From assembly GCF_000829375.1 (NCBI RefSeq), contig NZ_AP014624.1:3844001-3908000 (forward strand): a stretch of DNA of 64,000 bases. Direction: 5' to 3'. The position numbers and the translations under genes were made by a program. Within the stretch, counting starts at the first letter, position 1. The number at the start of each line of letters is the position of its first letter. This DNA is from Chryseobacterium sp. StRB126 (lineage in GTDB: Bacteria > Bacteroidota > Bacteroidia > Flavobacteriales > Weeksellaceae). Below, piece after piece: positions 1-64,000 of this stretch. The notes beneath the pieces are model-generated. The model searched no databases. It worked only from the letters and a program-made list of their open reading frames with translations, and was not told the DNA's origin.

Positions 1-582
1 ATCGCAAAAGATGGTGTAGTTTCCCTTACCGGCATAGTCGACAGTTATGCAAAAAAAGTTGAGGCGGAAAATGCCGCAAAAAAAGTTGGCGGGGTTAAAG
101 CAATAGTTGAAAACATTGAAGTAAAGCTTCCAAGTTCATGGACAAAAGCTGATGCCGAAGTCGCAAAAGAAGTATTGGACGCCTTAAAATCCAATTATTC
201 TATTCCTGATGACAAAATAATGGTAAAAGTTGAGGATGGCTGGGTTACTTTAGAAGGTGAATTACCTTGGCATTACCAAAAAGAAGAGGTAGAAAAGGTA
301 GTAAAATATCTTACCGGCGTAAAGGGCTTGATCGACAAAATTAAAGTCAAATCAGAATTAGACGATGCAATACAAAAAAAAGATATTGAAGATGCACTGA
401 AAAGAAGCTCAATTTATGATAGTGAAATTAAAGTATCTGTTTTAGGAACTACAGTAACTTTAACCGGAACAGCAAATTCTTTATATCAAAAAGAAGAGGC
501 AGGCCGCATTGCCTGGAAAACTCGTGGTATATGGAATGTAAAAAATGAATTAGAAGTTAACTATGAGTATGATTTTTATTAA
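1..582 (+). CDS. BON-domain stress protein, 5' end outside window
   Basis: The reading frame is open from the first base and the N-terminus lies outside the window. Aligned with the complete paralogues at 2557 and 7236, about 25 residues are missing. Three BON-type units can be seen: the end of unit 1 (KDGVVSLTGIVDSYAKK), unit 2 (VEDGWVTLEGELPW) and unit 3 (GTTVTLTGTANSLYQKEEA). BON domains are small folds found in OsmY-like periplasmic proteins that bind membranes or lipid and are made under osmotic or stationary stress. This copy has no obvious signal peptide in its paralogues, so location is uncertain. An internal TTG at 175 could mimic a start, but homology runs upstream of it. A hairpin follows the stop. 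Confidence 0.9.
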   Translation: MAKDGVVSLTGIVDSYAKKVEAENAAKKVGGVKAIVENIEVKLPSSWTKADAEVAKEVLDALKSNYSIPDDKIMVKVEDGWVTLEGELPWHYQKEEVEKVVKYLTGVKGLIDKIKVKSELDDAIQKKDIEDALKRSSIYDSEIKVSVLGTTVTLTGTANSLYQKEEAGRIAWKTRGIWNVKNELEVNYEYDFY

Positions 583-592
583 TCTCTGATTA

Positions 593-635
593 ATTCTTGA
601 CCTGTGGAAGATAATTCCCTCCACAGGTCAAGAAT
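593..635 (+). terminator. hairpin after first BON gene
   Basis: A perfect 16-bp inverted repeat (ATTCTTGACCTGTGGA and its complement) with an 11-nt loop begins 10 bases after the BON stop codon. There is no clear T tract after it, so it may terminate weakly or protect the 3' end of the mRNA. Confidence 0.6.
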
Positions 636-741
636 CAGCTCTATAAAATTCGAAAAATAAGATGGCTAATGCAATGGTTAGCTCAGATAGTATTATTATA
701 GCTTTCTATAACACGGGAATATTACTATTTGCAGGTTTTAT

Positions 742-885
742 ATGACTACGAAACACAAATATGCCCTTATTACCGTTTATAATTACTCTTACTCTGGAAC
801 AATTGCGACGGAGATAATCGATAAAGAAATATCAGTCTGTAAAATATCAGATATTAAGAAACCAATACCTCTAATCAAAAAATGA
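742..885 (+). CDS. possible 47-residue protein coupled to dps
   Basis: A 47-codon frame starts with ATG (MTTKHKYALITVYNYSYSG...) and ends in TGA that overlaps the dps ATG as ATGA, the usual sign of translational coupling. It has no recognised domain and no signal peptide. A -7-like ACTATTTG lies at 724-731, about 10 bases before the ATG, which would make the leader very short. The alternative is a chance open frame in the dps leader. I do not recognise the product. Confidence 0.35.
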   Translation: MTTKHKYALITVYNYSYSGTIATEIIDKEISVCKISDIKKPIPLIKK

Positions 886-1358
886 AAATACAAATAGGAA
901 TCGATGAAAATCATCGTAAAGCAGTTGCTGATAAACTGATAAAAATATTGGCAGATGAAAACATCTTATTGATGAAAACAAAAAATGCCCATTGGAATAT
1001 TGAAGGATCTGATTTTAATGATAAGTATAAATTTTTTAAAAATCAGTCTAAGCAATTAGATAAAATCATAAACAGTATTGCCAAAAGAATACGTTCTATT
1101 GGCCACGTTGTACCTGCAACTTTACAAACCTACCTGAGTTTAGCGCATCTAACAGAAAAAAATAGAGAGGAAAACAACAGTGAGGTTTTTATCACAGAGT
1201 TGTTGGAAGATCATGAAAGTCTTATTCTTATACTTTGTAGACATATCATAAACTGTAAGGACGACTTACATGACATAGCAACAAGTCATTTTATAACTCG
1301 TCTCTTAGAAACCCATCAGAAAATGGCCTGGCATTTACGTTCATTTATAACAGATTAA
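882..1358 (+). CDS. dps: Dps/ferritin-like DNA-protection protein
   Basis: A 158-residue protein of typical Dps length. Dps assembles as a dodecamer that oxidises Fe(II) with hydrogen peroxide and stores ferric iron, and many members also coat DNA. The ferroxidase signature is visible in KNAHWNIEGSDFNDKYKFF (about residues 36-54), with the conserved H, W, D and later acidic residues (LLEDHESL), and the C-terminal helix THQKMAWHLRSF. It sits among other stress genes and its ATG overlaps the stop of a small upstream frame. It converges on pfkB, 28 bp away. Confidence 0.92.
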   Translation: MKIQIGIDENHRKAVADKLIKILADENILLMKTKNAHWNIEGSDFNDKYKFFKNQSKQLDKIINSIAKRIRSIGHVVPATLQTYLSLAHLTEKNREENNSEVFITELLEDHESLILILCRHIINCKDDLHDIATSHFITRLLETHQKMAWHLRSFITD

Positions 1359-1386
1359 AGGATGTTATTACAGGTTATAAGAATAA

Positions 1387-2328
1387 CTATTCTGAGGAGT
1401 GCTTTATTTCAATAAGTAAGTGCTCTGTATTTTCCTTTGTAAAAAGTCCTGTTCCTTCCACCATTGTAGTGGCAGATCCACAAGCTATACCCATTGACAG
1501 AACTTCTTTATAATTTCCACCTTGTATTAAAACGGAAATCATTCCGGCTACCATACTATCCCCGGCACCAACAGTGCTTTTCACTTCTACATCTGGTGCC
1601 GCAATTTGAATTTTTTCAGTTGCTGAAAATAAAACGGCTCCCTGAGCCCCTAATGATACTACCACAACCTCAGCTTTACCCTGAGAAATGATCAGTTGGG
1701 CAGTTTTATCTATATCAATTTCTTCCAGCTTTTCTTTTCCTGCTAAAGAAGCTAGCTCTCCTATATTGGGCTTTAATAAAAACACACCTTCTTCCGCAGC
1801 TATTTTGAGAACCTCCCCAGAAGAGTCCACAATTAACTTACTGCCTTTTGTCTTGCACCGGTTAATAAGTTGTTTCATAAACATCCGATCAACCCCAACA
1901 GGAAGACTGCCGCTGATTACTACAAAATCAGCCAATTGATCCATTACCTCGATGCTATTTAAAATTTTCTTTTGCTCGCCTTCTGTTAAAGGCTCTCCAG
2001 GGAATACAAACCTGTATTGTTTTTTATCTGAAATATCTGAAACAGTAAAATTTTCCCGCGTTTCAGCCTCAACATAGAAAGGCAATACATTCAGTTGCTC
2101 TACTTGAAGTAAATCTTCCAGCAACTTGCCGGTTCTTCCACCCGAAGTAAAAAAAGCATCTGATGATATCCCCAACCTCTTTAATCCTCTGGATACATTA
2201 ATTCCACCACCACCGGCTTCATACTTAGGAGAGTTACAACGCATTTTTTTTTCAGAAACTATATTTTGAACACTGCTGCTTTTATCTACCGACGGGTTCA
2301 ATGTGATTGTTAGAATAGATTTTTTCAT
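1387..2328 (-). CDS. pfkB: 6-phosphofructokinase II (PfkB family)
   Basis: Phosphorylates fructose 6-phosphate with ATP in glycolysis. Over its whole length it reads like E. coli Pfk-2: TLNPSVDKSS at the N-terminus, the substrate motif EAGGGGINVSRGLKRLG, VVISGSLPVGV, KPNIGELASL and the PfkB signature VGAGDSMVAGM containing the catalytic Asp. The frame could start 11 codons earlier, but homology begins at MKKSILTITL, so the ATG at 2326-2328 is chosen (313 residues). 1-Phosphofructokinase or tagatose-6-P kinase are alternatives within the family, but there is no fructose PTS nearby. It diverges from the BON gene, with the two TGAT boxes between them. Confidence 0.9.
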   Translation of the reverse strand: MKKSILTITLNPSVDKSSSVQNIVSEKKMRCNSPKYEAGGGGINVSRGLKRLGISSDAFFTSGGRTGKLLEDLLQVEQLNVLPFYVEAETRENFTVSDISDKKQYRFVFPGEPLTEGEQKKILNSIEVMDQLADFVVISGSLPVGVDRMFMKQLINRCKTKGSKLIVDSSGEVLKIAAEEGVFLLKPNIGELASLAGKEKLEEIDIDKTAQLIISQGKAEVVVVSLGAQGAVLFSATEKIQIAAPDVEVKSTVGAGDSMVAGMISVLIQGGNYKEVLSMGIACGSATTMVEGTGLFTKENTEHLLIEIKHSSE

Positions 2329-2471
2329 TTTTATTATTTTAAAATTACCAAATTTCAGCATTATAAGTTTACCGACCCCCGTTTTAGAGATTATGTTTAT
2401 TCCAATCCGAAAACAATACTCTTACCTATTCAAATTTCCATAATAAAGGACAGTTTACCAAATATTCACTC

Positions 2472-2536
2472 TGATGTACATCATATTTCACCGTGATATG
2501 CATCATATTATATTCTCTATGGTTTTTGGAACTTTG
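2472..2536 (+). promoter_or_regulatory. tandem TGAT-N4-ATCA boxes and -7 element of BON gene
   Basis: Two boxes, TGATGTACATCA (2472-2483, a perfect palindrome) and TGATATGCATCA (2494-2505), start exactly 22 bp apart. A -7-like GAACTTTG ends at 2536, 42 bp after the start of the second box. If transcription starts about five bases after TTTG, the proximal box is centred near -41.5, the class II position of CRP/FNR activators. No TTG -33 element is evident, as expected for an activator-dependent promoter. The same layout recurs at 6686-6750, 7153-7217 and 10081-10145. The factor's identity is inferred. Confidence 0.75.
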
Positions 2537-2556
2537 AGATATAAATGTACAGCAAA

Positions 2557-3219
2557 ATGAAAACAAATGAAGAATTACAAAAAGATGTTCAGGATGCCAT
2601 CAAGTGGGAACCTATGTTACAATCAGCAGAAATTGGAGTTATTGTAAAGGATGGGATTGTTTCATTAACGGGTACTGTTGACAGTTACGCAAAAAAAATA
2701 CAGGCTGAACATACCGCAAAAAATGTTTTGGGAGTAAGAGTACTGATAGAAAATATCGAAGTAAAATTACCCGATCCCCGGGTAAAAACTGATATTGAAA
2801 TAGGCCAAGAGATTATTGCCGCATTCAAATCAAACACATTTATTCCTGAAGATAAAATAATCGCAAAAGTAGAAAAGGGATGGGTAGATCTGGATGGTGA
2901 AGTAGCCTGGAACTATCTGAGTGATATTACAGAAAATGCAGTAAAGTATCTTCCAGGGGTTAAGGGTATTTATAATAATATCATCATCAATCCCGAAATC
3001 GAAAACACCGTTGAAAAAAGTGATATTAAAAAAGCACTGAAGAGGAGCGCCATAGATGATAGTGACATTAATGTATCAGTATCGGGAGCCATAGTGACAT
3101 TAACCGGAACAGTACATACTTGGCAACAAAGAGAAGAGGCAGAACGTATTGTCTGGAAAACACCGGGCATACAAAAAGTGAAAAATGAATTACAGGTAGA
3201 TTATGAGTACAATCTGTAA
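2557..3219 (+). CDS. triple BON-domain stress protein
   Basis: A 220-residue protein with three BON units at about residues 1-70, 75-145 and 150-220 (KDGIVSLTGTVDSYAKK; VEKGWVDLDGEVAW; SGAIVTLTGTVHTWQQREEAERI). An ATG exists four codons upstream at 2545, but the paralogue at 7236 begins MKTNAQLQKSVQDAI, so MKTNEELQKDVQDAI is taken as the start. BON proteins of the OsmY type are linked to osmotic and stationary stress and to membrane binding. No signal peptide is visible, which suggests a cytoplasmic protein, unlike OsmY. Controlled by the paired TGAT boxes just upstream. Confidence 0.92.
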   Translation: MKTNEELQKDVQDAIKWEPMLQSAEIGVIVKDGIVSLTGTVDSYAKKIQAEHTAKNVLGVRVLIENIEVKLPDPRVKTDIEIGQEIIAAFKSNTFIPEDKIIAKVEKGWVDLDGEVAWNYLSDITENAVKYLPGVKGIYNNIIINPEIENTVEKSDIKKALKRSAIDDSDINVSVSGAIVTLTGTVHTWQQREEAERIVWKTPGIQKVKNELQVDYEYNL

Positions 3220-3297
3220 TCGCTACTAATTTTTAAAGTTCCGGGCTATAAATTTTCACTTATCATTTTGTGAATATTTCTAAAAAATAGTGGATAG

Positions 3298-4086
3298 TTG
3301 AACTATATAAAACATCACAGTGTGGAAAGATATTTAAAAAAGCAGCTTACTCTTGTAGGTAGTATAACTTCATTCTCTCTCCGTTTTTTTAAAGAAATTT
3401 TTAAGCCGGGGTTTGAGTTTAAAGAGTTTATAAGACAATGCTTTACTGTTGGCTACCAGTCTTTACCGCTGGTTACGATAACAGGATTCATCATGGGACT
3501 GGTACTTACTATACAATCACGCCCTACTATGGCAAGGTTTGGAGCCGAATCCTTAATCCCCAGTATGGTTTCTTTGTCATTAATAAGAGAGATCGCCCCG
3601 GTAATCACAGCATTGATCTGTGCAGGAAGAGTCTCATCAGGTATTGGAGCAGAACTGGGTTCTATGAAAGTCACCGAACAAATTGATGCCATGGAAGTAT
3701 CTGCCATCAATCCCTATCGCTATCTCGTGGTAAGCAGAACCCTGGCCACAACATTAATGATCCCTCTCTTAGTAATTTATACTGATTTGATCGGAATAAT
3801 TGGCGGTTTTATTGGGCTTAATATGCATAGCGAAAGTAATTTAGTGCATTATTTTTCTCATGTTTTTGAATCCCTCGAATATGTAGATATACTGCCGGCT
3901 ATTATAAAAACTTTTTTTTTCGGTTTCTTCATCGGGATTATTGGATGCTATGAAGGATTTAATGCTTCAAGCGGGACAAAAAGTGTAGGAAAAGCAGCAA
4001 ATTCAGCAGTTGTTTTAGCCTCACTTATGATATTTATCATTGATTTGATAGCAGTACAGATAACCGACCTATTTTTTGAATTATAA
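3298..4086 (+). CDS. mlaE: MlaE-type lipid ABC transporter permease
   Basis: Inner-membrane permease of a retrograde phospholipid (MCE) transporter. It shows the MlaE/YrbE pattern: several hydrophobic segments and the conserved RVSSGIGAELGSMKVTEQID coupling region (about residues 106-125), plus IGCYEGFNASSGTKSVGKA near the end. There is no ATG at the N-terminus; the TTG at 3298 is used, with GTG at 3322 as the alternative. The stop overlaps the ATG of the ATPase gene by one base (TAATG), so the two are coupled. Length 262 matches the family. Confidence 0.9.
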   Translation: MNYIKHHSVERYLKKQLTLVGSITSFSLRFFKEIFKPGFEFKEFIRQCFTVGYQSLPLVTITGFIMGLVLTIQSRPTMARFGAESLIPSMVSLSLIREIAPVITALICAGRVSSGIGAELGSMKVTEQIDAMEVSAINPYRYLVVSRTLATTLMIPLLVIYTDLIGIIGGFIGLNMHSESNLVHYFSHVFESLEYVDILPAIIKTFFFGFFIGIIGCYEGFNASSGTKSVGKAANSAVVLASLMIFIIDLIAVQITDLFFEL

Positions 4087-4865
4087 TGAAGAATACTGAA
4101 AATTTGCCTGCCGTGAATGATCAGCCGGCAGCTGTTGCACCCCTGATAGAATTTAAAAATGTCTATAAATCTTATGGAAACAATAAGGTTTTGAACGGCA
4201 TAAGTTTTACGATTGAAAAAGGAGAAAATCTTATCCTATTGGGAAGATCGGGTTCGGGTAAATCTGTAGCTGTTAAATGCCTGGTAGGACTCACTAAAGT
4301 TGACAAAGGAAATATAATCATAAAGGGAAAAGATATCACAAAACTCAATGAGGATGAGCTTAACCAGATCCGAATGAAAATTGGCTTCCTATTTCAAAAC
4401 GGAGCCTTATATGACTCCATGACTGTGAGAGAAAATTTAATCTTTACATTACAGCATAATAATAAGAATCTCACAGATCAGGAAATGGAAGCTGCCGTTA
4501 TAGAAGCATTGCAAAATGTAGGATTAGAAGAGGTTATCGATCAATTGCCGGCAGAACTGTCCGGCGGAATGAGAAAAAGAATAGGATTGGCAAGAGCATT
4601 AATTATTAAACCGGAAATCATCATTTATGATGAGCCTACAGGAGGATTAGATCCTATTACAGCTCGTGAAATCATTGATCTTATCCGAAACATCAAAATT
4701 AAATACAATACTGCCTCTATTATCATAACCCATGATCTGATTTGTGCAAAGTACACCGGTGACAGGATTATAGTACTGAAAGATGGCATCATTAAAGCTG
4801 AAGGCAGTTATAATGACATAGAAAACAATACTGATAATTGGGTAAAATCTTTTTTTGAAAAATAA
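4086..4865 (+). CDS. mlaF: MlaF-type lipid transporter ATPase
   Basis: ABC ATPase that powers the MlaE permease on the cytoplasmic face. Walker A is GRSGSGKS (about residue 54), the signature is LSGGMRKR, Walker B is IIIYDEPTGGLDP, and the switch histidine lies in IITHD. The 259-residue length is normal. It is preceded by mlaE with a one-base overlap and followed by mlaD after 11 bp, so the three form one operon. Confidence 0.92.
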   Translation: MKNTENLPAVNDQPAAVAPLIEFKNVYKSYGNNKVLNGISFTIEKGENLILLGRSGSGKSVAVKCLVGLTKVDKGNIIIKGKDITKLNEDELNQIRMKIGFLFQNGALYDSMTVRENLIFTLQHNNKNLTDQEMEAAVIEALQNVGLEEVIDQLPAELSGGMRKRIGLARALIIKPEIIIYDEPTGGLDPITAREIIDLIRNIKIKYNTASIIITHDLICAKYTGDRIIVLKDGIIKAEGSYNDIENNTDNWVKSFFEK

Positions 4866-4876
4866 ACATAACAGCC

Positions 4877-5935
4877 ATGAGTAATGAATCATCAAACAAC
4901 TGGAAATTGGGAATTTTTGTCACAATAGGTGTTCTCCTTTTTATAATTACCGTCTATTTTATTGGGGTGAACAGAAACCTGTTTGGCTCTAATTTCGTTC
5001 TGCGTTCAGAGTTTAAAAATGTCAGCGGGCTAAAGCAAGGCAGTACGGTTCGTCTATCCGGAATTAACATCGGAACAGTCAGCAAAATAGATTTTGTTTC
5101 AGATTCATTGGTTCTGGTAAAGCTATTAATCGAAAAGGATGTTCAGAAATATATAAAAACTGATGCTGTTGCCAGTATAGCATCAGACGGGTTAATGGGC
5201 GATAAAATTCTTATTATTTCTCCCGGTACCACTTCCACTACCATCGTGAAGGATAATGATATGATTGCCTCTTATAAAACTATTGAAATAGACGATATCT
5301 TTTCCAGTGTAAAGAAAAGTGCTGATAATACAAAAGCAATTACCGATCAGCTTGTTGAGTTCAGTGCAAAAATGAATAACAAAAATAGCCTGTTGACAAA
5401 AATAATGACCGATCAGGATTTTGCGGCAAGAATAGACAAAACAATAGAAAATCTGCAAACGGGTTCCAACGAACTGGTACAGTTCACCACAAAATTGAAT
5501 AATAAAAACGGAACTGTTGCAAAAATATTTACCGATACAAAATGGGCGGACAATATTGAAAAAAGCATTTCTAACCTACAAAAAAGCTCTGGTGAGATAA
5601 GTATTTTCACTTCAAAACTCAATAACAAGAATAATATACTCTCTCAATTATCATCCAACGACACGCTGGCAATTTCATTGGATAAAACCATCCGCAACCT
5701 TGAAAAAAGCTCCGATGAGCTCATAAAATTCACGTCAAAAATAAATAATGACGAGAATGTTTTATCTAAACTCATTAACAATCCTAAACTTGGAAAATCT
5801 GTGGATTCTACCATCGTTAATATTGAAAAAGGGGTCGGTGAATTGAGAGAAATAGAAGCCGCCGCCAAAAATAATTTTTTACTGAGAGGTTATTTCAATA
5901 AAAAGAAAAAAGAAGCCGAAAAACAAAAAAGATAG
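4877..5935 (+). CDS. mlaD: MlaD-type MCE protein with four 41-residue repeats
   Basis: Substrate-binding MCE component of the lipid transporter, anchored in the inner membrane. A single membrane segment (about residues 10-31) is followed by an MCE domain (about 38-120: FKNVSGLKQGSTVRLSGINIG). After it come four back-to-back 41-residue repeats at about 159-199, 200-240, 241-281 and 282-322, each with (L/I)xxF(S/T)xKxNN near its start and xIxNxxxxxxE at its end. They probably form a helical extension across the periplasm. A basic tail (KKKKEAEKQKR) ends the protein. The E. coli protein is only about half this length. Confidence 0.9.
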   Translation: MSNESSNNWKLGIFVTIGVLLFIITVYFIGVNRNLFGSNFVLRSEFKNVSGLKQGSTVRLSGINIGTVSKIDFVSDSLVLVKLLIEKDVQKYIKTDAVASIASDGLMGDKILIISPGTTSTTIVKDNDMIASYKTIEIDDIFSSVKKSADNTKAITDQLVEFSAKMNNKNSLLTKIMTDQDFAARIDKTIENLQTGSNELVQFTTKLNNKNGTVAKIFTDTKWADNIEKSISNLQKSSGEISIFTSKLNNKNNILSQLSSNDTLAISLDKTIRNLEKSSDELIKFTSKINNDENVLSKLINNPKLGKSVDSTIVNIEKGVGELREIEAAAKNNFLLRGYFNKKKKEAEKQKR

Positions 5936-5973
5936 TTAATAGCAGATATAAATTTTATATAAACGAAATGAAC

Positions 5974-6534
5974 TTACTCGTTATTTTTTATTTTAGGCTT
6001 AATTTCATTCATATACATCGATAGACTTTCTTCAATACAAGAAAAAGCTTCCTTTTTGCCTTTGATCCCAAATACCTTTACGGTTTTTCCCTCCAATTTT
6101 TTATATTCTTCAAAAAAATTCTGAATCTCATTTCTGGTATAAACAGGAATGTTTTCAATATCTTTGATATGCTTCAAGGATGAATCATTTTCGGCCACCG
6201 CCAGTATTTTATGATCCTTTTTGTCTTCATCGGTCATTTCCATGATCCCAACAACTCTCGCATTCACCACAGTTAACGGTACGAGACTTTCTGAACATAA
6301 AACAAGAATATCTAATGGGTCTCCATCAGTGTAATAAGTCTGCGGGATAATACCATAATTGGCAGGATAATACATGGAAGAAAAAAGAATTCTATCTAAT
6401 CTGATGAATCCTGAGACCTTATCAATTTCATATTTCGTATGACTACCGCTGGGTATTTCAATAACAGCCGTTACTATTCGAGGAATATCGTCTCCTGGAG
6501 AAACATCATGCCATGGGTGCTGGTTTCCAATCAT
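5974..6534 (-). CDS. ppa: soluble inorganic pyrophosphatase (family I)
   Basis: Hydrolyses pyrophosphate to phosphate, pulling biosynthetic reactions forward. The signature YTDGDPLDILVL, with its metal-binding aspartates, lies at about residues 68-79, just after YPANYGIIPQTY. The ExxxGxxxKYE-type N-terminal region reads EIPSGSHTKYEID. Length 186 is usual. It converges on mlaD across a 38-bp gap. Its promoter appears to lie about 150 bp upstream, with the same paired-box layout as the BON genes. Confidence 0.93.
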   Translation of the reverse strand: MIGNQHPWHDVSPGDDIPRIVTAVIEIPSGSHTKYEIDKVSGFIRLDRILFSSMYYPANYGIIPQTYYTDGDPLDILVLCSESLVPLTVVNARVVGIMEMTDEDKKDHKILAVAENDSSLKHIKDIENIPVYTRNEIQNFFEEYKKLEGKTVKVFGIKGKKEAFSCIEESLSMYMNEIKPKIKNNE

Positions 6535-6586
6535 TATTTCTATATTATATGGTTAAATTGATCTTTCATTACTTTTCAGTTAAATG

Positions 6587-6617
6587 AAGGGTACCCCTCA
6601 AGAGAGTACCCTTTTTT
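6587..6617 (+). terminator. intrinsic terminator-like hairpin in ppa leader
   Basis: An 8-bp stem AAGGGTAC/GTACCCTT with an 11-nt loop is followed on the plus strand by a run of six T. No plus-strand gene ends here, so it may stop antisense transcription into ppa, or act as a hairpin in the long ppa leader when read on the minus strand. Confidence 0.5.
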
Positions 6618-6685
6618 GTAAGAAAAATGTTTCAAACAAAGATTACATATTCAGTGAAGTTTTCCTGGTTCTGAATTTATTACTG

Positions 6686-6750
6686 TAAATTTCCAAAATA
6701 TCTTATTGATAAATAATGACTTTGATCATTTAAAAACATGATATTGCTAA
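6686..6750 (-). promoter_or_regulatory. paired TGAT-type boxes and -7 element of ppa
   Basis: On the minus strand a box TGATCAAAGTCA (6717-6728) starts 42 bp before the end of a -7-like GAAATTTA (6686-6693). A second, weaker box TTAGCAATATCA (6739-6750) lies 22 bp further upstream. Both distances equal those in the BON promoters, which is the main support since the boxes themselves are imperfect. The predicted start would leave a leader of about 147 nt. Confidence 0.6.
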
Positions 6751-6845
6751 ATCAGATAAAAATGAGTTATCAGCCACTACCCTTTTCTGTAAAATTATTT
6801 GATGCTTAATTATGTCTTAACTCTCCTATTTCTTTTTATTAATAT

Positions 6846-7088
6846 AACCCGAGTTCGGGATCATAAAATTAAGGATAATAGGCTGGAAGCTGGAAGAGAG
6901 AGGCTGGAAGTTACTATCGGAACTACAATTTCTGACGTTGCCGTAAAATTTGATGAAGCAGTCTTTAAAGGAATAATACATTACAGAGTTGTAAGTGTTT
7001 TTTTAACCTCAGCTCACTTTCCTCTCCCAGTTCCAGGCTTCCTTACTTACTAAAAACAGAAATGTCTTATCCCGAACTCAGGGTAAAT
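6846..7088 (+). repeat. interspersed palindromic-end repeat, copy A
   Basis: Begins AACCCGAGTTCGGGATCATAA and ends with TCCCGAACTCAGGGT, so the ends are imperfect inverted repeats. The interior contains GGCTGGAAG motifs and ACAATTTCTGACGTTGCCG, shared nearly identically with copies at 7899, 13762 and 38940. No transposase frame is inside; an open frame from 6799 is a by-product. It resembles a MITE-like non-autonomous element. Confidence 0.8.
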
Positions 7089-7152
7089 AGACTATTAAAA
7101 ATAAACATTATATCATTGAATCTAAAACCAATAAAGATTAAATTTTCATATC

Positions 7153-7217
7153 TGATCAGTATCAAATTTCATCGTGATGCATATCATAGTATTTTCTACA
7201 AAGTTTCTGGAATTTTG
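7153..7217 (+). promoter_or_regulatory. tandem TGAT-N4-ATCA boxes and -7 element of BON gene
   Basis: TGATCAGTATCA (7153-7164) and TGATGCATATCA (7175-7186) start 22 bp apart, and the -7-like GAATTTTG ends at 7217, 42 bp after the start of the second box. The spacing is identical to that of the BON promoter at 2472-2536, although the sequence between the boxes has diverged. Confidence 0.75.
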
Positions 7218-7235
7218 GATAAGAAATAACATATT

Positions 7236-7901
7236 ATGAAAACAAATGCCCAGCTACAAAAAAGTGTTCAGGATGCCATTACATGGGAACCATTATTACA
7301 CGCTGCAGAAATTGGAGTTACCGCAAAAGACGGTGTGGTTTCTCTTACAGGAATTGTTGACAATTATGCCAAAAAAATTGAGGCGGAGAAAGCTGCAAAA
7401 AAAGTAATTGGAGTAAAAGTATTAGTAGATAATATTAAGGTAAAAATTCCAAATTCCTCATCAAAGACCGATATTGAAATTGCTGATGAAATTGTTAAAG
7501 TTTTTAAATCAAATGTATTAATTCCTGAAAATATGATCAAAGTAATTGTTGAAGACGGGCAAGTAACTTTAGAGGGTGAAGTGCTGTGGGATTATCAAAG
7601 GGAAATGACAAAAAACGCACTCTACTATCTTCCAGGAGTGAAGGCCATCATCAATAATATTAAAATCAAATCAGAAATAATAGATGCTATTAAACAAAAA
7701 GATGTTGAAAATGCAATGAAAATGAACTGGGTGGTGTATGATAGTGATATCCATATAAAAGTAGCCGGCACCACCGTTACTTTAACAGGAACTGTAAATT
7801 CCTGGCATCAGAAAGAAGAAGCTGGTCATATTGCCTGGAAAACTCCGGGAATACAACATGTGGAAAATAATTTATTTGTTGATTATGAATATTCTAAATA
7901 A
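7236..7901 (+). CDS. triple BON-domain stress protein
   Basis: A 221-residue paralogue of the proteins ending at 582 and 3219, with the same three BON units (KDGVVSLTGIVDNYAKK, VEDGQVTLEGEVLW, AGTTVTLTGTVNSWHQKEEAG). The three copies share most residues of each motif, so they come from local duplication. Its stop codon TAA coincides with the first bases of repeat copy B. It has its own paired-box promoter and is followed by a strong terminator at 8172. Role by family: envelope or osmotic stress protection; no signal peptide is seen. Confidence 0.92.
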   Translation: MKTNAQLQKSVQDAITWEPLLHAAEIGVTAKDGVVSLTGIVDNYAKKIEAEKAAKKVIGVKVLVDNIKVKIPNSSSKTDIEIADEIVKVFKSNVLIPENMIKVIVEDGQVTLEGEVLWDYQREMTKNALYYLPGVKAIINNIKIKSEIIDAIKQKDVENAMKMNWVVYDSDIHIKVAGTTVTLTGTVNSWHQKEEAGHIAWKTPGIQHVENNLFVDYEYSK

Positions 7902-8117
7902 CCCGAGTTCGGGATCATAAAATTAAGGATAATAGGCTGGAAGTTACTATCGGAGCTACAATTTCTGACGTTGCCGTAAAATTTGATGAAGCAGTCTTTA
8001 AAGGAATAATATATTACAGGGTTGTAAGTGTTTTTTTAACCTCAACTCACTTCCCTCTTCCAGCTCCAGGCTTACTTACTAAAAACAGAAATGTCTTATC
8101 CAGAACTCAGGTTAAAT
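7899..8117 (+). repeat. interspersed palindromic-end repeat, copy B
   Basis: Same element and orientation as copy A but lacking one internal GGAAGAGAGAGGCT stretch. Its left end overlaps the BON stop codon (TAACCCGAGTTCGGG), and its right end reads CCAGAACTCAGGTTAAAT. Confidence 0.8.
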
Positions 8118-8171
8118 AGTTCATTTATTTGTCTGTTTATACAAATCGTGACATGAATATCGAATAAAAAC

Positions 8172-8201
8172 AAAAGACTGTCCTTTTCAGACAGTCTTTT
8201 T
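8172..8201 (+). terminator. intrinsic terminator of BON transcript
   Basis: A perfect 11-bp stem AAAAGACTGTC/GACAGTCTTTT with a 7-nt loop ends in a T run. It lies about 270 bp after the BON gene, on the far side of repeat copy B. Confidence 0.75.
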
Positions 8202-8257
8202 AAAGTCTCATCTATTGTATAACCAACAAATGCAATCATATAAAGGTTTCTTAAAAC

Positions 8258-8358
8258 CTAGCAAGGCTTTTCAGACAACCTCTTAGCGGCATTCATAGCA
8301 GCTATAAAGGTTTTGAACACATTTTTGGTGAGTGGCCGATTATGAAATCTTGAATTCT
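8258..8358 (-). pseudogene. C-terminal coding remnant, unknown gene
   Basis: On the minus strand a frame without start reads RPLTKNVFKTFIAAMNAAKR and then LSEKPC before a stop at 8258-8260. The alanine- and lysine-rich run looks protein-coding, whereas the DNA on either side does not. It may be the tail of a lost gene, possibly a transposase, but I cannot assign a family. Confidence 0.25.
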
Positions 8359-8405
8359 AAATCAAGATAGAATAGATCAATTTAGATTTTTGAACAAGAT
8401 ATCTA

Positions 8406-8630
8406 TTAATAAAGGATTCTTTCATCCCATAAGTTTTTAAAAATTATACTTGAACGTATAACAACATTGTCTTCAAAAAGCAGATATTGGTATTTTCTTT
8501 GCCAGCGATAACTTCTGCCCAGATATAAAAACCATTCATCAGAATTAAAATCGTATTTTAAATCTTTTTTTACTATTTCTAAAACCTCTTTTTTGGTTTT
8601 GCCGGCAAGATGGTTATATATTTTCTTCAT
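8406..8630 (-). CDS. 74-residue hypothetical protein
   Basis: A small charged, aromatic-rich protein (MKKIYNHLAGKTKKEVLEIV..., then DEWFLYLGRSYRWQRKYQYLLF). No domain is recognised, and there is no signal peptide or membrane segment. The composition is coherent with a real protein. It stands alone between a terminator and a secreted-protein gene on the same strand. Confidence 0.55.
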   Translation of the reverse strand: MKKIYNHLAGKTKKEVLEIVKKDLKYDFNSDEWFLYLGRSYRWQRKYQYLLFEDNVVIRSSIIFKNLWDERILY

Positions 8631-8819
8631 AATATGAAAAACGACAGCCAGACTAGATCTGTAAATAGACCCTTACAAACTACTAACTGGCTGAAGGTAT
8701 AATTAATTAAATAAAAGGTATCCAAAAAAGTCATACTGTATTGTTACCCATTGCAGGCTAGTACATCAACAATTTCGCACTACCATACACAGAGTAATAT
8801 AGGCTTCAATGCAGCAGAA

Positions 8820-9971
8820 TTAATCTTTTGCCTGAGAAATCCGCGTTATGCTGTCTATCGTTATATCCATTGCTGTATCAGATTTTATTTTAAAAGTGTA
8901 TCCACTGCCTATAGATAAAGAATCAGCAACAGTAACCAGATAAAAAACTAGATTTCCCGTAGTTACACCGTTTGGCGCAATAGCTGTTTGGTCAATAGAA
9001 AATGTTGAAGGAGGAACCGGGTTTAATAAATTAATTGTAACAAATCCTACAGAACCATTATTTTTATTGCTGTAACTTGCAATAACCCGCCATGTATGAA
9101 CTTGCCCTGCAATAGGATTTTCTAAAAATCGGCCATTCGTCTGATTATATATATCTCCTACAACAGGAGTTCCAATATTTTCTGGCCAGCTGGTTGTAGG
9201 AGAAGAGGAAAAATCCGTCAGAATATTTACAGGGCCCTGATAGGCAATATTTTCATACGTATTCAGAGGAACCCCACCAGAGGTTTTAAATGCAAATGTA
9301 GGTTTTACTCCGGCTCCGCTATTCATCTTAACAACTCCTTCATTAGCTGTTGTTAATGTTTGTGAAGAAATAACGGTACTCCACTGAATCCCATTAAAGT
9401 ATCTCAACGTTTTATTGGTAGAGTCATAAATAATCATTCCGCTCACAGGTGAGTTTACATTAGCCGGAGGGTTTGCATTTCTGGGCAATACAATGGTAGA
9501 GTTAGCAGATGAAACATCAAGAATACCTTGCGGCGTTGTTGTTCCTATTCCAATTTTACCATTAGTATCTATTCTCGCTATTTCCGTGGCATTTGTTTTA
9601 AAAACCAAAGGCTGCAGATTAGTAGTTCCGATAAAGTCTGTAGAAGAAATAGAATTCCCGTTTGTTTTCCAGACCGGAGATAAGGATGAATTCAATGTCT
9701 GTGAATCTGTTAGCTTAGTCCAAATAGTACCATTACTGATATAAACACCTGGAGTTACATCATTAGCCGTCGCCGTGTTGTACACTAGCATTCCGGCATT
9801 AAATACTCCCGAACTTGTAGAGTTTAAGGCAACTCTATTCAACAGAAGACCTTTATTGGTTGATGCTAATTCAAGATCTGAATTAGGATTTGGTGTTGTT
9901 GTATTTATTCCAACTTGGGAAAAATACAAACTAGAGAAAATGATCCCGATAAATAAATTAAATCTTTTCAT
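8820..9971 (-). CDS. secreted protein with QVGIN...LDV-type repeats
   Basis: A 383-residue exported protein. An N-terminal signal peptide (MKRFNLFIGIIFSSLYFSQ) is followed by QVGINTTTPNPNSDLEL, and the same pattern returns near residue 140 as GIGTTTPQGILDVSS and then GMIIYDSTNKTLRYFNGIQW. This N-terminal family is typical of Chryseobacterium surface proteins and resembles repeats of tail-fibre-like proteins. The C-terminal half has no recognised domain and no clear type IX secretion signal. The only promoter signal upstream, at 10081-10145, has the paired-box layout of the stress genes and would give a leader of about 105 nt. Confidence 0.8.
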   Translation of the reverse strand: MKRFNLFIGIIFSSLYFSQVGINTTTPNPNSDLELASTNKGLLLNRVALNSTSSGVFNAGMLVYNTATANDVTPGVYISNGTIWTKLTDSQTLNSSLSPVWKTNGNSISSTDFIGTTNLQPLVFKTNATEIARIDTNGKIGIGTTTPQGILDVSSANSTIVLPRNANPPANVNSPVSGMIIYDSTNKTLRYFNGIQWSTVISSQTLTTANEGVVKMNSGAGVKPTFAFKTSGGVPLNTYENIAYQGPVNILTDFSSSPTTSWPENIGTPVVGDIYNQTNGRFLENPIAGQVHTWRVIASYSNKNNGSVGFVTINLLNPVPPSTFSIDQTAIAPNGVTTGNLVFYLVTVADSLSIGSGYTFKIKSDTAMDITIDSITRISQAKD

Positions 9972-10080
9972 GGTTGTTTTTTTATGGTTAAATTAATACA
10001 CAGCATAATTCACTAGTATTAAATCACTTATTGCGAATACAATAGTTCATACAGTGACTGCTTCTATTTTAAATACATGA

Positions 10081-10145
10081 CAAATTTATTAGTGAGCTGA
10101 TGACCAGAAAATGATACAGATCATTGATGAACATGATCTCCATCA
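10081..10145 (-). promoter_or_regulatory. tandem TGAT-N4-ATCA boxes and -7 element
   Basis: Boxes at 10112-10123 (TGATACAGATCA) and 10134-10145 (TGATCTCCATCA) start 22 bp apart. Read on the minus strand, a perfect TAAATTTG (TAnnTTTG consensus) at 10081-10088 ends 42 bp from the upstream edge of the proximal box. Box spacing and promoter distance equal those of the BON genes. It points toward the secreted-protein gene ending at 8820; no start codon followed by a useful frame lies in between. Confidence 0.7.
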
Positions 10146-10146
10146 A

Positions 10147-10347
10147 TTATTCACCAAGAAATGAATAATAAACTAAACCATGTAAGGTTTTGTTATTTCC
10201 AGCACTATTCTTCCGTTGATATGCTCCTTCTTTCGTCTCTTCAAATACGGCATTGGGATCTTCAGGCCGGACCGCTTTAACGGTTGCCTTTACTTTCCGG
10301 TGGAAGGCAAATACAATGGCTTGCTCCCTATCTTTACTTGTTCCCAC
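10147..10347 (-). CDS. possible 66-residue protein or gene remnant
   Basis: A frame starting with GTG encodes a basic 66-residue sequence (KDREQAIVFAFHRKVKATVK, then EDPNAVFEETKEGAYQRKN). Codons are richer in G and C than in the surroundings (for example gcg gtc cgg cct), which suggests either a transferred fragment or a decayed gene. No domain is recognised. Its 3' end abuts the paired boxes at 10112-10145. Confidence 0.35.
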   Translation of the reverse strand: MGTSKDREQAIVFAFHRKVKATVKAVRPEDPNAVFEETKEGAYQRKNSAGNNKTLHGLVYYSFLGE

Positions 10348-10511
10348 AATTAAGAATTTTAGAAATGGAACAGGGGTGAGTTTTGCTAAGGAAAATTATT
10401 AAAATTAATACCACAAAGGCATAAAGAGGATAAATTTTAAGACTATGGCAGTGATTTCATTTTAAAATGCTTGTAACCACTAAATCCTTTTTATTTCAAT
10501 GATTTGAATCT

Positions 10512-11387
10512 TTAAAAAGGCAAGTTTCCATTTTCAGGAATTATTAATAAGGGAATTTGCAACTGATCGGCTTGTCTGGCTGCATGGCTGCTATTCATTA
10601 AACGATCAAAAAAACCTCTGTGCTGATGCCCCATTATTAACATATCAATATCTTTTTCTTTCAATATGTCTAAACCATCATCTATATTCTCACTGTAAAT
10701 ACAGTTATAACAGATGTTCCCGTCTAGATTTTTAAAAAAAAATTCTTTTTTATGCTCATACGATTGGTCTTCTATACTATCATTGGCATTCAACGAAATA
10801 TAAGTAATCAAAAGTTCAGCATTAAAATACTTGGCAAATTCTATTAATGATTGAGCTGTTCTGACGTCTTTTTTATTCATATCCGTAGAAAAAGCAATTT
10901 TTTTCAACCCTTTATATTGATGGTCTGATGGAATTAAAAGAAGCGGATATTTTGTATTTTTAATCATTCTAACACTGTTGCTGCCAAAGATAAAACGGGT
11001 AATTGTTCCCGATCCCTGCATGCCCATCACGATAAGTAAAGTGTTATTATTGTCTGCTGTATTATTAATTACATAAACAGCATCACCTGCTTTGCATGAA
11101 TAAGATATTGAAGGATGAAAAGAAAATGTATCTTCTCTCCATAAAACCCTTCCTTTATCTTCCAGTGCGTTAGCCAGCTTTTTTAGTTCTCTGGTATTTC
11201 CTTCCATAAGTTCAGGATAAGCATCTAATGGCCAAGAAACCTGACCAAACATCGGGTCTTCTGCCGGCAGCGTAAAGGCATGACATAATTCAATATTCGC
11301 TTTCAGAGTATTACCCAAATGTAAGGCATAATATGCCGCATTTTTGGATGGTTTTGAAAAATCGGTGGGCACCAAAATTGTTTTCAT
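10512..11387 (-). CDS. universal stress protein, two tandem UspA domains
   Basis: A 291-residue protein with two UspA folds (about residues 1-145 and 155-285), each opening with a beta strand (KTILVPTDFSKPS; KKIAFSTDMNKKD). The first domain keeps the ATP-binding pattern G-2x-G-9x-G-S in GMQGSGTITRFIFGS. The second has GHQHRGFFDRLMNSS, where the second glycine is replaced, so it may not bind nucleotide. Cytoplasmic stress-survival role by family. Its promoter carries the stress-type box at the same distance as in the BON genes. Confidence 0.92.
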   Translation of the reverse strand: MKTILVPTDFSKPSKNAAYYALHLGNTLKANIELCHAFTLPAEDPMFGQVSWPLDAYPELMEGNTRELKKLANALEDKGRVLWREDTFSFHPSISYSCKAGDAVYVINNTADNNNTLLIVMGMQGSGTITRFIFGSNSVRMIKNTKYPLLLIPSDHQYKGLKKIAFSTDMNKKDVRTAQSLIEFAKYFNAELLITYISLNANDSIEDQSYEHKKEFFFKNLDGNICYNCIYSENIDDGLDILKEKDIDMLIMGHQHRGFFDRLMNSSHAARQADQLQIPLLIIPENGNLPF

Positions 11388-11517
11388 TGCTGTATCTTAT
11401 TTTATATTAATTTTCTCTTCCAAAACATTATCAAAATGATCCCTATTTTTATAAAATACAATTTCCTTTTTTATTAAAAATGTCCGAAAGACTTTCATGA
11501 TCTGTAATTTAATACTG

Positions 11518-11582
11518 TAAATTTCCTAATTATAATAAGTATAGATAATGATCAAAGTCACAAAAAAAAATGACTTAATTAA
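11518..11582 (-). promoter_or_regulatory. usp promoter with TGAT-type box
   Basis: Read on the minus strand, a -7-like GAAATTTA (11518-11525) ends 42 bp after the upstream edge of a box at 11549-11560 (plus-strand sequence TGATCAAAGTCA, the same word as in the ppa promoter). A weak second box, TGACTTAATTAA, lies at 11571-11582, 22 bp away by start. The TACTGTAAATTTCC core is shared with the ppa promoter. The box overlaps the first codons of the Nramp remnant. Confidence 0.55.
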
Positions 11583-12126
11583 GCGGCATATTCCCAGTCA
11601 GTATGGTACATTGATAGTTAGCGGAACTGTACTGCATACAAGCGGCATAACAGACATTGGCAGTGCGGCAGATGCAGCAAAAGCACTGGAACCTCTGGTA
11701 TATTCTTTTCCAAATTCCGGACTCATCTCAAAAATTATATTTGTAACAGGGATAATTGGTCTGGATATACTAGCCGTACCAGCACTCTCAGCCTCTGCAT
11801 CATACGCTGTTTCCGAAGCCCTCAACTGGAATGCAGGCTTAGGGTTCAAATTTAAAAAGGCAGAAGGTTTTTATATGGTTATAATTATTTCTACCCTTAT
11901 TGGTCTTACCATAAATTTCATTGGTATTGATCAGGTAAAGACTCTTGTTTATAATGTTGTACTAAACGGAGTTGCTTCAGTACCGTTGTTGTTTCTTATC
12001 GTAAGACTATCTACAAATGAAAAGATCATGGGTGAGTTCAAAGGAGGCTGGCTTTCTAAAGGGTTACTGTGGGCAACTTTTATCTTCATGGCTTCCGCCT
12101 CTATTGCTATGTTTTTCACTATTTAA
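11548..12126 (+). pseudogene. 5'-truncated Nramp metal transporter remnant
   Basis: A 192-residue frame that matches only the C-terminal half of Nramp/MntH-type divalent metal transporters, which are normally above 400 residues. Family landmarks are LHTSGITDIGSAADAAKALE, FVTGIIGLDILAVPALSASA, the segment FYMVIIISTLIGLTINFIGI and NEKIMGEF. The N-terminal half, including the DPGN metal-binding motif, is missing; upstream DNA is the divergent usp promoter, whose box overlaps the apparent ATG. The frame has no internal stops, so decay is recent, or a short product is still made. Transport is unlikely without the first helices. Confidence 0.75.
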
Positions 12127-12482
12127 GATCAAATAATCCATGACAAAAATAACAATACTTAGCACTTATGAGGTACTCCGAATATTCTTAATAAGGTGAT
12201 AAATTTCAAAACATAATACAGAAAGAACAGCGGACACAAACAAATTACATGATGGGAAAGTATAGTCAAAAGCCATTGAAAGAATGATCTTTATACGCTC
12301 AACATTCAATAGCAATGGTCTTATGATAAACCAATCAAAAGCTAAGCAGGAAATTTATAGAGACCGCTCTTAGCTCTATCATAAGCTTTTTGGAAGACTT
12401 CTTATATAGGGATAAAATATCGAAAAAATCAGAATCAAGTAAGCGAGCATAATGTTTAACTTTACATAAAACAACACATCCC
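12127..12482 (+). promoter_or_regulatory. intergenic region with likely fbaB promoter
   Basis: No coding signal is seen in these 356 bp. A -7-like TAACTTTA at 12457-12464, 19 bases before the fbaB ATG, is the best promoter candidate. No TGAT-type box lies 42 or 61 bp before its end. Confidence 0.4.
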
Positions 12483-13541
12483 ATGAACTACAAAGATATT
12501 TTATCAGACTTAGGGGCTGAAGCTGAAAATCTCCTGAATTTTAGTACCCCTAAAATTGTAAAAGAGCAGCTCCATATTCCATCTCCGGAATTTATCGATC
12601 AAATATTTCTCCAGAGTAACCGTAGTCCGCAGCTACTTAAAAACCTTGCAGCTCTCTATAACCACGGCCACTTAAAAAATACCGGTTATTTATCCATATT
12701 ACCGGTAGACCAAGGAGTAGAACATACGGCTGGGGCTTCGTTTTCTACGAATCCCCTATATTTTGATCCTGAAAATATTATAAAACTTGCCATTGAAGGA
12801 GGTTGTAATGCCATTGCTACAACCTTTGGGAACCTGGCTATAATGTCCCGGAAATATGCTCATAAAATTCCCTTCATTGTAAAAATAAACCACAATGAAC
12901 TACTCACCTATCCAACAAAATATGACCAAATTATGTTTGGGAGTATAAAAGATGCCTGGAATCTGGGAGCTAGTGCAGTAGGCGCTACCATTTACTTTGG
13001 TTCGGAAAATTCAAATAGACAAATTGTGGAAGTAGCTGAAGCGTTTGAAAGAGCACATGAGTTGGGAATGCCCTGTATTTTATGGTGCTATACCCGTAAT
13101 AATAGTTTTAAAAAAGATGCTATTAATTATGAAGTTGCTGCCGACATTACAGGCCAGGCCAACTATTTAGGTGTTACCATACAAGCCGATATTATTAAGC
13201 AAAAACTACCTGAAAATAATGGTGGTTTTACAACAATCAATTTTGCGAAGAGTGATCCAAAAATGTATACTGAACTCTCTTCTATCCATCCGATCGATCT
13301 ATGCCGTTATCAGGTTGCAAATTGTTTTATGGGCAGAATTGGACTTATTAACTCCGGAGGGGAATCAAAAGGTAAAAGTGATCTTACAGAATCAATCAGA
13401 ACAGCCCTAATAAACAAACGAGCAGGAGGTACAGGGTTAATATTAGGCAGGAAAGCTTTTCAACGTCCTTTTAAAGAAGGTGTTGAACTTCTTAGAGCCA
13501 TACAGGATATTTACCTTGATAAAACAATTACAATAGCATAG
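12483..13541 (+). CDS. fbaB: class I fructose-bisphosphate aldolase (FbaB/DhnA)
   Basis: Cleaves fructose 1,6-bisphosphate into two triose phosphates, or runs in reverse in gluconeogenesis. It aligns end to end with E. coli FbaB: GYLSILPVDQGVEHTAGASF, NPLYFDP, FIVKINHNE, GATIYFGSE, ADIIKQKLPENNGGF with the lysine expected to form the Schiff base, and GGTGLILGRKAFQRPF. Length 352 matches. With pfkB at the other end of the block this supplies two consecutive glycolytic steps. Repeat copy C follows about 220 bp downstream. Confidence 0.93.
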   Translation: MNYKDILSDLGAEAENLLNFSTPKIVKEQLHIPSPEFIDQIFLQSNRSPQLLKNLAALYNHGHLKNTGYLSILPVDQGVEHTAGASFSTNPLYFDPENIIKLAIEGGCNAIATTFGNLAIMSRKYAHKIPFIVKINHNELLTYPTKYDQIMFGSIKDAWNLGASAVGATIYFGSENSNRQIVEVAEAFERAHELGMPCILWCYTRNNSFKKDAINYEVAADITGQANYLGVTIQADIIKQKLPENNGGFTTINFAKSDPKMYTELSSIHPIDLCRYQVANCFMGRIGLINSGGESKGKSDLTESIRTALINKRAGGTGLILGRKAFQRPFKEGVELLRAIQDIYLDKTITIA

Positions 13542-13761
13542 TATGTATCAGCTAGAAAAATACTTCTGTTATTGCAAAAATGGTTAAATAATCCAATTAG
13601 CTAATTTTATCGTTTAAAAACATCTTTTCGGATTATTTGGATTAAAGATCGTTTCCGTAGATCGTTTTGTCAATACGCTGAGAGAGTATTTATCTCCGCC
13701 TTCTCCTACAAATTCTCTGCTAAAATTCATCCTATTTTGGTTGTGAAACTTAACAAATATT

Positions 13762-13987
13762 ATTTAACCTGAGTTCTGAATAAGACATTTTTGTTTTTAG
13801 TAAGGAAGGAAGCCTGGATCTGGGAGAGGAAAGTGAGTTGAGGTTAAAAAAACACTTACAACCCTGTAATGTATTATTTCTTTAAAGATTGCTTCATCAA
13901 ATTTTACGGCAACGTCAGAAATTGTAGCTCCGATAGTAACTTCCAGCCTATTATCCTTAATTTTATTATCCTGAACTCGGGTTATTT
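13762..13987 (-). repeat. interspersed palindromic-end repeat, copy C
   Basis: The same element as copies A and B in opposite orientation: TTAACCTGAGTTCTGAATAA at the left, and CTGAACTCGGGTTATT at the right. The interior matches copy D closely. It separates fbaB from the minus-strand SDR gene. Nothing else is seen between 13542 and 14045. Confidence 0.8.
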
Positions 13988-14044
13988 ACAATAAATACAG
14001 CTCAGAAATGCTTTAAGAAAAAATAAAATTAGTCCTTCCCATAT

Positions 14045-14078
14045 AAAAAAAACGGGGCGATAATATATAATCACCCCG
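14045..14078 (-). terminator. intrinsic terminator of the SDR transcript
   Basis: On the minus strand a stem CGGGGTGAT/ATCGCCCCG with an 8-nt AT loop is followed by eight T, 22 bases after the SDR stop codon. Confidence 0.75.
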
Positions 14079-14100
14079 GCATCAATAAAGTTAACTTAGA

Positions 14101-14892
14101 TTAGCTTTTTGCAGTCCAAGCTTCCGCTTGAAGCTGCTTCACGAAATCTTCAGTTTCTTTTGGATGAACATTTCTAAAATTGGAGTTGTCATCTAAAATT
14201 ACTTCAACCATACGGTCAGCCATTGATTGAGGGTCTAATTGATTGGCTAAGGATTCTGCAGCACCATCAAATGCGGACAGTGGGGTAAAATTAGATTCAG
14301 GGTTATACCAACGGAAAATAGAATCAACACCACGGTCATTAAATCCTGTACCGAAAACTCCTGGGTTACACGTCGCAATTTTGATATTGAATTGTGCCAG
14401 CTCTGTCTTTAAACCTTCTGCTATTGCTCCCATAGCATGCTTAGATGAACAGTATGCTGCAACATATGGTACTGTCCATAGTTCACCCATTGAAGTTGTA
14501 AATACAATCTTTGCAGTTTTCTTCTGCTCTACCCATTTTTTGATAAAGCCTTGTGCAACCTGAAGACCTCCGAACACATTAACATCAAACATGTCTCGGA
14601 TCAAATCAAGAGGTTGTTCTGCTATTGGTCCTCCTTGCATAATACCTGCATTACTTACCAAAATATCAATATCATATTTCTGATGAATATACGCCAGATC
14701 ACGCGCATCAGTTACATCCAGTTTATCAACAATAAGATCAATTCCCTGCTCACCCGCCTCTCTTTTAAGGTTACTTACCTGTGGATAAACCTGCGCTGTT
14801 GCAATTACCTTATGTCCTTTTTTTGCTAGATCAAAAGCTACAAGTTTACCAAATCCACTGGCTGCCCCTGTAATTAAAATAGTTTTGCTCAT
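14101..14892 (-). CDS. short-chain dehydrogenase/reductase (SDR)
   Basis: A 263-residue NAD(P)-dependent oxidoreductase of the classical SDR family. The cofactor motif is TGAASGFG (residues 8-15), the structural motif is NAG in VSNAGIMQGG, and the catalytic Ser-Tyr-Lys are in TTSMGELWTVPYVAAYCSSK, with YxxxK as YCSSK. The substrate cannot be told. It is probably under the AraC regulator encoded upstream on the same strand, an inference from gene order only. Confidence 0.9.
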   Translation of the reverse strand: MSKTILITGAASGFGKLVAFDLAKKGHKVIATAQVYPQVSNLKREAGEQGIDLIVDKLDVTDARDLAYIHQKYDIDILVSNAGIMQGGPIAEQPLDLIRDMFDVNVFGGLQVAQGFIKKWVEQKKTAKIVFTTSMGELWTVPYVAAYCSSKHAMGAIAEGLKTELAQFNIKIATCNPGVFGTGFNDRGVDSIFRWYNPESNFTPLSAFDGAAESLANQLDPQSMADRMVEVILDDNSNFRNVHPKETEDFVKQLQAEAWTAKS

Positions 14893-15099
14893 TTCTGTAT
14901 TGTTTAAATGTGATTAATTATCTATATGTAAAGGTCAAAATTTCAAATGACAACCAATATCGCCGGAAAGCTCATTTTTATATTACCGGATGGTCCACTT
15001 TGAATTTTGGAAAGAAGTAATTCCTATTTATGAAAGTATTAGGTCTACTTTAAAAATGTAAAATATCTAACATCTTCATCTACTGGTCAAATATTCAAA

Positions 15100-15609
15100 T
15101 TACCGTTGTATAGTATACTCGAGGCTATTTAACAAATGGATGTTCCTGTTATGCAAGAAGGTATCGACAACCAACAGTCCCATAAATAAGACCGCAAATC
15201 CGAGGCTGATTCCTTTAGAATATTCCTTTAGAAAAAACAAAGATGCCATGGCACAGATTGCCCCCAGAGAAACCCATGTTAATCGCAATATTTTATAAAT
15301 ATTGTTGTCTTTCTGAGCTTTCTTGTATTCTACCTTAAGTACCTGTGCCGGATGCTCATTGATCTGCTCCTGCAATTTTTGAGCACCAGTACCTCTTGCT
15401 GCTAGAAGATAGGTACCATAACATAAGTTGACTGCAAGAAGAAAAGAGATCGGAATAGCCATCCCCTGTCCAAGGCCCATCTCGCCACTTTTGAAAAGCA
15501 GCACTACAATGGGGATAAGCAGTACAGCTGCCACAATCATCCATTTACCCTGTTCAATTTCGCCTCTTGTCCATAATTGGAAATACTGAATCAGTTCTAT
15601 TTTTTCCAT
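15100..15609 (-). CDS. hypothetical membrane protein
   Basis: A 169-residue protein with hydrophobic segments at about residues 24-40, 52-72, 112-128 and 136-152, so probably four membrane passes with a charged middle loop (INEHPAQVLKVEYKKAQKD). A TTG one codon upstream also opens the frame; the ATG at 15607-15609 is preferred. It lies 17 bp after the AraC gene and is likely cotranscribed with it. Confidence 0.7.
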   Translation of the reverse strand: MEKIELIQYFQLWTRGEIEQGKWMIVAAVLLIPIVVLLFKSGEMGLGQGMAIPISFLLAVNLCYGTYLLAARGTGAQKLQEQINEHPAQVLKVEYKKAQKDNNIYKILRLTWVSLGAICAMASLFFLKEYSKGISLGFAVLFMGLLVVDTFLHNRNIHLLNSLEYTIQR

Positions 15610-15626
15610 CAAGGTAATGGGTTTAT

Positions 15627-16433
15627 TTAAGCAATTTCAGAAGTTGTAGTTCCATATTTCAGCTTGAACGAAGAATAGAAGTGAGATAGATTTTCAAATC
15701 CCAGATCAAGGTAAAAATGGGTTGGTTTCTGCTTCTTATATTTAATGAGATGGTATGCTTCCTCTAAACGCTTATCTTTGATCCATTGTTTTGGCGGACA
15801 ATTGAATACTTTTGCAAAGTCACGCTTAAAGACAGAAATACTCCTTCCTGTTAGCTTGGCAAAAGTTTCCAGAGGAACATTGAACATATAATTATTGGTC
15901 ATAAATTCTTCCAGATCAATTGCATAGGGCTTTGAAAAATCAAACAGAATATATTTAAAATCTGGATTACTGTCAAAAAGCAACTCGATGGCTTCCCTGA
16001 TCTTTAAATCGGCCAATTTGGGTGTAGCCTGCTTTGTTTTATTGATATACGGAGCCAATGACATAAAGTAACTATGTAAAAATTCATTGGGTTCAAAAAA
16101 TAATTTCTGTTTCCCATTATAACGCTCCTTAATCGCAATCTTATTTTCTAAGGCATACTGCTGTAAAGTTTCTTTATCCAATGTAATCGCAATAAATTTA
16201 TAGTTCCCAGATTTTGAAGGGTATTTAATGGTACGGATCAACTGGTTTTTCCTAACCAGCACCACAGTATTTTCCTTGATCGTTATTGAGCCCTGTTCAT
16301 GGAATGCCTGCGTCTCACCGGCCAGCTGAAACCCCAAAAAATGGTCAGGATAGAATTCCTCTGTCCCGCGCTGTGTTTCATAAATGCATGAATACACCAA
16401 CTTGTCAAAAATCATTTCTCGTGAAGATTCCAT
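15627..16433 (-). CDS. AraC-family transcriptional regulator
   Basis: A 268-residue regulator. The N-terminal half is a cupin-like sensing region (about 20-120), and the C-terminal third (about 170-265) carries the two AraC helix-turn-helix motifs, seen in LETFAKLTGRSISVFKRDFAKVF and in LGFENLSHFYSSFKLKYGTT. It is flanked by the GlcG-like gene upstream (15 bp) and the membrane protein downstream, a compact unit. Effector unknown. Confidence 0.85.
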   Translation of the reverse strand: MESSREMIFDKLVYSCIYETQRGTEEFYPDHFLGFQLAGETQAFHEQGSITIKENTVVLVRKNQLIRTIKYPSKSGNYKFIAITLDKETLQQYALENKIAIKERYNGKQKLFFEPNEFLHSYFMSLAPYINKTKQATPKLADLKIREAIELLFDSNPDFKYILFDFSKPYAIDLEEFMTNNYMFNVPLETFAKLTGRSISVFKRDFAKVFNCPPKQWIKDKRLEEAYHLIKYKKQKPTHFYLDLGFENLSHFYSSFKLKYGTTTSEIA

Positions 16434-16448
16434 AATAAACTTTTTTAG

Positions 16449-16850
16449 TTACACGATTGCAGAAGCTCCGGAACTTGCAACTTCTTTATCCTGATCAGTC
16501 GTTCCGCCTGAGCATCCTATGGCACCGATAACAACGCCATCCTTATTTTTAATTACAACACCCCCTGCAATTGTCAAAAGCCCATCATTGGAATTAATCA
16601 TCCCATATGAGTGAAGTTCTGCTCCTGCAATAATGGTCCCCATAATATCACTGCCCACACCAAACATTACAGCTGTCCTTGCTTTTTTTATCGCAAAATC
16701 AATAACTCCATACACACTGTCCAGTCTCGCAAAAGCGACCAAATGACCTCCTGTGTCCACAACTGCAATACTTACAGGTAAATTTAAGCTTTTTGCTTTT
16801 TCGATTGCTGCATTTAAAATCAAATTTGATTGTTCGTAATTGATATTCAT
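16449..16850 (-). CDS. GlcG/HbpS family protein
   Basis: A 133-residue protein of the GlcG/HbpS (DUF336) family. Family landmarks are SIAVVDTGGHLVAFARLD, a central alanine-rich helix, GGVVIKNKDGVVIGAIGCSGG and a C-terminal DQDKEVA. Members bind heme or act as small accessory proteins of oxidoreductase operons. It precedes the AraC gene by 15 bp, suggesting one transcript. Confidence 0.85.
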   Translation of the reverse strand: MNINYEQSNLILNAAIEKAKSLNLPVSIAVVDTGGHLVAFARLDSVYGVIDFAIKKARTAVMFGVGSDIMGTIIAGAELHSYGMINSNDGLLTIAGGVVIKNKDGVVIGAIGCSGGTTDQDKEVASSGASAIV

Positions 16851-16895
16851 TTTTATTTATATTTTATTTTTCTGAATTATTCTTTATTATTAAGC

Positions 16896-17006
16896 TTATA
16901 CAACAGCATATTTTTCCAAATATATCTTCTCAAGTAAACTACTTCTGCCTGATTCATTATGCTGTGCTTTTCCGTTTTCTAATGCTTCAGCCGAAACCCT
17001 TTGCAT
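16896..17006 (-). CDS. possible 36-residue peptide or remnant upstream of glcG-like gene
   Basis: A frame MQRVSAEALENGKAQHNESG followed by a 16-residue tail ends 45 bp before the GlcG-like start. The composition looks like genuine coding sequence rather than AT-rich intergenic DNA, and the frame remains open a few codons before the ATG. It could be a tiny leader gene or the surviving tail of a deleted gene. Confidence 0.3.
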   Translation of the reverse strand: MQRVSAEALENGKAQHNESGRSSLLEKIYLEKYAVV

Positions 17007-17295
17007 ATTTGAAATTGCCGGGAATTATTTATTTTAAGAAGCCCTAATTTCCACTTCAATTCTTTTTTGTCCTAATGACAAAGTAAAATTACAACACTTA
17101 AAAAGGAGATTATATTCGCATTTGGTTCAATTTTATATTTCCAGAAAGTCCATTTTTTCAAATACATAACCGGATTAATAAAAAATTCTTTATTAAACAT
17201 AATTGCCCTATGGACCAACCAGTCATTTTATTTTCAATAAGATTCTATCAAAAAGTTTTTTATGAGAAGACCTTTTTGGTTGTATCAACTATTAT

Positions 17296-17338
17296 AAAAT
17301 TAAGTTAACCGTTCTTTTTGAACGGTTAACTTAATTTT
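17296..17338 (-). terminator. 19-bp hairpin after secreted fibrinogen-like gene
   Basis: A perfect 19-bp inverted repeat (AAAATTAAGTTAACCGTTC and its complement) with a TTTTT loop lies 68 bases after the stop of the gene ending at 17406. It ends in AATTTT on either strand, so it could work in both directions. Nothing else is seen between 17007 and 17295. Confidence 0.7.
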
Positions 17339-17405
17339 AAAAAAAATGACAAACACTATTATATAAGCCCTTTCGGGTACTTCTAAACATTTATTGATCA
17401 ATCAA

Positions 17406-19580
17406 TTATTTTGCCCAATATTGAAGGATTCTTCCTTCATAATTGCTATCGGGTCTTTGATTAAATCTATGGGGCCTCCAGTTGGCCCACCCGGCAGCAC
17501 ATGCGCTGGCTCCTCCATAATCATCCGTACTGTTTGAACATGTACCAATGTGGTGATTAAGCTGTGCTTCAACGCTCATCCAGATTCCAAATGTATCATT
17601 AAGATCGTACTTATTGAAAGTTATCTGGCTTCCATTAATTGAAGTGTAGGTTAAATTATTAGCAGGCGTATTGGCTCCTGCGTAACCCACGCCGCCCCAT
17701 ATTCCGGTATAATCTCCGGAAAGACTGTATAAACCGGGTATGAGATAGGTAAAGTTCTGATTGTTGATTTGATAAAATGTATCACCGCTTGTAGGCTTTC
17801 CAAAATTAAAACCAAAAAGTTTCCCAGTGGATGTATTCCCCCTTGTACCGTAATTTCCTGTTGCCGGATTTCCATCTGTAATTTCAACATTTAGATAATT
17901 ATTAGGAACCCATACATCATTTATAGGAGCTACGGTTGTATTTTCCACCTGAACTGCAGTGGCACCTGCTACTGTATTGTGCCCTTTCTCTTTAATGCTA
18001 AACCTGTATTGCTTAGTTGTACTTGTACTTCCAATATTATTGACAACTGCGGAAGGTAATGAAAAAGCATATTCATTGAAGACGCCTGTCTGAGTTGTCA
18101 CCAGATTTCTTGAGGGTTGATTCCCTATGGGCTGATTATAGCTTTGCTCAACCACCAGAATCTGCCTTTCTGAAAGTGACCTTATCAATGTCCAGCCGCC
18201 GTTGCTCATATCGCAATAGGTTTTATATTTGTTTCCTGAAGCATCTTTTATCCAATAATATCCATCTGTAGAAGATGAAGCAGAAGATAAAATATCGGTA
18301 CATCGGTTGGCAGGGTTAGCAAAGGTTCCTATTGAAGTTTTTGCCGTAATTGCTACCGAACAGGAAGAACTGCCTCCAGGCGAAGTAAAGGAATAAACGT
18401 TGGTTCCAGGATTGCTGGGTACACCTTGACCAAATAATCTAATGCTTGTTGTGGATGATGTAATGTTGATGGAGCCTGATGAAAATTTAATTCCGTTAAT
18501 CATAGCAGTTTCCACTACAGCAGTTCCTGGTGTGGAAACAGAGGTAACCGGTACATCAATATAATTTGTTCCATCTAAGGCGATTGATGTAGAATATGTT
18601 CCGTTTACTGTTGCAGCACTACAATTAAGATTAAAATTCGTTGATGATCCGCCCACATTCACTGTCGGGAGCACGCAATCCGGATTAACCGCTATTCCAT
18701 TGAAATTTAACGACACAGTAGTACTCTGAGGGCCATTCACAGGAATTCCCTGTCCATCCAGAACTACAGTTTGAGTTCCGGTTTGAGAAAACACGCCTGA
18801 TTTATTGAAAGAAAATCCATTGGAAGTGTTTGCAATAATCTGATAAGTCCCAATCTCTGTTACGTTAACAACTATGGTATAAGTATTATTACTGTTAAGT
18901 GCGGCCCCTGCTGTGAATGTTCCAGAAGGACCAGTAGGAGGAGCACAGCTGACAATATTAAATGAAGCCGGTTCATAGGTTCCACATAAACTCTGCCATC
19001 TGGAAGTGCTGGTGATGTAATAATTAAAACAGTTGGTTGTAGTATTATATATCAATAAACCATTGGCAGGAGAAACAATGGCAGAGCGTTCATTCTTCGA
19101 CATTCGGGGAACCAGTAGACCTCTGTTTGAAGCAGTGATATCCAGTTGTGCACTGGGATCAATAGTGGAACTACCTATGCCAATCTGGCCCGTTTGATAG
19201 ATGTTTTCTGTGCTCAAAGTAGCTCCATATCCGGTACCCTTTGATATCCAAGGCTCTTTACTTCCTGTGGGAATCCATAAATGACTGGGCGAATCATAGT
19301 AATAATAACCAGATCCGTTGATTTGTGCTGTTTTCCCAGAACTTCCGGTACCTTCGGTAATAAATACCATTGTACCATTTTGATTATTCCCATAGTCACT
19401 GTCTTTTGTAGCTAATTCTGTGACCGTAAAACTGGGAATCAATAGCCCTTCAGCGGTATTGCCTTTGTTTGTCTTTTTGACATCAAGGGTCGCCTGAGGA
19501 TTAGCGGTATTTATCCCAACTTGGCCATAAAGCATTGTCACTCCTAGAATGAGCGCCATACAAAATGTCTTTTTTTTCAT
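17406..19580 (-). CDS. large secreted protein with fibrinogen-like C-terminus
   Basis: A 724-residue exported protein. Signal peptide MKKKTFCMALILGVTMLYGQ, then VGINTANPQATLDVKKTNKG of the same N-terminal family as the gene at 8820. A second GIGSSTIDPSAQLDITAS unit is near residue 137, and two Thr/Ser-rich beta regions fill about 205-415. From about residue 420 a fibrinogen-like domain follows: DGYYWIKDASGNKYKTYCDM directly followed by SNGGWTLI, with WANWRPHRFNQRP near the end and paired cysteines. Such domains often bind acetylated sugars in animals; that role here is inference. It is probably a surface adhesin. Confidence 0.82.
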   Translation of the reverse strand: MKKKTFCMALILGVTMLYGQVGINTANPQATLDVKKTNKGNTAEGLLIPSFTVTELATKDSDYGNNQNGTMVFITEGTGSSGKTAQINGSGYYYYDSPSHLWIPTGSKEPWISKGTGYGATLSTENIYQTGQIGIGSSTIDPSAQLDITASNRGLLVPRMSKNERSAIVSPANGLLIYNTTTNCFNYYITSTSRWQSLCGTYEPASFNIVSCAPPTGPSGTFTAGAALNSNNTYTIVVNVTEIGTYQIIANTSNGFSFNKSGVFSQTGTQTVVLDGQGIPVNGPQSTTVSLNFNGIAVNPDCVLPTVNVGGSSTNFNLNCSAATVNGTYSTSIALDGTNYIDVPVTSVSTPGTAVVETAMINGIKFSSGSINITSSTTSIRLFGQGVPSNPGTNVYSFTSPGGSSSCSVAITAKTSIGTFANPANRCTDILSSASSSTDGYYWIKDASGNKYKTYCDMSNGGWTLIRSLSERQILVVEQSYNQPIGNQPSRNLVTTQTGVFNEYAFSLPSAVVNNIGSTSTTKQYRFSIKEKGHNTVAGATAVQVENTTVAPINDVWVPNNYLNVEITDGNPATGNYGTRGNTSTGKLFGFNFGKPTSGDTFYQINNQNFTYLIPGLYSLSGDYTGIWGGVGYAGANTPANNLTYTSINGSQITFNKYDLNDTFGIWMSVEAQLNHHIGTCSNSTDDYGGASACAAGWANWRPHRFNQRPDSNYEGRILQYWAK

Positions 19581-19881
19581 ATTTGAGGTTTAATTAAAAT
19601 TGTCTCTTGTTGTGTTTTTACCTTTTTACGTCTAAGCACCTTATTATTTCTACTGAAGGAGTTAATAAGGCAATTCTTTATTTATAAATCAATCAGCAAA
19701 TTTAGAATTGCTGTATTATCTTTATATTATTAAAAAGACCGAATTAATATTTCTATTTGGCCCTTAATCTACAGGAAACTTTCAATTTCCCTTGTCTCAT
19801 CAAATCCCAAGAACTTTTCATGCTTTTTATGAACAACTATGTTCTGAAAACCGAAAATAATCCGGAACCTTTGTAAAAGTG

Positions 19882-19943
19882 TGATATGTACAACATAAAA
19901 AAAGCAATTTGCAATTACATAAATTTTAAAATACTCAACTTTG
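19882..19943 (+). promoter_or_regulatory. single TGAT-type box and -7 element of DUF1003 gene
   Basis: TGATATGTACAA (19882-19893, inside TGTGATATGTACAACA) starts 61 bp before the end of a -7-like CAACTTTG (19936-19943), placing its centre near -61.5, the class I position of CRP-type activators. The csbD promoter at 40637-40698 has almost the same box, the same 61-bp distance and a shared leader ending AAATCCACCTTAT. The rest of 19581-19993 shows nothing else. Confidence 0.7.
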
Positions 19944-19993
19944 TATTATATCTATGAAATTATCTAAATCCACCTTATTGAAAAAGATGCAAA

Positions 19994-20686
19994 ATGAAAA
20001 TAAGCCATATCAGTCATGAGACGATACCGGAAGGAGAACAAATAAAGGGGGAAGATATAAGAGAAGGGATATTTTCCTTTATAAGGCATAATTTCCCTGA
20101 TATGAGTAAAACTGACTACATATCCGTCACAGAACTCAACCTTTACAGAAGGCTGTATCTTACCTCTTTAATTATTGAGGAAAAAGGAGAACTTGAAAGT
20201 ATAGATCTTGATGTGATAAATGCTATCAAAAATAATTCGATCCTCTCAGAAAATATACAGGAAGAAATGGAAGCAAAGATTAGTTTTTCTCAAAAACTAG
20301 CAGATAATGTCGCGTCTTTTGGGGGAAGCTGGGCATTTATACTGATTTTCTTTTCATTCATATTAGTTTGGATTGCGGTAAACATCTGGTTTTTAAAATT
20401 TGAGTCATTTGATCCATACCCATTTATACTGCTCAATCTAATTCTTTCCTGTTTGGCTGCTATTCAGGCTCCTATTATAATGATGAGCCAAAACCGGCTA
20501 GAACAAAAAGACCGAATAAGAGCTGAACATGACTATAAGATTAATTTAAAAGCCGAACTGGAAATAAAACTGTTAAGTGAAAAAATAGACCATCTCCTTG
20601 TAAGTCAGAACAAAAAACTATTGGAAATACAAGAAATACAGACAGATTATCTTGAGGATCTGACAAATACTCTTAAAACGAAGTAA
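19994..20686 (+). CDS. DUF1003 family membrane protein
   Basis: A 230-residue protein with the DUF1003 layout: an N-terminal soluble part (about 1-100), two adjacent membrane helices (about 115-133 and 144-165) and the family signature NRLEQKDRIRAEHDYKINLK (about 174-193) followed by a helical tail. The biochemical role is unknown; the family is often annotated near stress or ion-transport genes. Its promoter has a CRP-type box shared with the csbD-like gene. Confidence 0.85.
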   Translation: MKISHISHETIPEGEQIKGEDIREGIFSFIRHNFPDMSKTDYISVTELNLYRRLYLTSLIIEEKGELESIDLDVINAIKNNSILSENIQEEMEAKISFSQKLADNVASFGGSWAFILIFFSFILVWIAVNIWFLKFESFDPYPFILLNLILSCLAAIQAPIIMMSQNRLEQKDRIRAEHDYKINLKAELEIKLLSEKIDHLLVSQNKKLLEIQEIQTDYLEDLTNTLKTK

Positions 20687-20939
20687 GCCATTTCTGTTTA
20701 TTTTTGAAAATAGGCTCAGATTATAAATTTAAGCCCCACCTTTTTAACTTACACACTTAATGGGACAGTATCGAAAAAGTAGTTGATAACCTGTATGATG
20801 ACCTTAATGTAAAATAAAAAATAAACAGTCATCAGGATTGATATCAATTTGTTTTATCAATTGATATGAAAGAAGTATATTTAAACAATAATTCTCAGGA
20901 TATACCAAGGCAAATTGTTACAACAACTTTTATAAAAAA

Positions 20940-22094
20940 TTGATCTATACAACACTTTTAAATATTGCAATTTTCCAGGGAATAGTCTTAGGCGTAGTTA
21001 TTTTAAAATCTTCCCTATTCAATAGTCAATCAAATAAGTATTTAGCCTACTTATTATTTGCACTTTCCATGGTTTTACTGAATTATGTTTTTGAAATTGA
21101 AGGTACATTTAAGTCCTATCCCTTGCTACGTTTTCTGGATTATATTGAGTGGATATTTTTACTACCCGTCTTCATCTTCCTTTTTATAATAAACCGAATT
21201 GATGATACTGTAAAGAACAGACAAAGAGCTTATTTGTATTACATTCCGTTTGTCTATTCCTCTACTTTTGTTATTATATACCATCTTAATGATATTTTAG
21301 GGATTTATAAAATCACAGATTCAGCCATTTTTATCATCAATATACTTATGCTGATTCAGCTTTTATTTGCCTTTATCATCATCCTGTTTCCACCGTTTTA
21401 CTCTTATTTTATGATAAGGCACTTAAAAGACCCACAAGAGAAAAAATGGGTAATTACCTTATTAACTACTCTCTATTTACTATTATCTACCTGGCTAATT
21501 ACGTATATGACCGGCTTCTTTTTTGGGATAGACATTTCCTCTACCATGAGTGGGCTGGCTTTATCGGCAACATTTATCATGCACTGGACAGCTTATATAG
21601 GCATTTACAAATATAAGCTTGCCAAAAACAAAGATGCTGTCTACCATTTTCTAAACAACGATTTGGTTATTATACATCCCGATCTGCAAGCTGCAGAAAA
21701 CAGTATAACGCAAGAAAATAACACTGCCGAAGAATCCAGAGAATCTATAACGGCTGACAATCTTTATTTTCAAAAACTGGAACTTCTTTGCAAAGACGAG
21801 CACATTTATACAGACAGTACATTAAACAGGGAAAAAGTAGCTGAAAAACTAGGCATAAGTGCAGGATATGTTTCACAAATTGTCAATACGATCACAGGAG
21901 ACAATTTTGCTCATTATATCAATCAATATCGGGTGGAGGCAGTCAAGGAAATGATATCAGATCCGGAATATGACAACTATAATCTACTGACAATGGGATT
22001 AGAAGCTGGGTTTACTTCAAAAACAACTTTTTTTAAAGCCTTTAAAAAAGTGACGGGTCAGACTCCCAATGAATATAAAAACACTGTTAAATAA
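20940..22094 (+). CDS. membrane-anchored AraC-family regulator
   Basis: A 384-residue protein with about seven hydrophobic segments in residues 1-220 and an AraC-type helix-turn-helix domain at about 270-384 (EKLGISAGYVSQIVNTITGD; LEAGFTSKTTFFKAFKKVTG; QTPNEYK). This architecture is common in flavobacteria and suggests a membrane sensor that controls neighbours. The frame opens with TTG at 20940, no ATG being available before the first membrane segment. A 9-bp hairpin ATATCAATT/AATTGATAT at 20841-20867 sits in the leader. The DUF3575-like gene follows. Confidence 0.85.
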   Translation: MIYTTLLNIAIFQGIVLGVVILKSSLFNSQSNKYLAYLLFALSMVLLNYVFEIEGTFKSYPLLRFLDYIEWIFLLPVFIFLFIINRIDDTVKNRQRAYLYYIPFVYSSTFVIIYHLNDILGIYKITDSAIFIINILMLIQLLFAFIIILFPPFYSYFMIRHLKDPQEKKWVITLLTTLYLLLSTWLITYMTGFFFGIDISSTMSGLALSATFIMHWTAYIGIYKYKLAKNKDAVYHFLNNDLVIIHPDLQAAENSITQENNTAEESRESITADNLYFQKLELLCKDEHIYTDSTLNREKVAEKLGISAGYVSQIVNTITGDNFAHYINQYRVEAVKEMISDPEYDNYNLLTMGLEAGFTSKTTFFKAFKKVTGQTPNEYKNTVK

Positions 22095-22184
22095 GTACCA
22101 TTTTCTCCATTTTTAAGCTTTTGAAACCTGTTCTAATTTGAATTATTTGAGTTTTGCCCTTAAATAATTTAAATTAACTTTTTT

Positions 22185-22721
22185 ATGAAAAAGAACTTTT
22201 TACTGCTCATCATTTTGTTTGCTTTTTATTCTGTTAATGCTCAAAGTGAAACGGGTGATCCTTATCAGAAAAACAATGAAATTAAACTGAATTTATTTGC
22301 GCCGTTATCCGGTTCTGTAGAAGTAGCTTTTGAACGACATCTCAACAAACGTTCATCACTGGGGATCTCTACATTTATTGTTTATGATCAGACAAAAAAT
22401 GAGGATATGAATTACAACGTCTCCCCCTATTACAGATATTATTTTGGAAAAAAATATGCTTCCGGTTTTTTTGTCGAAGGATTTGGAATGTTCACTTCCA
22501 TTGATGGAAAAAAAATATACGCACCAGACAACGTGACATTCACTGAGAATAAAGATGTTTATGATCTTGCATTGGGTGCTGGTCTTGGCTGGAAGTTGAT
22601 TACAAAAAAAGGATTTGTTGTTGAAGCCAACGTAGGCTACGGAAAACTTTTGTTCAATGCAAACAAAACAGATCATGATGTGGTCGCAAAATACGGATTG
22701 AGTATTGGCTACCGGTTTTAA
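22185..22721 (+). CDS. outer-membrane beta-barrel protein (DUF3575-like)
   Basis: A 178-residue exported protein: signal peptide MKKNFLLLIILFAFYSVNAQ, then alternating beta-strand sequence (EIKLNLFAPLSGSVEVAFER, YYRYYFGKKYASGFFVEGFG, LALGAGLGWKL) and a C-terminal phenylalanine after GYR, as in small outer-membrane barrels. It probably shares a transcript with, or is controlled by, the AraC protein encoded 90 bp upstream. Confidence 0.75.
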   Translation: MKKNFLLLIILFAFYSVNAQSETGDPYQKNNEIKLNLFAPLSGSVEVAFERHLNKRSSLGISTFIVYDQTKNEDMNYNVSPYYRYYFGKKYASGFFVEGFGMFTSIDGKKIYAPDNVTFTENKDVYDLALGAGLGWKLITKKGFVVEANVGYGKLLFNANKTDHDVVAKYGLSIGYRF

Positions 22722-22908
22722 TATCGAATATATTAAAAAAATAAAGCCTAGTAAGGATTTTCGTCTTCTACAAAGAAGCAAAAGTCTAGGATCAATACCA
22801 TAAAAGAACCTTAAGGGCAAAACAAAGAGCTCTGTAGTCCTTCTTTAATCGGACTCAAACGAACCAAATTATCTATAAACGTATTGAAAATCATCCTATC
22901 TATCACTT

Positions 22909-22942
22909 AAAGAGACAGCCAACCAATAGTTGTCTCTTTTTA
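22909..22942 (+). terminator. intrinsic terminator between convergent genes
   Basis: Stem AAAGAGACA/TGTCTCTTT with a 13-nt loop, followed by a T run on the plus strand. It lies between the outer-membrane protein gene and the convergent hydrolase gene. I see nothing else in 22722-23091. Confidence 0.7.
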
Positions 22943-23091
22943 CAATCATAATATCATGGATGATAATTTTTTATGAATTGGGGTATTTCTAAACACTAAA
23001 CACGTATTGGGAGTTCTTTTCATTACTATATCCCAGCAACTCTATTTAACTTTCTAAATACTTTTTAGATGATGTAGTGCATCAGCTACTT

Positions 23092-24246
23092 TTAATCTAC
23101 CTTGATGCTTTTTACCCAACTCTGGTAAATAGGATACCAGACGCGGTCTCCATTAGAACCATTACAGAGTATAACAATACCGCTTTTTGTGGGCATATGC
23201 ATAAACACACCTGCACTCCAACCCTCATTTTCTCCGGTATGCCCAATGGTTTCAAACCCTTCATAATTCATAAACCGATAGCCTAGACCACTTTTTCCCT
23301 GCTCAGAAAATGGTAAAACAGGTTTCTCCATTAATTGTAGGGTTGTTGATTTCAAAACTTTATTCAACGGTTTTGAATCAGGGGTTATTGATAGCTCAAC
23401 AAAATGGGCCAAATCCAAAATTGTAGTTTGTAAGCCGGCTGCAGCCTGTTCTGTAAATATCCTGTTCTTTATGGGTTTCCCTGAAGTGTCATAAGCCGTT
23501 GCAGAGTTTGCCATCATTTCTTCTGTCCATTCATAATGGGTATTATTCAATCCTAGAGGCTCAAAAACATTCTTTTTCATGTAGTCTGCAAACTTTTCTT
23601 TCGTTCGTTCTTCGAGCAGTAATTGTGCAAGAGTGTAACCTCCACCTGAATATTCCCATTTTGTTCCGGGCTCACTGATCAAACGTACACTTTCTCCATT
23701 TCTTTTTGTCTTTCCTGAAAGCGACTCTTCTAAACTTAACAATGGAGCTCCTTGCTCCGATCCTCCATATCCATGTACCGAAAGCCCTGCTGTATGACTG
23801 AGAATACGTCTCAACGTAACTTTTGAGATATCATATTGAGATACCGGCAGCTTCCAGCGTACCAAGAACGGAGCAACTGGTTCATCCAATGTTACAAGCC
23901 TTTTTTCAGTCAACTGCATCAATCCCCATGCAGATACCATTTTCGATACTGATCCCACATTAAAAATAGTTTCCGTAGTAATTGGTTTTTTACTTTCCAC
24001 ATTAGCCAATCCAATACATTGAGTCCAGGCCACTTTTCCATTTTGAATAACTGCTATAGCTACCCCCGGAACATGATTATTTTTGGTAGCTTCTAAAGCT
24101 ACACGATGGATTTCCAAATAAAGCGAATCAGATTTATCAGCTGCCTTTCCAGTACCAGTCTCAACCCCCTGTTTTGTGGCTGAGCAGGAAAAAAGAAATA
24201 AGGAAAAAGAAAAAACAACGAGCCATTGTATACTGTTTTTGATCAT
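23092..24246 (-). CDS. lipoprotein serine hydrolase, beta-lactamase fold
   Basis: A 384-residue class C beta-lactamase/penicillin-binding-protein-like hydrolase. The N-terminus is a lipoprotein signal (VFSFSLFLFSCSATKQ). Active-site motifs: SxxK as SVSK in NVGSVSKMVSAWG (about residue 98), YSG in EYSGGGYTLAQ in place of YxN, and HTG in IGHTGENEGW for the KTG box. Such proteins include esterases, D-amino-acid peptidases and PBP4b-like enzymes; true beta-lactamase activity is not implied. Envelope location. Confidence 0.88.
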   Translation of the reverse strand: MIKNSIQWLVVFSFSLFLFSCSATKQGVETGTGKAADKSDSLYLEIHRVALEATKNNHVPGVAIAVIQNGKVAWTQCIGLANVESKKPITTETIFNVGSVSKMVSAWGLMQLTEKRLVTLDEPVAPFLVRWKLPVSQYDISKVTLRRILSHTAGLSVHGYGGSEQGAPLLSLEESLSGKTKRNGESVRLISEPGTKWEYSGGGYTLAQLLLEERTKEKFADYMKKNVFEPLGLNNTHYEWTEEMMANSATAYDTSGKPIKNRIFTEQAAAGLQTTILDLAHFVELSITPDSKPLNKVLKSTTLQLMEKPVLPFSEQGKSGLGYRFMNYEGFETIGHTGENEGWSAGVFMHMPTKSGIVILCNGSNGDRVWYPIYQSWVKSIKVD

Positions 24247-24336
24247 TTTTTATGTATTTATAATACCTGCAGCTTCAAAAGACTACAAGCAGTAATGAAT
24301 GTAAAGTAAGTTTCTGTTATTTTTCTAAAACAATTT

Positions 24337-24798
24337 CTAAGTAAATTGGTTACGAACTTCCCAGTATCCTTTTGTATATAATTCCGGATTGATTCTGGTT
24401 TCCATTAGTGATAAGATTCTTGTGAATTGAGGTTCGAGATAGTAACTTTTGTTCAAATTCAGCTTTCCGCCGGAATAATAAATGGTAACTGTTGGTGTTT
24501 TATATTTTCCAAGTCTTACCATATCAACCTTTGTAATATCACTCCAGGAAATAGAATACCTCTTAAAACCACCTACAAAACGGATATCACTATTCGAAAT
24601 AATAAGTTTTTGACGGGTGTATAGAAACATGGAAACAGCAATGAAGAAAATCACAGGAGCTAAAAAAGGCAGCCATCCCCCATTTTTTATCATGAGAATG
24701 TTAATTCCTAATGCAAATACTAAAAGACTTACTATCCGATAGGTTATTTTCTGCCATTGTGGTGCTGCAAACACTTCTTCAGTGATTAATTCTCCCAT
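24337..24798 (-). CDS. two-helix membrane protein with PH-like domain
   Basis: Two hydrophobic segments (about residues 20-36 and 41-58) precede a bacterial PH-like beta domain (RFVGGFKRYSISWSDITKVD, then PTVTIYYSGGKLNLNKSYYL). The frame can start 16 codons earlier at 24846, but MGELITEEVF looks like the more natural start; 153 residues result. It sits directly downstream of the acetyltransferase gene. Function unknown. Confidence 0.65.
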   Translation of the reverse strand: MGELITEEVFAAPQWQKITYRIVSLLVFALGINILMIKNGGWLPFLAPVIFFIAVSMFLYTRQKLIISNSDIRFVGGFKRYSISWSDITKVDMVRLGKYKTPTVTIYYSGGKLNLNKSYYLEPQFTRILSLMETRINPELYTKGYWEVRNQFT

Positions 24799-24862
24799 AC
24801 TGTAAATATTTGTCTTCTTCAAACGTCTACTATAAGCTACAAACAAAATAGTTAGAATAAAA

Positions 24863-25354
24863 TCACCTTAGTTCATATTCAATTTCGTCATCATCCGTCT
24901 CTTTCACTTTTACAAAATTAAGCCGTTCGAGAAGTTTAATGGCAGCTCCGTTTTGTTGGCTTGTTGCAGCCCAGATTCGCTCTAATTTCATTTGATTTAG
25001 TCCAAAATCAATGGCCAATAACATTCCCTCTGTCATATATCCCTGTCCATAATATTTTGATAATAAAACACAGCCTAATTCGCCTTCTCCTTTATCCAAC
25101 CCACGGTAATAGCCACAAGTTCCAACAATTTTGTGGGTTGCATTATCTACAATTCCCCAATGAATAGAATTTCCATCCCTATAATCCTGATTGATTTTTG
25201 CCTGCATTTCAGCTGCCTGCTGAACAGTTTTCGCCGGAATAGCATCGTAAAATGAAATCTCGACAAGATCATCCAGATCCGTATCCAGAATTTGTCTTAA
25301 TGATACTCTGCTACCCTTTACATTTGGGAAATTGTGGTGTTCAAATAGGTTCAT
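24863..25354 (-). CDS. GNAT-family N-acetyltransferase (RimJ/RimL-like)
   Basis: A 163-residue acetyl-CoA-dependent acetyltransferase. It has the order typical of RimJ/RimL proteins: RVSLRQILDTDLDDL at the start, IVGTCGYYRG, ELGCVLLSKYYGQGYMTEG with the acetyl-CoA pyrophosphate loop (about residues 92-110), and NGAAIKLLERLNFVKV at the end. The substrate is unknown. Confidence 0.85.
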   Translation of the reverse strand: MNLFEHHNFPNVKGSRVSLRQILDTDLDDLVEISFYDAIPAKTVQQAAEMQAKINQDYRDGNSIHWGIVDNATHKIVGTCGYYRGLDKGEGELGCVLLSKYYGQGYMTEGMLLAIDFGLNQMKLERIWAATSQQNGAAIKLLERLNFVKVKETDDDEIEYELR

Positions 25355-25556
25355 GGTTTGTTAAATTATAGTTTTCTGAAAAATAAACTTTATCATAATA
25401 TAATCTTTCCAGTCAACTATATCTGATCTCTGATTTGATAAAGGTAATGATATAATCAAATATACCAGCTACATTGTAAGAGTGATTTTGCAGGCGGATC
25501 TGAAATCCATTTAAATTTCTATATTAAATAGGGTAATTATAATGCGGAATAAACAA

Positions 25557-25883
25557 CTACTTATTTTCTTTTTTCCATTTAGCAATGGTACATCTGCTGA
25601 GCTTAAACCGGATTGCAATATGACTGTCGCTCAACGTATTTTCTTTCTGATACTTAAGGATATAATGAATGGTGTTTTTATCATATACTTTGTGACTTTG
25701 ATTAAATTTCACGACCTCTTTAGTCTCCTGTCCAAATATTAATTCATTCAGTTTCAGTACATCCAGCGTTGAAAGTATTTCTTTTTTCAATAATCGACTG
25801 CAGATCTCTTTTTTGTCAGGATATTTACAATCAATAATATCAGTGAAAATCCGTTGATAATCAGGTTGCTTTTTATTTTTCAT
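25557..25883 (-). CDS. small helix-turn-helix protein, second of pair
   Basis: A 108-residue basic protein. The start at MKNKKQPDYQRIFT is chosen over an ATG 20 codons upstream inside the neighbouring gene. The C-terminus (SDSHIAIRFKLSRCTIAKWK) looks like a transposase-type helix-turn-helix. It overlaps the end of the upstream gene by 11 bp, so translation is probably coupled. No catalytic domain is present, so it is not a transposase in itself. Confidence 0.6.
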   Translation of the reverse strand: MKNKKQPDYQRIFTDIIDCKYPDKKEICSRLLKKEILSTLDVLKLNELIFGQETKEVVKFNQSHKVYDKNTIHYILKYQKENTLSDSHIAIRFKLSRCTIAKWKKENK

Positions 25884-26298
25884 GGGAATTATATTTTGCC
25901 ATCCATTTATGAAGAGTAGATCTGGGAATTTTGTAATCATCAAGTACCTGTTGGATAGTCTTTTTACCGGTTTTTAAAAGTTCAAGGATAAATTCAATAA
26001 TCTCTTTGGTGTAAATATTTTTTCGGAAAACCGGTAGTACGGTTGATTTTTGTATTGCATAATTACCTGATGGAGGCGAATATAGTATAAGATGTTGTGA
26101 ATAGATTCGGAAAAAGTCGTATTCCAATAATTTACTCCATCTGAGTATGACTCCGGAATTCAAAAACTTCTCTTCATACATCTGTTCAATTTCAATTTCA
26201 CTTGTATTCATAAAGTTACAGATCCGTTCTACCGGAATGCCTAATTCATTAACCCGCTGTTTAATCAGCTCTCCAATGTGTATATTCTCAAAATTCAT
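25873..26298 (-). CDS. HTH protein related to transposase DNA-binding units
   Basis: A 141-residue protein with two apparent DNA-binding parts: an XRE-like N-terminus (IGELIKQRVNELGIPVERIC, FMNTSEIEIEQMYEEK) and a C-terminal segment TIQQVLDDYKIPRSTLHKWM typical of transposase helix-turn-helix domains. Between them lies WSKLLEYDFFRIYSQHLILY. I recall that similar pairs are frequent in Chryseobacterium and often annotated as transposases, but there is no DDE core here. Regulator or remnant role is open. Confidence 0.65.
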   Translation of the reverse strand: MNFENIHIGELIKQRVNELGIPVERICNFMNTSEIEIEQMYEEKFLNSGVILRWSKLLEYDFFRIYSQHLILYSPPSGNYAIQKSTVLPVFRKNIYTKEIIEFILELLKTGKKTIQQVLDDYKIPRSTLHKWMAKYNSHEK

Positions 26299-26806
26299 AT
26301 GACGTATAGTAAGTTTAGTATTGTAAAGAATATGATGTATAAGAATTCTTCCATTTCATCTGCTGCCAATCTTATAGCAATAAGAGATTATAGATTGAGC
26401 AAATAAAAAGATATTTATTAAAAAAAAAGAAAAGTTCAGTACTGCATATATACCGCATACTATAAAAAAACAAACTATTCTCATCACATTTATGTTGAAA
26501 ATTTTAAAACTTAACGGTATTATTTTCTAACAAAAATTGAATATGATCTGAATAATTATTTACTTTATTTTTCCAATACATTTCTTTTTATAGATAAATA
26601 ATCAATCTCATCATCTATAATTCAAATCAAAAATTCAAATATTTGAAATTCAACTAAATACAAGTAAAGAAGTAGAAAAAGAGTAGCGCTAAATTTGCCT
26701 TTTAGAGTCAATTTGTATTGTTTTGCTTCGTATTTCAGCATATAATATTTCCTATTTACATCGCTGGAATATTCAACAATAAGTAAAACAAAAAAATTAT
26801 TAAGTG
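26299..26806. other. AT-rich intergenic region
   Basis: About 500 bp of very AT-rich DNA between the minus-strand HTH pair and the plus-strand secreted-protein gene. It must hold the divergent promoters, but I see no box, hairpin or coding signal I would trust. A 63-codon minus-strand frame at 26622-26813 is hydrophobic and AT-driven and is not called. Confidence 0.4.
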
Positions 26807-27997
26807 ATGACAATTAAAATTATTTCTTCCTTTTTATTCAGTGTATTTTTTTTAAGCCTTTTTTATAGTCAGGTAGGTATTGGTAACGCCAATCCAAGAG
26901 GAGCTCTTGATATCAATCTGGACTCCGGAAATAATACGATGGGGTTGGTTCTTCCTTCCAATACTTCCGCTCAAAATATAATCAATCCTTTGGGTGGAAC
27001 AGTAGCAACGGGTACTCTTATGTATGATCTATCGGAAGACTGCGTAAAAGTTCACAGATCTACCGGATGGTCCGGCTGTTTGTCGGAACAACCACAACAG
27101 GCTGCATTAAGTATAGACTGCAGCGGTTCTCTTAGCGGAACTTTTACTGCTTCAGCTTTTTCTACCGGTTCCAAGATCATCAACTATACGGATGGTAATG
27201 GAGCTCAATATCCGGCAATAAGTATTCCTTCCACCGGAATCACAGGGCTTACAGCTTCGGCTCCTGCAGGTACTCTGAGTGATGGTTCAGGAAGTATAAC
27301 CCTAAGTATCAAAGGAGTTCCCAATGGAACCGGATTTGCAAATTTTAATATTCAGATTGGAGGAAAATCCTGTAGCTTTGTTGTAAATATAACCCAAACA
27401 GCCAACTGGAATGCCATCTGTACGAACCTTGAATATGGGTTTAATATTAGTACTAATCCGGATAAGCCTACAACAATTTCATTACCCTCAGGCAAGACTG
27501 TAAATGTATATGCTATTGTAACGCAAGGCAGCTTATCTTCCGTAAGTGATCCCTATGCTGCTTTTGCTCTTTCCGCTACACAAGGTACCATCCAGATGAA
27601 CAGAAACTATTACAGAATCGGAACCTACGGTGATCTTGGAACCGGGGCTTACAGTAAAGTAGTTTTGGTCTTCAGTAAACCCATCAATTTCGTAGGGATT
27701 AAATCTACGTGGTATGCCTATGTATCTGATACCCTTAGAGATTCGCAGCTTGTTTCTACCAATACCGGAGGAACTTTAAAAATGGTAGGCCTTCAGGGTA
27801 GCCCTTCTAATTTAGCAGAAGTAACGTCAGGATCAAAGCTTGTATCCAGAGCCCAGCTCTATGGAACTGATGCAAGCGGAGCGGCATACATTCTCTCTGC
27901 ACAAAACTATTTTACTGAGCTTACCCTTACTACCGAAACCAATTATAATGATATTCTGTCTGCCTTAACATTCTGTAACGCTGATGTTATGGATTAA
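26807..27997 (+). CDS. secreted protein, QVGIG...LDI N-terminal family
   Basis: A 396-residue exported protein. The signal peptide ends before SQVGIGNANPRGALDINLDS, the third member of the N-terminal family in this window. A short GTLMYDLSEDCVKVHRSTGW unit follows, then Thr/Ser/Gly-rich beta sequence with paired cysteines (SIDCSGSLSGTF; GKSCSFVVNIT) and an unrecognised C-terminal half. GTG at 26804 and ATG at 26807 both open the frame; the ATG is chosen. A terminator follows. Confidence 0.75.
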   Translation: MTIKIISSFLFSVFFLSLFYSQVGIGNANPRGALDINLDSGNNTMGLVLPSNTSAQNIINPLGGTVATGTLMYDLSEDCVKVHRSTGWSGCLSEQPQQAALSIDCSGSLSGTFTASAFSTGSKIINYTDGNGAQYPAISIPSTGITGLTASAPAGTLSDGSGSITLSIKGVPNGTGFANFNIQIGGKSCSFVVNITQTANWNAICTNLEYGFNISTNPDKPTTISLPSGKTVNVYAIVTQGSLSSVSDPYAAFALSATQGTIQMNRNYYRIGTYGDLGTGAYSKVVLVFSKPINFVGIKSTWYAYVSDTLRDSQLVSTNTGGTLKMVGLQGSPSNLAEVTSGSKLVSRAQLYGTDASGAAYILSAQNYFTELTLTTETNYNDILSALTFCNADVMD

Positions 27998-28018
27998 TCC
28001 TAAACAATATTCTTTTAT

Positions 28019-28055
28019 AAAAGCTGAACCTTGTACTCCATTGTTCAGCTTTTTA
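28019..28055 (+). terminator. intrinsic terminator
   Basis: Stem AAAAGCTGAAC/GTTCAGCTTTT with a 13-nt loop and T-rich tail, 22 bases after the stop of the secreted-protein gene. Confidence 0.8.
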
Positions 28056-28768
28056 TTTTTTATACAAATCATCTGTTTTCTAAAATGATATTTTACCAGT
28101 TTTCAGGAGATGAGCACTAAAACTAAGCCGGATTGAGAGTACCTATTCAGGTCAAAATTATTAAGAATAAGACTTAAAACATTTGAATTACAAAGGAATA
28201 CAGATACTTGATTTCACTTAACAAACATCATTCAGACCTATTTACCAATGCTCTAATTAACAAATTTGATCCGGAATTCATTGGATCTTTTCCATACTGC
28301 ATCAAATAATTTTACTGACCTTGTCCGTCAATTAGCAACTTCAAAATGTATTTCTATAAAGTCTTTATAGCTTGTTATTTATGATATCATTCTGTTTTTT
28401 GATATTCCGGTTTTACGAAAATAATTTAATTCTGAAAACACCATTTTTGAAATACTGCAAAGTAGCTGATTTCATTTTTACCAGGTCATGATGAAGCTTA
28501 TTTAAACATTTCCATTTCATGGTATTATTTTTAGAAAAGCGAATAATTAACCCAGCAACAAATAAAAAAAAACAAAACAAACTGATTAACAGTTAATTAC
28601 ATATAATGGAGTACTTTTAGAGTACTGTTTTTTTTGAATTTTCATACTATCATCCGATACATTTGCTCACAGATTATTCAAGTATAAAAAGTCTTTACAT
28701 CTATAAAAATCAGATTTCTTACCCCAGACTTTATACGACAAAGTGAAACATAATTTTAACTTAAAAAT
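28056..28768 (+). other. long intergenic region with orphan terminator-like hairpin
   Basis: About 710 bp without a gene. A hairpin AGTACT-TTTAG-AGTACT at 28610-28626 followed by G and eight T looks like an intrinsic terminator, yet no gene ends before it. It may end a small RNA starting upstream or act as an attenuator in the leader of the lipoprotein gene at 28769. The rest shows nothing I can name. Confidence 0.4.
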
Positions 28769-29974
28769 ATGAAACAAATGGAAAAAAGATTAACAAGAAG
28801 AATGCTGTCTCCAGTTTTTCTACTAACTGCCGGAACTTTGTTATTTGTTCAATCCTGTTCAAGAGAACTCGATTCTGAATCTCCTGAGTTGGGACCTTCA
28901 AACAACATCATCAATTCATTATCAGACAAAGAATTTCAAGGTCTTAAAGGCAGATCTTTAGAACAGCTAGGGATAAATAGCATTGATGATTTGGAAAAGA
29001 ACGGATGGAAAAAGATTGACACTAAGCTAATCACAAAGATAAGCCGCAATAAGGTCAATTACGCAAGAGAAACCCCTACTGACGGACTGGAAGTCAATAC
29101 TAAACGGCTTATCACCAATCAGAATTTACTTGAGTTGGGAATTACTGATGATATACTTTCTTCACCTAATTTGAAGTACACCTATAACGGTCAGGATTAT
29201 TTCCCTGTTGGAATTTCAATAAATAGTCAGGGATATGGAGAAGAAATATCTCCTAACGCCACCGAAAGAAAATGGTATTCTTACTTAAATGCCGGTGTTC
29301 CTTTAGTAGAAGAGGAAACCGATATCAGCCAGCCTTCTCCTTTGATTCTGAACAGTTCTGTTTTTAATAACCTTTCAACAGCAAGCAATACCTTTAATGT
29401 AAGTCTGAATTATGATGTGAGCACCACTACAAAATTTAATGTAACAGCCAGTACCGGAGTTACATTTGGTGATAAAGTAATTGTTACAGAACAGGAAGAA
29501 AATTCTACCACAACTACCACAAAATCTCCCGTTGTAGATGTAGCAGTGGGTAAAACAACTACTGTACTCGGTTCCAATGAAACTCATGTAAATGTAACTT
29601 TTGGTGCTTCTGCAGGCTTTGAAAAGGCTAAAACCATTAATATCGGCACACAGTCATCCTATGCAGGAACTGTTCCTGGAATGTCAAGAGTAAAGGTATT
29701 AGCTATACAGAGAAAGAAAGTAAAAAAATATAAGTATACGATTCCTGTGACCTTTGGTGGGTTTATAGGGGTTAAATATCCTGTTCCTGCTTCCAGATAT
29801 GTTCCGCCTCAAACAGCAGGACCAGATCAGGAAATCGTTGCAAGACCAATAAGCCTTCTGGATATCTTAACAAGAAATAATTATCGTCAGATAGGCTATA
29901 TCGAAACCGTTGAAGAAATTGAATGTGAATTTTACCAATTTGCTCCCGAACCTATTGCTAACATGCCACTGTAA
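28769..29974 (+). CDS. lipoprotein with aerolysin/ETX-MTX2-like region
   Basis: A 401-residue lipoprotein: basic start, hydrophobic segment and lipobox LFVQSCSREL (Cys at about residue 30). From about residue 195 the sequence alternates Ser/Thr with hydrophobic residues over long stretches (ASNTFNVSLNYDVSTTTKFN, TTTTTKSPVVDVAVGKTTT, NVTFGASAGFEKAKTINIGT), then reads YAGTVPGMSRVKVLAIQRKK and TIPVTFGGFIGV. That order resembles the pore-forming part of ETX/MTX2 and aerolysin toxins. The N-terminal 180 residues are not recognised. An ATG three codons in is an alternative start. The family call rests on pattern only. Confidence 0.6.
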   Translation: MKQMEKRLTRRMLSPVFLLTAGTLLFVQSCSRELDSESPELGPSNNIINSLSDKEFQGLKGRSLEQLGINSIDDLEKNGWKKIDTKLITKISRNKVNYARETPTDGLEVNTKRLITNQNLLELGITDDILSSPNLKYTYNGQDYFPVGISINSQGYGEEISPNATERKWYSYLNAGVPLVEEETDISQPSPLILNSSVFNNLSTASNTFNVSLNYDVSTTTKFNVTASTGVTFGDKVIVTEQEENSTTTTTKSPVVDVAVGKTTTVLGSNETHVNVTFGASAGFEKAKTINIGTQSSYAGTVPGMSRVKVLAIQRKKVKKYKYTIPVTFGGFIGVKYPVPASRYVPPQTAGPDQEIVARPISLLDILTRNNYRQIGYIETVEEIECEFYQFAPEPIANMPL

Positions 29975-30266
29975 TATTTGAATACAATATTCTGGCTATG
30001 CCCATTATATTCATCTCTGCAAAAAAAATTCTCTAAACATTTATTCCAACAGCAGATTTTAATATCCAATATTGGAATTTTATAGTATTAATTTTCATGT
30101 TTTAGTATATTTTATAATTAGTAGTAGGCTTAAACTTGCTGTATTCAGCAACATCATAATTTGAAATATTTCTTTTGAAATTTAACATTCATCAGCAAGT
30201 TGAGCTACTGCTAATTTTTTTGAAAGCAGAAACACAAATAACACAGCAGGTTAAAAATTATTTATT

Positions 30267-31250
30267 ATGAAAAACAGATTACTATTTGTCTGTATGCTTA
30301 CCTCAACTCTTTCATTTGCGCAAATAGGCATTAATACCTCAAATCCACAGGGTTCTTTCCATGTAGACGGAGCAAAAGACAACCCTCCGATTGGAGAACC
30401 GTCCGTAGCTCAACAAGCAAACGACTTCGTTATTACAGCCAACGGAAACACCGGTATAGGGACTACTACTCCTGAATCCTCTGCTATTTTGGATGTGCAT
30501 TCATCTGACAAAGGGATTTTAGGACCAAGAATAAGCTTACATTCCCTCACTATGCAACTTGGAAGCAGCCCTAATGCTACCGGATTATTAATTTACAATA
30601 CGGGAGCTACCCTTACCCCCGGTTATTACTTCTGGAATGGTACAGAATGGAAATGTCTTACGACTTCTTCTAATAGCGGTAATACTTCTCATTCGGAAAG
30701 TACGTCCGTATTAGGACCTCTCACGGCTACAATGGATAATGGAAGAATGGGATATGCTTTGTCTGTTACTACTCCTGATGGTAAGTTTTCTGTAAGAACC
30801 TTTATTCCCTCTAGAGGATCTTTTGCAGATGTCAACTTACAGATAAGAAACAACAGCAGCTCAACGGTTGAGATTATTTCTAATGAACATTATTTGTGGG
30901 CAGGCGCAGGTGGTTATATGCAAAATCAATTACGTTTACCGCCAGGTGCATGGGCTGGAGACAACTCCACTTCAAGTGCAGGGCTGGTAGATGCTACAAC
31001 AGGAGACCTGATACAGACTCCAAGTAACAACCCTCATTGGGGAGATGCCGGTACGTATGCCGGCGGAATGCCGGAGCAACGCCTCTATTCCTGGATGACC
31101 AGCGATGGAAATGATAAAACATTTTATAAATTATATTATATGATGGGCTCTACTTCCCCTACCGGCGTGGGTGATGCCACTACTTGTCTAGAGGGCACAT
31201 GCAGTACAACAAAGGCTTTTATGTCTATTGATCAGATTACAACCTTATAG
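30267..31250 (+). CDS. secreted protein, QIGIN N-terminal family
   Basis: A 327-residue exported protein: signal peptide [19 protein letters not shown], then [20 protein letters not shown] and a second unit [20 protein letters not shown] followed by [20 protein letters not shown]. It is the fourth member of the family in the window. The C-terminal 190 residues ([20 protein letters not shown]...) are not recognised and contain a cysteine pair near the end. It lies 292 bp after the aerolysin-like lipoprotein on the same strand. A strong terminator follows. Confidence 0.75.
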
Positions 31251-31279
31251 ATTCTAAACACACAAATACTTGAAATCAG

Positions 31280-31316
31280 AATCCCCGTACATAATCTGTC
31301 GGGGATTTTTATTTTA
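31280..31316 (+). terminator. intrinsic terminator
   Basis: Stem AATCCCCG/CGGGGATT with a 12-nt loop and T-rich tail, 30 bases after the secreted-protein gene. The following stretch to 31671 holds only AT-rich DNA and a 27-codon frame from TTG at 31420 that I do not call. Confidence 0.8.
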
Positions 31317-31671
31317 AACACCCAATAATTAATTATATTTTCATCCATAATTTATTTATATTAATGAAAAGATAATATTTGTACCTTTACTATGCTTAAT
31401 AGTAATAAAAACATTTGACTTGAAAAAAAATAAAGAAAACTGCCTTAAAGTTCCACAAGAATCTGAACATTTAAATATAGATGACCAATCTTACTCAAAA
31501 TAAGACTCCCCCTATTTTGAATGTATCTTTCTTACTCCCTCTATAAGAAAGGCCAAGATTCTTCCTAGTTGAAATATATTTTTCAAGCCATTTTTGTACA
31601 TACAGCATACATTACAATGAAATTCATTATGGTGTATATCAGTATGTTTATAAACAGTTCACAAATAAAGT

Positions 31672-33138
31672 ATGATGAAATTTATTGTAAAGCTTTTTTT
31701 TGTTTGCTTTTTTTTGCTTGTAATTCTGCAGTTCAATCGTAAGACTGACAGTATACAACTTGTAGAATTTGAAACGGCAGCCAACAAACTAGTTGTTAAA
31801 AATCCCAGAAAGCTTATTCTTCTATGTGACAGCACCATTCAGGTTTATAAAAAATCTGATAATAAAAAAGGTATTATGACTTGTATGCTGAAAAAACTAA
31901 CGGCATATAATGAACTCAACGATTACAAATCTTTTGCTGATTATTCTGTTGAAACCGAGAAGTATGCTAAAAACAATAATGACAAATTAGGAATTCTGAA
32001 TCTCTTATATATCAAGGCTGCAATGTGTAAAAAATTAAGACTTTATGCTCAGGGATACAGGTATCTTGATGAAGCAATTGCTCTTTCAAAGGAGATTCCG
32101 GAAAATGACCAGCTTTTAAGCATCAAAATGTCTCTGTTTAGCATGAAATCCTTTTTTATGGGTGATGAAGATAAACCAGTGAATGAAATATTAAATTTAA
32201 GACTCGCTGTTATCAAAGAATTTGAAAAAATTAAAGATAAAAGTATTATTACACATCCGGGCACCTGCTATAGCAATGCAGCTCAATCTTACATCTATAA
32301 AAAAGACTATGATTCCGCTGCTTATTATTTTTCGAAATCAGAAAAAATTTCTTTAGAAAAGAATGATTACAGATCATTGTGGTATGCCTACATGGGGTTT
32401 ATTGATCTTCATAATTTAGATGGTGAGTACAAAAAATCTCTTCCTTTTTGTGATAAACTGAAAGAATTGCTCACTGATGCTAAAATCACATCCAATAACA
32501 AAAATCTGGCAGACTATCATAAGCGATGTGCAGCAGCCTACAAAGGATTAAAAGATTTTGATCAGTTTGTTTTTCATAACGACCAATACAACACCTACAA
32601 AAAAAGAGTATTGAATAAAAATGAAAAGTTGCTTGTAAGCTCTCTTAAGTATAATGAAAATAAGATCATTGAAAAAGACAAGGGTTGGACAAGGAATTTG
32701 AGAATCTATTATCTGATTCTGCTTTGTCTGGCTGTTTTAGCTCTTGCTGTCATTTTATTTTTCAAACTTAAATTAAAAAAAGAAAGCGATACCAAGAATT
32801 TAAAAGAAAAAAAGATTGAAGAATTGGAGGAACAGTTAAATGATGCTTTTGCTGAGGTTATTGAACTGGCCAAATCTAATGACTCTAATTTCCTGACGAG
32901 ATTCATTGAAGTGTATCCTTCTTTCTATCAGAAATTAATTAAAAATCACCCTGATTTAACCGCTGGTGAAATCAGGCTATGTGCTTTCATCTATTTAAAT
33001 TTCACCACCAAGGAAATAGCCTATTATGAACATCTTTCTCTCCGAAGTGTTGAAAATAAAAAATACAGATTAAGGAAAAAAACAGGACTAGAAGGCCAGA
33101 CAGATTTACACAAGTGGTTAATGGAACTGGAAGATTAA
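31672..33138 (+). CDS. TPR-containing membrane regulator with LuxR-type HTH
   Basis: A 488-residue protein. A signal-like hydrophobic N-terminus is followed by helical TPR-type repeats (about 40-330), one membrane segment (IYYLILLCLAVLALAVILFF, about 344-363), a coiled coil (LKEKKIEELEEQLNDAFAEV) and a C-terminal helix-turn-helix (LTAGEIRLCAFIYLNFTTKE, followed by SLRSVENKKYRLRKK). This is the usual flavobacterial design for a periplasmic sensor that signals to a DNA-binding domain inside. Repeat copy E follows. Targets unknown. Confidence 0.82.
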   Translation: MMKFIVKLFFVCFFLLVILQFNRKTDSIQLVEFETAANKLVVKNPRKLILLCDSTIQVYKKSDNKKGIMTCMLKKLTAYNELNDYKSFADYSVETEKYAKNNNDKLGILNLLYIKAAMCKKLRLYAQGYRYLDEAIALSKEIPENDQLLSIKMSLFSMKSFFMGDEDKPVNEILNLRLAVIKEFEKIKDKSIITHPGTCYSNAAQSYIYKKDYDSAAYYFSKSEKISLEKNDYRSLWYAYMGFIDLHNLDGEYKKSLPFCDKLKELLTDAKITSNNKNLADYHKRCAAAYKGLKDFDQFVFHNDQYNTYKKRVLNKNEKLLVSSLKYNENKIIEKDKGWTRNLRIYYLILLCLAVLALAVILFFKLKLKKESDTKNLKEKKIEELEEQLNDAFAEVIELAKSNDSNFLTRFIEVYPSFYQKLIKNHPDLTAGEIRLCAFIYLNFTTKEIAYYEHLSLRSVENKKYRLRKKTGLEGQTDLHKWLMELED

Positions 33139-33173
33139 AAATATATTCTTTTGAACTGAAAATAAGATATATT

Positions 33174-33379
33174 AAATTAACCTGGGTTTGGAGTAAGGGA
33201 AACTAAAGAGAGGCTGGAAGAAGGGAGCTGGAAATTACTTTTGGCTATAATAACTCCATTCGCCACTATCATTAAACTCCCTTTAAAAAGAGAAAAAGCC
33301 ATTGTTGATGTTTTTCATAACTTCCTTCTTCCATCTCCTGGCTTCAAACCCATAATTTTATCCGGAACTGAGATTAAAT
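33174..33379 (+). repeat. interspersed repeat, decayed copy E
   Basis: Ends AATTAACCTGGGTTTGGAGT and CCGGAACTGAGATTAAAT resemble the terminal repeats of copies A-D, and the interior keeps GAGAGGCTGGAAG and a CTTCTTCC-rich right part. The middle has diverged. Its right end overlaps the stop codon of the CinA-like gene. Confidence 0.6.
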
Positions 33380-33868
33380 CAATATCTGATTGAGTGCACT
33401 TTTATAACACCCTAAAATAAATTCGGTATAATATAACTGTGCATCTAATGCCTGAGTCTTATCATGAAGTTCTATGCGTTTGGAAAGCACAATCTCTCCT
33501 TTATAACTGAATGAACAGAATGAATACACTTTAAATCCTGAATTTCTTACCGATGCCGCATATCCCGTAGAAGCAATTCCCCAATCTGTTCCAAATGATT
33601 CGGCGACCTTTACAGCCATTGTATCTGCCATTTTTTGGGTTTCAAAACCATTTTCCTGAACTTCAATTCTATTGATATCTAAAAAATTAACTTTTTCAGG
33701 TATTGTAAACGTTGTGATCCCTCCTTTGTAAAACAGTTTTGCATTAGGCATCTGGGAAAAGGCCAACTGTATTAATCCTGAGGTTACACTTTCTGCTATA
33801 GAAACCGTTTCATTCATTGTAATGAGTGAGTTACTGATATAATCAAGTAAACTTTGCTGAAATTTCAT
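33374..33868 (-). CDS. CinA C-terminal domain protein
   Basis: A 164-residue protein that corresponds to the C-terminal domain of CinA (PncC-type nicotinamide-nucleotide amidohydrolase, used in pyridine nucleotide recycling). The family motif AESCTGG reads AESVTSG here and the usual TGIAGP region reads STGYAAS, so catalytic competence is uncertain. YKGGITTF and a long C-terminal helix match the fold. Its stop codon lies within the end of repeat copy E. Confidence 0.78.
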   Translation of the reverse strand: MKFQQSLLDYISNSLITMNETVSIAESVTSGLIQLAFSQMPNAKLFYKGGITTFTIPEKVNFLDINRIEVQENGFETQKMADTMAVKVAESFGTDWGIASTGYAASVRNSGFKVYSFCSFSYKGEIVLSKRIELHDKTQALDAQLYYTEFILGCYKSALNQILI

Positions 33869-33923
33869 GGCATCAAATATTTAATGTTGATCTAAAAACT
33901 TTTTACGCTGCTGAAATCAATGC

Positions 33924-34193
33924 TCAGATAACGTCATAATCATTCATTGTTGTGGCAAAATAATGCTCAATCATTTCCTTGGCATTCTTGCACATTAATA
34001 AAAGATCTTCTCGGTTCATATCTTCAAAAATAAAATCATCATGAACCTCGATAATGAATTCAGTCACTTTTTCGGTGTTCATCAGATCGTAAGCCATTAA
34101 ATCATTTAAATTATCTAATCTACATTCTTCCTTAAAAAAAGGAGGCTTCCTGGAAATAGAATTCTTAAACTGAAAAAGATGTATTGTTTTCAT
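33924..34193 (-). CDS. 89-residue hypothetical protein, paralogue of 42501
   Basis: MKTIHLFQFKNSISRK at the start, EVHDDFIFEDMNREDLLLMC in the middle and MIEHYFATTMNDYDVI at the end. The protein at 42501-42764 shares all three segments. No known domain, no signal peptide. It lies next to the CinA-like gene on the same strand. Two conserved copies support a real gene. Confidence 0.75.
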   Translation of the reverse strand: MKTIHLFQFKNSISRKPPFFKEECRLDNLNDLMAYDLMNTEKVTEFIIEVHDDFIFEDMNREDLLLMCKNAKEMIEHYFATTMNDYDVI

Positions 34194-34709
34194 GATTCCG
34201 ATATTGGGTTAATTATAATAACAGCCTCTCTGGTAAGTAAAAAACGATGTTTAAACATACTCTTTTTTGTGGGTTCAGGTGATTGAATTTACTCTACATC
34301 CACCTATTACATCACATCAACATGGATAAAAAGGACAGAAACCATAGAGATTCCTATCCTTAATTAATTAAAACCCTCTGAAAACAGATCTACTATTTTA
34401 TCGGGACTTTAATATACTCATTATCAAAGTTGAGAATCCTTAAGCCTATTAATTTTTTATCATGGTGTATATTGGCTTTTTCCAGTCTTTCTTTACTACT
34501 ACAATATTTTAAAATACCGGATACCCGTAATTTGTATAATGAATACTTTCAACGGCTTGCTATATTTTCCTGTATAAAAATTGTACTACCTTATGGCAAC
34601 ATAAACTTTAATGGATTTGATAAATTCCTGATTATTATACTACAAAGATGGCTGTTTCAATATATACTAAACTATATATATCCGGAATAATCTTACATAT
34701 ATCACACAT
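34194..34709. other. intergenic region without recognisable content
   Basis: About 515 bp. An 86-codon plus-strand frame from TTG at 34430 is hydrophobic and AT-rich with no supporting feature, so it is not called. No hairpin with a T run and no repeat copy is seen. Confidence 0.4.
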
Positions 34710-35270
34710 TTATAAGTCTTCCAGATTTCCAAGACGTCTTTGTTTCAACTGCTTATAAAATGAAGGGGAAAGCCCTGTGATTTTTTTAAACTGGTTAGAG
34801 AGATGGGCCACACTGCTATAATTGAGTTTATAAGATATTTCTGTAAGATTGAGTTCATCATACAACAATAATTCTTTTACTTTTTCTACTTTATTAATAA
34901 TGATAAAATGCTGGAGCGTCATTCCTTTCACTTCTGAAAAGGTGTTTGCCAGATAGGTATAATCATATCCTAATTTTTCACTTACATAATCTGAGAAATT
35001 TTCTTTTGGAAGTTCATCTGAAAAATGAATCATTTCTATGACTACATTTTTTATTTTTTCTATCAGGATACTTTTTTTATCATCTAATATCTCAAGTCCT
35101 GTTTTCAGTAAGTTTTCTTTCAGAATTTGTCTTAGTTCGACACTGATATCATCCAATAATTCTACCGTTCCCAAATCTACAATAGCATTTTTAATGCCCA
35201 GCCTTTCCAGTTCCTGATGGACAACCATTTTGCAGCGCAAACTTACCATGTATTTTATATACAACTTCAT
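34710..35270 (-). CDS. small AraC-family regulator
   Basis: A 186-residue protein starting MKLYIKYMVSLRCKMVVHQE, a conserved start of a Bacteroidota AraC subfamily. The C-terminal third holds both AraC helix-turn-helix motifs (KLGYDYTYLANTFSEVKGMT; LNLTEISYKLNYSSVAHLSN, then FKKITGLSPSFYKQL). It is divergent from the small protein/GH130/glycosyltransferase operon and might control it; that link is inferred from position. Confidence 0.85.
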   Translation of the reverse strand: MKLYIKYMVSLRCKMVVHQELERLGIKNAIVDLGTVELLDDISVELRQILKENLLKTGLEILDDKKSILIEKIKNVVIEMIHFSDELPKENFSDYVSEKLGYDYTYLANTFSEVKGMTLQHFIIINKVEKVKELLLYDELNLTEISYKLNYSSVAHLSNQFKKITGLSPSFYKQLKQRRLGNLEDL

Positions 35271-35350
35271 CTCCCTTACTGTTTATATCTGCCAATTATT
35301 TCATTAACAGTTATTTACCCAAAGTTAATCTATTAAATCGGAAATATCTA

Positions 35351-35412
35351 TGATTTATACAACAAATTGAAAGACAATTGCAAAGCTTTCCTTTTTTAAT
35401 GATTGAAATTTA
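35351..35412 (+). promoter_or_regulatory. single TGAT-type box and -7 element of GH130 operon
   Basis: TGATTTATACAA (35351-35362, followed by CA) starts 61 bp before the end of a -7-like GAAATTTA (35405-35412). Box and distance match the DUF1003 and csbD promoters. The continuation GAAATTTACAGT is also shared with the ppa and usp promoters. The predicted start is about 20 bases before the ATG of the small basic protein. Confidence 0.6.
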
Positions 35413-35435
35413 CAGTTAACAAAAAATATTTCATC

Positions 35436-35567
35436 ATGTCAAAAGAAAAAGACGGAAAAAAGAAATCAGATAAAACCCCACCCGCAAAATCTGCAAAAGA
35501 GAAACGGGAAGATAAAATGAATAAACGGAGAGACAGGGAAAACGAAGCCCAAAATACCAGCAACTAA
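35436..35567 (+). CDS. 43-residue highly charged protein
   Basis: ATG start, MSKEKDGKKKSDKTPPAKSA, then a second run rich in Lys, Arg, Glu and Asp, and TAA at 35565-35567 directly before the GH130 ATG with no gap. The protein is almost entirely charged and must be disordered. The promoter at 35351-35412 leads straight into it, which supports a real gene. Role unknown; a hydrophilin-like stress peptide is one possibility. Confidence 0.6.
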   Translation: MSKEKDGKKKSDKTPPAKSAKEKREDKMNKRRDRENEAQNTSN

Positions 35568-36596
35568 ATGGTATCCCTGAAAAAAAATGGAATTATACTC
35601 AGAAAAACGACATTAGACTTTGAGAGTGAAGGTGTTTTAAATCCTGCAGTCATTCAGGATAACGGAAAAATACATTTATTTTACAGAGCCCTTGCAAAGA
35701 ATAATTTCTCCAGTATCGGATACTGTATATTATCAGATTATAAGACTATAGAAACCCGGTTGAGCAATCCGGTTATCATCCCCGAGTTTGAATACGAAAA
35801 GCATGGGGTTGAAGATCCAAGAATCGTAAAAATCGATCATTTATTTTACCTTACCTATACAAGTTATGACGGGATCAATGCATTGGGAACCCTTGCAGTA
35901 TCTAAGGACCTTACATCATGGCAAAAACAGGGCATTATTGTTCCCAAAATTCCATATAAAAAATTTAGACTTTTATCAGAATCCCAAGGTGAAATAGGAG
36001 AAAAGTACAGACGTTTCAACAAACTCTCTCCTACTCATACAAAGGATAAAGATATCTTCCTTTGGGATAAAAATGTAATATTTTTCCCAAGAAGAATTAA
36101 CGGTAAGCTTTATTTTCTTCATCGCATAAGACCCGATATCCAAATTGCAGGTATAGAAAACATTGAAGACCTGAATCCTGATTTCTGGGAAGATTATTTC
36201 CTTCACTTTAAAGAGCATATTGTATTATCTCCCCAATATGAGCATGAAGTAAGCTATATCGGCGGTGGATGTCCCCCTATAGAAACCGAACATGGATGGC
36301 TTTTGATATACCATGGAGTACATGATACCATTGAAGGGTATGTTTACAGCGCATGTGCTGCCTTACTGGATCTTGATAATCCTGAAAAAGAAATTTCAAG
36401 ACTTCCTTACCCTCTCTTCAAACCCGAAGAAGAATGGGAACAGAAGGGAGAAGTAAACAATGTCTGCTTCCCTACAGGGACCATCGTAGAAGAAAGCACA
36501 CTCCATATTTATTACGGAGCTGCAGATAAAAGAATAGCTGTTGCTTCTTTAAGCATTCCTGAATTATTGAAGGAATTACTGCAGTACACATCATAA
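35568..36596 (+). CDS. GH130 family glycoside phosphorylase/hydrolase
   Basis: A 342-residue five-bladed beta-propeller enzyme of family GH130, whose members phosphorolyse or hydrolyse beta-mannosides. Landmarks: GVLNPAVIQDNGKIHLFYRA, the catalytic-region EKHGVEDPRIVKID, a RINGKLYFLHRI strand, YIGGGCPPIETEHGWLLIYH and IYYGAADKRIAVAS. It starts immediately after the small basic protein and 46 bp before the glycosyltransferase, so synthesis and turnover of one glycan are probably linked. The exact linkage is not visible. Confidence 0.87.
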   Translation: MVSLKKNGIILRKTTLDFESEGVLNPAVIQDNGKIHLFYRALAKNNFSSIGYCILSDYKTIETRLSNPVIIPEFEYEKHGVEDPRIVKIDHLFYLTYTSYDGINALGTLAVSKDLTSWQKQGIIVPKIPYKKFRLLSESQGEIGEKYRRFNKLSPTHTKDKDIFLWDKNVIFFPRRINGKLYFLHRIRPDIQIAGIENIEDLNPDFWEDYFLHFKEHIVLSPQYEHEVSYIGGGCPPIETEHGWLLIYHGVHDTIEGYVYSACAALLDLDNPEKEISRLPYPLFKPEEEWEQKGEVNNVCFPTGTIVEESTLHIYYGAADKRIAVASLSIPELLKELLQYTS

Positions 36597-36642
36597 TTGA
36601 CTATTCTATAAAGAATATCAGACCTTAAAAACAGATATCATC

Positions 36643-38910
36643 ATGAATAAAAATATAAACTCAGACGTGGAGGAAAAGACAAAAAGACAATCTGTCCAAC
36701 ATAAAAAAAACACAATTAATTATACACCTGAAATTATCTTTATAAGTACTTTTCCTCCTAAGGTGTGCGGTATTGCAACATATTGTCAGGATTTGATAAA
36801 ATCTCTTCAGCTAAAGTTCAAAGAATCCTTTACCATCATCATCTGCCCAATGGAAACTGAAGATGAGAGCTATCGATACGAAGAAAATCCTCAATATCGA
36901 CTCAATACATCCGATGCTATTTCTTATTTGGAACTGGCTGATAAAATCAACAAAAATGACAAAATTCAACTTGTTATGCTTCAGCATGAGTTTGGATTTT
37001 TCACTGAAGCTAAAAACGGATTGATGCTTTTTCTTCAAAAGCTAGAGAAAGATATCATTATTACTTTTCACACCGTTCTGCCGAAACCGGATCGGGAATT
37101 AAAAGAAAAGGTAAAAGAAATCAGCAGTTTTGTAAAATCTATTATTGTGATGACCGGTATTTCGGCAGATATCCTGACCAATGATTATGATATTCCATCT
37201 CATAAAATTAAAATGATCCCCCACGGCACTCATTTACTGCCATTTATCGATAAAACTTCACTGAAATCGAAATACGGATTTAAAGATAAAAAAGTTCTTT
37301 CAACATTTGGTTTACTGGGTTCAGGGAAAAATATTGAAACCACCTTAGAAGCTCTGCCTGAAATTATTTCCCAAAACCCGGATGTAATGTTTCTGATTAT
37401 TGGAAAAACGCATCCCGGTATCATTAAGTATGAAGGGGAAAAATATCGTGATTTTTTGCAGGATACTGTTAAGAGACTCCATTTGGAAAAACACACTTAC
37501 TTTATCAACCAATACCTGCCTTTGGATGAGTTGTTAGATTATCTTCAGCTTACCAATATCTATCTTTTCACTTCAAAAGACAGAAACCAGGCAGTAAGTG
37601 GAACCTTTTCCTATGCCATCAGTTGTGGCTGCCCTATTGTGTCCACCCCTATTCCCCATGCTCTGGAAGTATTAAATGAAGACCTGGGAATTATTATTGA
37701 TTTTGAAGCTCCAAAACAGCTTGCTGCTGCCGTGAATACATTACTAAAAAATGAAACCGCACAAGAAAAATTACGATCAAATAGTTTGGAAAAAATGGCT
37801 CCCACAGCCTGGGAAAATTCTTCAATTTCGCACGCCTTATTATTTCAACAATACAGCAAAGATAAAATGACATTACATTATACATTCCCCATCATCAACC
37901 TAAGCCATATCAAAAATATGACAACGGATTTTGGGATGATCCAGTTTTCTAAAATCAACAAACCTGATATCAATTCAGGGTATACTTTGGATGATAATGC
38001 CCGTGCGATGATTGTGGCCTGCAGGCATTATGAACTGAGCAAAGATGAATCTGACCTTGATTTAATCTCCACTTATCTGAAGCTTATTAAGTTCTGCCAA
38101 CAGCCAGATGGAAGTTTCCTCAATTATATAAACCAAGATAAGGAATTTGTCCAGCAGAATTTTGAGACCAATCTCGAAGATTCCAATGGAAGGGCTATCT
38201 GGGCACTGGGATATCTTCTTTCAATAAAAACAATCTTACCTCCACAGTTTTCTAATGAAGCGGAGTCCATTATTGAAAATAGTCTTTCATCTATTGAGAA
38301 TATTCATTCTACCCGAGCAATGGCTTTCATCATTAAGGGATTGCATTATCAAAACTCTGAAAACAACATACCATTATTGAAAAAGCTCGCCAATCGGCTG
38401 GTAAAAATGTATCAGCATGAAAAACATAGAGACTGGCATTGGTTTGAAAGCTATCTGACCTATGGAAACAGTGTACTCCCTGAAGCTTTATTGTGTGCAT
38501 GGATTACAACCAAAGACGAAATGTATAAACAGATTGCCAATGAATCATTCAAGTTTTTACTTTCTAAAATATTTATTAAAGGAGGCATCAAAGTAATCTC
38601 CAACAAAGGGTGGCTGCAGAAAGAAACAATGAAAAGTCCAGAATCAATTGGTGGTGAACAACCTATTGATGTTGCTTACACCATACTGGCCTTGTCTACA
38701 TTCTACAAGGTTTTTAAGGATGAAAAATATTTGCAGATGATGACGAATGCTTTTAGTTGGTTTTTAGGGAAAAATCATTTACATCAGATCATTTATAACC
38801 CTGCAACAGGTGGATGTTATGACGGACTTGAAGAGAAAAATGTTAATCTCAACCAGGGAGCCGAATCAACGGTAAGCTACCTCATGGCAAGGCTCTGTTT
38901 TCCAAAATAA
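36643..38910 (+). CDS. two-domain protein: GT4 glycosyltransferase plus helical-barrel domain
   Basis: A 755-residue protein. Residues about 29-395 form a GT4-type glycosyltransferase (IFISTFPPKVCGIATYCQDL, MIPHGTHLLPF, TFGLLGSGKNIETTLEALPE and the nucleotide-sugar site SYAISCGCPIVSTPIPHALE). From about 405 an all-helical domain follows with GYTLDDNARAMIVAC, DSNGRAIWALGYLL, WHWFESYLTYGNSVLPEAL and NLNQGAESTVSYL, which looks like an (alpha/alpha)6 barrel of sugar-acting enzymes. Cytoplasmic. Together with GH130 it probably makes or trims a mannoside or similar stress glycan (inference). Confidence 0.82.
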   Translation: MNKNINSDVEEKTKRQSVQHKKNTINYTPEIIFISTFPPKVCGIATYCQDLIKSLQLKFKESFTIIICPMETEDESYRYEENPQYRLNTSDAISYLELADKINKNDKIQLVMLQHEFGFFTEAKNGLMLFLQKLEKDIIITFHTVLPKPDRELKEKVKEISSFVKSIIVMTGISADILTNDYDIPSHKIKMIPHGTHLLPFIDKTSLKSKYGFKDKKVLSTFGLLGSGKNIETTLEALPEIISQNPDVMFLIIGKTHPGIIKYEGEKYRDFLQDTVKRLHLEKHTYFINQYLPLDELLDYLQLTNIYLFTSKDRNQAVSGTFSYAISCGCPIVSTPIPHALEVLNEDLGIIIDFEAPKQLAAAVNTLLKNETAQEKLRSNSLEKMAPTAWENSSISHALLFQQYSKDKMTLHYTFPIINLSHIKNMTTDFGMIQFSKINKPDINSGYTLDDNARAMIVACRHYELSKDESDLDLISTYLKLIKFCQQPDGSFLNYINQDKEFVQQNFETNLEDSNGRAIWALGYLLSIKTILPPQFSNEAESIIENSLSSIENIHSTRAMAFIIKGLHYQNSENNIPLLKKLANRLVKMYQHEKHRDWHWFESYLTYGNSVLPEALLCAWITTKDEMYKQIANESFKFLLSKIFIKGGIKVISNKGWLQKETMKSPESIGGEQPIDVAYTILALSTFYKVFKDEKYLQMMTNAFSWFLGKNHLHQIIYNPATGGCYDGLEEKNVNLNQGAESTVSYLMARLCFPK

Positions 38911-38939
38911 CAACCCTTAATTACCGTTATTTTTATATT

Positions 38940-39166
38940 ATTTAACCTGAGTTCGGGATAAGACATTTCTGTTTTTAGTAAGGAAGGAAGCCTGGAGCAG
39001 GGAGAGGGAAGTGAGCCGGGGTTAAAAAAAACACTTACAACCCTGTAATTTATGATTTTTTTAAAGACTGCTTCATCAAATTTTACCGCAACGTCAGAAA
39101 TTATAGCTCCGATAGTAACTTCCAGCCTATTATCCTTAATTTTATGATCCCGAACTCGGGTTATTT
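38940..39166 (-). repeat. interspersed palindromic-end repeat, copy D
   Basis: Ends TTTAACCTGAGTTCGGGATA and ATCCCGAACTCGGGTTATTT; the interior matches copy C with few changes and copies A/B in reverse. It fills the space between the glycosyltransferase gene and the convergent antiporter gene. Confidence 0.8.
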
Positions 39167-39186
39167 ATACATTAATACACAGTAGT

Positions 39187-40284
39187 TTATGGAACGATCG
39201 TAATAAAAAGGTAAATTAAAAAAATAGCGATCAGTACAATTCCCTGCATGATATTGGTTCTGCCCGTTGCCAGTGAGACGGTAATAATAAAAAGCGATAG
39301 TCCTAAAAGTATTGTTGATTTGATATCTATCCCTAATGACATTCTTATGCCGGTTATTACAGATATAATGGCAATCGCAGGAATACTTAGCCCTATACTT
39401 GCTAAAGCAGAACCAAAAGCCAGATTTAATGAAGTTTGAATTTCATCACTTTTTGCAGCTCTGAATGCAGCCAACCCTTCCGGAAGGAGAACAATACCAG
39501 CAATAATGATACCTACAAGAGACCTTGGAGCACCAACCGAAACAACGATATGTTCCACATCCTTTGAAAGAAGCTTTGCCAGTAAAACGACTATTCCCAG
39601 AGACAAGATTAATAATATACAGCTGATATACAATTGTTTTCGGGAAATCATTTCATGACTATTTTGTGCAGGCTCATTTTTAGATAGTTTGTTTTGTGGA
39701 GAAATGAAAAAGCTTCGGTGTCTAAACGTTTGGATCATGGTAAATCCGAGATAAAGTCCTAAAGAAATTAAGGCGATAAAAAGCAATTGGAAGGACGTAT
39801 ATTCACCTCCAAGATGACTTACCGTATAATTGGGCAGAATAAGTACAAAAATAATAACAGAGGTAAGTGTAATCAATGCAGTACTTACTCCTTGTAGTGT
39901 AAAGCTTTGTTCCCTATATCTTAAAGAGCCTATTATAATGCAGCTTCCAATGATTCCGGTAAGAATTATCATTACTGCTGCAAAAACCGTATCTCTGGCG
40001 AGGGTGATGGTTTCTAAACCTTTTGCTCCCATCATGATAGAAATAATAAGTCCTACTTCTATAACTGTAATGGCAAATGCCAGAAGTAAAGTTCCGAATG
40101 GCTCCCCCAAACGATGGGCAATGACTTCAGAATGATATACTGCAGCCAACACACTTCCTATCAAAAATAAAGCAAGAATCACAGAGTAATACCCTGAAGA
40201 AAAAACAGAATTTCCAACATAAGAGAGCCACGCCAGGATAGGAACCAAAAACGTCCACATCCATAAATATTTTTTTATATTCAT
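39187..40284 (-). CDS. chaA: calcium/proton antiporter (ChaA-like)
   Basis: A 365-residue CaCA-family membrane protein with about eleven hydrophobic segments. The first alpha repeat reads YHSEVIAHRLGEPFGTLLLA then AITVIEVGLI, and TLARDTVFAAVMIILTGIIG follows, as in E. coli ChaA; the second repeat has GIVLLPEGLAAFRAAKSDEI and ALASIGLSIPAIA. Exports Ca2+ (and possibly Na+ or K+) in exchange for protons at the inner membrane. Converges on repeat copy D. Confidence 0.9.
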   Translation of the reverse strand: MNIKKYLWMWTFLVPILAWLSYVGNSVFSSGYYSVILALFLIGSVLAAVYHSEVIAHRLGEPFGTLLLAFAITVIEVGLIISIMMGAKGLETITLARDTVFAAVMIILTGIIGSCIIIGSLRYREQSFTLQGVSTALITLTSVIIFVLILPNYTVSHLGGEYTSFQLLFIALISLGLYLGFTMIQTFRHRSFFISPQNKLSKNEPAQNSHEMISRKQLYISCILLILSLGIVVLLAKLLSKDVEHIVVSVGAPRSLVGIIIAGIVLLPEGLAAFRAAKSDEIQTSLNLAFGSALASIGLSIPAIAIISVITGIRMSLGIDIKSTILLGLSLFIITVSLATGRTNIMQGIVLIAIFLIYLFITIVP

Positions 40285-40636
40285 AAAAACATTAATAATT
40301 TACAATTGAATTGTCCTTTGGAGGAAATCAAGAGTTCTATATTTTCCTTTTCAAAACAGTCTTATTAATGATTTGAAGCAGATTAGAAATAATAATATAC
40401 CGGAAATATTAAATAATGAAAAGAAGAGAACATGCAGGAACTGAAAGTCCGGATCACCAGCTCAATGTAGTTGTTCAGCAAGATACAAATAATCAATCAC
40501 TTATTTAGAATTATATAGCAGTATTTTAAGTTAGTTTTTTTCCTAGGGCTCAATAACTTCCACTACTTCATCAGAACCATCAAACAGAACAACCGTATTT
40601 CAGATGCTCAAAACAAGCTGGTATTTTGTAAAAGTG

Positions 40637-40698
40637 TGATATGTGCAACATAAAAGAAACAATCTGTAATACAATAGATGATGAAACACCCAACTTTG
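40637..40698 (+). promoter_or_regulatory. single TGAT-type box and -7 element of csbD-like gene
   Basis: TGATATGTGCAA (40637-40648) differs by one base from the DUF1003 box and starts 61 bp before the end of CAACTTTG (40691-40698). The surrounding sequence TTTGTAAAAGTGTGATATGT and the leader word AAATCCACCTTAT are also shared with the DUF1003 promoter. The rest of 40285-40733 contains only a 30-codon frame at 40416-40508 that I do not call. Confidence 0.7.
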
Positions 40699-40733
40699 TA
40701 CTGTAGCAATGACGTTACATTAAAATCCACCTT

Positions 40734-40952
40734 ATGGACACAAACCACAATAAAGGCGATAAATCTTTCAAAATTCCCGGAGACTGGAATGAACAGTCTA
40801 AACAGCTGAAAGAAAAATTCTCAACATTAACGGACTATGATCTGAAGTTTGAAGAAGGTAAAGAAAAGGAAATGATTGAAAGAATCGGAAACAGATTAAG
40901 AAAAAACCGTGAAGAGGTTCTCAATATTATCAAAGAAATTAATCTTTCATAA
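40734..40952 (+). CDS. CsbD-like general stress protein
   Basis: A 72-residue charged protein. It has the CsbD order: PGDWNEQSKQLKEKFSTLTD, YDLKFEEGKEKEMIERI and KNREEVLNIIKEI. Family members are abundant stress proteins of unknown mechanism, induced by general stress in Bacillus. A CRP-type box shared with the DUF1003 gene lies upstream and a terminator downstream, so it is monocistronic. Confidence 0.82.
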   Translation: MDTNHNKGDKSFKIPGDWNEQSKQLKEKFSTLTDYDLKFEEGKEKEMIERIGNRLRKNREEVLNIIKEINLS

Positions 40953-41014
40953 ATTGTTTTCAAAGACAGTTAAAATCTATGATAAAGACATATTTATTAC
41001 AGGCTTTAACTGGA

Positions 41015-41050
41015 AAAAGGGATGGGATATTAGACAGTTCTGTCCCTTTT
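41015..41050 (+). terminator. intrinsic terminator of csbD-like gene
   Basis: Stem AAAAGGGA/TCCCTTTT closing a 20-nt loop, followed by ATTTA, 62 bases after the stop codon. Confidence 0.65.
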
Positions 41051-41091
41051 ATTTACAATACCTGTCTAGTCTTTATACTTAAAAAGTTGCG

Positions 41092-41430
41092 ATGAATCAT
41101 AAAGAACTTGAAAAATCAAAAGTATATATTACCAGTCAGATTGTAGAATACATTCCGAATTCTGTAGTCAGCAAGACCATACTGGAAAAGCTAACCGGCA
41201 ATATCAGTGCTTTATCGTTTGATGACAAAGAAGGATTACCCGAAAAAATTTCTCCTTTTGATACTGTTGTACAGATCATTGAAGGTAAAGCAGAAATCAT
41301 TATAGACGGAGCTTCTTATTTTATGGAAGAAGGTGAATGCATTATCATTCCCGCCCATAAATCTCACTCTGTAAAAGGAAATAAACGCTTTAAGATGATA
41401 GTAACAATAATAAAAAGCGGCTATGAATAA
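41092..41430 (+). CDS. cupin-domain protein
   Basis: A 112-residue single-cupin protein. Typical strands are ISPFDTVVQIIEGKAEIIID, GASYFMEEGECIIIPAHKSH and SVKGNKRFKMIVTI. Only the histidines in AHKSH of the usual metal set are evident, so metal binding is uncertain. Its last codons overlap the next gene by 8 bp. Confidence 0.85.
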   Translation: MNHKELEKSKVYITSQIVEYIPNSVVSKTILEKLTGNISALSFDDKEGLPEKISPFDTVVQIIEGKAEIIIDGASYFMEEGECIIIPAHKSHSVKGNKRFKMIVTIIKSGYE

Positions 41431-41653
41431 TGTAGATACCATATCAATTCTAACAAAAAAGATATTTAAAAAAACAGTTGAAATTCAAAAAGAATTTCCT
41501 GAACTGTATGACCTTTTAGATGAAACTCCACTATTTTTTTCTTTTGCAGAAAAAAATATCACGATCAAAGATTTAAGACAATATCTTATTTCTCTTATCA
41601 TACAACAAAAATCTTTTGAAAAAGGGATTATCAAAAAAAATGATTTACAATAA
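41423..41653 (+). CDS. 76-residue hypothetical protein in cupin operon
   Basis: MNNVDTISILTKKIFKKTVE then FPELYDLLDETPLFFSFAEK and a lysine-rich end. The start overlaps the cupin gene by 8 bp (ATGAATAATG), a strong sign of coupled translation. The pattern of short helices and the LLDETP segment do not match a family I know with confidence. Confidence 0.6.
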   Translation: MNNVDTISILTKKIFKKTVEIQKEFPELYDLLDETPLFFSFAEKNITIKDLRQYLISLIIQQKSFEKGIIKKNDLQ

Positions 41654-41660
41654 AACTCTG

Positions 41661-42461
41661 ATGAAAACACTAACTAAGCATCCAAAGAGCAAATTGGGGC
41701 TCAGAAATAAAAAAAATATTTCAAGAAGAGCCTATTACTCACAGTTTGTTGTTTTATTCTATATTAGAAATACCAATATCACCCTAGAAAGGGATGCTAC
41801 GGAAATTCTTAGGATGTTAAAAGAATTACAGCAGCTTACTAACAGATCAAGATTGGTATTCAGTACATATTGCAGCTTAAGCCAGCATAATCTGTGGCAG
41901 TCTGTTTTAGAGAACCTGAGCGAGAACATAAAATATATTAGAATGCAGTTTGAATATATACTGGAGAACATTCTTAAAAAAGATAAAATCAATGCATCTA
42001 TATTCTGGCAGCAAAACAAAATCTATATGCATGAGCTGGAGGTGAGCCATAAAAAACTCATCCAACTGGCTACTCAGGTTTTACCAAAAGAAGAAAGATT
42101 ATCATGGAAAGTAACTATTTGCCATTTTTATGATGAAATTTTTTCTTTACTGATTCCACTTATTAGTATATGCAGACTTGAATTGGACTTTATAGAAAAA
42201 TACTCGCCAAAAATCTTTAACCAAACTACGATGGATATTATTAAAGATATTCCGAAAAATTACACATTACAGGAAGCAAAGGAATATGAACATGAATACT
42301 TAAAAGTATTAACCAACTATAGTCATGAATTCTACAGAAAAAATAATTTTTGGAACAGTTTATTATATATCCTTTCAGGCGGTATGTACCCACTGCCATC
42401 AAAACGTACCTTGTCTAAAAGATGGATCAGTAGGAAAATGAAAGATAAGCTTCCAAAATAA
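41661..42461 (+). CDS. hypothetical alpha-helical protein in cupin operon
   Basis: A 266-residue basic, mostly helical protein with no recognised domain (RNTNITLERDATEILRMLKE, WQSVLENLSENIKYIRMQFE). The frame also opens at 41616 and 41640, both inside the preceding gene; MKTLTKHPKSKLG at 41661, 7 bp after that gene's stop, is preferred. No signal peptide. Cotranscription with the cupin gene is likely. Confidence 0.6.
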   Translation: MKTLTKHPKSKLGLRNKKNISRRAYYSQFVVLFYIRNTNITLERDATEILRMLKELQQLTNRSRLVFSTYCSLSQHNLWQSVLENLSENIKYIRMQFEYILENILKKDKINASIFWQQNKIYMHELEVSHKKLIQLATQVLPKEERLSWKVTICHFYDEIFSLLIPLISICRLELDFIEKYSPKIFNQTTMDIIKDIPKNYTLQEAKEYEHEYLKVLTNYSHEFYRKNNFWNSLLYILSGGMYPLPSKRTLSKRWISRKMKDKLPK

Positions 42462-42500
42462 ACCTCAAACTAAATTTTCATCTTATTAAATATTTTTGCA

Positions 42501-42764
42501 GTGAAAACAATACATCTTTTTCGGTTTAACGATACTATTTTCCATAAAATTCCTTTTTTTAAAGAGGAACATAGACTGGAAACCGATGTAACAGAACTCG
42601 ATATAATGAATATTGAAATCGTCACCGAATATATCGTGGAAACTCATGATGATTTTAGTTTCGAGAACACCTCCAAGAATGACCTTTCATTACTGTGCAA
42701 AGAAGCACAAAAAACAATCGAACATTATTTTGTGGTAAGATTAGATCATTATGATTCTATATGA
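42501..42764 (+). CDS. 87-residue hypothetical protein, paralogue of 33924
   Basis: Starts with GTG (MKTIHLFRFNDTIFHK) and keeps the paralogue's FFKEEHRLE, ETHDDFSFENTSKNDLSLLC and TIEHYFVVRLDHYDSI segments. The GTG start is supported by exact alignment with the ATG-started paralogue. Its 3' end overlaps the convergent MaoC gene by 8 bp. Function unknown. Confidence 0.72.
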   Translation: MKTIHLFRFNDTIFHKIPFFKEEHRLETDVTELDIMNIEIVTEYIVETHDDFSFENTSKNDLSLLCKEAQKTIEHYFVVRLDHYDSI

Positions 42765-43215
42765 AATGGTAAAGAAAAATAACATCTCCTGCATAGGCCG
42801 GTTTAGCATGGCCTTTTATTAGAAGTTTTGCTTCCACCACTACTTTTACGGTTCCTCTGAGATCTGTCACAGATTTTACTGTAGCTTGTAGTCTCACCTC
42901 ACTATTCACAGGAACTGCCTGTCCAAATTTAAGATTCTCAATTCCGTAATTGATTTCCATTTTTACATTTCTCACCTCTGCAATTTGTTTCCAGAGATAA
43001 GGAATCAGTGATAATGTTAAATAACCATGAGCTATAGTGGATTTAAAAGGGCCTTCCTTTTCTGCTTTTTCTTTATCTGTGTGAATCCACTGATAATCTA
43101 AGGTGGCTTCTGCAAATCTGTTAATCTGAGTCTGATCTATCGTATGCCAGGCAGAAACCCCAATCATTTTGCCTTCAAGAGCTTTATATTCAATAAAATT
43201 GTTGATAATAATCAT
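42757..43215 (-). CDS. MaoC-like (R)-specific enoyl-CoA hydratase
   Basis: A 152-residue hot-dog-fold protein. The hydratase motif is present: an acidic residue and histidine in DYQWIHTDKEKA and the following FKSTIAHGYLTLSLIPYLW. Members hydrate trans-2-enoyl-CoA to (R)-3-hydroxyacyl-CoA in fatty-acid or polyester metabolism. No polymer synthase is nearby, so the pathway is open. Confidence 0.87.
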   Translation of the reverse strand: MIIINNFIEYKALEGKMIGVSAWHTIDQTQINRFAEATLDYQWIHTDKEKAEKEGPFKSTIAHGYLTLSLIPYLWKQIAEVRNVKMEINYGIENLKFGQAVPVNSEVRLQATVKSVTDLRGTVKVVVEAKLLIKGHAKPAYAGDVIFLYHFI

Positions 43216-43322
43216 ATGGTGTTCTTCTTCCTTATAAACGTATATGTTGGTGTTTAATTATCTTGTTACTGAATAACTCAATACCAAACTCATGAGATCT
43301 CTTCTTTTCAAAATCTTTAAAA

Positions 43323-43434
43323 ACCTCTTACAAACAAGTAAGAGGTCAATGAACATTATGGAAATAAAAAGTAATGTATTTATAGTAATGTCCGTTCAAA
43401 TAATATATCCATACCTATTTGTCTGGATATATTA
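43323..43434 (-). terminator. two hairpins downstream of cspA-like gene
   Basis: A perfect 11-bp stem TAATATATCCA/TGGATATATTA at 43401-43434 and a 9-bp stem ACCTCTTAC/GTAAGAGGT at 43323-43346 lie between the cold-shock gene and the MaoC gene. Either may end the helicase-csp transcript on the minus strand; neither has a long T run. Confidence 0.5.
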
Positions 43435-43510
43435 TTTGTTAAAAAATATAAAATTATGAAACTGGAATTGCAAAAAATTATCTTTTGAAATATCTACAAT
43501 CAAGTTTAAA

Positions 43511-43705
43511 TTATGCCAATTTTACGTTGACAGCATTTAAGCCCTTGTCACTTTTTTGTACATCAAAAACGACTTTATCGTTTTCACGAATTGAACTTAT
43601 GCTCAACCCTGAAGAATGTACAAATATGTCCTTACTTCCATCTGAAGGAGTAATAAATCCGAAGCCTTTTGCTTCATTGAAAAATTTTACGGTGCCTTGT
43701 TGCAT
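43511..43705 (-). CDS. cold-shock protein (CspA family)
   Basis: A 64-residue single cold-shock domain. RNP1 is KGFGFI and RNP2 is DIFVH, both at standard positions, with GTVKFFNEAKGFGF at the N-terminus. It acts as a single-stranded nucleic-acid chaperone. It lies 50 bp after the DEAD-box helicase gene on the same strand, a natural pairing for unwinding RNA in the cold. Confidence 0.93.
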   Translation of the reverse strand: MQQGTVKFFNEAKGFGFITPSDGSKDIFVHSSGLSISSIRENDKVVFDVQKSDKGLNAVNVKLA

Positions 43706-43755
43706 TGTAATTATTATTAAAATTTGAATATTATGTTCTGTAAACGCTACAGACT

Positions 43756-44874
43756 TTATTTATAAAATGATCTGACCGGCACTGTAAATCCGATCAGCTT
43801 TTGAATATTTTTAAGATCCACACGCTCATCTGTATCGCAAAACGAAATGGCAGTACCTTCTGCTCCTGCCCTTCCTGTTCTTCCAATCCGGTGAACATAG
43901 GTTTCCGGGATATTAGGAAGTTCATAATTAACAACATTAGGAAGATCATCTATATCAATTCCTCTGGCGGCAATATCTGTAGCCACCAATACATTAATTC
44001 TGCTGCTTTTAAAATCATCCAGTGCATTTTGCCTTGCTGCCTGCGATTTATTTCCATGAATAGCTGCTGCAAAAATCCCCACATCCTCTAACTGTTGAAC
44101 AAGTTTATTTGCAACATGTTTAGTACGGGTGAAAACTAATGATCTAGTAGTATTTTTTTCCTGCAGGATATCTATCAACAGATCTGTTTTATCTTTTTTC
44201 TCTACAAAATATACAGATTGCTTTACTGTTTGTGCTGTTGAAGAAACTGGTGTTACAGTAACCCCTACAGGATTATTCAGAATGGTTTCTGCAAATTTCT
44301 TTATACTTACCGGCATGGTTGCAGAAAAAAACAGTGTTTGTCTTTTACGGGGAATTAAATTTAAAACTTTTTTCACATCATTTATGAACCCCATATCAAG
44401 CATTCTGTCTGCTTCATCCAAAACCAATATTTCAAGTTTAGAAAGATCAATATGTCTTTGATTCACCAAATCCAGTAATCTTCCGGGAGTTGCTACAAGA
44501 ATATCTACTCTTTTTCTCAGAGCAGCAAGCTGTCCCCCTATTGAAACTCCTCCAAAAACAGAAAGTTGGGATAAGGGCAGATATTTGCTGTAAATGCTAA
44601 AATTTTCTTCTATTTGTATGGCCAATTCTCGGGTTGGAGTGAGAATTAGGGTACGGATTTCTTGATGTTCAGGATTATGTCTTTTCAGTAACTGTAGTAT
44701 AGGCATAGCAAATGCTGCAGTTTTCCCGGTTCCGGTTTGTGCACATGCTATGATATCCCTTCCTGCCAGAATATGTGGAATTGCAGCACTCTGTATTTCC
44801 GTAGGCTTGGAATATCCAGCTTCCGTTACAGCACGAACAATGGGATTGATTAAGTTTAAGTTTTTAAAGCTCAT
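43756..44874 (-). CDS. DEAD-box RNA helicase (RhlE-like)
   Basis: A 372-residue helicase core with little C-terminal extension. Q motif PTEIQSAAIP, motif I AQTGTGKTAAF, motif Ia TPTRELA, motif II DEAD in LVLDEADRMLDMGF, motif III SAT and motif VI HRIGRTGRAG are all present. Remodels structured RNA or ribosomal precursors. It is likely to be cotranscribed with the cold-shock gene downstream. Confidence 0.93.
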   Translation of the reverse strand: MSFKNLNLINPIVRAVTEAGYSKPTEIQSAAIPHILAGRDIIACAQTGTGKTAAFAMPILQLLKRHNPEHQEIRTLILTPTRELAIQIEENFSIYSKYLPLSQLSVFGGVSIGGQLAALRKRVDILVATPGRLLDLVNQRHIDLSKLEILVLDEADRMLDMGFINDVKKVLNLIPRKRQTLFFSATMPVSIKKFAETILNNPVGVTVTPVSSTAQTVKQSVYFVEKKDKTDLLIDILQEKNTTRSLVFTRTKHVANKLVQQLEDVGIFAAAIHGNKSQAARQNALDDFKSSRINVLVATDIAARGIDIDDLPNVVNYELPNIPETYVHRIGRTGRAGAEGTAISFCDTDERVDLKNIQKLIGFTVPVRSFYK

Positions 44875-45057
44875 TATAAATTCCGGTCTTCCGGTAGTTG
44901 GTAAGCAAATCTGTTTATCAGAATTTGAGTTGGTATCAGGATAAACAAATAAAGAGTACTTTTCCGGTTTATCGTTTTGCTTGCTTTATCTGTAGCAATA
45001 TTATCCAATATTGTTTATGACCAGCAATAACATATCGCTCCTATTGATGGTAGGACT

Positions 45058-45100
45058 TTTATAATCTTCTGCGTTTCAATCATGAAATCAAGATTATAAA
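45058..45100. other. hairpin in the helicase/GT14 intergenic region
   Basis: An 11-bp stem TTTATAATCTT/AAGATTATAAA with an inner TTTCA/TGAAA stem lies about 190 bp upstream of the helicase start. If the helicase leader extends this far it could be a folding leader, as in cold-shock mRNAs. Otherwise 44875-45310 shows nothing. Confidence 0.35.
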
Positions 45101-45310
45101 TGGTAGCTGAAAAAGCAAAACTGGAAAAGAAAATTGTGATTTTAAACTATTACAGAATAGCAAAGGCAGTGACCTGTTTTATAAATGCAAACCTACGATA
45201 AAAAAAACAAACAAAACCACATTTAATTAGCTGATTATCAAAAAATTATTCATATCTTCCGCACGTCAATCGAATTGTTTGCAGATGCGGATGATTTTAA
45301 GCTTCCCAAA

Positions 45311-46261
45311 ATGCAAACAGCTTTTCCCCTACCTCAGACCCAAACCCAAACCCTGGAATCATATGCAACACCGCATATAAAGATTGCCTATTTTATTATG
45401 ATACATCATAAACCTCATGTATTCAAGGAGATGTTTCAGAAAATTTACACAAAAGACCAGTTCTATCTTATTCATATTGACAGAAAGGCTCAACCGGCCT
45501 TCACGGAAGAGATACAGCTCTACATAGTACAATTTCCCAATGTTTTTATTTTAGATAGCCTGAATATTGTTTCAGGAGGCTTCAGTATGATCCAGGCAGA
45601 GCTTAATGCCATGGAATTCCTTTTAAATGTAAGTCGGGAATGGGATTATTTCATCAATCTTAGTGGTGAAGATTATCCTCTTAAATCCCAATCCATTATA
45701 CGTAAATTCCTTACAGTGAATAAAGGCCGGAATTATCTGTTCTATTACGACCAGAAATTTTACAGACCGGATACCCTGAAAAGAATACAAAATCATTTCA
45801 CCGAATTAGCCTATATCATCTCCTCATTCATTTATAAAAGAGAATTTATGAAAGGGGTAACTCCCTATATTGGAGGAAAATGGTTTATATTTACAAGAGA
45901 AACCTGTGCTTTCTTAACAAACAATAAAAAAGTAATGGATTTTGAAGATTATTATCTTCATACCTTTTTGCCTGCCGAATCATTTTTCCAGACCGTTCTT
46001 ATGAATACATCATTTAATGATATTATTGTAAATGATGATAAAAGGGCACTATTATTTGAGAAGTCAATTTTTCAGAATAAACAGGATATACTGAAATATA
46101 TAGAATCTCTGAAATCCAGCAATCAGCTTTTTATCAGAAAGATAAATAATAAAACGGATGAAAGCATCCGCAGCTATATTGAAAATACTTTTCTTCTTCC
46201 TTTAACTGAGGTTGATGAAGTGGAAAGGGAATTAAAAAGAGATGACCGGCAAAATAATTAG
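45311..46261 (+). CDS. GT14-type beta-1,6-N-acetylglucosaminyltransferase-like protein
   Basis: A 316-residue protein of the core-2/I-branching (GT14) family. Landmarks: IAYFIMIHHKPHVFKEMFQK, the YLIHIDRKA strand, the acceptor-region SGGFSMIQAELNAMEFLL, WDYFINLSGEDYPLKSQ and GGKWFIFTRETCAFL. The frame opens 12 codons earlier with TTG at 45275; the ATG at 45311 is preferred, before the conserved part. Probably adds a sugar branch to an exopolysaccharide or glycoprotein; no signal peptide. Confidence 0.82.
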   Translation: MQTAFPLPQTQTQTLESYATPHIKIAYFIMIHHKPHVFKEMFQKIYTKDQFYLIHIDRKAQPAFTEEIQLYIVQFPNVFILDSLNIVSGGFSMIQAELNAMEFLLNVSREWDYFINLSGEDYPLKSQSIIRKFLTVNKGRNYLFYYDQKFYRPDTLKRIQNHFTELAYIISSFIYKREFMKGVTPYIGGKWFIFTRETCAFLTNNKKVMDFEDYYLHTFLPAESFFQTVLMNTSFNDIIVNDDKRALLFEKSIFQNKQDILKYIESLKSSNQLFIRKINNKTDESIRSYIENTFLLPLTEVDEVERELKRDDRQNN

Positions 46262-46318
46262 TTTATTAAACGGTCTAGCAGTATAGCTGCTAAAGCAATC
46301 ACACTAAATCTAAGTATT

Positions 46319-46903
46319 ATGGCAACAAAAAATGTAACAAAGAAAACAGCAGCAAAAAAAGCACCTGCTAAATCGGTTTCTGCAAAAAAAACAGTGAAAA
46401 CCCCAGCAAAGAAAAATGCAGCCAAAGGATTGAAAGACCTGTTTGAAGATGGACTGAAAAACATTTACTGGGCAGAAAAAGCATTGGTAAGAGCATTACC
46501 TAAAATGTATAAGAATGCAACAGACAAAAAGCTTAAAATGGCTATTGAAAATCACCTCAGAGAAACAGAAATTCATGTAAAAAGGCTTGAAGAATGTTTT
46601 AAATCTCTGAAGAAAAGAGCACAAGCCAAAAAATGCGATGCCATGCAAGGTCTTCTTGACGAGGGCAAAAACATCATGAAAGAAACCCAATCCGGACCTG
46701 TAAGAGATACAGGAATCATCGCTGCTGCACAAAAGGTAGAACACTATGAAATTGCAACCTATGGAACCCTTGCTGCTTATGCAAAAGTTCTAAAAGAGAA
46801 TGTTTCCCTCAAAAACCTTCTGGCAACCCTGAGTGAGGAAAAAAAATGCGATAAGCTCCTTACAAAGATTGCAGATACAGCGCTAAATACTAAATCCTTA
46901 TAA
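46319..46903 (+). CDS. YciF-like ferritin-fold protein with histone-like N-terminal tail
   Basis: A 194-residue protein. Residues 1-38 are almost only Lys, Ala, Thr, Val and Pro (TKKTAAKKAPAKSVSAKKTV), like histone H1 or AlgP tails. The rest is a DUF892/YciF ferritin-like domain: LKDLFEDGLKNIYWAEKALV, HLRETEIHVKRLEECF, and AAQKVEHYEIATYGTLAAYA, with Glu and His at the di-metal positions. YciF proteins are stress-induced in enterobacteria. The tail suggests nucleic-acid binding, an inference. A strong terminator follows. Confidence 0.87.
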   Translation: MATKNVTKKTAAKKAPAKSVSAKKTVKTPAKKNAAKGLKDLFEDGLKNIYWAEKALVRALPKMYKNATDKKLKMAIENHLRETEIHVKRLEECFKSLKKRAQAKKCDAMQGLLDEGKNIMKETQSGPVRDTGIIAAAQKVEHYEIATYGTLAAYAKVLKENVSLKNLLATLSEEKKCDKLLTKIADTALNTKSL

Positions 46904-46986
46904 TAATTTCAATTGGTTATTTTTGAGGTGATTCACCACAAAATTAAGTCTAGACTAGACTGTTCTAATGCCTCTTTGCTCAAAAT

Positions 46987-47024
46987 AAAAATATGAAAGG
47001 GCAATTATGCCCTTTCATATTTTT
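46987..47024 (+). terminator. intrinsic terminator of YciF-like gene
   Basis: A perfect 16-bp stem AAAAATATGAAAGGGC/GCCCTTTCATATTTTT with a 6-nt loop, ending in five T. It could work on both strands. Confidence 0.85.
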
Positions 47025-47048
47025 GCGATATTTCTTTTAGACGGTATA

Positions 47049-47242
47049 TAATTAACCTCCGTTCGGAATAAGAATTACTGGTTTGAAGGCAGAAAATGGA
47101 AGTAATGAAAGCCATCAATACTAGCTTCTTTCTCTTTTTAAAGGTATTTAATGATAACTGTGAATGTAGTTATTATACCCGAAACTAACTTCCAGCTTCC
47201 GGCATTTAATTCTAGTTTCCTTAACCCAAACTCAGATTAATT
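47049..47242 (-). repeat. interspersed repeat, decayed copy F
   Basis: The ends ATTAACCTCCGTTCGGAATA and CCCAAACTCAGATTAATT match the terminal repeats of the family, and ACTTCCAGCTTCC remains inside. Most of the interior has diverged from copies A-D. Confidence 0.5.
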
Positions 47243-47265
47243 ATATTCTCTGCTATTTATGAAAA

Positions 47266-47994
47266 TTAAATAGTACCATTCAAATATTTTGCAGCTTTTC
47301 CATCAACCAAAAATAAAAGTTCACCTTGAGCAGGTGCTAATAATTGTGAAGGATATAATGAAGGGTTATATGCTCCTTTCAGAACTTCCTTCAAAGCTTC
47401 AGCTTTCGCATCACCAAAAGTAAGAACAATGATCTTCCTGGCTTTATTTAAAAAAGGAGCCGTAAGGGTAATCCTATACATTTGCTGAGCATCCAGATAA
47501 TAAGCAGCCACCCATTTTTCTTTCTCCTCCAGAACTGCAGTACCTGGAAACAGTGAAGCAGTATGCCCATCGCCTCCCATTCCCAGAAGGACTAGATCCA
47601 TTACTCCGCCATCTCCTAGTTTTTCTTTCAAAAGAACATTGTACGCTGAGGCAAAATCCTCAGGTTTTACCCCTTCCTTAAACATTGGAAAGATATTAGA
47701 TGAGAGAACAGGGACGTTTTTCAAAAGAGTTTCCTGTGACATTTTAGCATTACTCAGCTCATTATCCAGAGGTACCCATCTTTCGTCACCCCAAAAAACC
47801 AGAACTTTAGCCCAATCAATTTGACTTTTATATTGATCTTCTGACAACAGCCTGTATAAGCCTTCCGGTGAAGAGCCACCTGTTAGGGCAACTGTAAAAT
47901 AACCTTTCTGATCTATTGCTTCATTAGCAGCATCTACAAATAGCCTTGCCGCTTCTTTAAAAATTTCGTCTGTTGATGGTAGTATATTAAGCAT
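47266..47994 (-). CDS. pgl: 6-phosphogluconolactonase
   Basis: Hydrolyses 6-phosphogluconolactone, the second step of the oxidative pentose phosphate pathway. DevB/Pgl type, 242 residues from the ATG at 47992-47994: FTVALTGGSSPEGLYRLL, VLVFWGDERWVPLDNELSN and the active-site GMGGDGHTASLFPG. A GTG three codons earlier also opens the frame. The start overlaps the end of zwf by 8 bp, so translation is coupled. Confidence 0.92.
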   Translation of the reverse strand: MLNILPSTDEIFKEAARLFVDAANEAIDQKGYFTVALTGGSSPEGLYRLLSEDQYKSQIDWAKVLVFWGDERWVPLDNELSNAKMSQETLLKNVPVLSSNIFPMFKEGVKPEDFASAYNVLLKEKLGDGGVMDLVLLGMGGDGHTASLFPGTAVLEEKEKWVAAYYLDAQQMYRITLTAPFLNKARKIIVLTFGDAKAEALKEVLKGAYNPSLYPSQLLAPAQGELLFLVDGKAAKYLNGTI

Positions 47995-49507
47995 TTTTTT
48001 CACTTTTCAATATTTCTTGGGAATTAGCAAGCCAGTAATGACCTTGTCTCTTCAGTAATTCATCTGCTGCTTCCGGCCCTGAACTTCCCGCAGGATAAGT
48101 AAACATTTTTGAAACGTTTCCTTTTTCCCATGCTGTCTGGATATTGGTGATAACATCCCAGGCCTCTTCTACCTGATCTGAACGCATAAACAGAGTAGAA
48201 TCCCCATCAAGCGCATCCAATAATAAAGTCTCGTAAGCTTCCGGTGTATCTGGTGAGCATTCAAAATAATCGAATACCATTTCAGCAGGTTTTAACTCCA
48301 TCTCAAGACCTGATTTTTTGGTCATAAATGATAATTTGATATCCATTTCAGGCTGAATATCAATCGTTAATTTATTGGGCTGCAATGTATTTATCTTACT
48401 CATAAAGGTGGTACAAGGAACTTCTTTAAAACTGATGATTACAGAAGATGCTTTTTCTGACATCGATTTACCGGTACGCATATAAAACGGAACCCCATTC
48501 CATCTCTCATTATCAACATAAAACTTCATGGCAACATACGTTTCCGTGTTTGAGTTTGGATTAACTCCCGGTTCCTGCAGATATCCCCGTTTAGGTTGTC
48601 CTTCAATTTCTCCCTGCGTGTATTGTGCTCTGACTGTATAGTGATTGATATCTTCCGGATTTATTCTTCTTACACTTTTCAGTACGTCTACTTTTCGGTT
48701 TCTGATCTCTGTAGATTCAAATTCTGTAGGGGCTTCCATGGCTACCATACAAAGAATCTGCATTAAATGGTTCTGGATCATATCCCGCAAAGCTCCTGAA
48801 CCGTCATAATAACCTCCTCTATCTTCAACGCCTACTGTTTCTGCAACGGTAATCTGTACAGAATCAATATATTTATTATTCCACAGGGGCTCAAAAATAG
48901 TGTTTCCAAATCGGAAAGCCAGGATATTCTGTACGTTTTCTTTTCCCAAATAATGGTCTATCCTATAAATCTGTTCTTCTTTGAAGGTTTGTGCTAACAT
49001 GGTATTAAGAGCCACCGCCGATTCTTTGTCGTACCCAAAAGGTTTCTCAATAATCATCCGATCCTGATCTACATTTTCTGCCAGGCCATTTTTCTTAAGG
49101 CTATTCGATACCTTTTCAATAAAACTAGGAGCTACCGATAAGTAAAAAAGACGATTAGCTCTGATTCCTAAATTGGTATCAATATAATCGAGTTGATTTT
49201 TCAATTGGATAAAAGATTCTTCCTGTGTAATATCAAACTTTATGAATTTGATTTTTTCTTTGAATGCATTCCATTTGTCTTCAGAGAAGTTTTTGATCCT
49301 CGAAAAAGCTTTGATATTTTCTAAGATATAGGCCCTGAATTCTTCCTGTGTATGCTCAGTTCTTCCCAACGAAAGAAGCTCAAAATCATCCGGCATCCAG
49401 CCTTCCAGAAACAGATTGAAAAATGCAGGAAATAATTTTCTTTTTGCCAGATCCCCTGTTCCTCCAAAAACGACGATAGAGGTTGGCTTTTTATCATTAT
49501 TTTTCAT
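47987..49507 (-). CDS. zwf: glucose-6-phosphate 1-dehydrogenase
   Basis: Oxidises glucose 6-phosphate with NADP+ in the first committed step of the pentose phosphate pathway. 506 residues. The nucleotide-binding motif is VVFGGTGDLAKRKL near the N-terminus, and the substrate signature RIDHYLGKE is at about residue 178. DRGGYYDGSGALRDMIQNHL is also characteristic. It lies between gnd (12 bp upstream) and pgl (overlapping downstream) in one operon. Confidence 0.95.
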   Translation of the reverse strand: MKNNDKKPTSIVVFGGTGDLAKRKLFPAFFNLFLEGWMPDDFELLSLGRTEHTQEEFRAYILENIKAFSRIKNFSEDKWNAFKEKIKFIKFDITQEESFIQLKNQLDYIDTNLGIRANRLFYLSVAPSFIEKVSNSLKKNGLAENVDQDRMIIEKPFGYDKESAVALNTMLAQTFKEEQIYRIDHYLGKENVQNILAFRFGNTIFEPLWNNKYIDSVQITVAETVGVEDRGGYYDGSGALRDMIQNHLMQILCMVAMEAPTEFESTEIRNRKVDVLKSVRRINPEDINHYTVRAQYTQGEIEGQPKRGYLQEPGVNPNSNTETYVAMKFYVDNERWNGVPFYMRTGKSMSEKASSVIISFKEVPCTTFMSKINTLQPNKLTIDIQPEMDIKLSFMTKKSGLEMELKPAEMVFDYFECSPDTPEAYETLLLDALDGDSTLFMRSDQVEEAWDVITNIQTAWEKGNVSKMFTYPAGSSGPEAADELLKRQGHYWLANSQEILKSEKNA

Positions 49508-49519
49508 TTGATTTATTTT

Positions 49520-50917
49520 TTATGATTCCCAACGAGTATGGAAAACGCCTTCTTTATCTATTCTTTCATAAGTATGTGCCCCAAAGAAATCGCGTTGGGC
49601 CTGAATAAGGTTAGTAGGTAAGTTTTCAGAACGATAAGCATCAAAATAGGATAATGCATTCATCCAGGCAGAAACTGGTGTCCCATTTTGAATGGCCTCT
49701 TTCAGAACATAGCGGATACTGCTTTGTGTTGTATTTAGCTTTTCAGCAATCTGTTTATCAAGCAATACATTTGGTAAATCTGATTGTGCTGCGAATGCTT
49801 TTCTAAAATCTTCGAGCAAAGTAGCTCTAATGATACAACCTCCTCTCCAGATTTTGCACACCGTTTCTAAATGCAGGTTATAACCATAAGTCTCTGAAGC
49901 TATTTTAAGCTGGGAAAGTCCCTGAGCATAGGTTGTTATAATAGCAAAGTAAAGAGCTTTTTTCAGCTGATCTAAACTAACATTATTAATTTCCTTATCA
50001 TTATTCCAGGTCAGGAGCTTTGAAGCCTGAATTCTTTCCGGCTTATATTTGGACATATCTCTCATGTTTACGGCTGCATCAATGACTGGCACCGGAACCT
50101 GCAGATCCATAGCATTTTGTGAGGTCCATTTTCCTGTTCCTTTGGATTTTGCCCAATCTGAAATAAGGTCTACCAAATATTTATCTCCTTCTTTTTGCTT
50201 TAAGATATCTGCCGTAATCTCTATAAGGAAGGAATTTAATTCCTCTTGATTCCATTGTTCAAATGACTGCTGTATGGTTTCATGATCCAAATGATAAACA
50301 TTCTTCATGATATCGTAGGTCTCTGCAATAAGCTGCATAATTCCATATTCTATCCCATTATGTACCATTTTCACATAGTTCCCGGCAGATCCGTTGCCTA
50401 AAAACTCTACACAAGGCTCACCATCTACCTTAGCCGCAATAGCTTCGAAAATTGGTCTCAAACGTTCATACGCTATTTTATCACCACCAGGCATCATGCT
50501 TGGCCCTCTTCTCGCACCACTTTCTCCTCCTGATATTCCCATCCCGAAAAAATGGATTCCTTTTGAAGAAAGTTCCTGATATCTTCTGTCTGTATCTGTA
50601 AAATAAGTGTTTCCGCCATCTATAATAATATCTCCCTGAGCTAAAAATGGAAGCAAAGTTTGTATAGCACCATCTACAGGAGCTCCGGCGGGAACCAATA
50701 GCATAATAGCTCTGGGCTGTTCAAGGGATTTTACAAAGGCTTCCGGCTGAACAGTAGCATAAATATGATGGTCTTTTTGAGCTTCCGCCTGTAATGAATC
50801 TGCTTTTTCCTGATCTAAATCCAAACCTGCAACAGCATATCCGTTATCAGCCATGTTAAGCAATAAATTCCGGCCCATAACGCCTAAGCCAACTATACCA
50901 AAATTGTATGTAATCAT
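49520..50917 (-). CDS. gnd: 6-phosphogluconate dehydrogenase (decarboxylating)
   Basis: Third enzyme of the oxidative branch, giving ribulose 5-phosphate, CO2 and NADPH. GLGVMGRNLLLNMADNGY binds NADP+, IDGGNTYFTDT and GGESGARRGPSMMPGG surround the substrate, and VKMVHNGIEYG carries the catalytic lysine. 465 residues from the ATG at 50915-50917; an upstream TTG two codons earlier is not needed. First gene of the gnd-zwf-pgl operon. Confidence 0.95.
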   Translation of the reverse strand: MITYNFGIVGLGVMGRNLLLNMADNGYAVAGLDLDQEKADSLQAEAQKDHHIYATVQPEAFVKSLEQPRAIMLLVPAGAPVDGAIQTLLPFLAQGDIIIDGGNTYFTDTDRRYQELSSKGIHFFGMGISGGESGARRGPSMMPGGDKIAYERLRPIFEAIAAKVDGEPCVEFLGNGSAGNYVKMVHNGIEYGIMQLIAETYDIMKNVYHLDHETIQQSFEQWNQEELNSFLIEITADILKQKEGDKYLVDLISDWAKSKGTGKWTSQNAMDLQVPVPVIDAAVNMRDMSKYKPERIQASKLLTWNNDKEINNVSLDQLKKALYFAIITTYAQGLSQLKIASETYGYNLHLETVCKIWRGGCIIRATLLEDFRKAFAAQSDLPNVLLDKQIAEKLNTTQSSIRYVLKEAIQNGTPVSAWMNALSYFDAYRSENLPTNLIQAQRDFFGAHTYERIDKEGVFHTRWES

Positions 50918-51099
50918 TTTCAAAATGTTTTATGAATGTCAATTTATATCAATTGCTACCAAGAAATTTAGTTCATTGAAATAGCAGCAATCCTGTATTT
51001 AAAATACTTTATTAAAATTAATTCTTATTTTCGACATGTCTGAGATAAAAAAAGAGATATTTATAGAATCAATAGCAGAAAAAGAAAACTTGGAGAAGG

Positions 51100-51305
51100 T
51101 TTGAAAAGGGAAGCGGGAGGCTGGAAGTTACTTTTAGTCATATCATTCCTCATAGTCTCATTATACAGCTCCATTAAAGCACTGACAATATTACAGTTAT
51201 ATTTTATAAACTTCAAAACGTTCCTCTTCCAACTCCTATGTTTACTTTCAAATAGCTTAACAAGATTTTAAGCGGTATAATTACTGAGAAATCTCAGATT
51301 AAAAA
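51100..51305 (+). repeat. interspersed repeat, very decayed copy G
   Basis: GGGAGGCTGGAAGTTACTTT, a CTCTTCCAACTCC stretch and a right end AATCTCAGATTAAAA recall the repeat family, but the left end is not recognisable. It fills most of the space upstream of the pentose phosphate operon (50918-51391), where nothing else is seen. Confidence 0.35.
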
Positions 51306-51391
51306 TTCCTCTAAAATTTGTATTTTTATAGTATGGAATATATTTTCTGCTCAGTAAATATCATAGCAGTAGAAATCCAACACTCTTATTC

Positions 51392-51904
51392 ATGAAAAAA
51401 TTAAATCCCAGTTATTTCGAATTCTTCTTTTTCAGGTATGGATTCATTGTTATTTTTGTTCAAATAGTTTCGATATCACTTTATTTTTTCACTGAAGAAA
51501 AAGATACTGCTTATTTGGCTATGACAGCTGTTCTATGCTTTTTATTTCTAGTATTTGTATGTTCGTCAGACTATCGCATGCTGAGAAAAAACCTTCCTCT
51601 TGCCCATGTTTTTCTAACCAATGAAGGCCTTATCATTAACGAAAAGCCTTATCCTGCTGAACAAATAGAAGAAGTTGCCTTTATGCCTGTAAGACATGCT
51701 TTGAACAAATTTCCGACATATTTTGTTGAAATTACAAGCCATGATGGGGCCGTTTTTTATTTTCTTGAGAAAAATATGGGCTGGAATTTTGAATCACCTA
51801 CCATTAAAGTATTGAATAAACATCCCTTATTCTCTTTAAAAACAAAAGAAAAAAGCGAATCTTCAGAGGGTTTTTCAGCGTTTAAAAAGCAAAAACTATC
51901 ATAG
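51392..51904 (+). CDS. hypothetical two-helix membrane protein
   Basis: A 170-residue protein with two membrane segments (about residues 13-32 and 40-60) followed by a beta-rich PH-like region (AHVFLTNEGLIINEKPYPAE, FVEITSHDGAVFYFLEKN). The layout is similar to the protein at 24337. It lies 58 bp before the PhzF-like gene and may share its transcript. Function unknown. Confidence 0.65.
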   Translation: MKKLNPSYFEFFFFRYGFIVIFVQIVSISLYFFTEEKDTAYLAMTAVLCFLFLVFVCSSDYRMLRKNLPLAHVFLTNEGLIINEKPYPAEQIEEVAFMPVRHALNKFPTYFVEITSHDGAVFYFLEKNMGWNFESPTIKVLNKHPLFSLKTKEKSESSEGFSAFKKQKLS

Positions 51905-51962
51905 ACCCAGGCACTCACCGAAAAATAAATTATCTTTAATACAAACCTAAAATTTCTCAATT

Positions 51963-52751
51963 ATGAAGTTAGAATTATATCAAATAGATGCGTTTACAGA
52001 AGAGATTTTCCATGGAAATCCTGCATGTGTTGTTCCCTTGAAAAATTGGTTACCCGATGAAACCCTTTTAAAAATAGCCCGTGAAAATGCTGTGGCAGAA
52101 ACAGCGTTCTTTATTGATAATGGTGATACCATTCACCTGAGATGGTTTACCCCTGAAATAGAGATGGATCTATGTGGACATGCTACCCTTGCTACCGCAC
52201 ATTGCTTAGCTTCCATCCTAAAGTATCCGAACAGCAGAATTGTTTTTGAAACCCAAAGTGGTGAATTGACAGTGGATGTAAAAGATGGATTTTATTATAT
52301 GGATTTTCCGTCAAGAATGCCTGAAGCATCTACTCTTCCGGATACGATAGCCAAGTCCTTGAATATACAACCTAAAGAGGTTTTCAAATCAAGAGATTAC
52401 GTTCTGGTATACGAGTCTGAAGAAGACATCAAAAATATTAAAGTTGAAAGATCTATTTTAGACCTTATCAATCTGGATCCGGGAGGGGTTGTAGTAACTG
52501 CTGCAGGTACTGATAGTGATTTTGTTTCAAGATATTTTACACCACAGGCTTCAATTCTTGAAGATCCTGTAACCGGCTCGGCACATTGTTCTCTTATCCC
52601 GTTCTGGTCTTCAAGATTAGGAAAAGATAAGCTTTTTGCCCGCCAGTTATCAGAAAGAGGCGGCCAGCTCTATTGTGAAAACAAAAATGAAAGAGTGATT
52701 GTGGCTGGGAAAGCCAGAACCTATTCTACAGGACATTTTTGGATAGAATAA
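51963..52751 (+). CDS. PhzF-family isomerase/epimerase
   Basis: A 262-residue protein of the PhzF (diaminopimelate-epimerase-like) fold. Opening QIDAFTEEIFHGNPACVVPL, then ENAVAETAFF with the conserved catalytic-site glutamate, LRWFTPEIEMDLCGHATLAT, and a second-lobe EDPVTGSAHCSLIPFW. Most homologues lack a known substrate; phenazine synthesis is not implied, since no phz operon is present. Confidence 0.87.
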   Translation: MKLELYQIDAFTEEIFHGNPACVVPLKNWLPDETLLKIARENAVAETAFFIDNGDTIHLRWFTPEIEMDLCGHATLATAHCLASILKYPNSRIVFETQSGELTVDVKDGFYYMDFPSRMPEASTLPDTIAKSLNIQPKEVFKSRDYVLVYESEEDIKNIKVERSILDLINLDPGGVVVTAAGTDSDFVSRYFTPQASILEDPVTGSAHCSLIPFWSSRLGKDKLFARQLSERGGQLYCENKNERVIVAGKARTYSTGHFWIE

Positions 52752-52827
52752 CATTATATTGATACAGCTTCAATCCAATCTTATAAAAAAGTGATCTGAA
52801 AATAATCTTTTCAGGTTCATCAACTAT

Positions 52828-52868
52828 CATAGGCACTTATTTCGGAAAATAGGTGCCTATGATTTTTT
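52828..52868 (+). terminator. intrinsic terminator of PhzF-like gene
   Basis: A 15- to 16-bp stem with one G-U pair (CATAGGCACTTATTT paired with AAATAGGTGCCTATG) and a short CGG-containing loop, followed by ATTTTTT. Confidence 0.8.
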
Positions 52869-52884
52869 ATAGAAATAGATTTTT

Positions 52885-53103
52885 TTATTCACGCTTTCCG
52901 TTAATATAGGCATACATAGCAGTAGCATGCCCATGCCCTAGTTCAAAATCCTCTTTTAACCAATTGATTATTTCTGTTGCTTTTACTCCCTTTTTTATTT
53001 TCCCTTCTTCAGTAAATCCTTTTTCCGCAGCTAAATTTTCAAAATCAGAACGGGACTTTCCGGTTTTTTCTTCAATGTTTTTAATATAGGTTTGAAATGA
53101 CAT
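52885..53103 (-). CDS. DUF4287-like small protein
   Basis: A 72-residue charged protein: SFQTYIKNIEEKTGKSRSDF, AAEKGFTEEGKIKKGVKATE, then LKEDFELGHGHATAMYAYI, the typical order of DUF4287. The biochemical role is unknown. It is encoded alone between a terminator and the pentapeptide-repeat gene on the same strand. Confidence 0.78.
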   Translation of the reverse strand: MSFQTYIKNIEEKTGKSRSDFENLAAEKGFTEEGKIKKGVKATEIINWLKEDFELGHGHATAMYAYINGKRE

Positions 53104-53194
53104 ACTCTTTTATTTTTGGGTTAATCTTTTTACTCTAATGTATATTTTTTAAAGATGCCATCAGCATTTTCTGTATCGCGCGAAGTAAACAGCC

Positions 53195-54139
53195 TTATAC
53201 TTTTATTACATTAGGCAAATCTACGCCAGCTCCTTTGAGGGCTGCATAGGTTAATTTATCCATCATTGCTCCTTCAAAATCAATACTTTTAAGGGTTTTA
53301 TAATATCTATTGGTAAGGGCAAATGTTGATCGGAAAGAAACATTTTTTAACGCAGCTCCTTTAAAAGAAACCCCTTTTAGACAGGCATTATCAAACTTTA
53401 CATTAATGAAAAGCTGTCTATCAAGACAAAGCCCACTCATATCTGAAGAGCTAAAATCTACCCCGTCAAATTCGCAGTTTTCAAAAATTGTTTTTCTCAG
53501 ATCACCCCCCGTCATCTTTACATCAATTAAGTTGTTATCGGTAAATCTTGCGTGAGTAAGATCAGATGAGGAAAACTCTGTTCGAAGCAAAACAGCTTTG
53601 CTAAAGTTTGTTCCAGAGAGGTTATTATTAGACAGCACACAATCTGTAAGATCTGCACTTTCAAAATTACCATTACTCACATCACTATTCTTAAAAGAAC
53701 TACCCTTTAAATCAGCTTCAGAAAAATCTACACCCTTCAGATCACTTCCCCAAAATTTTCTCTCCGGAGCGTTTACCCCTGCAAAATCTGTCCCTACGAA
53801 GGCTCCACCACTAAAATCAGTGAGTAATGGTTCACTTACAGAATGTGAAGACTCAACCTCTGCATTATTTTTCTGCTTAGTTTCGTCAGTACTATTAGCC
53901 ATATTTTTAATAGCCAATTCTTCTTTTTGAACGGGTGTATTCTCTGAAAAATAGTTAAGGTCCAAATTAAAAATTTCAGAGAGACGGTTAATGGTAATAA
54001 AATCAGGTACAGATTCTCCGCGTTCCCATTTTCCAACCGCCTGTGGACTGATAAACAGGAGTTGCGCCAGCTGTGCCTGGGACATTCTGTTCTCTTTTCT
54101 TGCCTGAACGATTTTATCGCCTAGTTTCTTTATATCCAT
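53195..54139 (-). CDS. XRE-type HTH fused to pentapeptide-repeat domain
   Basis: A 314-residue fusion. Residues about 5-62 are an XRE helix-turn-helix (ARKENRMSQAQLAQLLFISP, QAVGKWERGESVPDF). After a linker, residues about 105-300 are pentapeptide repeats with Phe or Leu every fifth position (GVDFSEADLKGSSFKNSDVS, and many A/S-D/N-L/F units) that would form a right-handed beta helix. It is probably a DNA-bound regulator with a DNA-mimic or interaction module. A palindrome and promoter lie upstream. Confidence 0.88.
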   Translation of the reverse strand: MDIKKLGDKIVQARKENRMSQAQLAQLLFISPQAVGKWERGESVPDFITINRLSEIFNLDLNYFSENTPVQKEELAIKNMANSTDETKQKNNAEVESSHSVSEPLLTDFSGGAFVGTDFAGVNAPERKFWGSDLKGVDFSEADLKGSSFKNSDVSNGNFESADLTDCVLSNNNLSGTNFSKAVLLRTEFSSSDLTHARFTDNNLIDVKMTGGDLRKTIFENCEFDGVDFSSSDMSGLCLDRQLFINVKFDNACLKGVSFKGAALKNVSFRSTFALTNRYYKTLKSIDFEGAMMDKLTYAALKGAGVDLPNVIKV

Positions 54140-54169
54140 ATTCTTGTATTTTTAGTTTTTTTGACAAGA

Positions 54170-54232
54170 CAAAGATAGCTACCGCTCCATCCACACCAAT
54201 CAGAATTATAGATACTCTTAGTTGTAATTACA
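54170..54232 (-). promoter_or_regulatory. promoter and candidate operator of XRE-pentapeptide gene
   Basis: On the minus strand TATCTTTG (54170-54177) matches the TAnnTTTG -7 consensus, with a TTG -33 at 54197-54199, 19 bp upstream. The predicted leader is about 25 nt. A palindrome TGTAATTACA (54223-54232) is followed by TTGTAGTTGTA, a possible operator for autoregulation. The remainder of 54233-54455 shows nothing clear. Confidence 0.55.
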
Positions 54233-54455
54233 CTACTTGTAGTTGTATTTGGCACCCTACGGTAGTATTGGGTGAGATAAAGCAAATATTCTTCATCTTC
54301 AAGGATAAAGTTTCTCTTCCATACAATCTGAGGAATAATATTAATCCCTTTTTTATACCTGTTTTTATTAGTGCCAATTAATATTTTACAGTGAATATAA
54401 AATTTTCAAGCTCTTTATTTATTTTTAAATCGAAATTGGTATTAATCACTCAAGA

Positions 54456-54824
54456 TTATCCTACAGCATACACGTCTTCCGTTATCAAATCTACGGACCG
54501 GGCTTTTATGATGGCAACATTATCTCCCATACTTAAGATGAACGTTTGGATTCCTTCTCTATGTTTAATATAGTACAGACATTCAAACATGGGATTATCA
54601 TGTTCCAACCCCAACTCATCATACAGAAGATCGGTCTTTAATCTTTGACTTAATTCTTCAACTTGATAAAAGAGAAAGCCCACCTCTACGGCTCTCTTTT
54701 GGTTGGTATCATATACACTTAATGCAGTAAAAGCTTTTTTTGAACTATGATAATACTCTACGGTCTTGTTTCTATGCATTCTACTCCCTTCCGTTAGAAA
54801 AGGAAATACGGGTTGTGCTTTCAT
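54456..54824 (-). CDS. hypothetical protein, second of overlapping pair
   Basis: A 122-residue protein (MKAQPVFPFLTEGSRMHRNK; VEVGFLFYQVEELSQRLKTD; MGDNVAIIKARSVDLITEDV). Its ATG overlaps the stop of the upstream gene by 4 bp (ATGA), so the two are translated together. No domain recognised, no signal peptide. Confidence 0.65.
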   Translation of the reverse strand: MKAQPVFPFLTEGSRMHRNKTVEYYHSSKKAFTALSVYDTNQKRAVEVGFLFYQVEELSQRLKTDLLYDELGLEHDNPMFECLYYIKHREGIQTFILSMGDNVAIIKARSVDLITEDVYAVG

Positions 54825-55249
54825 AAAATTATTTTTTTCATGTTCTCGTATTTTCTGAATATTTCAAAAAACTTATCGATGATCCGGTATCCCTCCGCCA
54901 ATATATTGAACTCATACTCCTCAATATTGAAAATATAGTGTTTGAACACTGAGAAGTCCTTAATTGGTATTAAATACCCCCTTCTTCGGATTTGCCTGTA
55001 TGAATAGATCCAATCATTATTCTCCACTACAGCCAGCTGGTTGGTTGTGGACTTGTTTTTTGGATGGGTATTTTGTGTCACTTCCAAAACATCATAAAAA
55101 AGATATTCTTTTTCCAACCCGTTGATAAAGGCTCTTATATGAAATTGATTCAATAAAAAAGGGCCATCCTCAATACTGTCGTCAAGATATTTAATTTGAG
55201 AACTATCTAAAATGATGGAATCAAATTCTTCCAATACTTTATTTTTCAT
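54821..55249 (-). CDS. hypothetical protein, first of overlapping pair
   Basis: A 142-residue protein rich in Tyr, Phe and Asp (SSQIKYLDDSIEDGPFLLNQ; YRQIRRRGYLIPIKDFSVFK). No family recognised. With the downstream overlapping gene it forms a two-gene unit of the kind often seen for toxin-immunity or partner proteins, but nothing in the sequence proves that. Confidence 0.62.
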   Translation of the reverse strand: MKNKVLEEFDSIILDSSQIKYLDDSIEDGPFLLNQFHIRAFINGLEKEYLFYDVLEVTQNTHPKNKSTTNQLAVVENNDWIYSYRQIRRRGYLIPIKDFSVFKHYIFNIEEYEFNILAEGYRIIDKFFEIFRKYENMKKIIL

Positions 55250-55322
55250 TGTATAAATAATTTTTATATTTCTTCTCTATTCTGTATCTCTAGTTGGTTT
55301 TTCCTGCAGCGTATATCTTAAG

Positions 55323-56192
55323 TTAAGGCTTGATGACCATCCAAAGATCTGTTAAATCCGGAATGTACATCGTTATTAATGACGACGGCTGCTCCGGATA
55401 CTCTTTTGCGTCCATACAACCCCATTCGCCACGTTTTCTATAGGGAATTACTTCTTTCCAAAGTGCTTTTGAAGGATCAATTGCCAGCAAAGCTGCTACA
55501 GTATCGTGAAGTGCCTTTTCTTTGAGTTCTATCGCATCCAGAAACAGATCAAGACCTTTGTTATGGTTGCGAAAAGGAATAAGCAGTTCGGCATCTGCTT
55601 TGGTAAAGATGGCACCATGGCATACATTTTTACTGATCATGCGCCTCTCACTTATTGGGATCGAAAAGAGTGCTTCAGCAGCAAGTGGGTTACCATTAAG
55701 ATTAAAAGTTGCACAAGTATTCTTTCCATCAAATTTTTCCAGTCGATATTCTTTTGGGACAATATTATCTCCTGCAAAACCTCCCTGACAAAACCAACGG
55801 TCAAAGAAAATCCCGGTTTCAAATAAAGCGTACGGATTCGTAAGGGCTGCCCCTGTTAGCAAAGTACAGCCGGGAAATTGACGAAGGGTTTCTGCCATAA
55901 CGTTTGCTGCAGTATCGTCGGCTTCTGAATGTTCAAAACTCCCAACCCATTCCCGGTGAAACGCAGAAACGCGGCTGGCAGAGGACTTGGGAGTTCCGGC
56001 TCCGATGCGGACATCTTCCCTATCAAGAATTTGTAAAATATGGCGTACAAAGCCAACCTGGTCTGTTCCTCCCGGATGTACGGAAACACTTGCCAGGTAA
56101 ACCTTTGGGTGGGTTGCTAAAATAGCCAGGGTCATAGAATCGTCGGGATCTGCAGTTTCCATATCAAAATGGAAAGGTAATTTAGGTTGCAT
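55323..56192 (-). CDS. inosine/uridine-preferring nucleoside hydrolase family
   Basis: A 289-residue enzyme expected to cleave the N-glycosidic bond of nucleosides. The Asp cluster reads DMETADPDDSMTLAIL at the N-terminus (usual form DTDPGxDDAxA), and HDTVAALLAIDP carries the last calcium-binding Asp; LLTGAALTNPYALF and GGFAGDNIVPKE are also recognisable. The N-terminal motif has extra residues, so substrate preference may differ. By eye it is richer in G+C than its neighbours, which may indicate acquisition. A promoter at 56230-56263 precedes it. Confidence 0.82.
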   Translation of the reverse strand: MQPKLPFHFDMETADPDDSMTLAILATHPKVYLASVSVHPGGTDQVGFVRHILQILDREDVRIGAGTPKSSASRVSAFHREWVGSFEHSEADDTAANVMAETLRQFPGCTLLTGAALTNPYALFETGIFFDRWFCQGGFAGDNIVPKEYRLEKFDGKNTCATFNLNGNPLAAEALFSIPISERRMISKNVCHGAIFTKADAELLIPFRNHNKGLDLFLDAIELKEKALHDTVAALLAIDPSKALWKEVIPYRKRGEWGCMDAKEYPEQPSSLITMYIPDLTDLWMVIKP

Positions 56193-56229
56193 GTAATGAG
56201 TTTTTGTTTAGTATATTAGTTTTCAGGGT

Positions 56230-56263
56230 CAAAGATATGGAAATTTAAAAATACACCTAACAA
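56230..56263 (-). promoter_or_regulatory. promoter of nucleoside hydrolase gene
   Basis: On the minus strand TATCTTTG (56230-56237) fits the -7 consensus with a TTG at 56261-56263, 23 bp upstream, at the long end of the allowed spacing. Nothing else is seen in 56264-56493. Confidence 0.45.
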
Positions 56264-56493
56264 CATCGTCGCACCGCCTCCAACAGAGGGAAGAATAAAA
56301 AGACTCAATATTTATTAAATTTTATAGGCTACTTTTATTTGTCATTTTATTATAACAATGTTCTCTTGTTCACAAACCCTATCCTGAAGATATTTATTAT
56401 TAATTCCTTTCTTTTGAAATAACCCGCTAAATATCAATTTTCAAATCTTTAAATGATTAAATTAGCGCTGAATTAAAATGCGTTAAGATTTCT

Positions 56494-58887
56494 ATGAAAA
56501 ATATATTCGGTGTATTGCTTCTTTCCATGGTGCAACCTATATTGGCCCAAACGAAACTGGAAAAAGCAATTACAAGTCTTGAGGATAATTACGAACAAGA
56601 AAAAGTATATGTCCTTACCGACAAATCACAATATGCTGCAGGTGACAAAATCTGGTTCAAAAGCTTTGTATTTGATGGATATAACCGTTCTGCACTATCT
56701 ACTACCCTATTTGTAGAATTGTACAATTCTGATAAAAAATTAATAGACTGGAAAACTGTACTTCTCACCAATGGTGAAGGCAGCGGAGACTTTCAGCTGA
56801 AAGAAGACCTTCCGGAACAGGTGTATTTTGTAAGAGCTTATACGCCTTACATGACCAACTTTAGCGAAGAATTCCAGATTGTTAAATCTTTTCCGGTGTA
56901 CAACCCCAATTCCACAGAATCATTAGTGGTTTCTAAAAGTTCCGACTGGTCTGCGAAAGCCTTTCCCGAAGGAGGAAATTTCATTAATGGTATGCCTACA
57001 AAATTTGCTGTAAGACTTTCAAGCAATACTTCTTTGCCGGAAAACTGGTCCGGAAAAATAGTAGATGCACAAAATCCCAATGTTTCCATCACGACCTTTA
57101 AGTCTTTTGATAAAAATGTGGCCTCTTTTACGCTAACTCCTGCTTCAGGAAAAAAATACCAGGTTATCATTCAGGATAATGCCGGGAAAAGTAAAACAAT
57201 AGATCTTCCACAGGTTGCAGACAGCGGTCTTCATTTAGAGGTTAACAGTTCAAAAGAGGGAATTAAATATACTTTAAAAGGCGTTAATTTAAAACAACAG
57301 CTTCAGAATTATAAAATTGTAGGCACTATCAATAACCATCTTGCTTACAAAGCCACTATTAAACAGCTAAACAATGAAGCTTCCAGTCTTATTCCTACTA
57401 AAATCAGCAATGGAGCTAACGGAGTTTTTCAATTAGCTATTTTTGACGATCAGGATAATCTGGTTGCCCAAAGGCTGTGTTTCATTAAACCCAACGATTT
57501 AAAGCTTGAGAAAGCTGAAATTATAGGCCAGAGCATTAAACAGACTCCAAGATCTTTCAATAGTATTGATCTTTCTCCGGAATCCTATTTTAAAAACTAT
57601 ACGGTTTTGGTAAGTGAGGATGATGGAACTCAGAAACCTGAAGAGGACAATATTCTGAGCGGACTTTGGTTAACAGGAGATTTTACTACCAAAATAGACA
57701 ACCCGGCTCAATATTTTTCTAAAACAGCCAATAGCGAAGCTCTAGATGCTTTACTTATTTCTGAAAAATGGAACAGGTTTGACTGGAACTCTGTATTGAG
57801 CGGATCTGTACCAACCATTAAGACCAAATCACAGAAGTTCCTTTCGTATAAGGTAAAGCCTGTTAAAAATAATGCTATGATGCTCAATTCTAGTGTAATT
57901 TTATTATTGAAGTCAGGGAAAAGTGAACCCATTATCAGTCCGTTTCAAACCGATCAAAGCGGCTATGTCTATTTAAATAATCTTAGCAATGATGAACCTT
58001 TGACGGTCTCCTTATTTGCTAATTCAAAAGATGATAAAGAATCAACGGCTGATAATTTATTCGTAACGGCAGAGCCATTAGTAAATCCTACACCATTTAC
58101 CGGTAATTTTCCGGAAACAAAATATAAATTGGTAAAAGCCAGTGGAAATAAAACCCTTCCGCCAGCCATTGCCAAAGCAATTAATACTCAAAAGAATATC
58201 AAAAAAACAGAGAGTACCGATATTCAAATTAAAGAAGTTGAATTAGTAGGAAAAAAGAAAGATCCCAAAGAAGAACTGGACCAACAACTTTCCACCGGAA
58301 TGTTCAGTTCTATGAACTCTACTATATTTGATTTTGTGAATGAAGATCAGCATACCGACGGATCCATCAATATATTAGACTGGCTACAAGGAAGAGCTGC
58401 CGGTTTAACATTCCAAAAAAATAATTCAGGGGTAAGCGTACCTTATATTCGTGGACAGCAGGCTAAACTTTATTTAGATGAAATTCTTACAGATCCTAGT
58501 ATGATTTCTACCCTGCCCATCAACAATATTGCTATGGTAAAAATTCTTAAAGGAGCAGGATTAATAGGTGATGCCGTAGCCATTTATACCATGAAAGGCA
58601 ATATGAAGTCTAAAAATAAAGGAAAAGAAGCTCCCAAGAACAATTCAGCCATTATAAAAGGCTATGATAAGCCTTCAGAATTTCTTGTTGAAATGATAGA
58701 TGAGAGTGCAAAAATTGAAAATGATACCCGCGAAACCCTTTACTGGAATCCTAATTTATTTGACAGCGATTATGTTCCACCGAGAATTAAATTCTTCAAT
58801 AACGACAGCGCAAAACAATATAAGGTAACCATTATAAGCTTTGATGAAAGTGATAACCTCCTTTATCAGAGCGAGATTTTTAAATAA
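56494..58887 (+). CDS. large secreted protein with macroglobulin-like and TonB-plug domains
   Basis: A 797-residue exported protein. Signal peptide MKNIFGVLLLSMVQPILA, then an MG2-like macroglobulin domain at about 35-130 (KVYVLTDKSQYAAGDKIWFK; VYFVRAYTPYMTNF), several beta domains, and a TonB-dependent-receptor plug-like domain at about 620-710 (INILDWLQGRAAGLTF, YIRGQQAKLYLDEIL, MVKILKGAGLIGDAVAIYTM). No outer-membrane barrel follows, as is usual for this Bacteroidota family. Probably a periplasmic or surface assembly factor. A strong terminator follows. Confidence 0.83.
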   Translation: MKNIFGVLLLSMVQPILAQTKLEKAITSLEDNYEQEKVYVLTDKSQYAAGDKIWFKSFVFDGYNRSALSTTLFVELYNSDKKLIDWKTVLLTNGEGSGDFQLKEDLPEQVYFVRAYTPYMTNFSEEFQIVKSFPVYNPNSTESLVVSKSSDWSAKAFPEGGNFINGMPTKFAVRLSSNTSLPENWSGKIVDAQNPNVSITTFKSFDKNVASFTLTPASGKKYQVIIQDNAGKSKTIDLPQVADSGLHLEVNSSKEGIKYTLKGVNLKQQLQNYKIVGTINNHLAYKATIKQLNNEASSLIPTKISNGANGVFQLAIFDDQDNLVAQRLCFIKPNDLKLEKAEIIGQSIKQTPRSFNSIDLSPESYFKNYTVLVSEDDGTQKPEEDNILSGLWLTGDFTTKIDNPAQYFSKTANSEALDALLISEKWNRFDWNSVLSGSVPTIKTKSQKFLSYKVKPVKNNAMMLNSSVILLLKSGKSEPIISPFQTDQSGYVYLNNLSNDEPLTVSLFANSKDDKESTADNLFVTAEPLVNPTPFTGNFPETKYKLVKASGNKTLPPAIAKAINTQKNIKKTESTDIQIKEVELVGKKKDPKEELDQQLSTGMFSSMNSTIFDFVNEDQHTDGSINILDWLQGRAAGLTFQKNNSGVSVPYIRGQQAKLYLDEILTDPSMISTLPINNIAMVKILKGAGLIGDAVAIYTMKGNMKSKNKGKEAPKNNSAIIKGYDKPSEFLVEMIDESAKIENDTRETLYWNPNLFDSDYVPPRIKFFNNDSAKQYKVTIISFDESDNLLYQSEIFK

Positions 58888-58889
58888 TA

Positions 58890-58925
58890 CAAAAAGCCTT
58901 TCAGAAAAACTGAAAGGCTTTTTTG
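58890..58925 (+). terminator. intrinsic terminator
   Basis: Stem AAAAAGCCTTTCAG/CTGAAAGGCTTTTT with a 5-nt A-rich loop and a six-T run, right after the large secreted-protein gene. Confidence 0.88.
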
Positions 58926-59050
58926 TATTGAAGCTGGGCGCTGGAAGAAGAAAGTTATGCTGGTCAAAAAAAATGGTTGATTATCTTTTTATTTAAATGA
59001 TTCAATTTCATAGAATAAGAATATGAGATATTTTAGCCACGAAAGAACAG

Positions 59051-59240
59051 TTTTTTGAGATGCAAAGAATGAGTGATTCTACCGTTTTATCTTAAGGCGG
59101 CAAAAGAGAGCGACAATGTCGCTGATGAAGCGATATGGCTATGCGTTCACTTAGAAAAAAATCAATGAAGTTGATTCTTTGCTTTGCCTCCTCAAAATAT
59201 TACAATTAAATTATAAAAACTTTGCGTTATATTTAAGCAG
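59051..59240 (+). repeat. hairpin-rich 200-bp repeat, copy 1
   Basis: Contains the family words TGCAAAGAATGAGTGATTCT, GTTTTATCTTAAGG, GCGACAATGTCGCTGATGAA, GAAGTTGATTC and ACTTTGCGTT. Outer parts (GCAAAGAAT... and ...ACTTTGCG) are inverted, as are TTAAGG.GGCAAAAG and CTTTGC.TCC, so the element can fold on itself. It is the most diverged of three copies. Confidence 0.7.
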
Positions 59241-59380
59241 TGATATAAGCAAAAAACTAAGAAAGCAAATTGCCATAATGTATGCCCTAAAACATCAATA
59301 AACAGCTACTCTATTCTCAAAAAAACAGGATATTTCAAAAGAAAACACTAAATATTCCGTTTAATTCTTAAATTTAACCA

Positions 59381-59851
59381 ATGCAAAAGAATCTTTATCT
59401 CATCATCATATTATTTTCTCTTACCAGTTGCTATACTTACCAGGTAAAAAAACAAGCAAATGCAGCAACCAACAACAGGCAAGAACCTAAAAGGGCCGCA
59501 GTTTCTGCTAATATGACTTCTTCACCAGTGGAAAGTACAACAACTGAATTTAAAAGTATGAATTCTCAACAAGCACCTATGCCCATCAATATTCAGGAGA
59601 AACTTACCTCTAATAAGAATGTTAAAATTGACGTTGATGGCAGGAGCTATAAAATAATTGTTGACAAATGGGAAGGCGACAGCCTCGTGGCACATCCGGT
59701 TCATAACGCTAAAAAAACATTGAAGTTCCACAAGAACCAGATCAATGGTGATAAAATTGCGGAAAAACGCTTTTCACAACCCATAGCTGATATTATTACC
59801 GTTGTTGCTTATGCCGGAATTGCTGCCGGAATATATTTTCTTGTTCGCTAA
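59381..59851 (+). CDS. hypothetical lipoprotein with C-terminal membrane helix
   Basis: A 156-residue protein: signal with lipobox FSLTSCYTY (Cys at 17), a disordered Ser/Thr/Gln-rich stretch (about 25-70), a small beta part (NVKIDVDGRSYKIIVDKWEG; SLVAHPVHNAKKTLKFHKNQ) and a C-terminal hydrophobic helix (TVVAYAGIAAGIYFLV). No family recognised. It lies between repeat copies 1 and 2. Confidence 0.68.
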   Translation: MQKNLYLIIILFSLTSCYTYQVKKQANAATNNRQEPKRAAVSANMTSSPVESTTTEFKSMNSQQAPMPINIQEKLTSNKNVKIDVDGRSYKIIVDKWEGDSLVAHPVHNAKKTLKFHKNQINGDKIAEKRFSQPIADIITVVAYAGIAAGIYFLVR

Positions 59852-59946
59852 TTTTTAAAACGTATCCATTAAAATCTTTTGGCTTTGGAGTATTTTTACG
59901 GAATTGTTTTTATTGCATTGCCCCAAAATCAGGAAACTTTGTATAG

Positions 59947-60148
59947 CTTTTTTTGAAATGCAAAGGATGAGTGATTTTACTGTTTTATCTTAAGGAAGCA
60001 AAAGAGGGCGACAATGTCGCTGATGAAGCGATGTGGTTATGTGTACGCTTAGATAGAATCAATAAAATTGATTCCATCTTTGCTCCCTTAAAATATTACA
60101 ATTACAGTATAAAATCTTTGCGTTTTTAAAGCAATTTGTTTTTGTAAT
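59947..60148 (+). repeat. hairpin-rich 200-bp repeat, copy 2
   Basis: Nearly identical to copy 3 over its right half (CTTTGCTCCCTTAAAATATT through AATCTTTGCGTTTTTAAAGC). It keeps the GCGACAATGTCGC palindrome and an ATCAATAAAATTGAT hairpin. Confidence 0.8.
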
Positions 60149-60227
60149 AGCTATCCAATTACTTTAACTTTAACTTAAAGCAACCTCCAGCTTTCCTCTT
60201 CTAGCTCCCAACCTTTATTGAATAACT

Positions 60228-60428
60228 CTTTTTTGAAACGCAAAGAATGAGTGGTTCAACTGTTTTATCTTAAGGAAGCAAAAGAAGGCGACAATGTCGC
60301 TGATGAAGCGATGTGGTTGTGCGTACGCTTAGATAGAATCAATGAAATTGATTCCATCTTTGCTCCCTTAAAATATTACAATTACAGTATAAAATCTTTG
60401 CGTTTTTAAAGCAATTTGTTTTTGTAAT
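60228..60428 (+). repeat. hairpin-rich 200-bp repeat, copy 3
   Basis: Direct repeat of copy 2 about 280 bp downstream. Inverted ends GAAACGCAAAGAAT and AATCTTTGCGTTTTT, inner arms TTAAGGAAGCAAAAGA and TCTTTGCTCCCTTAA, hairpin GAATCAAT-GAA-ATTGATTC and palindrome GCGTACGC. Just before it, 60182-60215 holds a CCTCCAGCTTTCC fragment that resembles the other repeat family. Confidence 0.8.
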
Positions 60429-60561
60429 TAATATAACTCAAAATGACTCTCGGCATCCCTATTCCCTTTATTTTCTAAAATTCTCTTATCTTCTATTGGC
60501 TCGGATGTTTTAGGCGTAATCTTTTTTGCTTATTTTTACATAAAATAAATAAAAATAACAC

Positions 60562-61050
60562 GTGAAAAGAGTCGTATTAGCAGGGCTAATAACTATGGGA
60601 GGATTTCTAACTGCAAAAGCACAATGTAAAACCGAATCTACAATTGTAGAAAATTTTGATACATGGAAGGATATCAACAAATGCTGGACTGCTCAGGCAA
60701 GTGGAAAGACCATGCTTTATGCCAGTGACAAAAAGATTATATTTTATTCTATGAACAGCCCGGGAGAAAATATGTATTTAGTGACTCCAAAAATTAAAGA
60801 AGGAAACTATACGCTTACTCTTGATATTTCTGATAATGGAGGAGAAACCACTTTGGAAATTTTCTCGATCAACAATACTTCTGATCCTAAATCATATGTT
60901 TCAATCGCTAAGCCTTCCAAAATAACAGGAGATAAAAAATCATTCAATATTTCAATAAAAAAAGATACCCATTTGGGTCTGAAAGTTTTATTGAACGGGG
61001 TTCATCAGGCAGTTTACCTGGATAATTTTTCATTGACACAAAAAAAATAA
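60562..61050 (+). CDS. small secreted protein, carbohydrate-binding-like fold
   Basis: Starts with GTG. A 162-residue exported protein: signal peptide MKRVVLAGLITMGGFLTAKA, then a beta-sandwich-like sequence (IVENFDTWKDINKCWTAQAS, MYLVTPKIKEGNYTLTLDIS, HQAVYLDNFSLTQKK) resembling jelly-roll domains in flavobacterial surface proteins. No catalytic residues are evident. Confidence 0.72.
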   Translation: MKRVVLAGLITMGGFLTAKAQCKTESTIVENFDTWKDINKCWTAQASGKTMLYASDKKIIFYSMNSPGENMYLVTPKIKEGNYTLTLDISDNGGETTLEIFSINNTSDPKSYVSIAKPSKITGDKKSFNISIKKDTHLGLKVLLNGVHQAVYLDNFSLTQKK

Positions 61051-61110
61051 AATCAGACAGGCTTATATACAGTCCATCATTTAAAAGATATTTAACCGGA
61101 TTTTTCCATG

Positions 61111-61134
61111 CTCCGAAGTCTTCTGGCTTTGGAG
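61111..61134. repeat. CTCCGAAGTC hairpin, variant copy
   Basis: CTCCGAAGTC-TTCT-GGCTTTGGAG forms a 10-bp stem in which two changes from the perfect copy at 63846 leave G-U pairs, so pairing is kept. It lies in the otherwise unremarkable 61051-61417 gap, 60 bp after the secreted-protein gene. Confidence 0.55.
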
Positions 61135-61417
61135 TTTATTTTACCTAATAGTTTTAATTTATTGGCTTAATCTAGCTTAAAAAAGAAATACACTACCGCC
61201 GCCCATTCTTTTTTGATGCCTTTCGCATAGCCAATAGTACTGAGGCTACTGTTTTCTACCGTTCCATCATCTTTAATATTACCAAAAAAAATGCAGTATT
61301 TGAAATTTGTTTTTTTGATTACAATATTTAATTATATTTGAAACAAATCATTCTCCATCAGAAGCCTCGTTTGGTGGGAAATGAGAAAATTAATGTATCT
61401 GATTTTTAACCTTATCC

Positions 61418-61654
61418 ATGAATAAAAGAAAAATATTTGAGAAAAAAGAATGGGAATATTATGTTTTTGAGGAAAACGGTACTATTGAATTGTCTGTCCC
61501 CATTCCTAAACCAAGCCCCAGATTTGATATTATCCATATCCTGAACGGGTTTGAGAAAGAACAGTACTTACACATCGGAATTAAAGCCCTTGAAGAAAGA
61601 ATACAGGATATGAAAGTTAATTTTTCAAATTATAGAATGAATTCATGGAGATAA
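61418..61654 (+). CDS. 78-residue hypothetical protein
   Basis: Charged, soluble protein (MNKRKIFEKKEWEYYVFEEN; PIPKPSPRFDIIHILNGFEK; HIGIKALEERIQDMK). No family recognised. First of four closely spaced plus-strand genes that end with SMI1/KNR4, which suggests an immunity-type cluster. Confidence 0.6.
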   Translation: MNKRKIFEKKEWEYYVFEENGTIELSVPIPKPSPRFDIIHILNGFEKEQYLHIGIKALEERIQDMKVNFSNYRMNSWR

Positions 61655-61741
61655 TACGCTATCATTCACAGAAAAACCATTCTCAAAAATTATGAGACTT
61701 TGAACAATGAAGAAAAGTTCACTTTCTAAAAAAATAAACTG

Positions 61742-62530
61742 ATGTATAAACTCACAGACCATGTTGATATAGAAATTATTGCCGGCCAACAATTATCTGC
61801 CATTCCCAGAATGCTAATCTATGATGTGAAAATTGTACTGACAACCTCAAACAGTACTAAAGAAATGGATCATGAAATATTGACTACTTATGGAAGCGAT
61901 AAAGGCTGGCTGTTTACAGAAAATAATGATACATTCAGATTTAATACCAATGATCATTTGCTTACCTCTATTTACTTCGATTACAGCGAACAGGAAAAAG
62001 AACCTGATCATAAGCTCGATTTGATAATGAATGCAAAAAAGATAGTGGGCATTCCTAAACTGGTACAACCATCATCATTCGATCTGGAACCATTTGAGTA
62101 TAGGTATTGTGTACCCTCAAGCAACATTCTGTTAGGATATGGAGCTATTTTTTTAAAGAGTCAAAATCAATGTACAGAGTTACAAATAACAGAACATATT
62201 TCTTTACTGTTCAATGAGAATCATTTGTATTGTGCGTGGCTTATAAAGCATCCTGAACAATTTTTAGTGAATAAAATAGCACCTATTGAAAAATACCCGA
62301 TTACTCCTCTTTTAAAGAAAAGTTTTTGGGATGTTTTTCAATTTATAAATCAGGAAAAAATAAGTCTCATGGAAGAAGAAGACATTCCTACATTTCATGA
62401 ATTATTATCTCTATACAAAAATATTCACAGCACATCTGAAAATAATAGCGGAATGAAAACCTTAGCAGAAAAACTATTTGATTTTGCAGATAATTTCTAC
62501 TCTCAGGAACAAATGAAGTTCTTTCACTGA
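61742..62530 (+). CDS. hypothetical protein in immunity-like cluster
   Basis: A 262-residue soluble protein without signal peptide (TDHVDIEIIAGQQLSAIPRM; LDLIMNAKKIVGIPKLVQPS; EHISLLFNENHLYCAWLIKH). It seems to have a beta-rich N-terminal half and a helical C-terminal third. No family recognised; 37 bp from the next gene. Confidence 0.6.
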   Translation: MYKLTDHVDIEIIAGQQLSAIPRMLIYDVKIVLTTSNSTKEMDHEILTTYGSDKGWLFTENNDTFRFNTNDHLLTSIYFDYSEQEKEPDHKLDLIMNAKKIVGIPKLVQPSSFDLEPFEYRYCVPSSNILLGYGAIFLKSQNQCTELQITEHISLLFNENHLYCAWLIKHPEQFLVNKIAPIEKYPITPLLKKSFWDVFQFINQEKISLMEEEDIPTFHELLSLYKNIHSTSENNSGMKTLAEKLFDFADNFYSQEQMKFFH

Positions 62531-62567
62531 CATTTCAAAAGTAATTTGAACCCAGCCAATAACATAA

Positions 62568-63269
62568 ATGAAAGAAATATACGCATACAAAGATGAATAT
62601 AATAATGACTGTCAATTCCTTAGGGGAAAGTATTATAAATACATATCTGACTTAATTACAGACTTTTTTGAAGAGCCATTACCTGATAATGATTTTCATA
62701 CCCATTTTCTGAATGTCTTAAATACCCTTGAAGATTACGATGATATCTATTATATAACAAGCGAAATGCCTTTTTACTGGGCAATCTGCATCATCGAAAA
62801 CAGAAGGACCCATAATCATTTAATAAAAAACAAAACCAATGAAGATTATAAAAAATGGCATACTAAGTACCGTACAGCAAATGATTTTGTTACATTTATT
62901 ATAGAAGAAATAAATGAGAAAACCTATATTTTCAATGATAATGAAGGTGGTAAAAGTCTGTTTTTAAGAGGAAAATATTATGAATTTGTCTGCAGTCTGG
63001 TTACAGATTTTTTAGGAAAGCCTCTTGAGAATAATTTGATCAATACTACACTTATTGGTAAATTAAATACTTTACCTGCCAGTGGACAGTATAAAAATAT
63101 TAGCCAGTTCATAGATACTCCTCCTTATTGTTGGGCAATGTCAATCATAGAAAATAAAGAAACAACAAATGTTTTTAATCCAGAACAATTAAAAGTATAT
63201 ACAAAGTTTCTTGAAGAGTTTAATAAAAAAAATAGAATCAATTCTTTTGTTATTCCACAGCATTCATAA
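62568..63269 (+). CDS. hypothetical protein with internal duplication
   Basis: A 233-residue protein built from two similar halves. Residues about 17-80 (FLRGKYYKYISDLITDFFEE...FYWAICIIENRR) and about 131-199 (FLFLRGKYYEF-like start, VTDFLGKPL...YCWAMSIIENKE) align at FLRGKYY, (I/V)TDF, LNTL and WA(I/M)xIIEN. No family recognised. Soluble; 27 bp before the SMI1/KNR4 gene, so probably the same transcript. Confidence 0.68.
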   Translation: MKEIYAYKDEYNNDCQFLRGKYYKYISDLITDFFEEPLPDNDFHTHFLNVLNTLEDYDDIYYITSEMPFYWAICIIENRRTHNHLIKNKTNEDYKKWHTKYRTANDFVTFIIEEINEKTYIFNDNEGGKSLFLRGKYYEFVCSLVTDFLGKPLENNLINTTLIGKLNTLPASGQYKNISQFIDTPPYCWAMSIIENKETTNVFNPEQLKVYTKFLEEFNKKNRINSFVIPQHS

Positions 63270-63296
63270 AAGAACTTTAACATAGAAATACAACAT

Positions 63297-63707
63297 ATGA
63301 TTGATTTTGAAATAGAAAATAAGCTCATTACCTCAGATGAATTACATGAATTTGAAGTTAAAACCGGGATATCTTTACCTCAGGATTATAAAGAACATAT
63401 GTTGAAATATAATGGTGGATCTCCACTGAGCTATGACCTTTATTTTGGAGAGCCTGATGAGGGCATACTCTTGTCCGGTTTTAAATCTATTAAATATGGG
63501 ACTTCTCTTGTTGAGCAAAAAGACTATTTGCCTCCGAAATATCTTAGCATTGGTTATACAGAAACGGGTTATTTAGCAATGTCGCTGGATGAAAAAGAAT
63601 ATGGAAATATTTTTATTTATTACTCAGAGGCAGAATTAGCATTATTGGCTCCTTCTTTTACAGAATTTTTAGAAGGCCTGGTTGATTATCCTGATCTATT
63701 TCTATAA
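63297..63707 (+). CDS. SMI1/KNR4 family protein
   Basis: A 136-residue SMI1/KNR4 (SUKH) domain protein: ELHEFEVKTGISLPQDYKEH, MLKYNGGSPLSYDLYFG, YLSIGYTETGYLAMSLDEKE and a terminal SFTEFLEGL. SUKH proteins are common immunity proteins against secreted polymorphic toxins. No toxin gene is within the window; it may lie elsewhere, or the cluster may be orphan immunity. Confidence 0.85.
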   Translation: MIDFEIENKLITSDELHEFEVKTGISLPQDYKEHMLKYNGGSPLSYDLYFGEPDEGILLSGFKSIKYGTSLVEQKDYLPPKYLSIGYTETGYLAMSLDEKEYGNIFIYYSEAELALLAPSFTEFLEGLVDYPDLFL

Positions 63708-63877
63708 GTAATACCAGATACTTAGCGGAACTTTTCAAACTTTTAAATGCGATAGATAAAAAACGATTTGAGATAGATGAATTTTTTAATGCCTCATTGG
63801 CAGAAGAAATTATGAAAGAATTTGAAAAGAGACTCCTCCTCTACTCTCCGAAGTCTTCCGACTTCGGAGCCACTTAA
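63704..63877 (+). pseudogene. start-less coding remnant after SMI1/KNR4 gene
   Basis: In a frame different from the SMI1 gene a coherent stretch reads NTRYLAELFKLLNAIDKKRF, then EIDEFFNASLAEEIMKEFEK, and runs to TAA at 63875-63877. No upstream start is available. The last codons run through the perfect hairpin at 63846-63869, so the repeat probably replaced the original C-terminus. Identity unknown. Confidence 0.35.
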
Positions 63878-63918
63878 AAGAATTATTTTATGCATCGGCT
63901 CAAAGTCAGGAGACTTTG
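63846..63918. repeat. double hairpin repeat
   Basis: A perfect 10-bp hairpin CTCCGAAGTC-TTCC-GACTTCGGAG (63846-63869), then 31 bp later CAAAGTC-AGGA-GACTTTG (63901-63918). A degenerate copy of the pair lies near 59880-59945 (GGCTTTGGAG ... CAAAATCAGGAAACTTTG), and a variant of the first hairpin at 61111. Confidence 0.65.
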
Positions 63919-64000
63919 CCAGCAGCTAAATAAAAGAAACACTCCTGTAAGGAAAATTAGAAAGTTAAACAGTTATCAATTTAATGATATGAAAAGTATA

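Follow-up and report, generated by a model that had tools for sequence, protein, structure and literature searches.

Tandem CRP/FNR-type boxes in a stress-gene cluster of Chryseobacterium sp. StRB126 point to a putative low-oxygen regulon

Results

A cluster of stress genes with boxed promoters

The window analysed is a 64,000-nucleotide stretch of contig NZ_AP014624.1 of Chryseobacterium sp. StRB126 (positions 3,844,001 to 3,908,000 of the forward strand), and all coordinates below are those of the window unless they refer to the genome. Its left end holds the BON0 gene (1..582, plus strand), whose 5' part is cut by the window edge and whose reading frame continues from L069 to the left, followed by two further plus-strand genes with Pfam BON matches, BON1 (2557..3219) and BON2 (7236..7901). 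On the minus strand lie ppa, encoding inorganic pyrophosphatase (5974..6534; Pfam Pyrophosphatase), a secreted-protein gene without a Pfam match (8820..9971) and usp2, encoding a universal stress protein (10512..11387; Pfam Usp).

The initial annotation had described four promoters here with two TGAT-N4-ATCA-like boxes whose starts are 22 bp apart, the upstream edge of the proximal box lying 42 bp before the end of a −7 element, and we confirmed their coordinates. Three match at all eight defined positions of both boxes. The BON1 promoter (2472..2536, plus) has boxes at 2472 and 2494 and the −7 element GAACTTTG at 2529-2536 (spacings 22/42); the BON2 promoter (7153..7217, plus) has boxes at 7153 and 7175 and GAATTTTG at 7210-7217; and in the promoter of the secreted-protein gene (10081..10145, minus) the boxes start at 10145 and 10123, with TAAATTTG ending at 10081. 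The ppa promoter (6686..6750, minus; composite score 18) combines a 6/8 distal box, TTAGCAATATCA, with a 7/8 proximal box, TGATCAAAGTCA, and GAAATTTA ending at 6686. In the usp2 promoter (11518..11582, minus), said to have a proximal box at the same 42 bp and at best a weak distal one, the proximal box TGACTTTGATCA (11549-11560) scores 7/8 and the distal box (11571-11582) 5/8, with the former at that distance from GAAATTTA at 11518-11525; its composite score of 17 is a level without a control, at which three likely chance matches also score.

A composite scan over 34 kb added the BON0, hsp20, orf142 and LDT-usp promoters left of the window, giving a total of nine such promoters within about 17 kb. 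The distal box is weak in the LDT promoter, as it is in those of ppa and usp2. All nine carry at 42 bp an element resembling TAnnTTTG, the −7 promoter element of Bacteroidota, with the first T replaced by G in six and A as the last base in two, and the TTTG −33 element, which we looked for in the cluster promoters, was absent. Folding of the long ppa leader is within the range expected by chance (z −1.87, with 11/200 shuffles equally good).

The layout is rare in the genome

The initial annotation had proposed searching the genome for the box pair and weighing its frequency against control DNA. Within the 5,503,743 bases of the genome the exact pair at 22 bp occurs at three places, all in the cluster, and one mismatch adds a single place, also in the cluster; two mismatches add four, all outside it. 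Read backwards, the same pattern occurs nowhere in the genome at up to two mismatches. Joined to NAnnTTTG at 42 bp, a box is found exactly five times, four of them in the cluster. The fifth exact match, at genome position 2934317, adjoins another cNMP gene (2934617). Looser matches to this composite pattern were set aside as evidence: up to one mismatch gave 49, of which 5 fall in the cluster, while the reversed pattern, a control not matched in word content, gave 6, and with 610 against 238 at up to two mismatches such matches carry little weight. Over 34 kb, six matches reached a composite score of at least 19, where 64 wrong spacings averaged 0.016 (maximum 1), and eight reached at least 18, where they averaged 0.45 (maximum 3). 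The layout was absent from the genome's own two ccoN genes, the second of which has one box upstream (TGATGAATGTCA, 7/8) without a −7 element at 42 bp.

A receiver–CRP/FNR fusion and a FixL-like kinase adjoin the cluster

The activator had been thought not to be encoded here. A likely one is encoded in the left flank (L069), 4.3 kb beyond the window edge, by a gene here called REC-CRP, whose product is a fusion of a receiver domain with a CRP/FNR protein rather than a plain FNR; the gene for a FixL-like PAS kinase adjoins it. From its Pfam matches, REC-CRP is a member of the CRP/FNR superfamily (cNMP_binding, 70.3 bits against a cut-off of 27.5; HTH_Crp_2, 67.1 against 27) with a two-component receiver (Response_reg, 93.6 against 30.2) in which E10, D11, D54 and K106 are invariant among 16 homologues. 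Its recognition helix IETVSR aligns with VETISR of an FNR structure. The outer REC-CRP groups carry E-x-x-I-R in place of E-x-x-S-R, so the helix alone cannot single out REC-CRP, and we dropped its uniqueness as an argument because another winged CRP protein (L084) and many short CRP proteins share E-x-x-S-R. Against the curated Fnr model NF008365 REC-CRP scores 88.9 bits, under the cut-off of 228; the alignment to FNR begins at FNR residue 47, with the receiver in front and no Fe-S sensor region. The curated FixK model NF050806 gives 87.7 bits, under its cut-off of 300.

The PAS domain of the kinase matches the FixL structure 1dp6 (3.2e-29) and aligns at HDGYL and IIGKGR, which we take to carry the haem-binding His and Arg of FixL, both residues being kept. 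Judged by this alignment of fold and haem residues, the kinase is a putative sensor of the FixL type; it scores 160.8 bits against the curated rhizobial FixL model NF041777, under the cut-off of 850.

The layout recurs with REC-CRP genes

Across the phylum, 212 promoters with the 22/42 layout were found near REC-CRP genes, at 90/115 loci. The layout peaks at exactly (22,42) in 40 loci and again in 74 further loci, and the peak persists once similar sequences are removed. The genes behind these promoters include those for Hsp20, Usp, BON proteins, cbb3 oxidase (ccoNO) and HemN; two promoters precede RIC-type repair genes. The FNR/CRP half-site pattern of the initial annotation holds for the TGAT-N4-ATCA core, but over the 212 promoters the half-site reads TGAY/RTCA, with no constraint on the base outside it. 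A kinase gene stands next to the REC-CRP gene on the same strand at 91/114 loci, and by alignment the haem His column is kept in 92 of 97 kinases and both haem residues in 72 of 97; a stricter pattern search found the residues in 48/97, and the alignment count is preferred. A FixL match in 39/40 loci counts any BLAST match, and the adjacency and alignment counts are used in its place.

The comparison within the genus covered 173 genomes. Of the 31 that encode REC-CRP, 27 have sites when up to one mismatch is allowed, compared with 0 of the 142 that lack it; of the 59 such sites, 55 are no more than 20 kb from the REC-CRP gene. Fisher tests on these counts take related genomes as independent, and since regulator and sites lie in one accessory cluster their linkage is partly co-inheritance. 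REC-CRP is the likely activator of the tandem-box promoters.

Discussion

Proposed mechanism

These sequence comparisons are best read, with a probability of about 0.8, as a low-oxygen regulon in which FixL signals to REC-CRP and the operators are tandem and class II-like. The FixL-like haem-PAS kinase would sense falling oxygen and phosphorylate the receiver domain of REC-CRP. From the linkage and the recognition helix, each TGAY-N4-RTCA box is predicted to be bound by one dimer of the CRP/FNR part. At the proximal box, the dimer would act from a class II position, centred near −41.5 relative to a predicted start site, and so activate promoters without a −33 element, and a second dimer 22 bp upstream would probably assist through cooperative binding; 22 bp is two helical turns, which places both boxes on the same face of the DNA. 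The genes under control here would be protective or for maintenance (Hsp20, Usp, BON, pyrophosphatase and L,D-transpeptidase), joined by those for a beta-CASP RNase-like protein and a B12-dependent ribonucleotide reductase if these are co-transcribed with hsp20. In other Bacteroidota cbb3 oxidase and related genes would be controlled as well.

It is a more doubtful, though possible, extension that the receivers of REC-CRP join two neighbouring DNA-bound dimers, the 22-bp spacing serving as a ruler and phosphorylation assembling the pair. If so, a single protein in Bacteroidota would do the work of FixJ plus FixK.

To our knowledge, little is known of the oxygen-responsive regulators of Bacteroidota. 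An exact operator layout, a regulator with its putative sensor, and likely targets in many genera open low-oxygen control in this phylum to direct testing, and the layout offers a criterion by which activated promoters with the −7 type of element can be recognised.

Alternative explanations

The spacers between elements had been thought unconserved, and recent copying therefore unlikely. This does not hold everywhere: the BON promoters, three in number, are alike between the elements (24 of 33 spacer bases identical between BON1 and BON2), and the LDT, ppa and usp2 promoters form a second such group (25, 22 and 21 of 33). Two further pairs are weakly alike (secreted-protein gene to ppa, 17/33, p 0.004; to hsp20, 15/33, p 0.011). 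Several window promoters thus look like copies of each other, and independent support has to come from other gene families and genera rather than from the window alone. That the exact spacing was merely inherited through recent promoter copies, without selection, is nevertheless highly improbable, because the layout recurs in dissimilar promoters elsewhere: 61 mutually dissimilar tandem pairs have the 22-bp spacing, where other spacings average 1.1, and dissimilar sites number 48 and 21 at 64 and 42, against 0.6. A separate core CRP/FNR protein, for example of the L011 or L084 type, might also read the boxes, with REC-CRP merely in the same island. The helix shared by L084, the location of the L011 gene some 2.8 kb away from one of the ccoN genes, and the 5 of 13 order-level genomes that have exact tandem boxes without a REC-CRP match (E 1e-30), two of them with a tandem site ahead of ccoN, all speak for it, and these genomes indicate that another protein can use the layout. 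We regard it as quite unlikely for the cluster, since homologues of L084 and L011, the two surveyed in the genus of the four other winged CRP/FNR proteins (L009, L011, L033 and L084), are near-universal (163 and 171 of 173 genomes), yet none of the 142 genomes without REC-CRP has sites with at most one mismatch.

A regulon under REC-CRP may instead respond to a signal other than oxygen, such as nitric oxide or redox state, with a different role for PAS and haem. A quarter or so of the aligned kinases do not keep both haem residues, and the phylum targets include RIC-type repair genes, which are linked to nitric oxide damage. We think this unlikely, given that the PAS domain of this genome's kinase matches FixL with both residues present and that cbb3 oxidase and hemN are targets in other Bacteroidota. 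The initial proposal, that a CRP/FNR-type activator with a class II-like layout controls a regulon for stress or low oxygen, is well supported by sequence comparison, and we infer that oxygen is the signal. Because the sensor beside the REC-CRP gene resembles a haem-based oxygen sensor, the tandem-box promoters probably represent a widespread low-oxygen response in Bacteroidota.

Comparison with known systems

The putative FixL to REC-CRP regulon resembles the rhizobial oxygen cascade, FixL-FixJ-FixK, in its FixL-like PAS kinase, in a final regulator of the CRP/FNR type and in having cbb3 oxidase and hemN among its phylum targets. It differs in that receiver and CRP/FNR parts form one protein rather than separate FixJ and FixK, in its tandem operators and many stress-protein targets, and in proteins that fall under the NCBI cut-offs for rhizobial FixL and FixK. 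With proteobacterial FNR it shares the core TGAT-N4-ATCA, a class II-like position and a closely similar helix (E-T-V-S-R here, E-T-I-S-R in FNR), whereas REC-CRP has a receiver where FNR has its Fe-S sensor region and stays under the Fnr cut-off, and the outer T of the FNR consensus TTGAT-N4-ATCAA is not conserved here. The regulator of the mycobacterial dormancy regulon, DosR, is of the NarL type, whereas REC-CRP has an HTH_Crp_2 output domain. As in the DosR regulon, genes for Hsp20, Usp, a PfkB-type kinase and a B12-dependent ribonucleotide reductase are clustered with that of a putative haem kinase, pfkB and nrdJ being cluster neighbours here whose control by REC-CRP is putative.

Rarity and clustering of tandem-box promoters

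The initial annotation had placed five promoters in the window: BON1 (2472-2536, plus strand), ppa (6686-6750, minus), BON2 (7153-7217, plus), a secreted-protein gene (10081-10145, minus) and usp2 (11518-11560, minus). Their positions were confirmed in the sequence, the layout being two TGAT-N4-ATCA boxes whose starts lie 22 bp apart and a -7 element ending 42 bp after the start of the proximal box. The genome-wide scan that it had proposed, run over the single contig of Chryseobacterium sp. StRB126 (5,503,743 bases, the window occupying 3844001-3908000), found only three exact pairs at 22 bp and one with a single mismatch, which begins 478 bp before the window's left edge; all four are in the cluster, and two-mismatch pairs occurred at four places, all outside it. 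The combination of a box and NAnnTTTG, the element ending 42 bp past the box start, has five exact occurrences genome-wide, four of them in the cluster.

We then scored both boxes and the -7 element together over the whole window and the locus to its left (L069, in which base p is genome base 3824000+p), 84 kb in all. Twelve matches reached a composite score of at least 17. Nine belong to the cluster, namely the five promoters of the window and those of hsp20 (L069 14195-14259, minus), orf142 (L069 14633-14697, minus), LDT-usp1 (L,D-transpeptidase; L069 19365-19429, minus) and BON0 (L069 19523-19587, plus); the three farther right (window 16108, 16141 and 29343), all at exactly 17, were taken for chance. 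At 19 or above, the first 34 kb contain six matches where 64 wrong spacings averaged 0.016; at 18 or above they contain eight, against an average of 0.45. These controls cover thresholds 18 and 19 only, and the usp2 promoter scores 17.

The promoters had also been thought independent because their spacers were unlike, which holds only in part: BON0, BON1 and BON2 have spacer sequence in common, as do LDT, ppa and usp2, and the secreted-gene spacer is weakly similar to another promoter in two pairs. Since several cluster spacers are alike, the case for a selected layout was built on comparisons across genomes.

Conservation of the layout across the phylum

Two samples of loci encoding REC-CRP, a regulator in which a receiver domain is fused to a CRP/FNR protein, were compared. 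One comprised the best-scoring 40 of 51 near-full-length loci of the order, the window's own excluded (exceptions: G138 and G276 contributed no second copy, and G241 was included). The other, the best 80 of 533 relatives in named genomes (Pedobacter, Mucilaginibacter, Flavobacterium, Dyadobacter, Pontibacter, Chitinophagaceae and others), was reduced to 74 by removing five loci that were short and a C. populi duplicate. When box spacing was mapped against box-to-element distance at score 19, both samples peaked at (22,42): the 40 loci gave 50 matches there, versus 0-12 in every other cell, and the 74 loci gave 156, versus 0-26. The larger off-peak cells mostly retain 22, 42 or their sum, 64, and so part of the true layout. 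When the composite score was set aside, box pairs matching at least 15 of 16 positions in 115 loci still peaked at 22 bp, where 67 pairs (61 of them dissimilar to one another) compare with a mean of 1.1 for the remaining spacings. Exact boxes lay 64 bp (57; 48 dissimilar) or 42 bp (23; 21 dissimilar) from TAnnTTTG, with a mean of 0.6 elsewhere.

In total, 212 layout promoters were found in 90 of the 115 loci. Their half-site is TGAY/RTCA, the base outside being free, and an A-rich stretch lies upstream of the distal box; only the non-box, non-element positions are independent here, because the others were used for selection. TTTG between the proximal box and the -7 element was present in at most 5 of the 212 at any offset.

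Linkage of the sites to REC-CRP and an adjoining kinase

Proteins with a cNMP domain are encoded at 45 places in the StRB126 genome. Judged by eye from their C-terminal ends, five are winged, and a large set of about 40 lack the wing and finish at the recognition helix. One of the five is REC-CRP (L069:14695-15747, minus), 4.3 kb beyond the left edge of the window; its receiver is fused to cNMP_binding and HTH_Crp_2 domains. The recognition helix, IETVSR, is aligned with VETISR in an FNR structure, and receiver residues E10, D11, D54 and K106 are invariant in 16 homologues. Directly upstream on the same strand lies a kinase (L069:15769-16977) with PAS, HisKA and HATPase_c domains, the PAS part of which matches FixL structures, the best at E 3.2e-29, and both HDGYL and the IIGKGR Arg are aligned; we take the His of the former to be the haem ligand and the Arg to be the oxygen-contacting residue. 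A PAS-containing match to this kinase was present in 97 of 114 loci and adjoins on the same strand in 91; the haem column is His in 92 of the 97, and 72 have the Arg as well. The neighbourhood also encodes Hsp20, a beta-CASP RNase-like protein, a B12-dependent ribonucleotide reductase, Usp1 and the L,D-transpeptidase.

Among 173 genomes of the genus, REC-CRP was matched at E 1e-60 or better in 31 (one, G423, partial), and the cluster is therefore accessory. Tandem boxes with the -7 element and at most one mismatch occurred in 27 of these 31 versus none of the 142 without such a match (Fisher p 1e-27, not to be read literally because related genomes are not independent); with at most two mismatches the figures were 31 of 31 versus 13 of 142. 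Of the 59 sites having no more than one mismatch, 55 share a contig with a REC-CRP gene and lie no more than 20 kb from it; two more are on different contigs from the gene, and one each is 27 kb and 493 kb away. Of the four other winged CRP/FNR proteins of StRB126 (L084, L011, L009 and L033), the two surveyed, L084 and L011, were matched in 163 and 171 of the 173 genomes, respectively, and therefore do not follow the sites. The Chryseobacterium genome G339 has two copies of the cluster, on contigs 37 and 53, with regulators 96% and 87% identical to that of StRB126.

Exact tandem boxes were found in 13 of 395 genomes of the order, and the reversed pattern in one. REC-CRP was matched at E 1e-30 in 51 of the 395, 48 near full length, and this near-full-length set includes 8 of the 13 (p 2e-5). 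The other five (G004, G042, G188, G218 and G344) gave no REC-CRP match at this threshold; by eye, a tandem site with TAnnTTTG at 42 precedes ccoN in G004 and G188. Six loci from other families of the order (L091, L093, L094, L095, L096 and L101) have tandem boxes, by eye, before ccoN or a small secreted-protein gene reading like YceI.

Likely targets

An open reading frame follows 190 of the 212 promoters, at a median of 30.5 bases past the -7 element. The largest group is the orf142 family, proteins of the D-2-hydroxyacid dehydrogenase domain (23 promoters), followed by Hsp20 (21), Usp (19), BON (14), the cbb3 oxidase ccoNO (12), PAS kinases of the cluster's type (10), a group without a Pfam match (6), lipoprotein-like proteins (5), P-type ATPases of more than one kind (5), DoxX (4), RIC-type proteins (2), REC-CRP itself (2) and hemN (1); 37 targets are singletons. 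Pfam searches covered representatives for ten of the groups or single targets and NCBIfam searches four, the remaining labels coming from similarity to StRB126 cluster genes or from reading the sequence. The tandem layout is absent ahead of StRB126's own two ccoN genes. orf142 (L069:14235-14663, minus) has no Pfam match itself; a relative (L192:11130-11588) matches PF00389, and the family, the commonest tandem-promoter target, consists of stand-alone pieces of this dehydrogenase domain.

A model for the tandem-box regulon

Most likely, the PAS kinase acts as a low-oxygen sensor that activates REC-CRP, presumably through phosphotransfer, whereupon REC-CRP would occupy both boxes and activate transcription from the class II position. 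The sequence comparisons themselves establish the layout, how rare it is, its linkage to the regulator gene, the domains of the proteins and the likely targets; the oxygen signal, phosphotransfer, DNA binding, start sites and activation are inferred. A bolder idea is that receiver-receiver contact alone fixes the 22-bp spacing; against the receiver as sole ruler stand the five genomes that carry tandem boxes and have no REC-CRP match, which suggest that other CRP/FNR proteins share the operator layout. The working proposed for REC-CRP would resemble that of FixLJ-FixK and of FNR, but the StRB126 regulator differs from the former in being a single protein with both a receiver and a CRP/FNR part, from the latter in the fused receiver, and from both in its tandem operators. 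Assignment of the system to FNR proper, FixK or DosR was rejected by the tests made.

Other features near the window's promoters

In the ppa leader, about 150 nt long (window 6535-6682, minus), there is a strong hairpin that, read on the opposite strand, resembles a terminator followed by a T run; the overall folding of the leader is not exceptional (z -1.87). A 33-residue reading frame (window 11397-11498, minus) begins about 20 bases past the usp2 -7 element, before usp2. A repeat of about 220-250 bases with ends CCGAGTTCGGGAT and ATCCCGAACTCAGGG, resembling a miniature mobile element, sits on either side of the BON2 gene and promoter (window 6844-7090 and 7898-8119), and its core has four matches in the window, including 13887-13927 and 39066-39106 (both minus).
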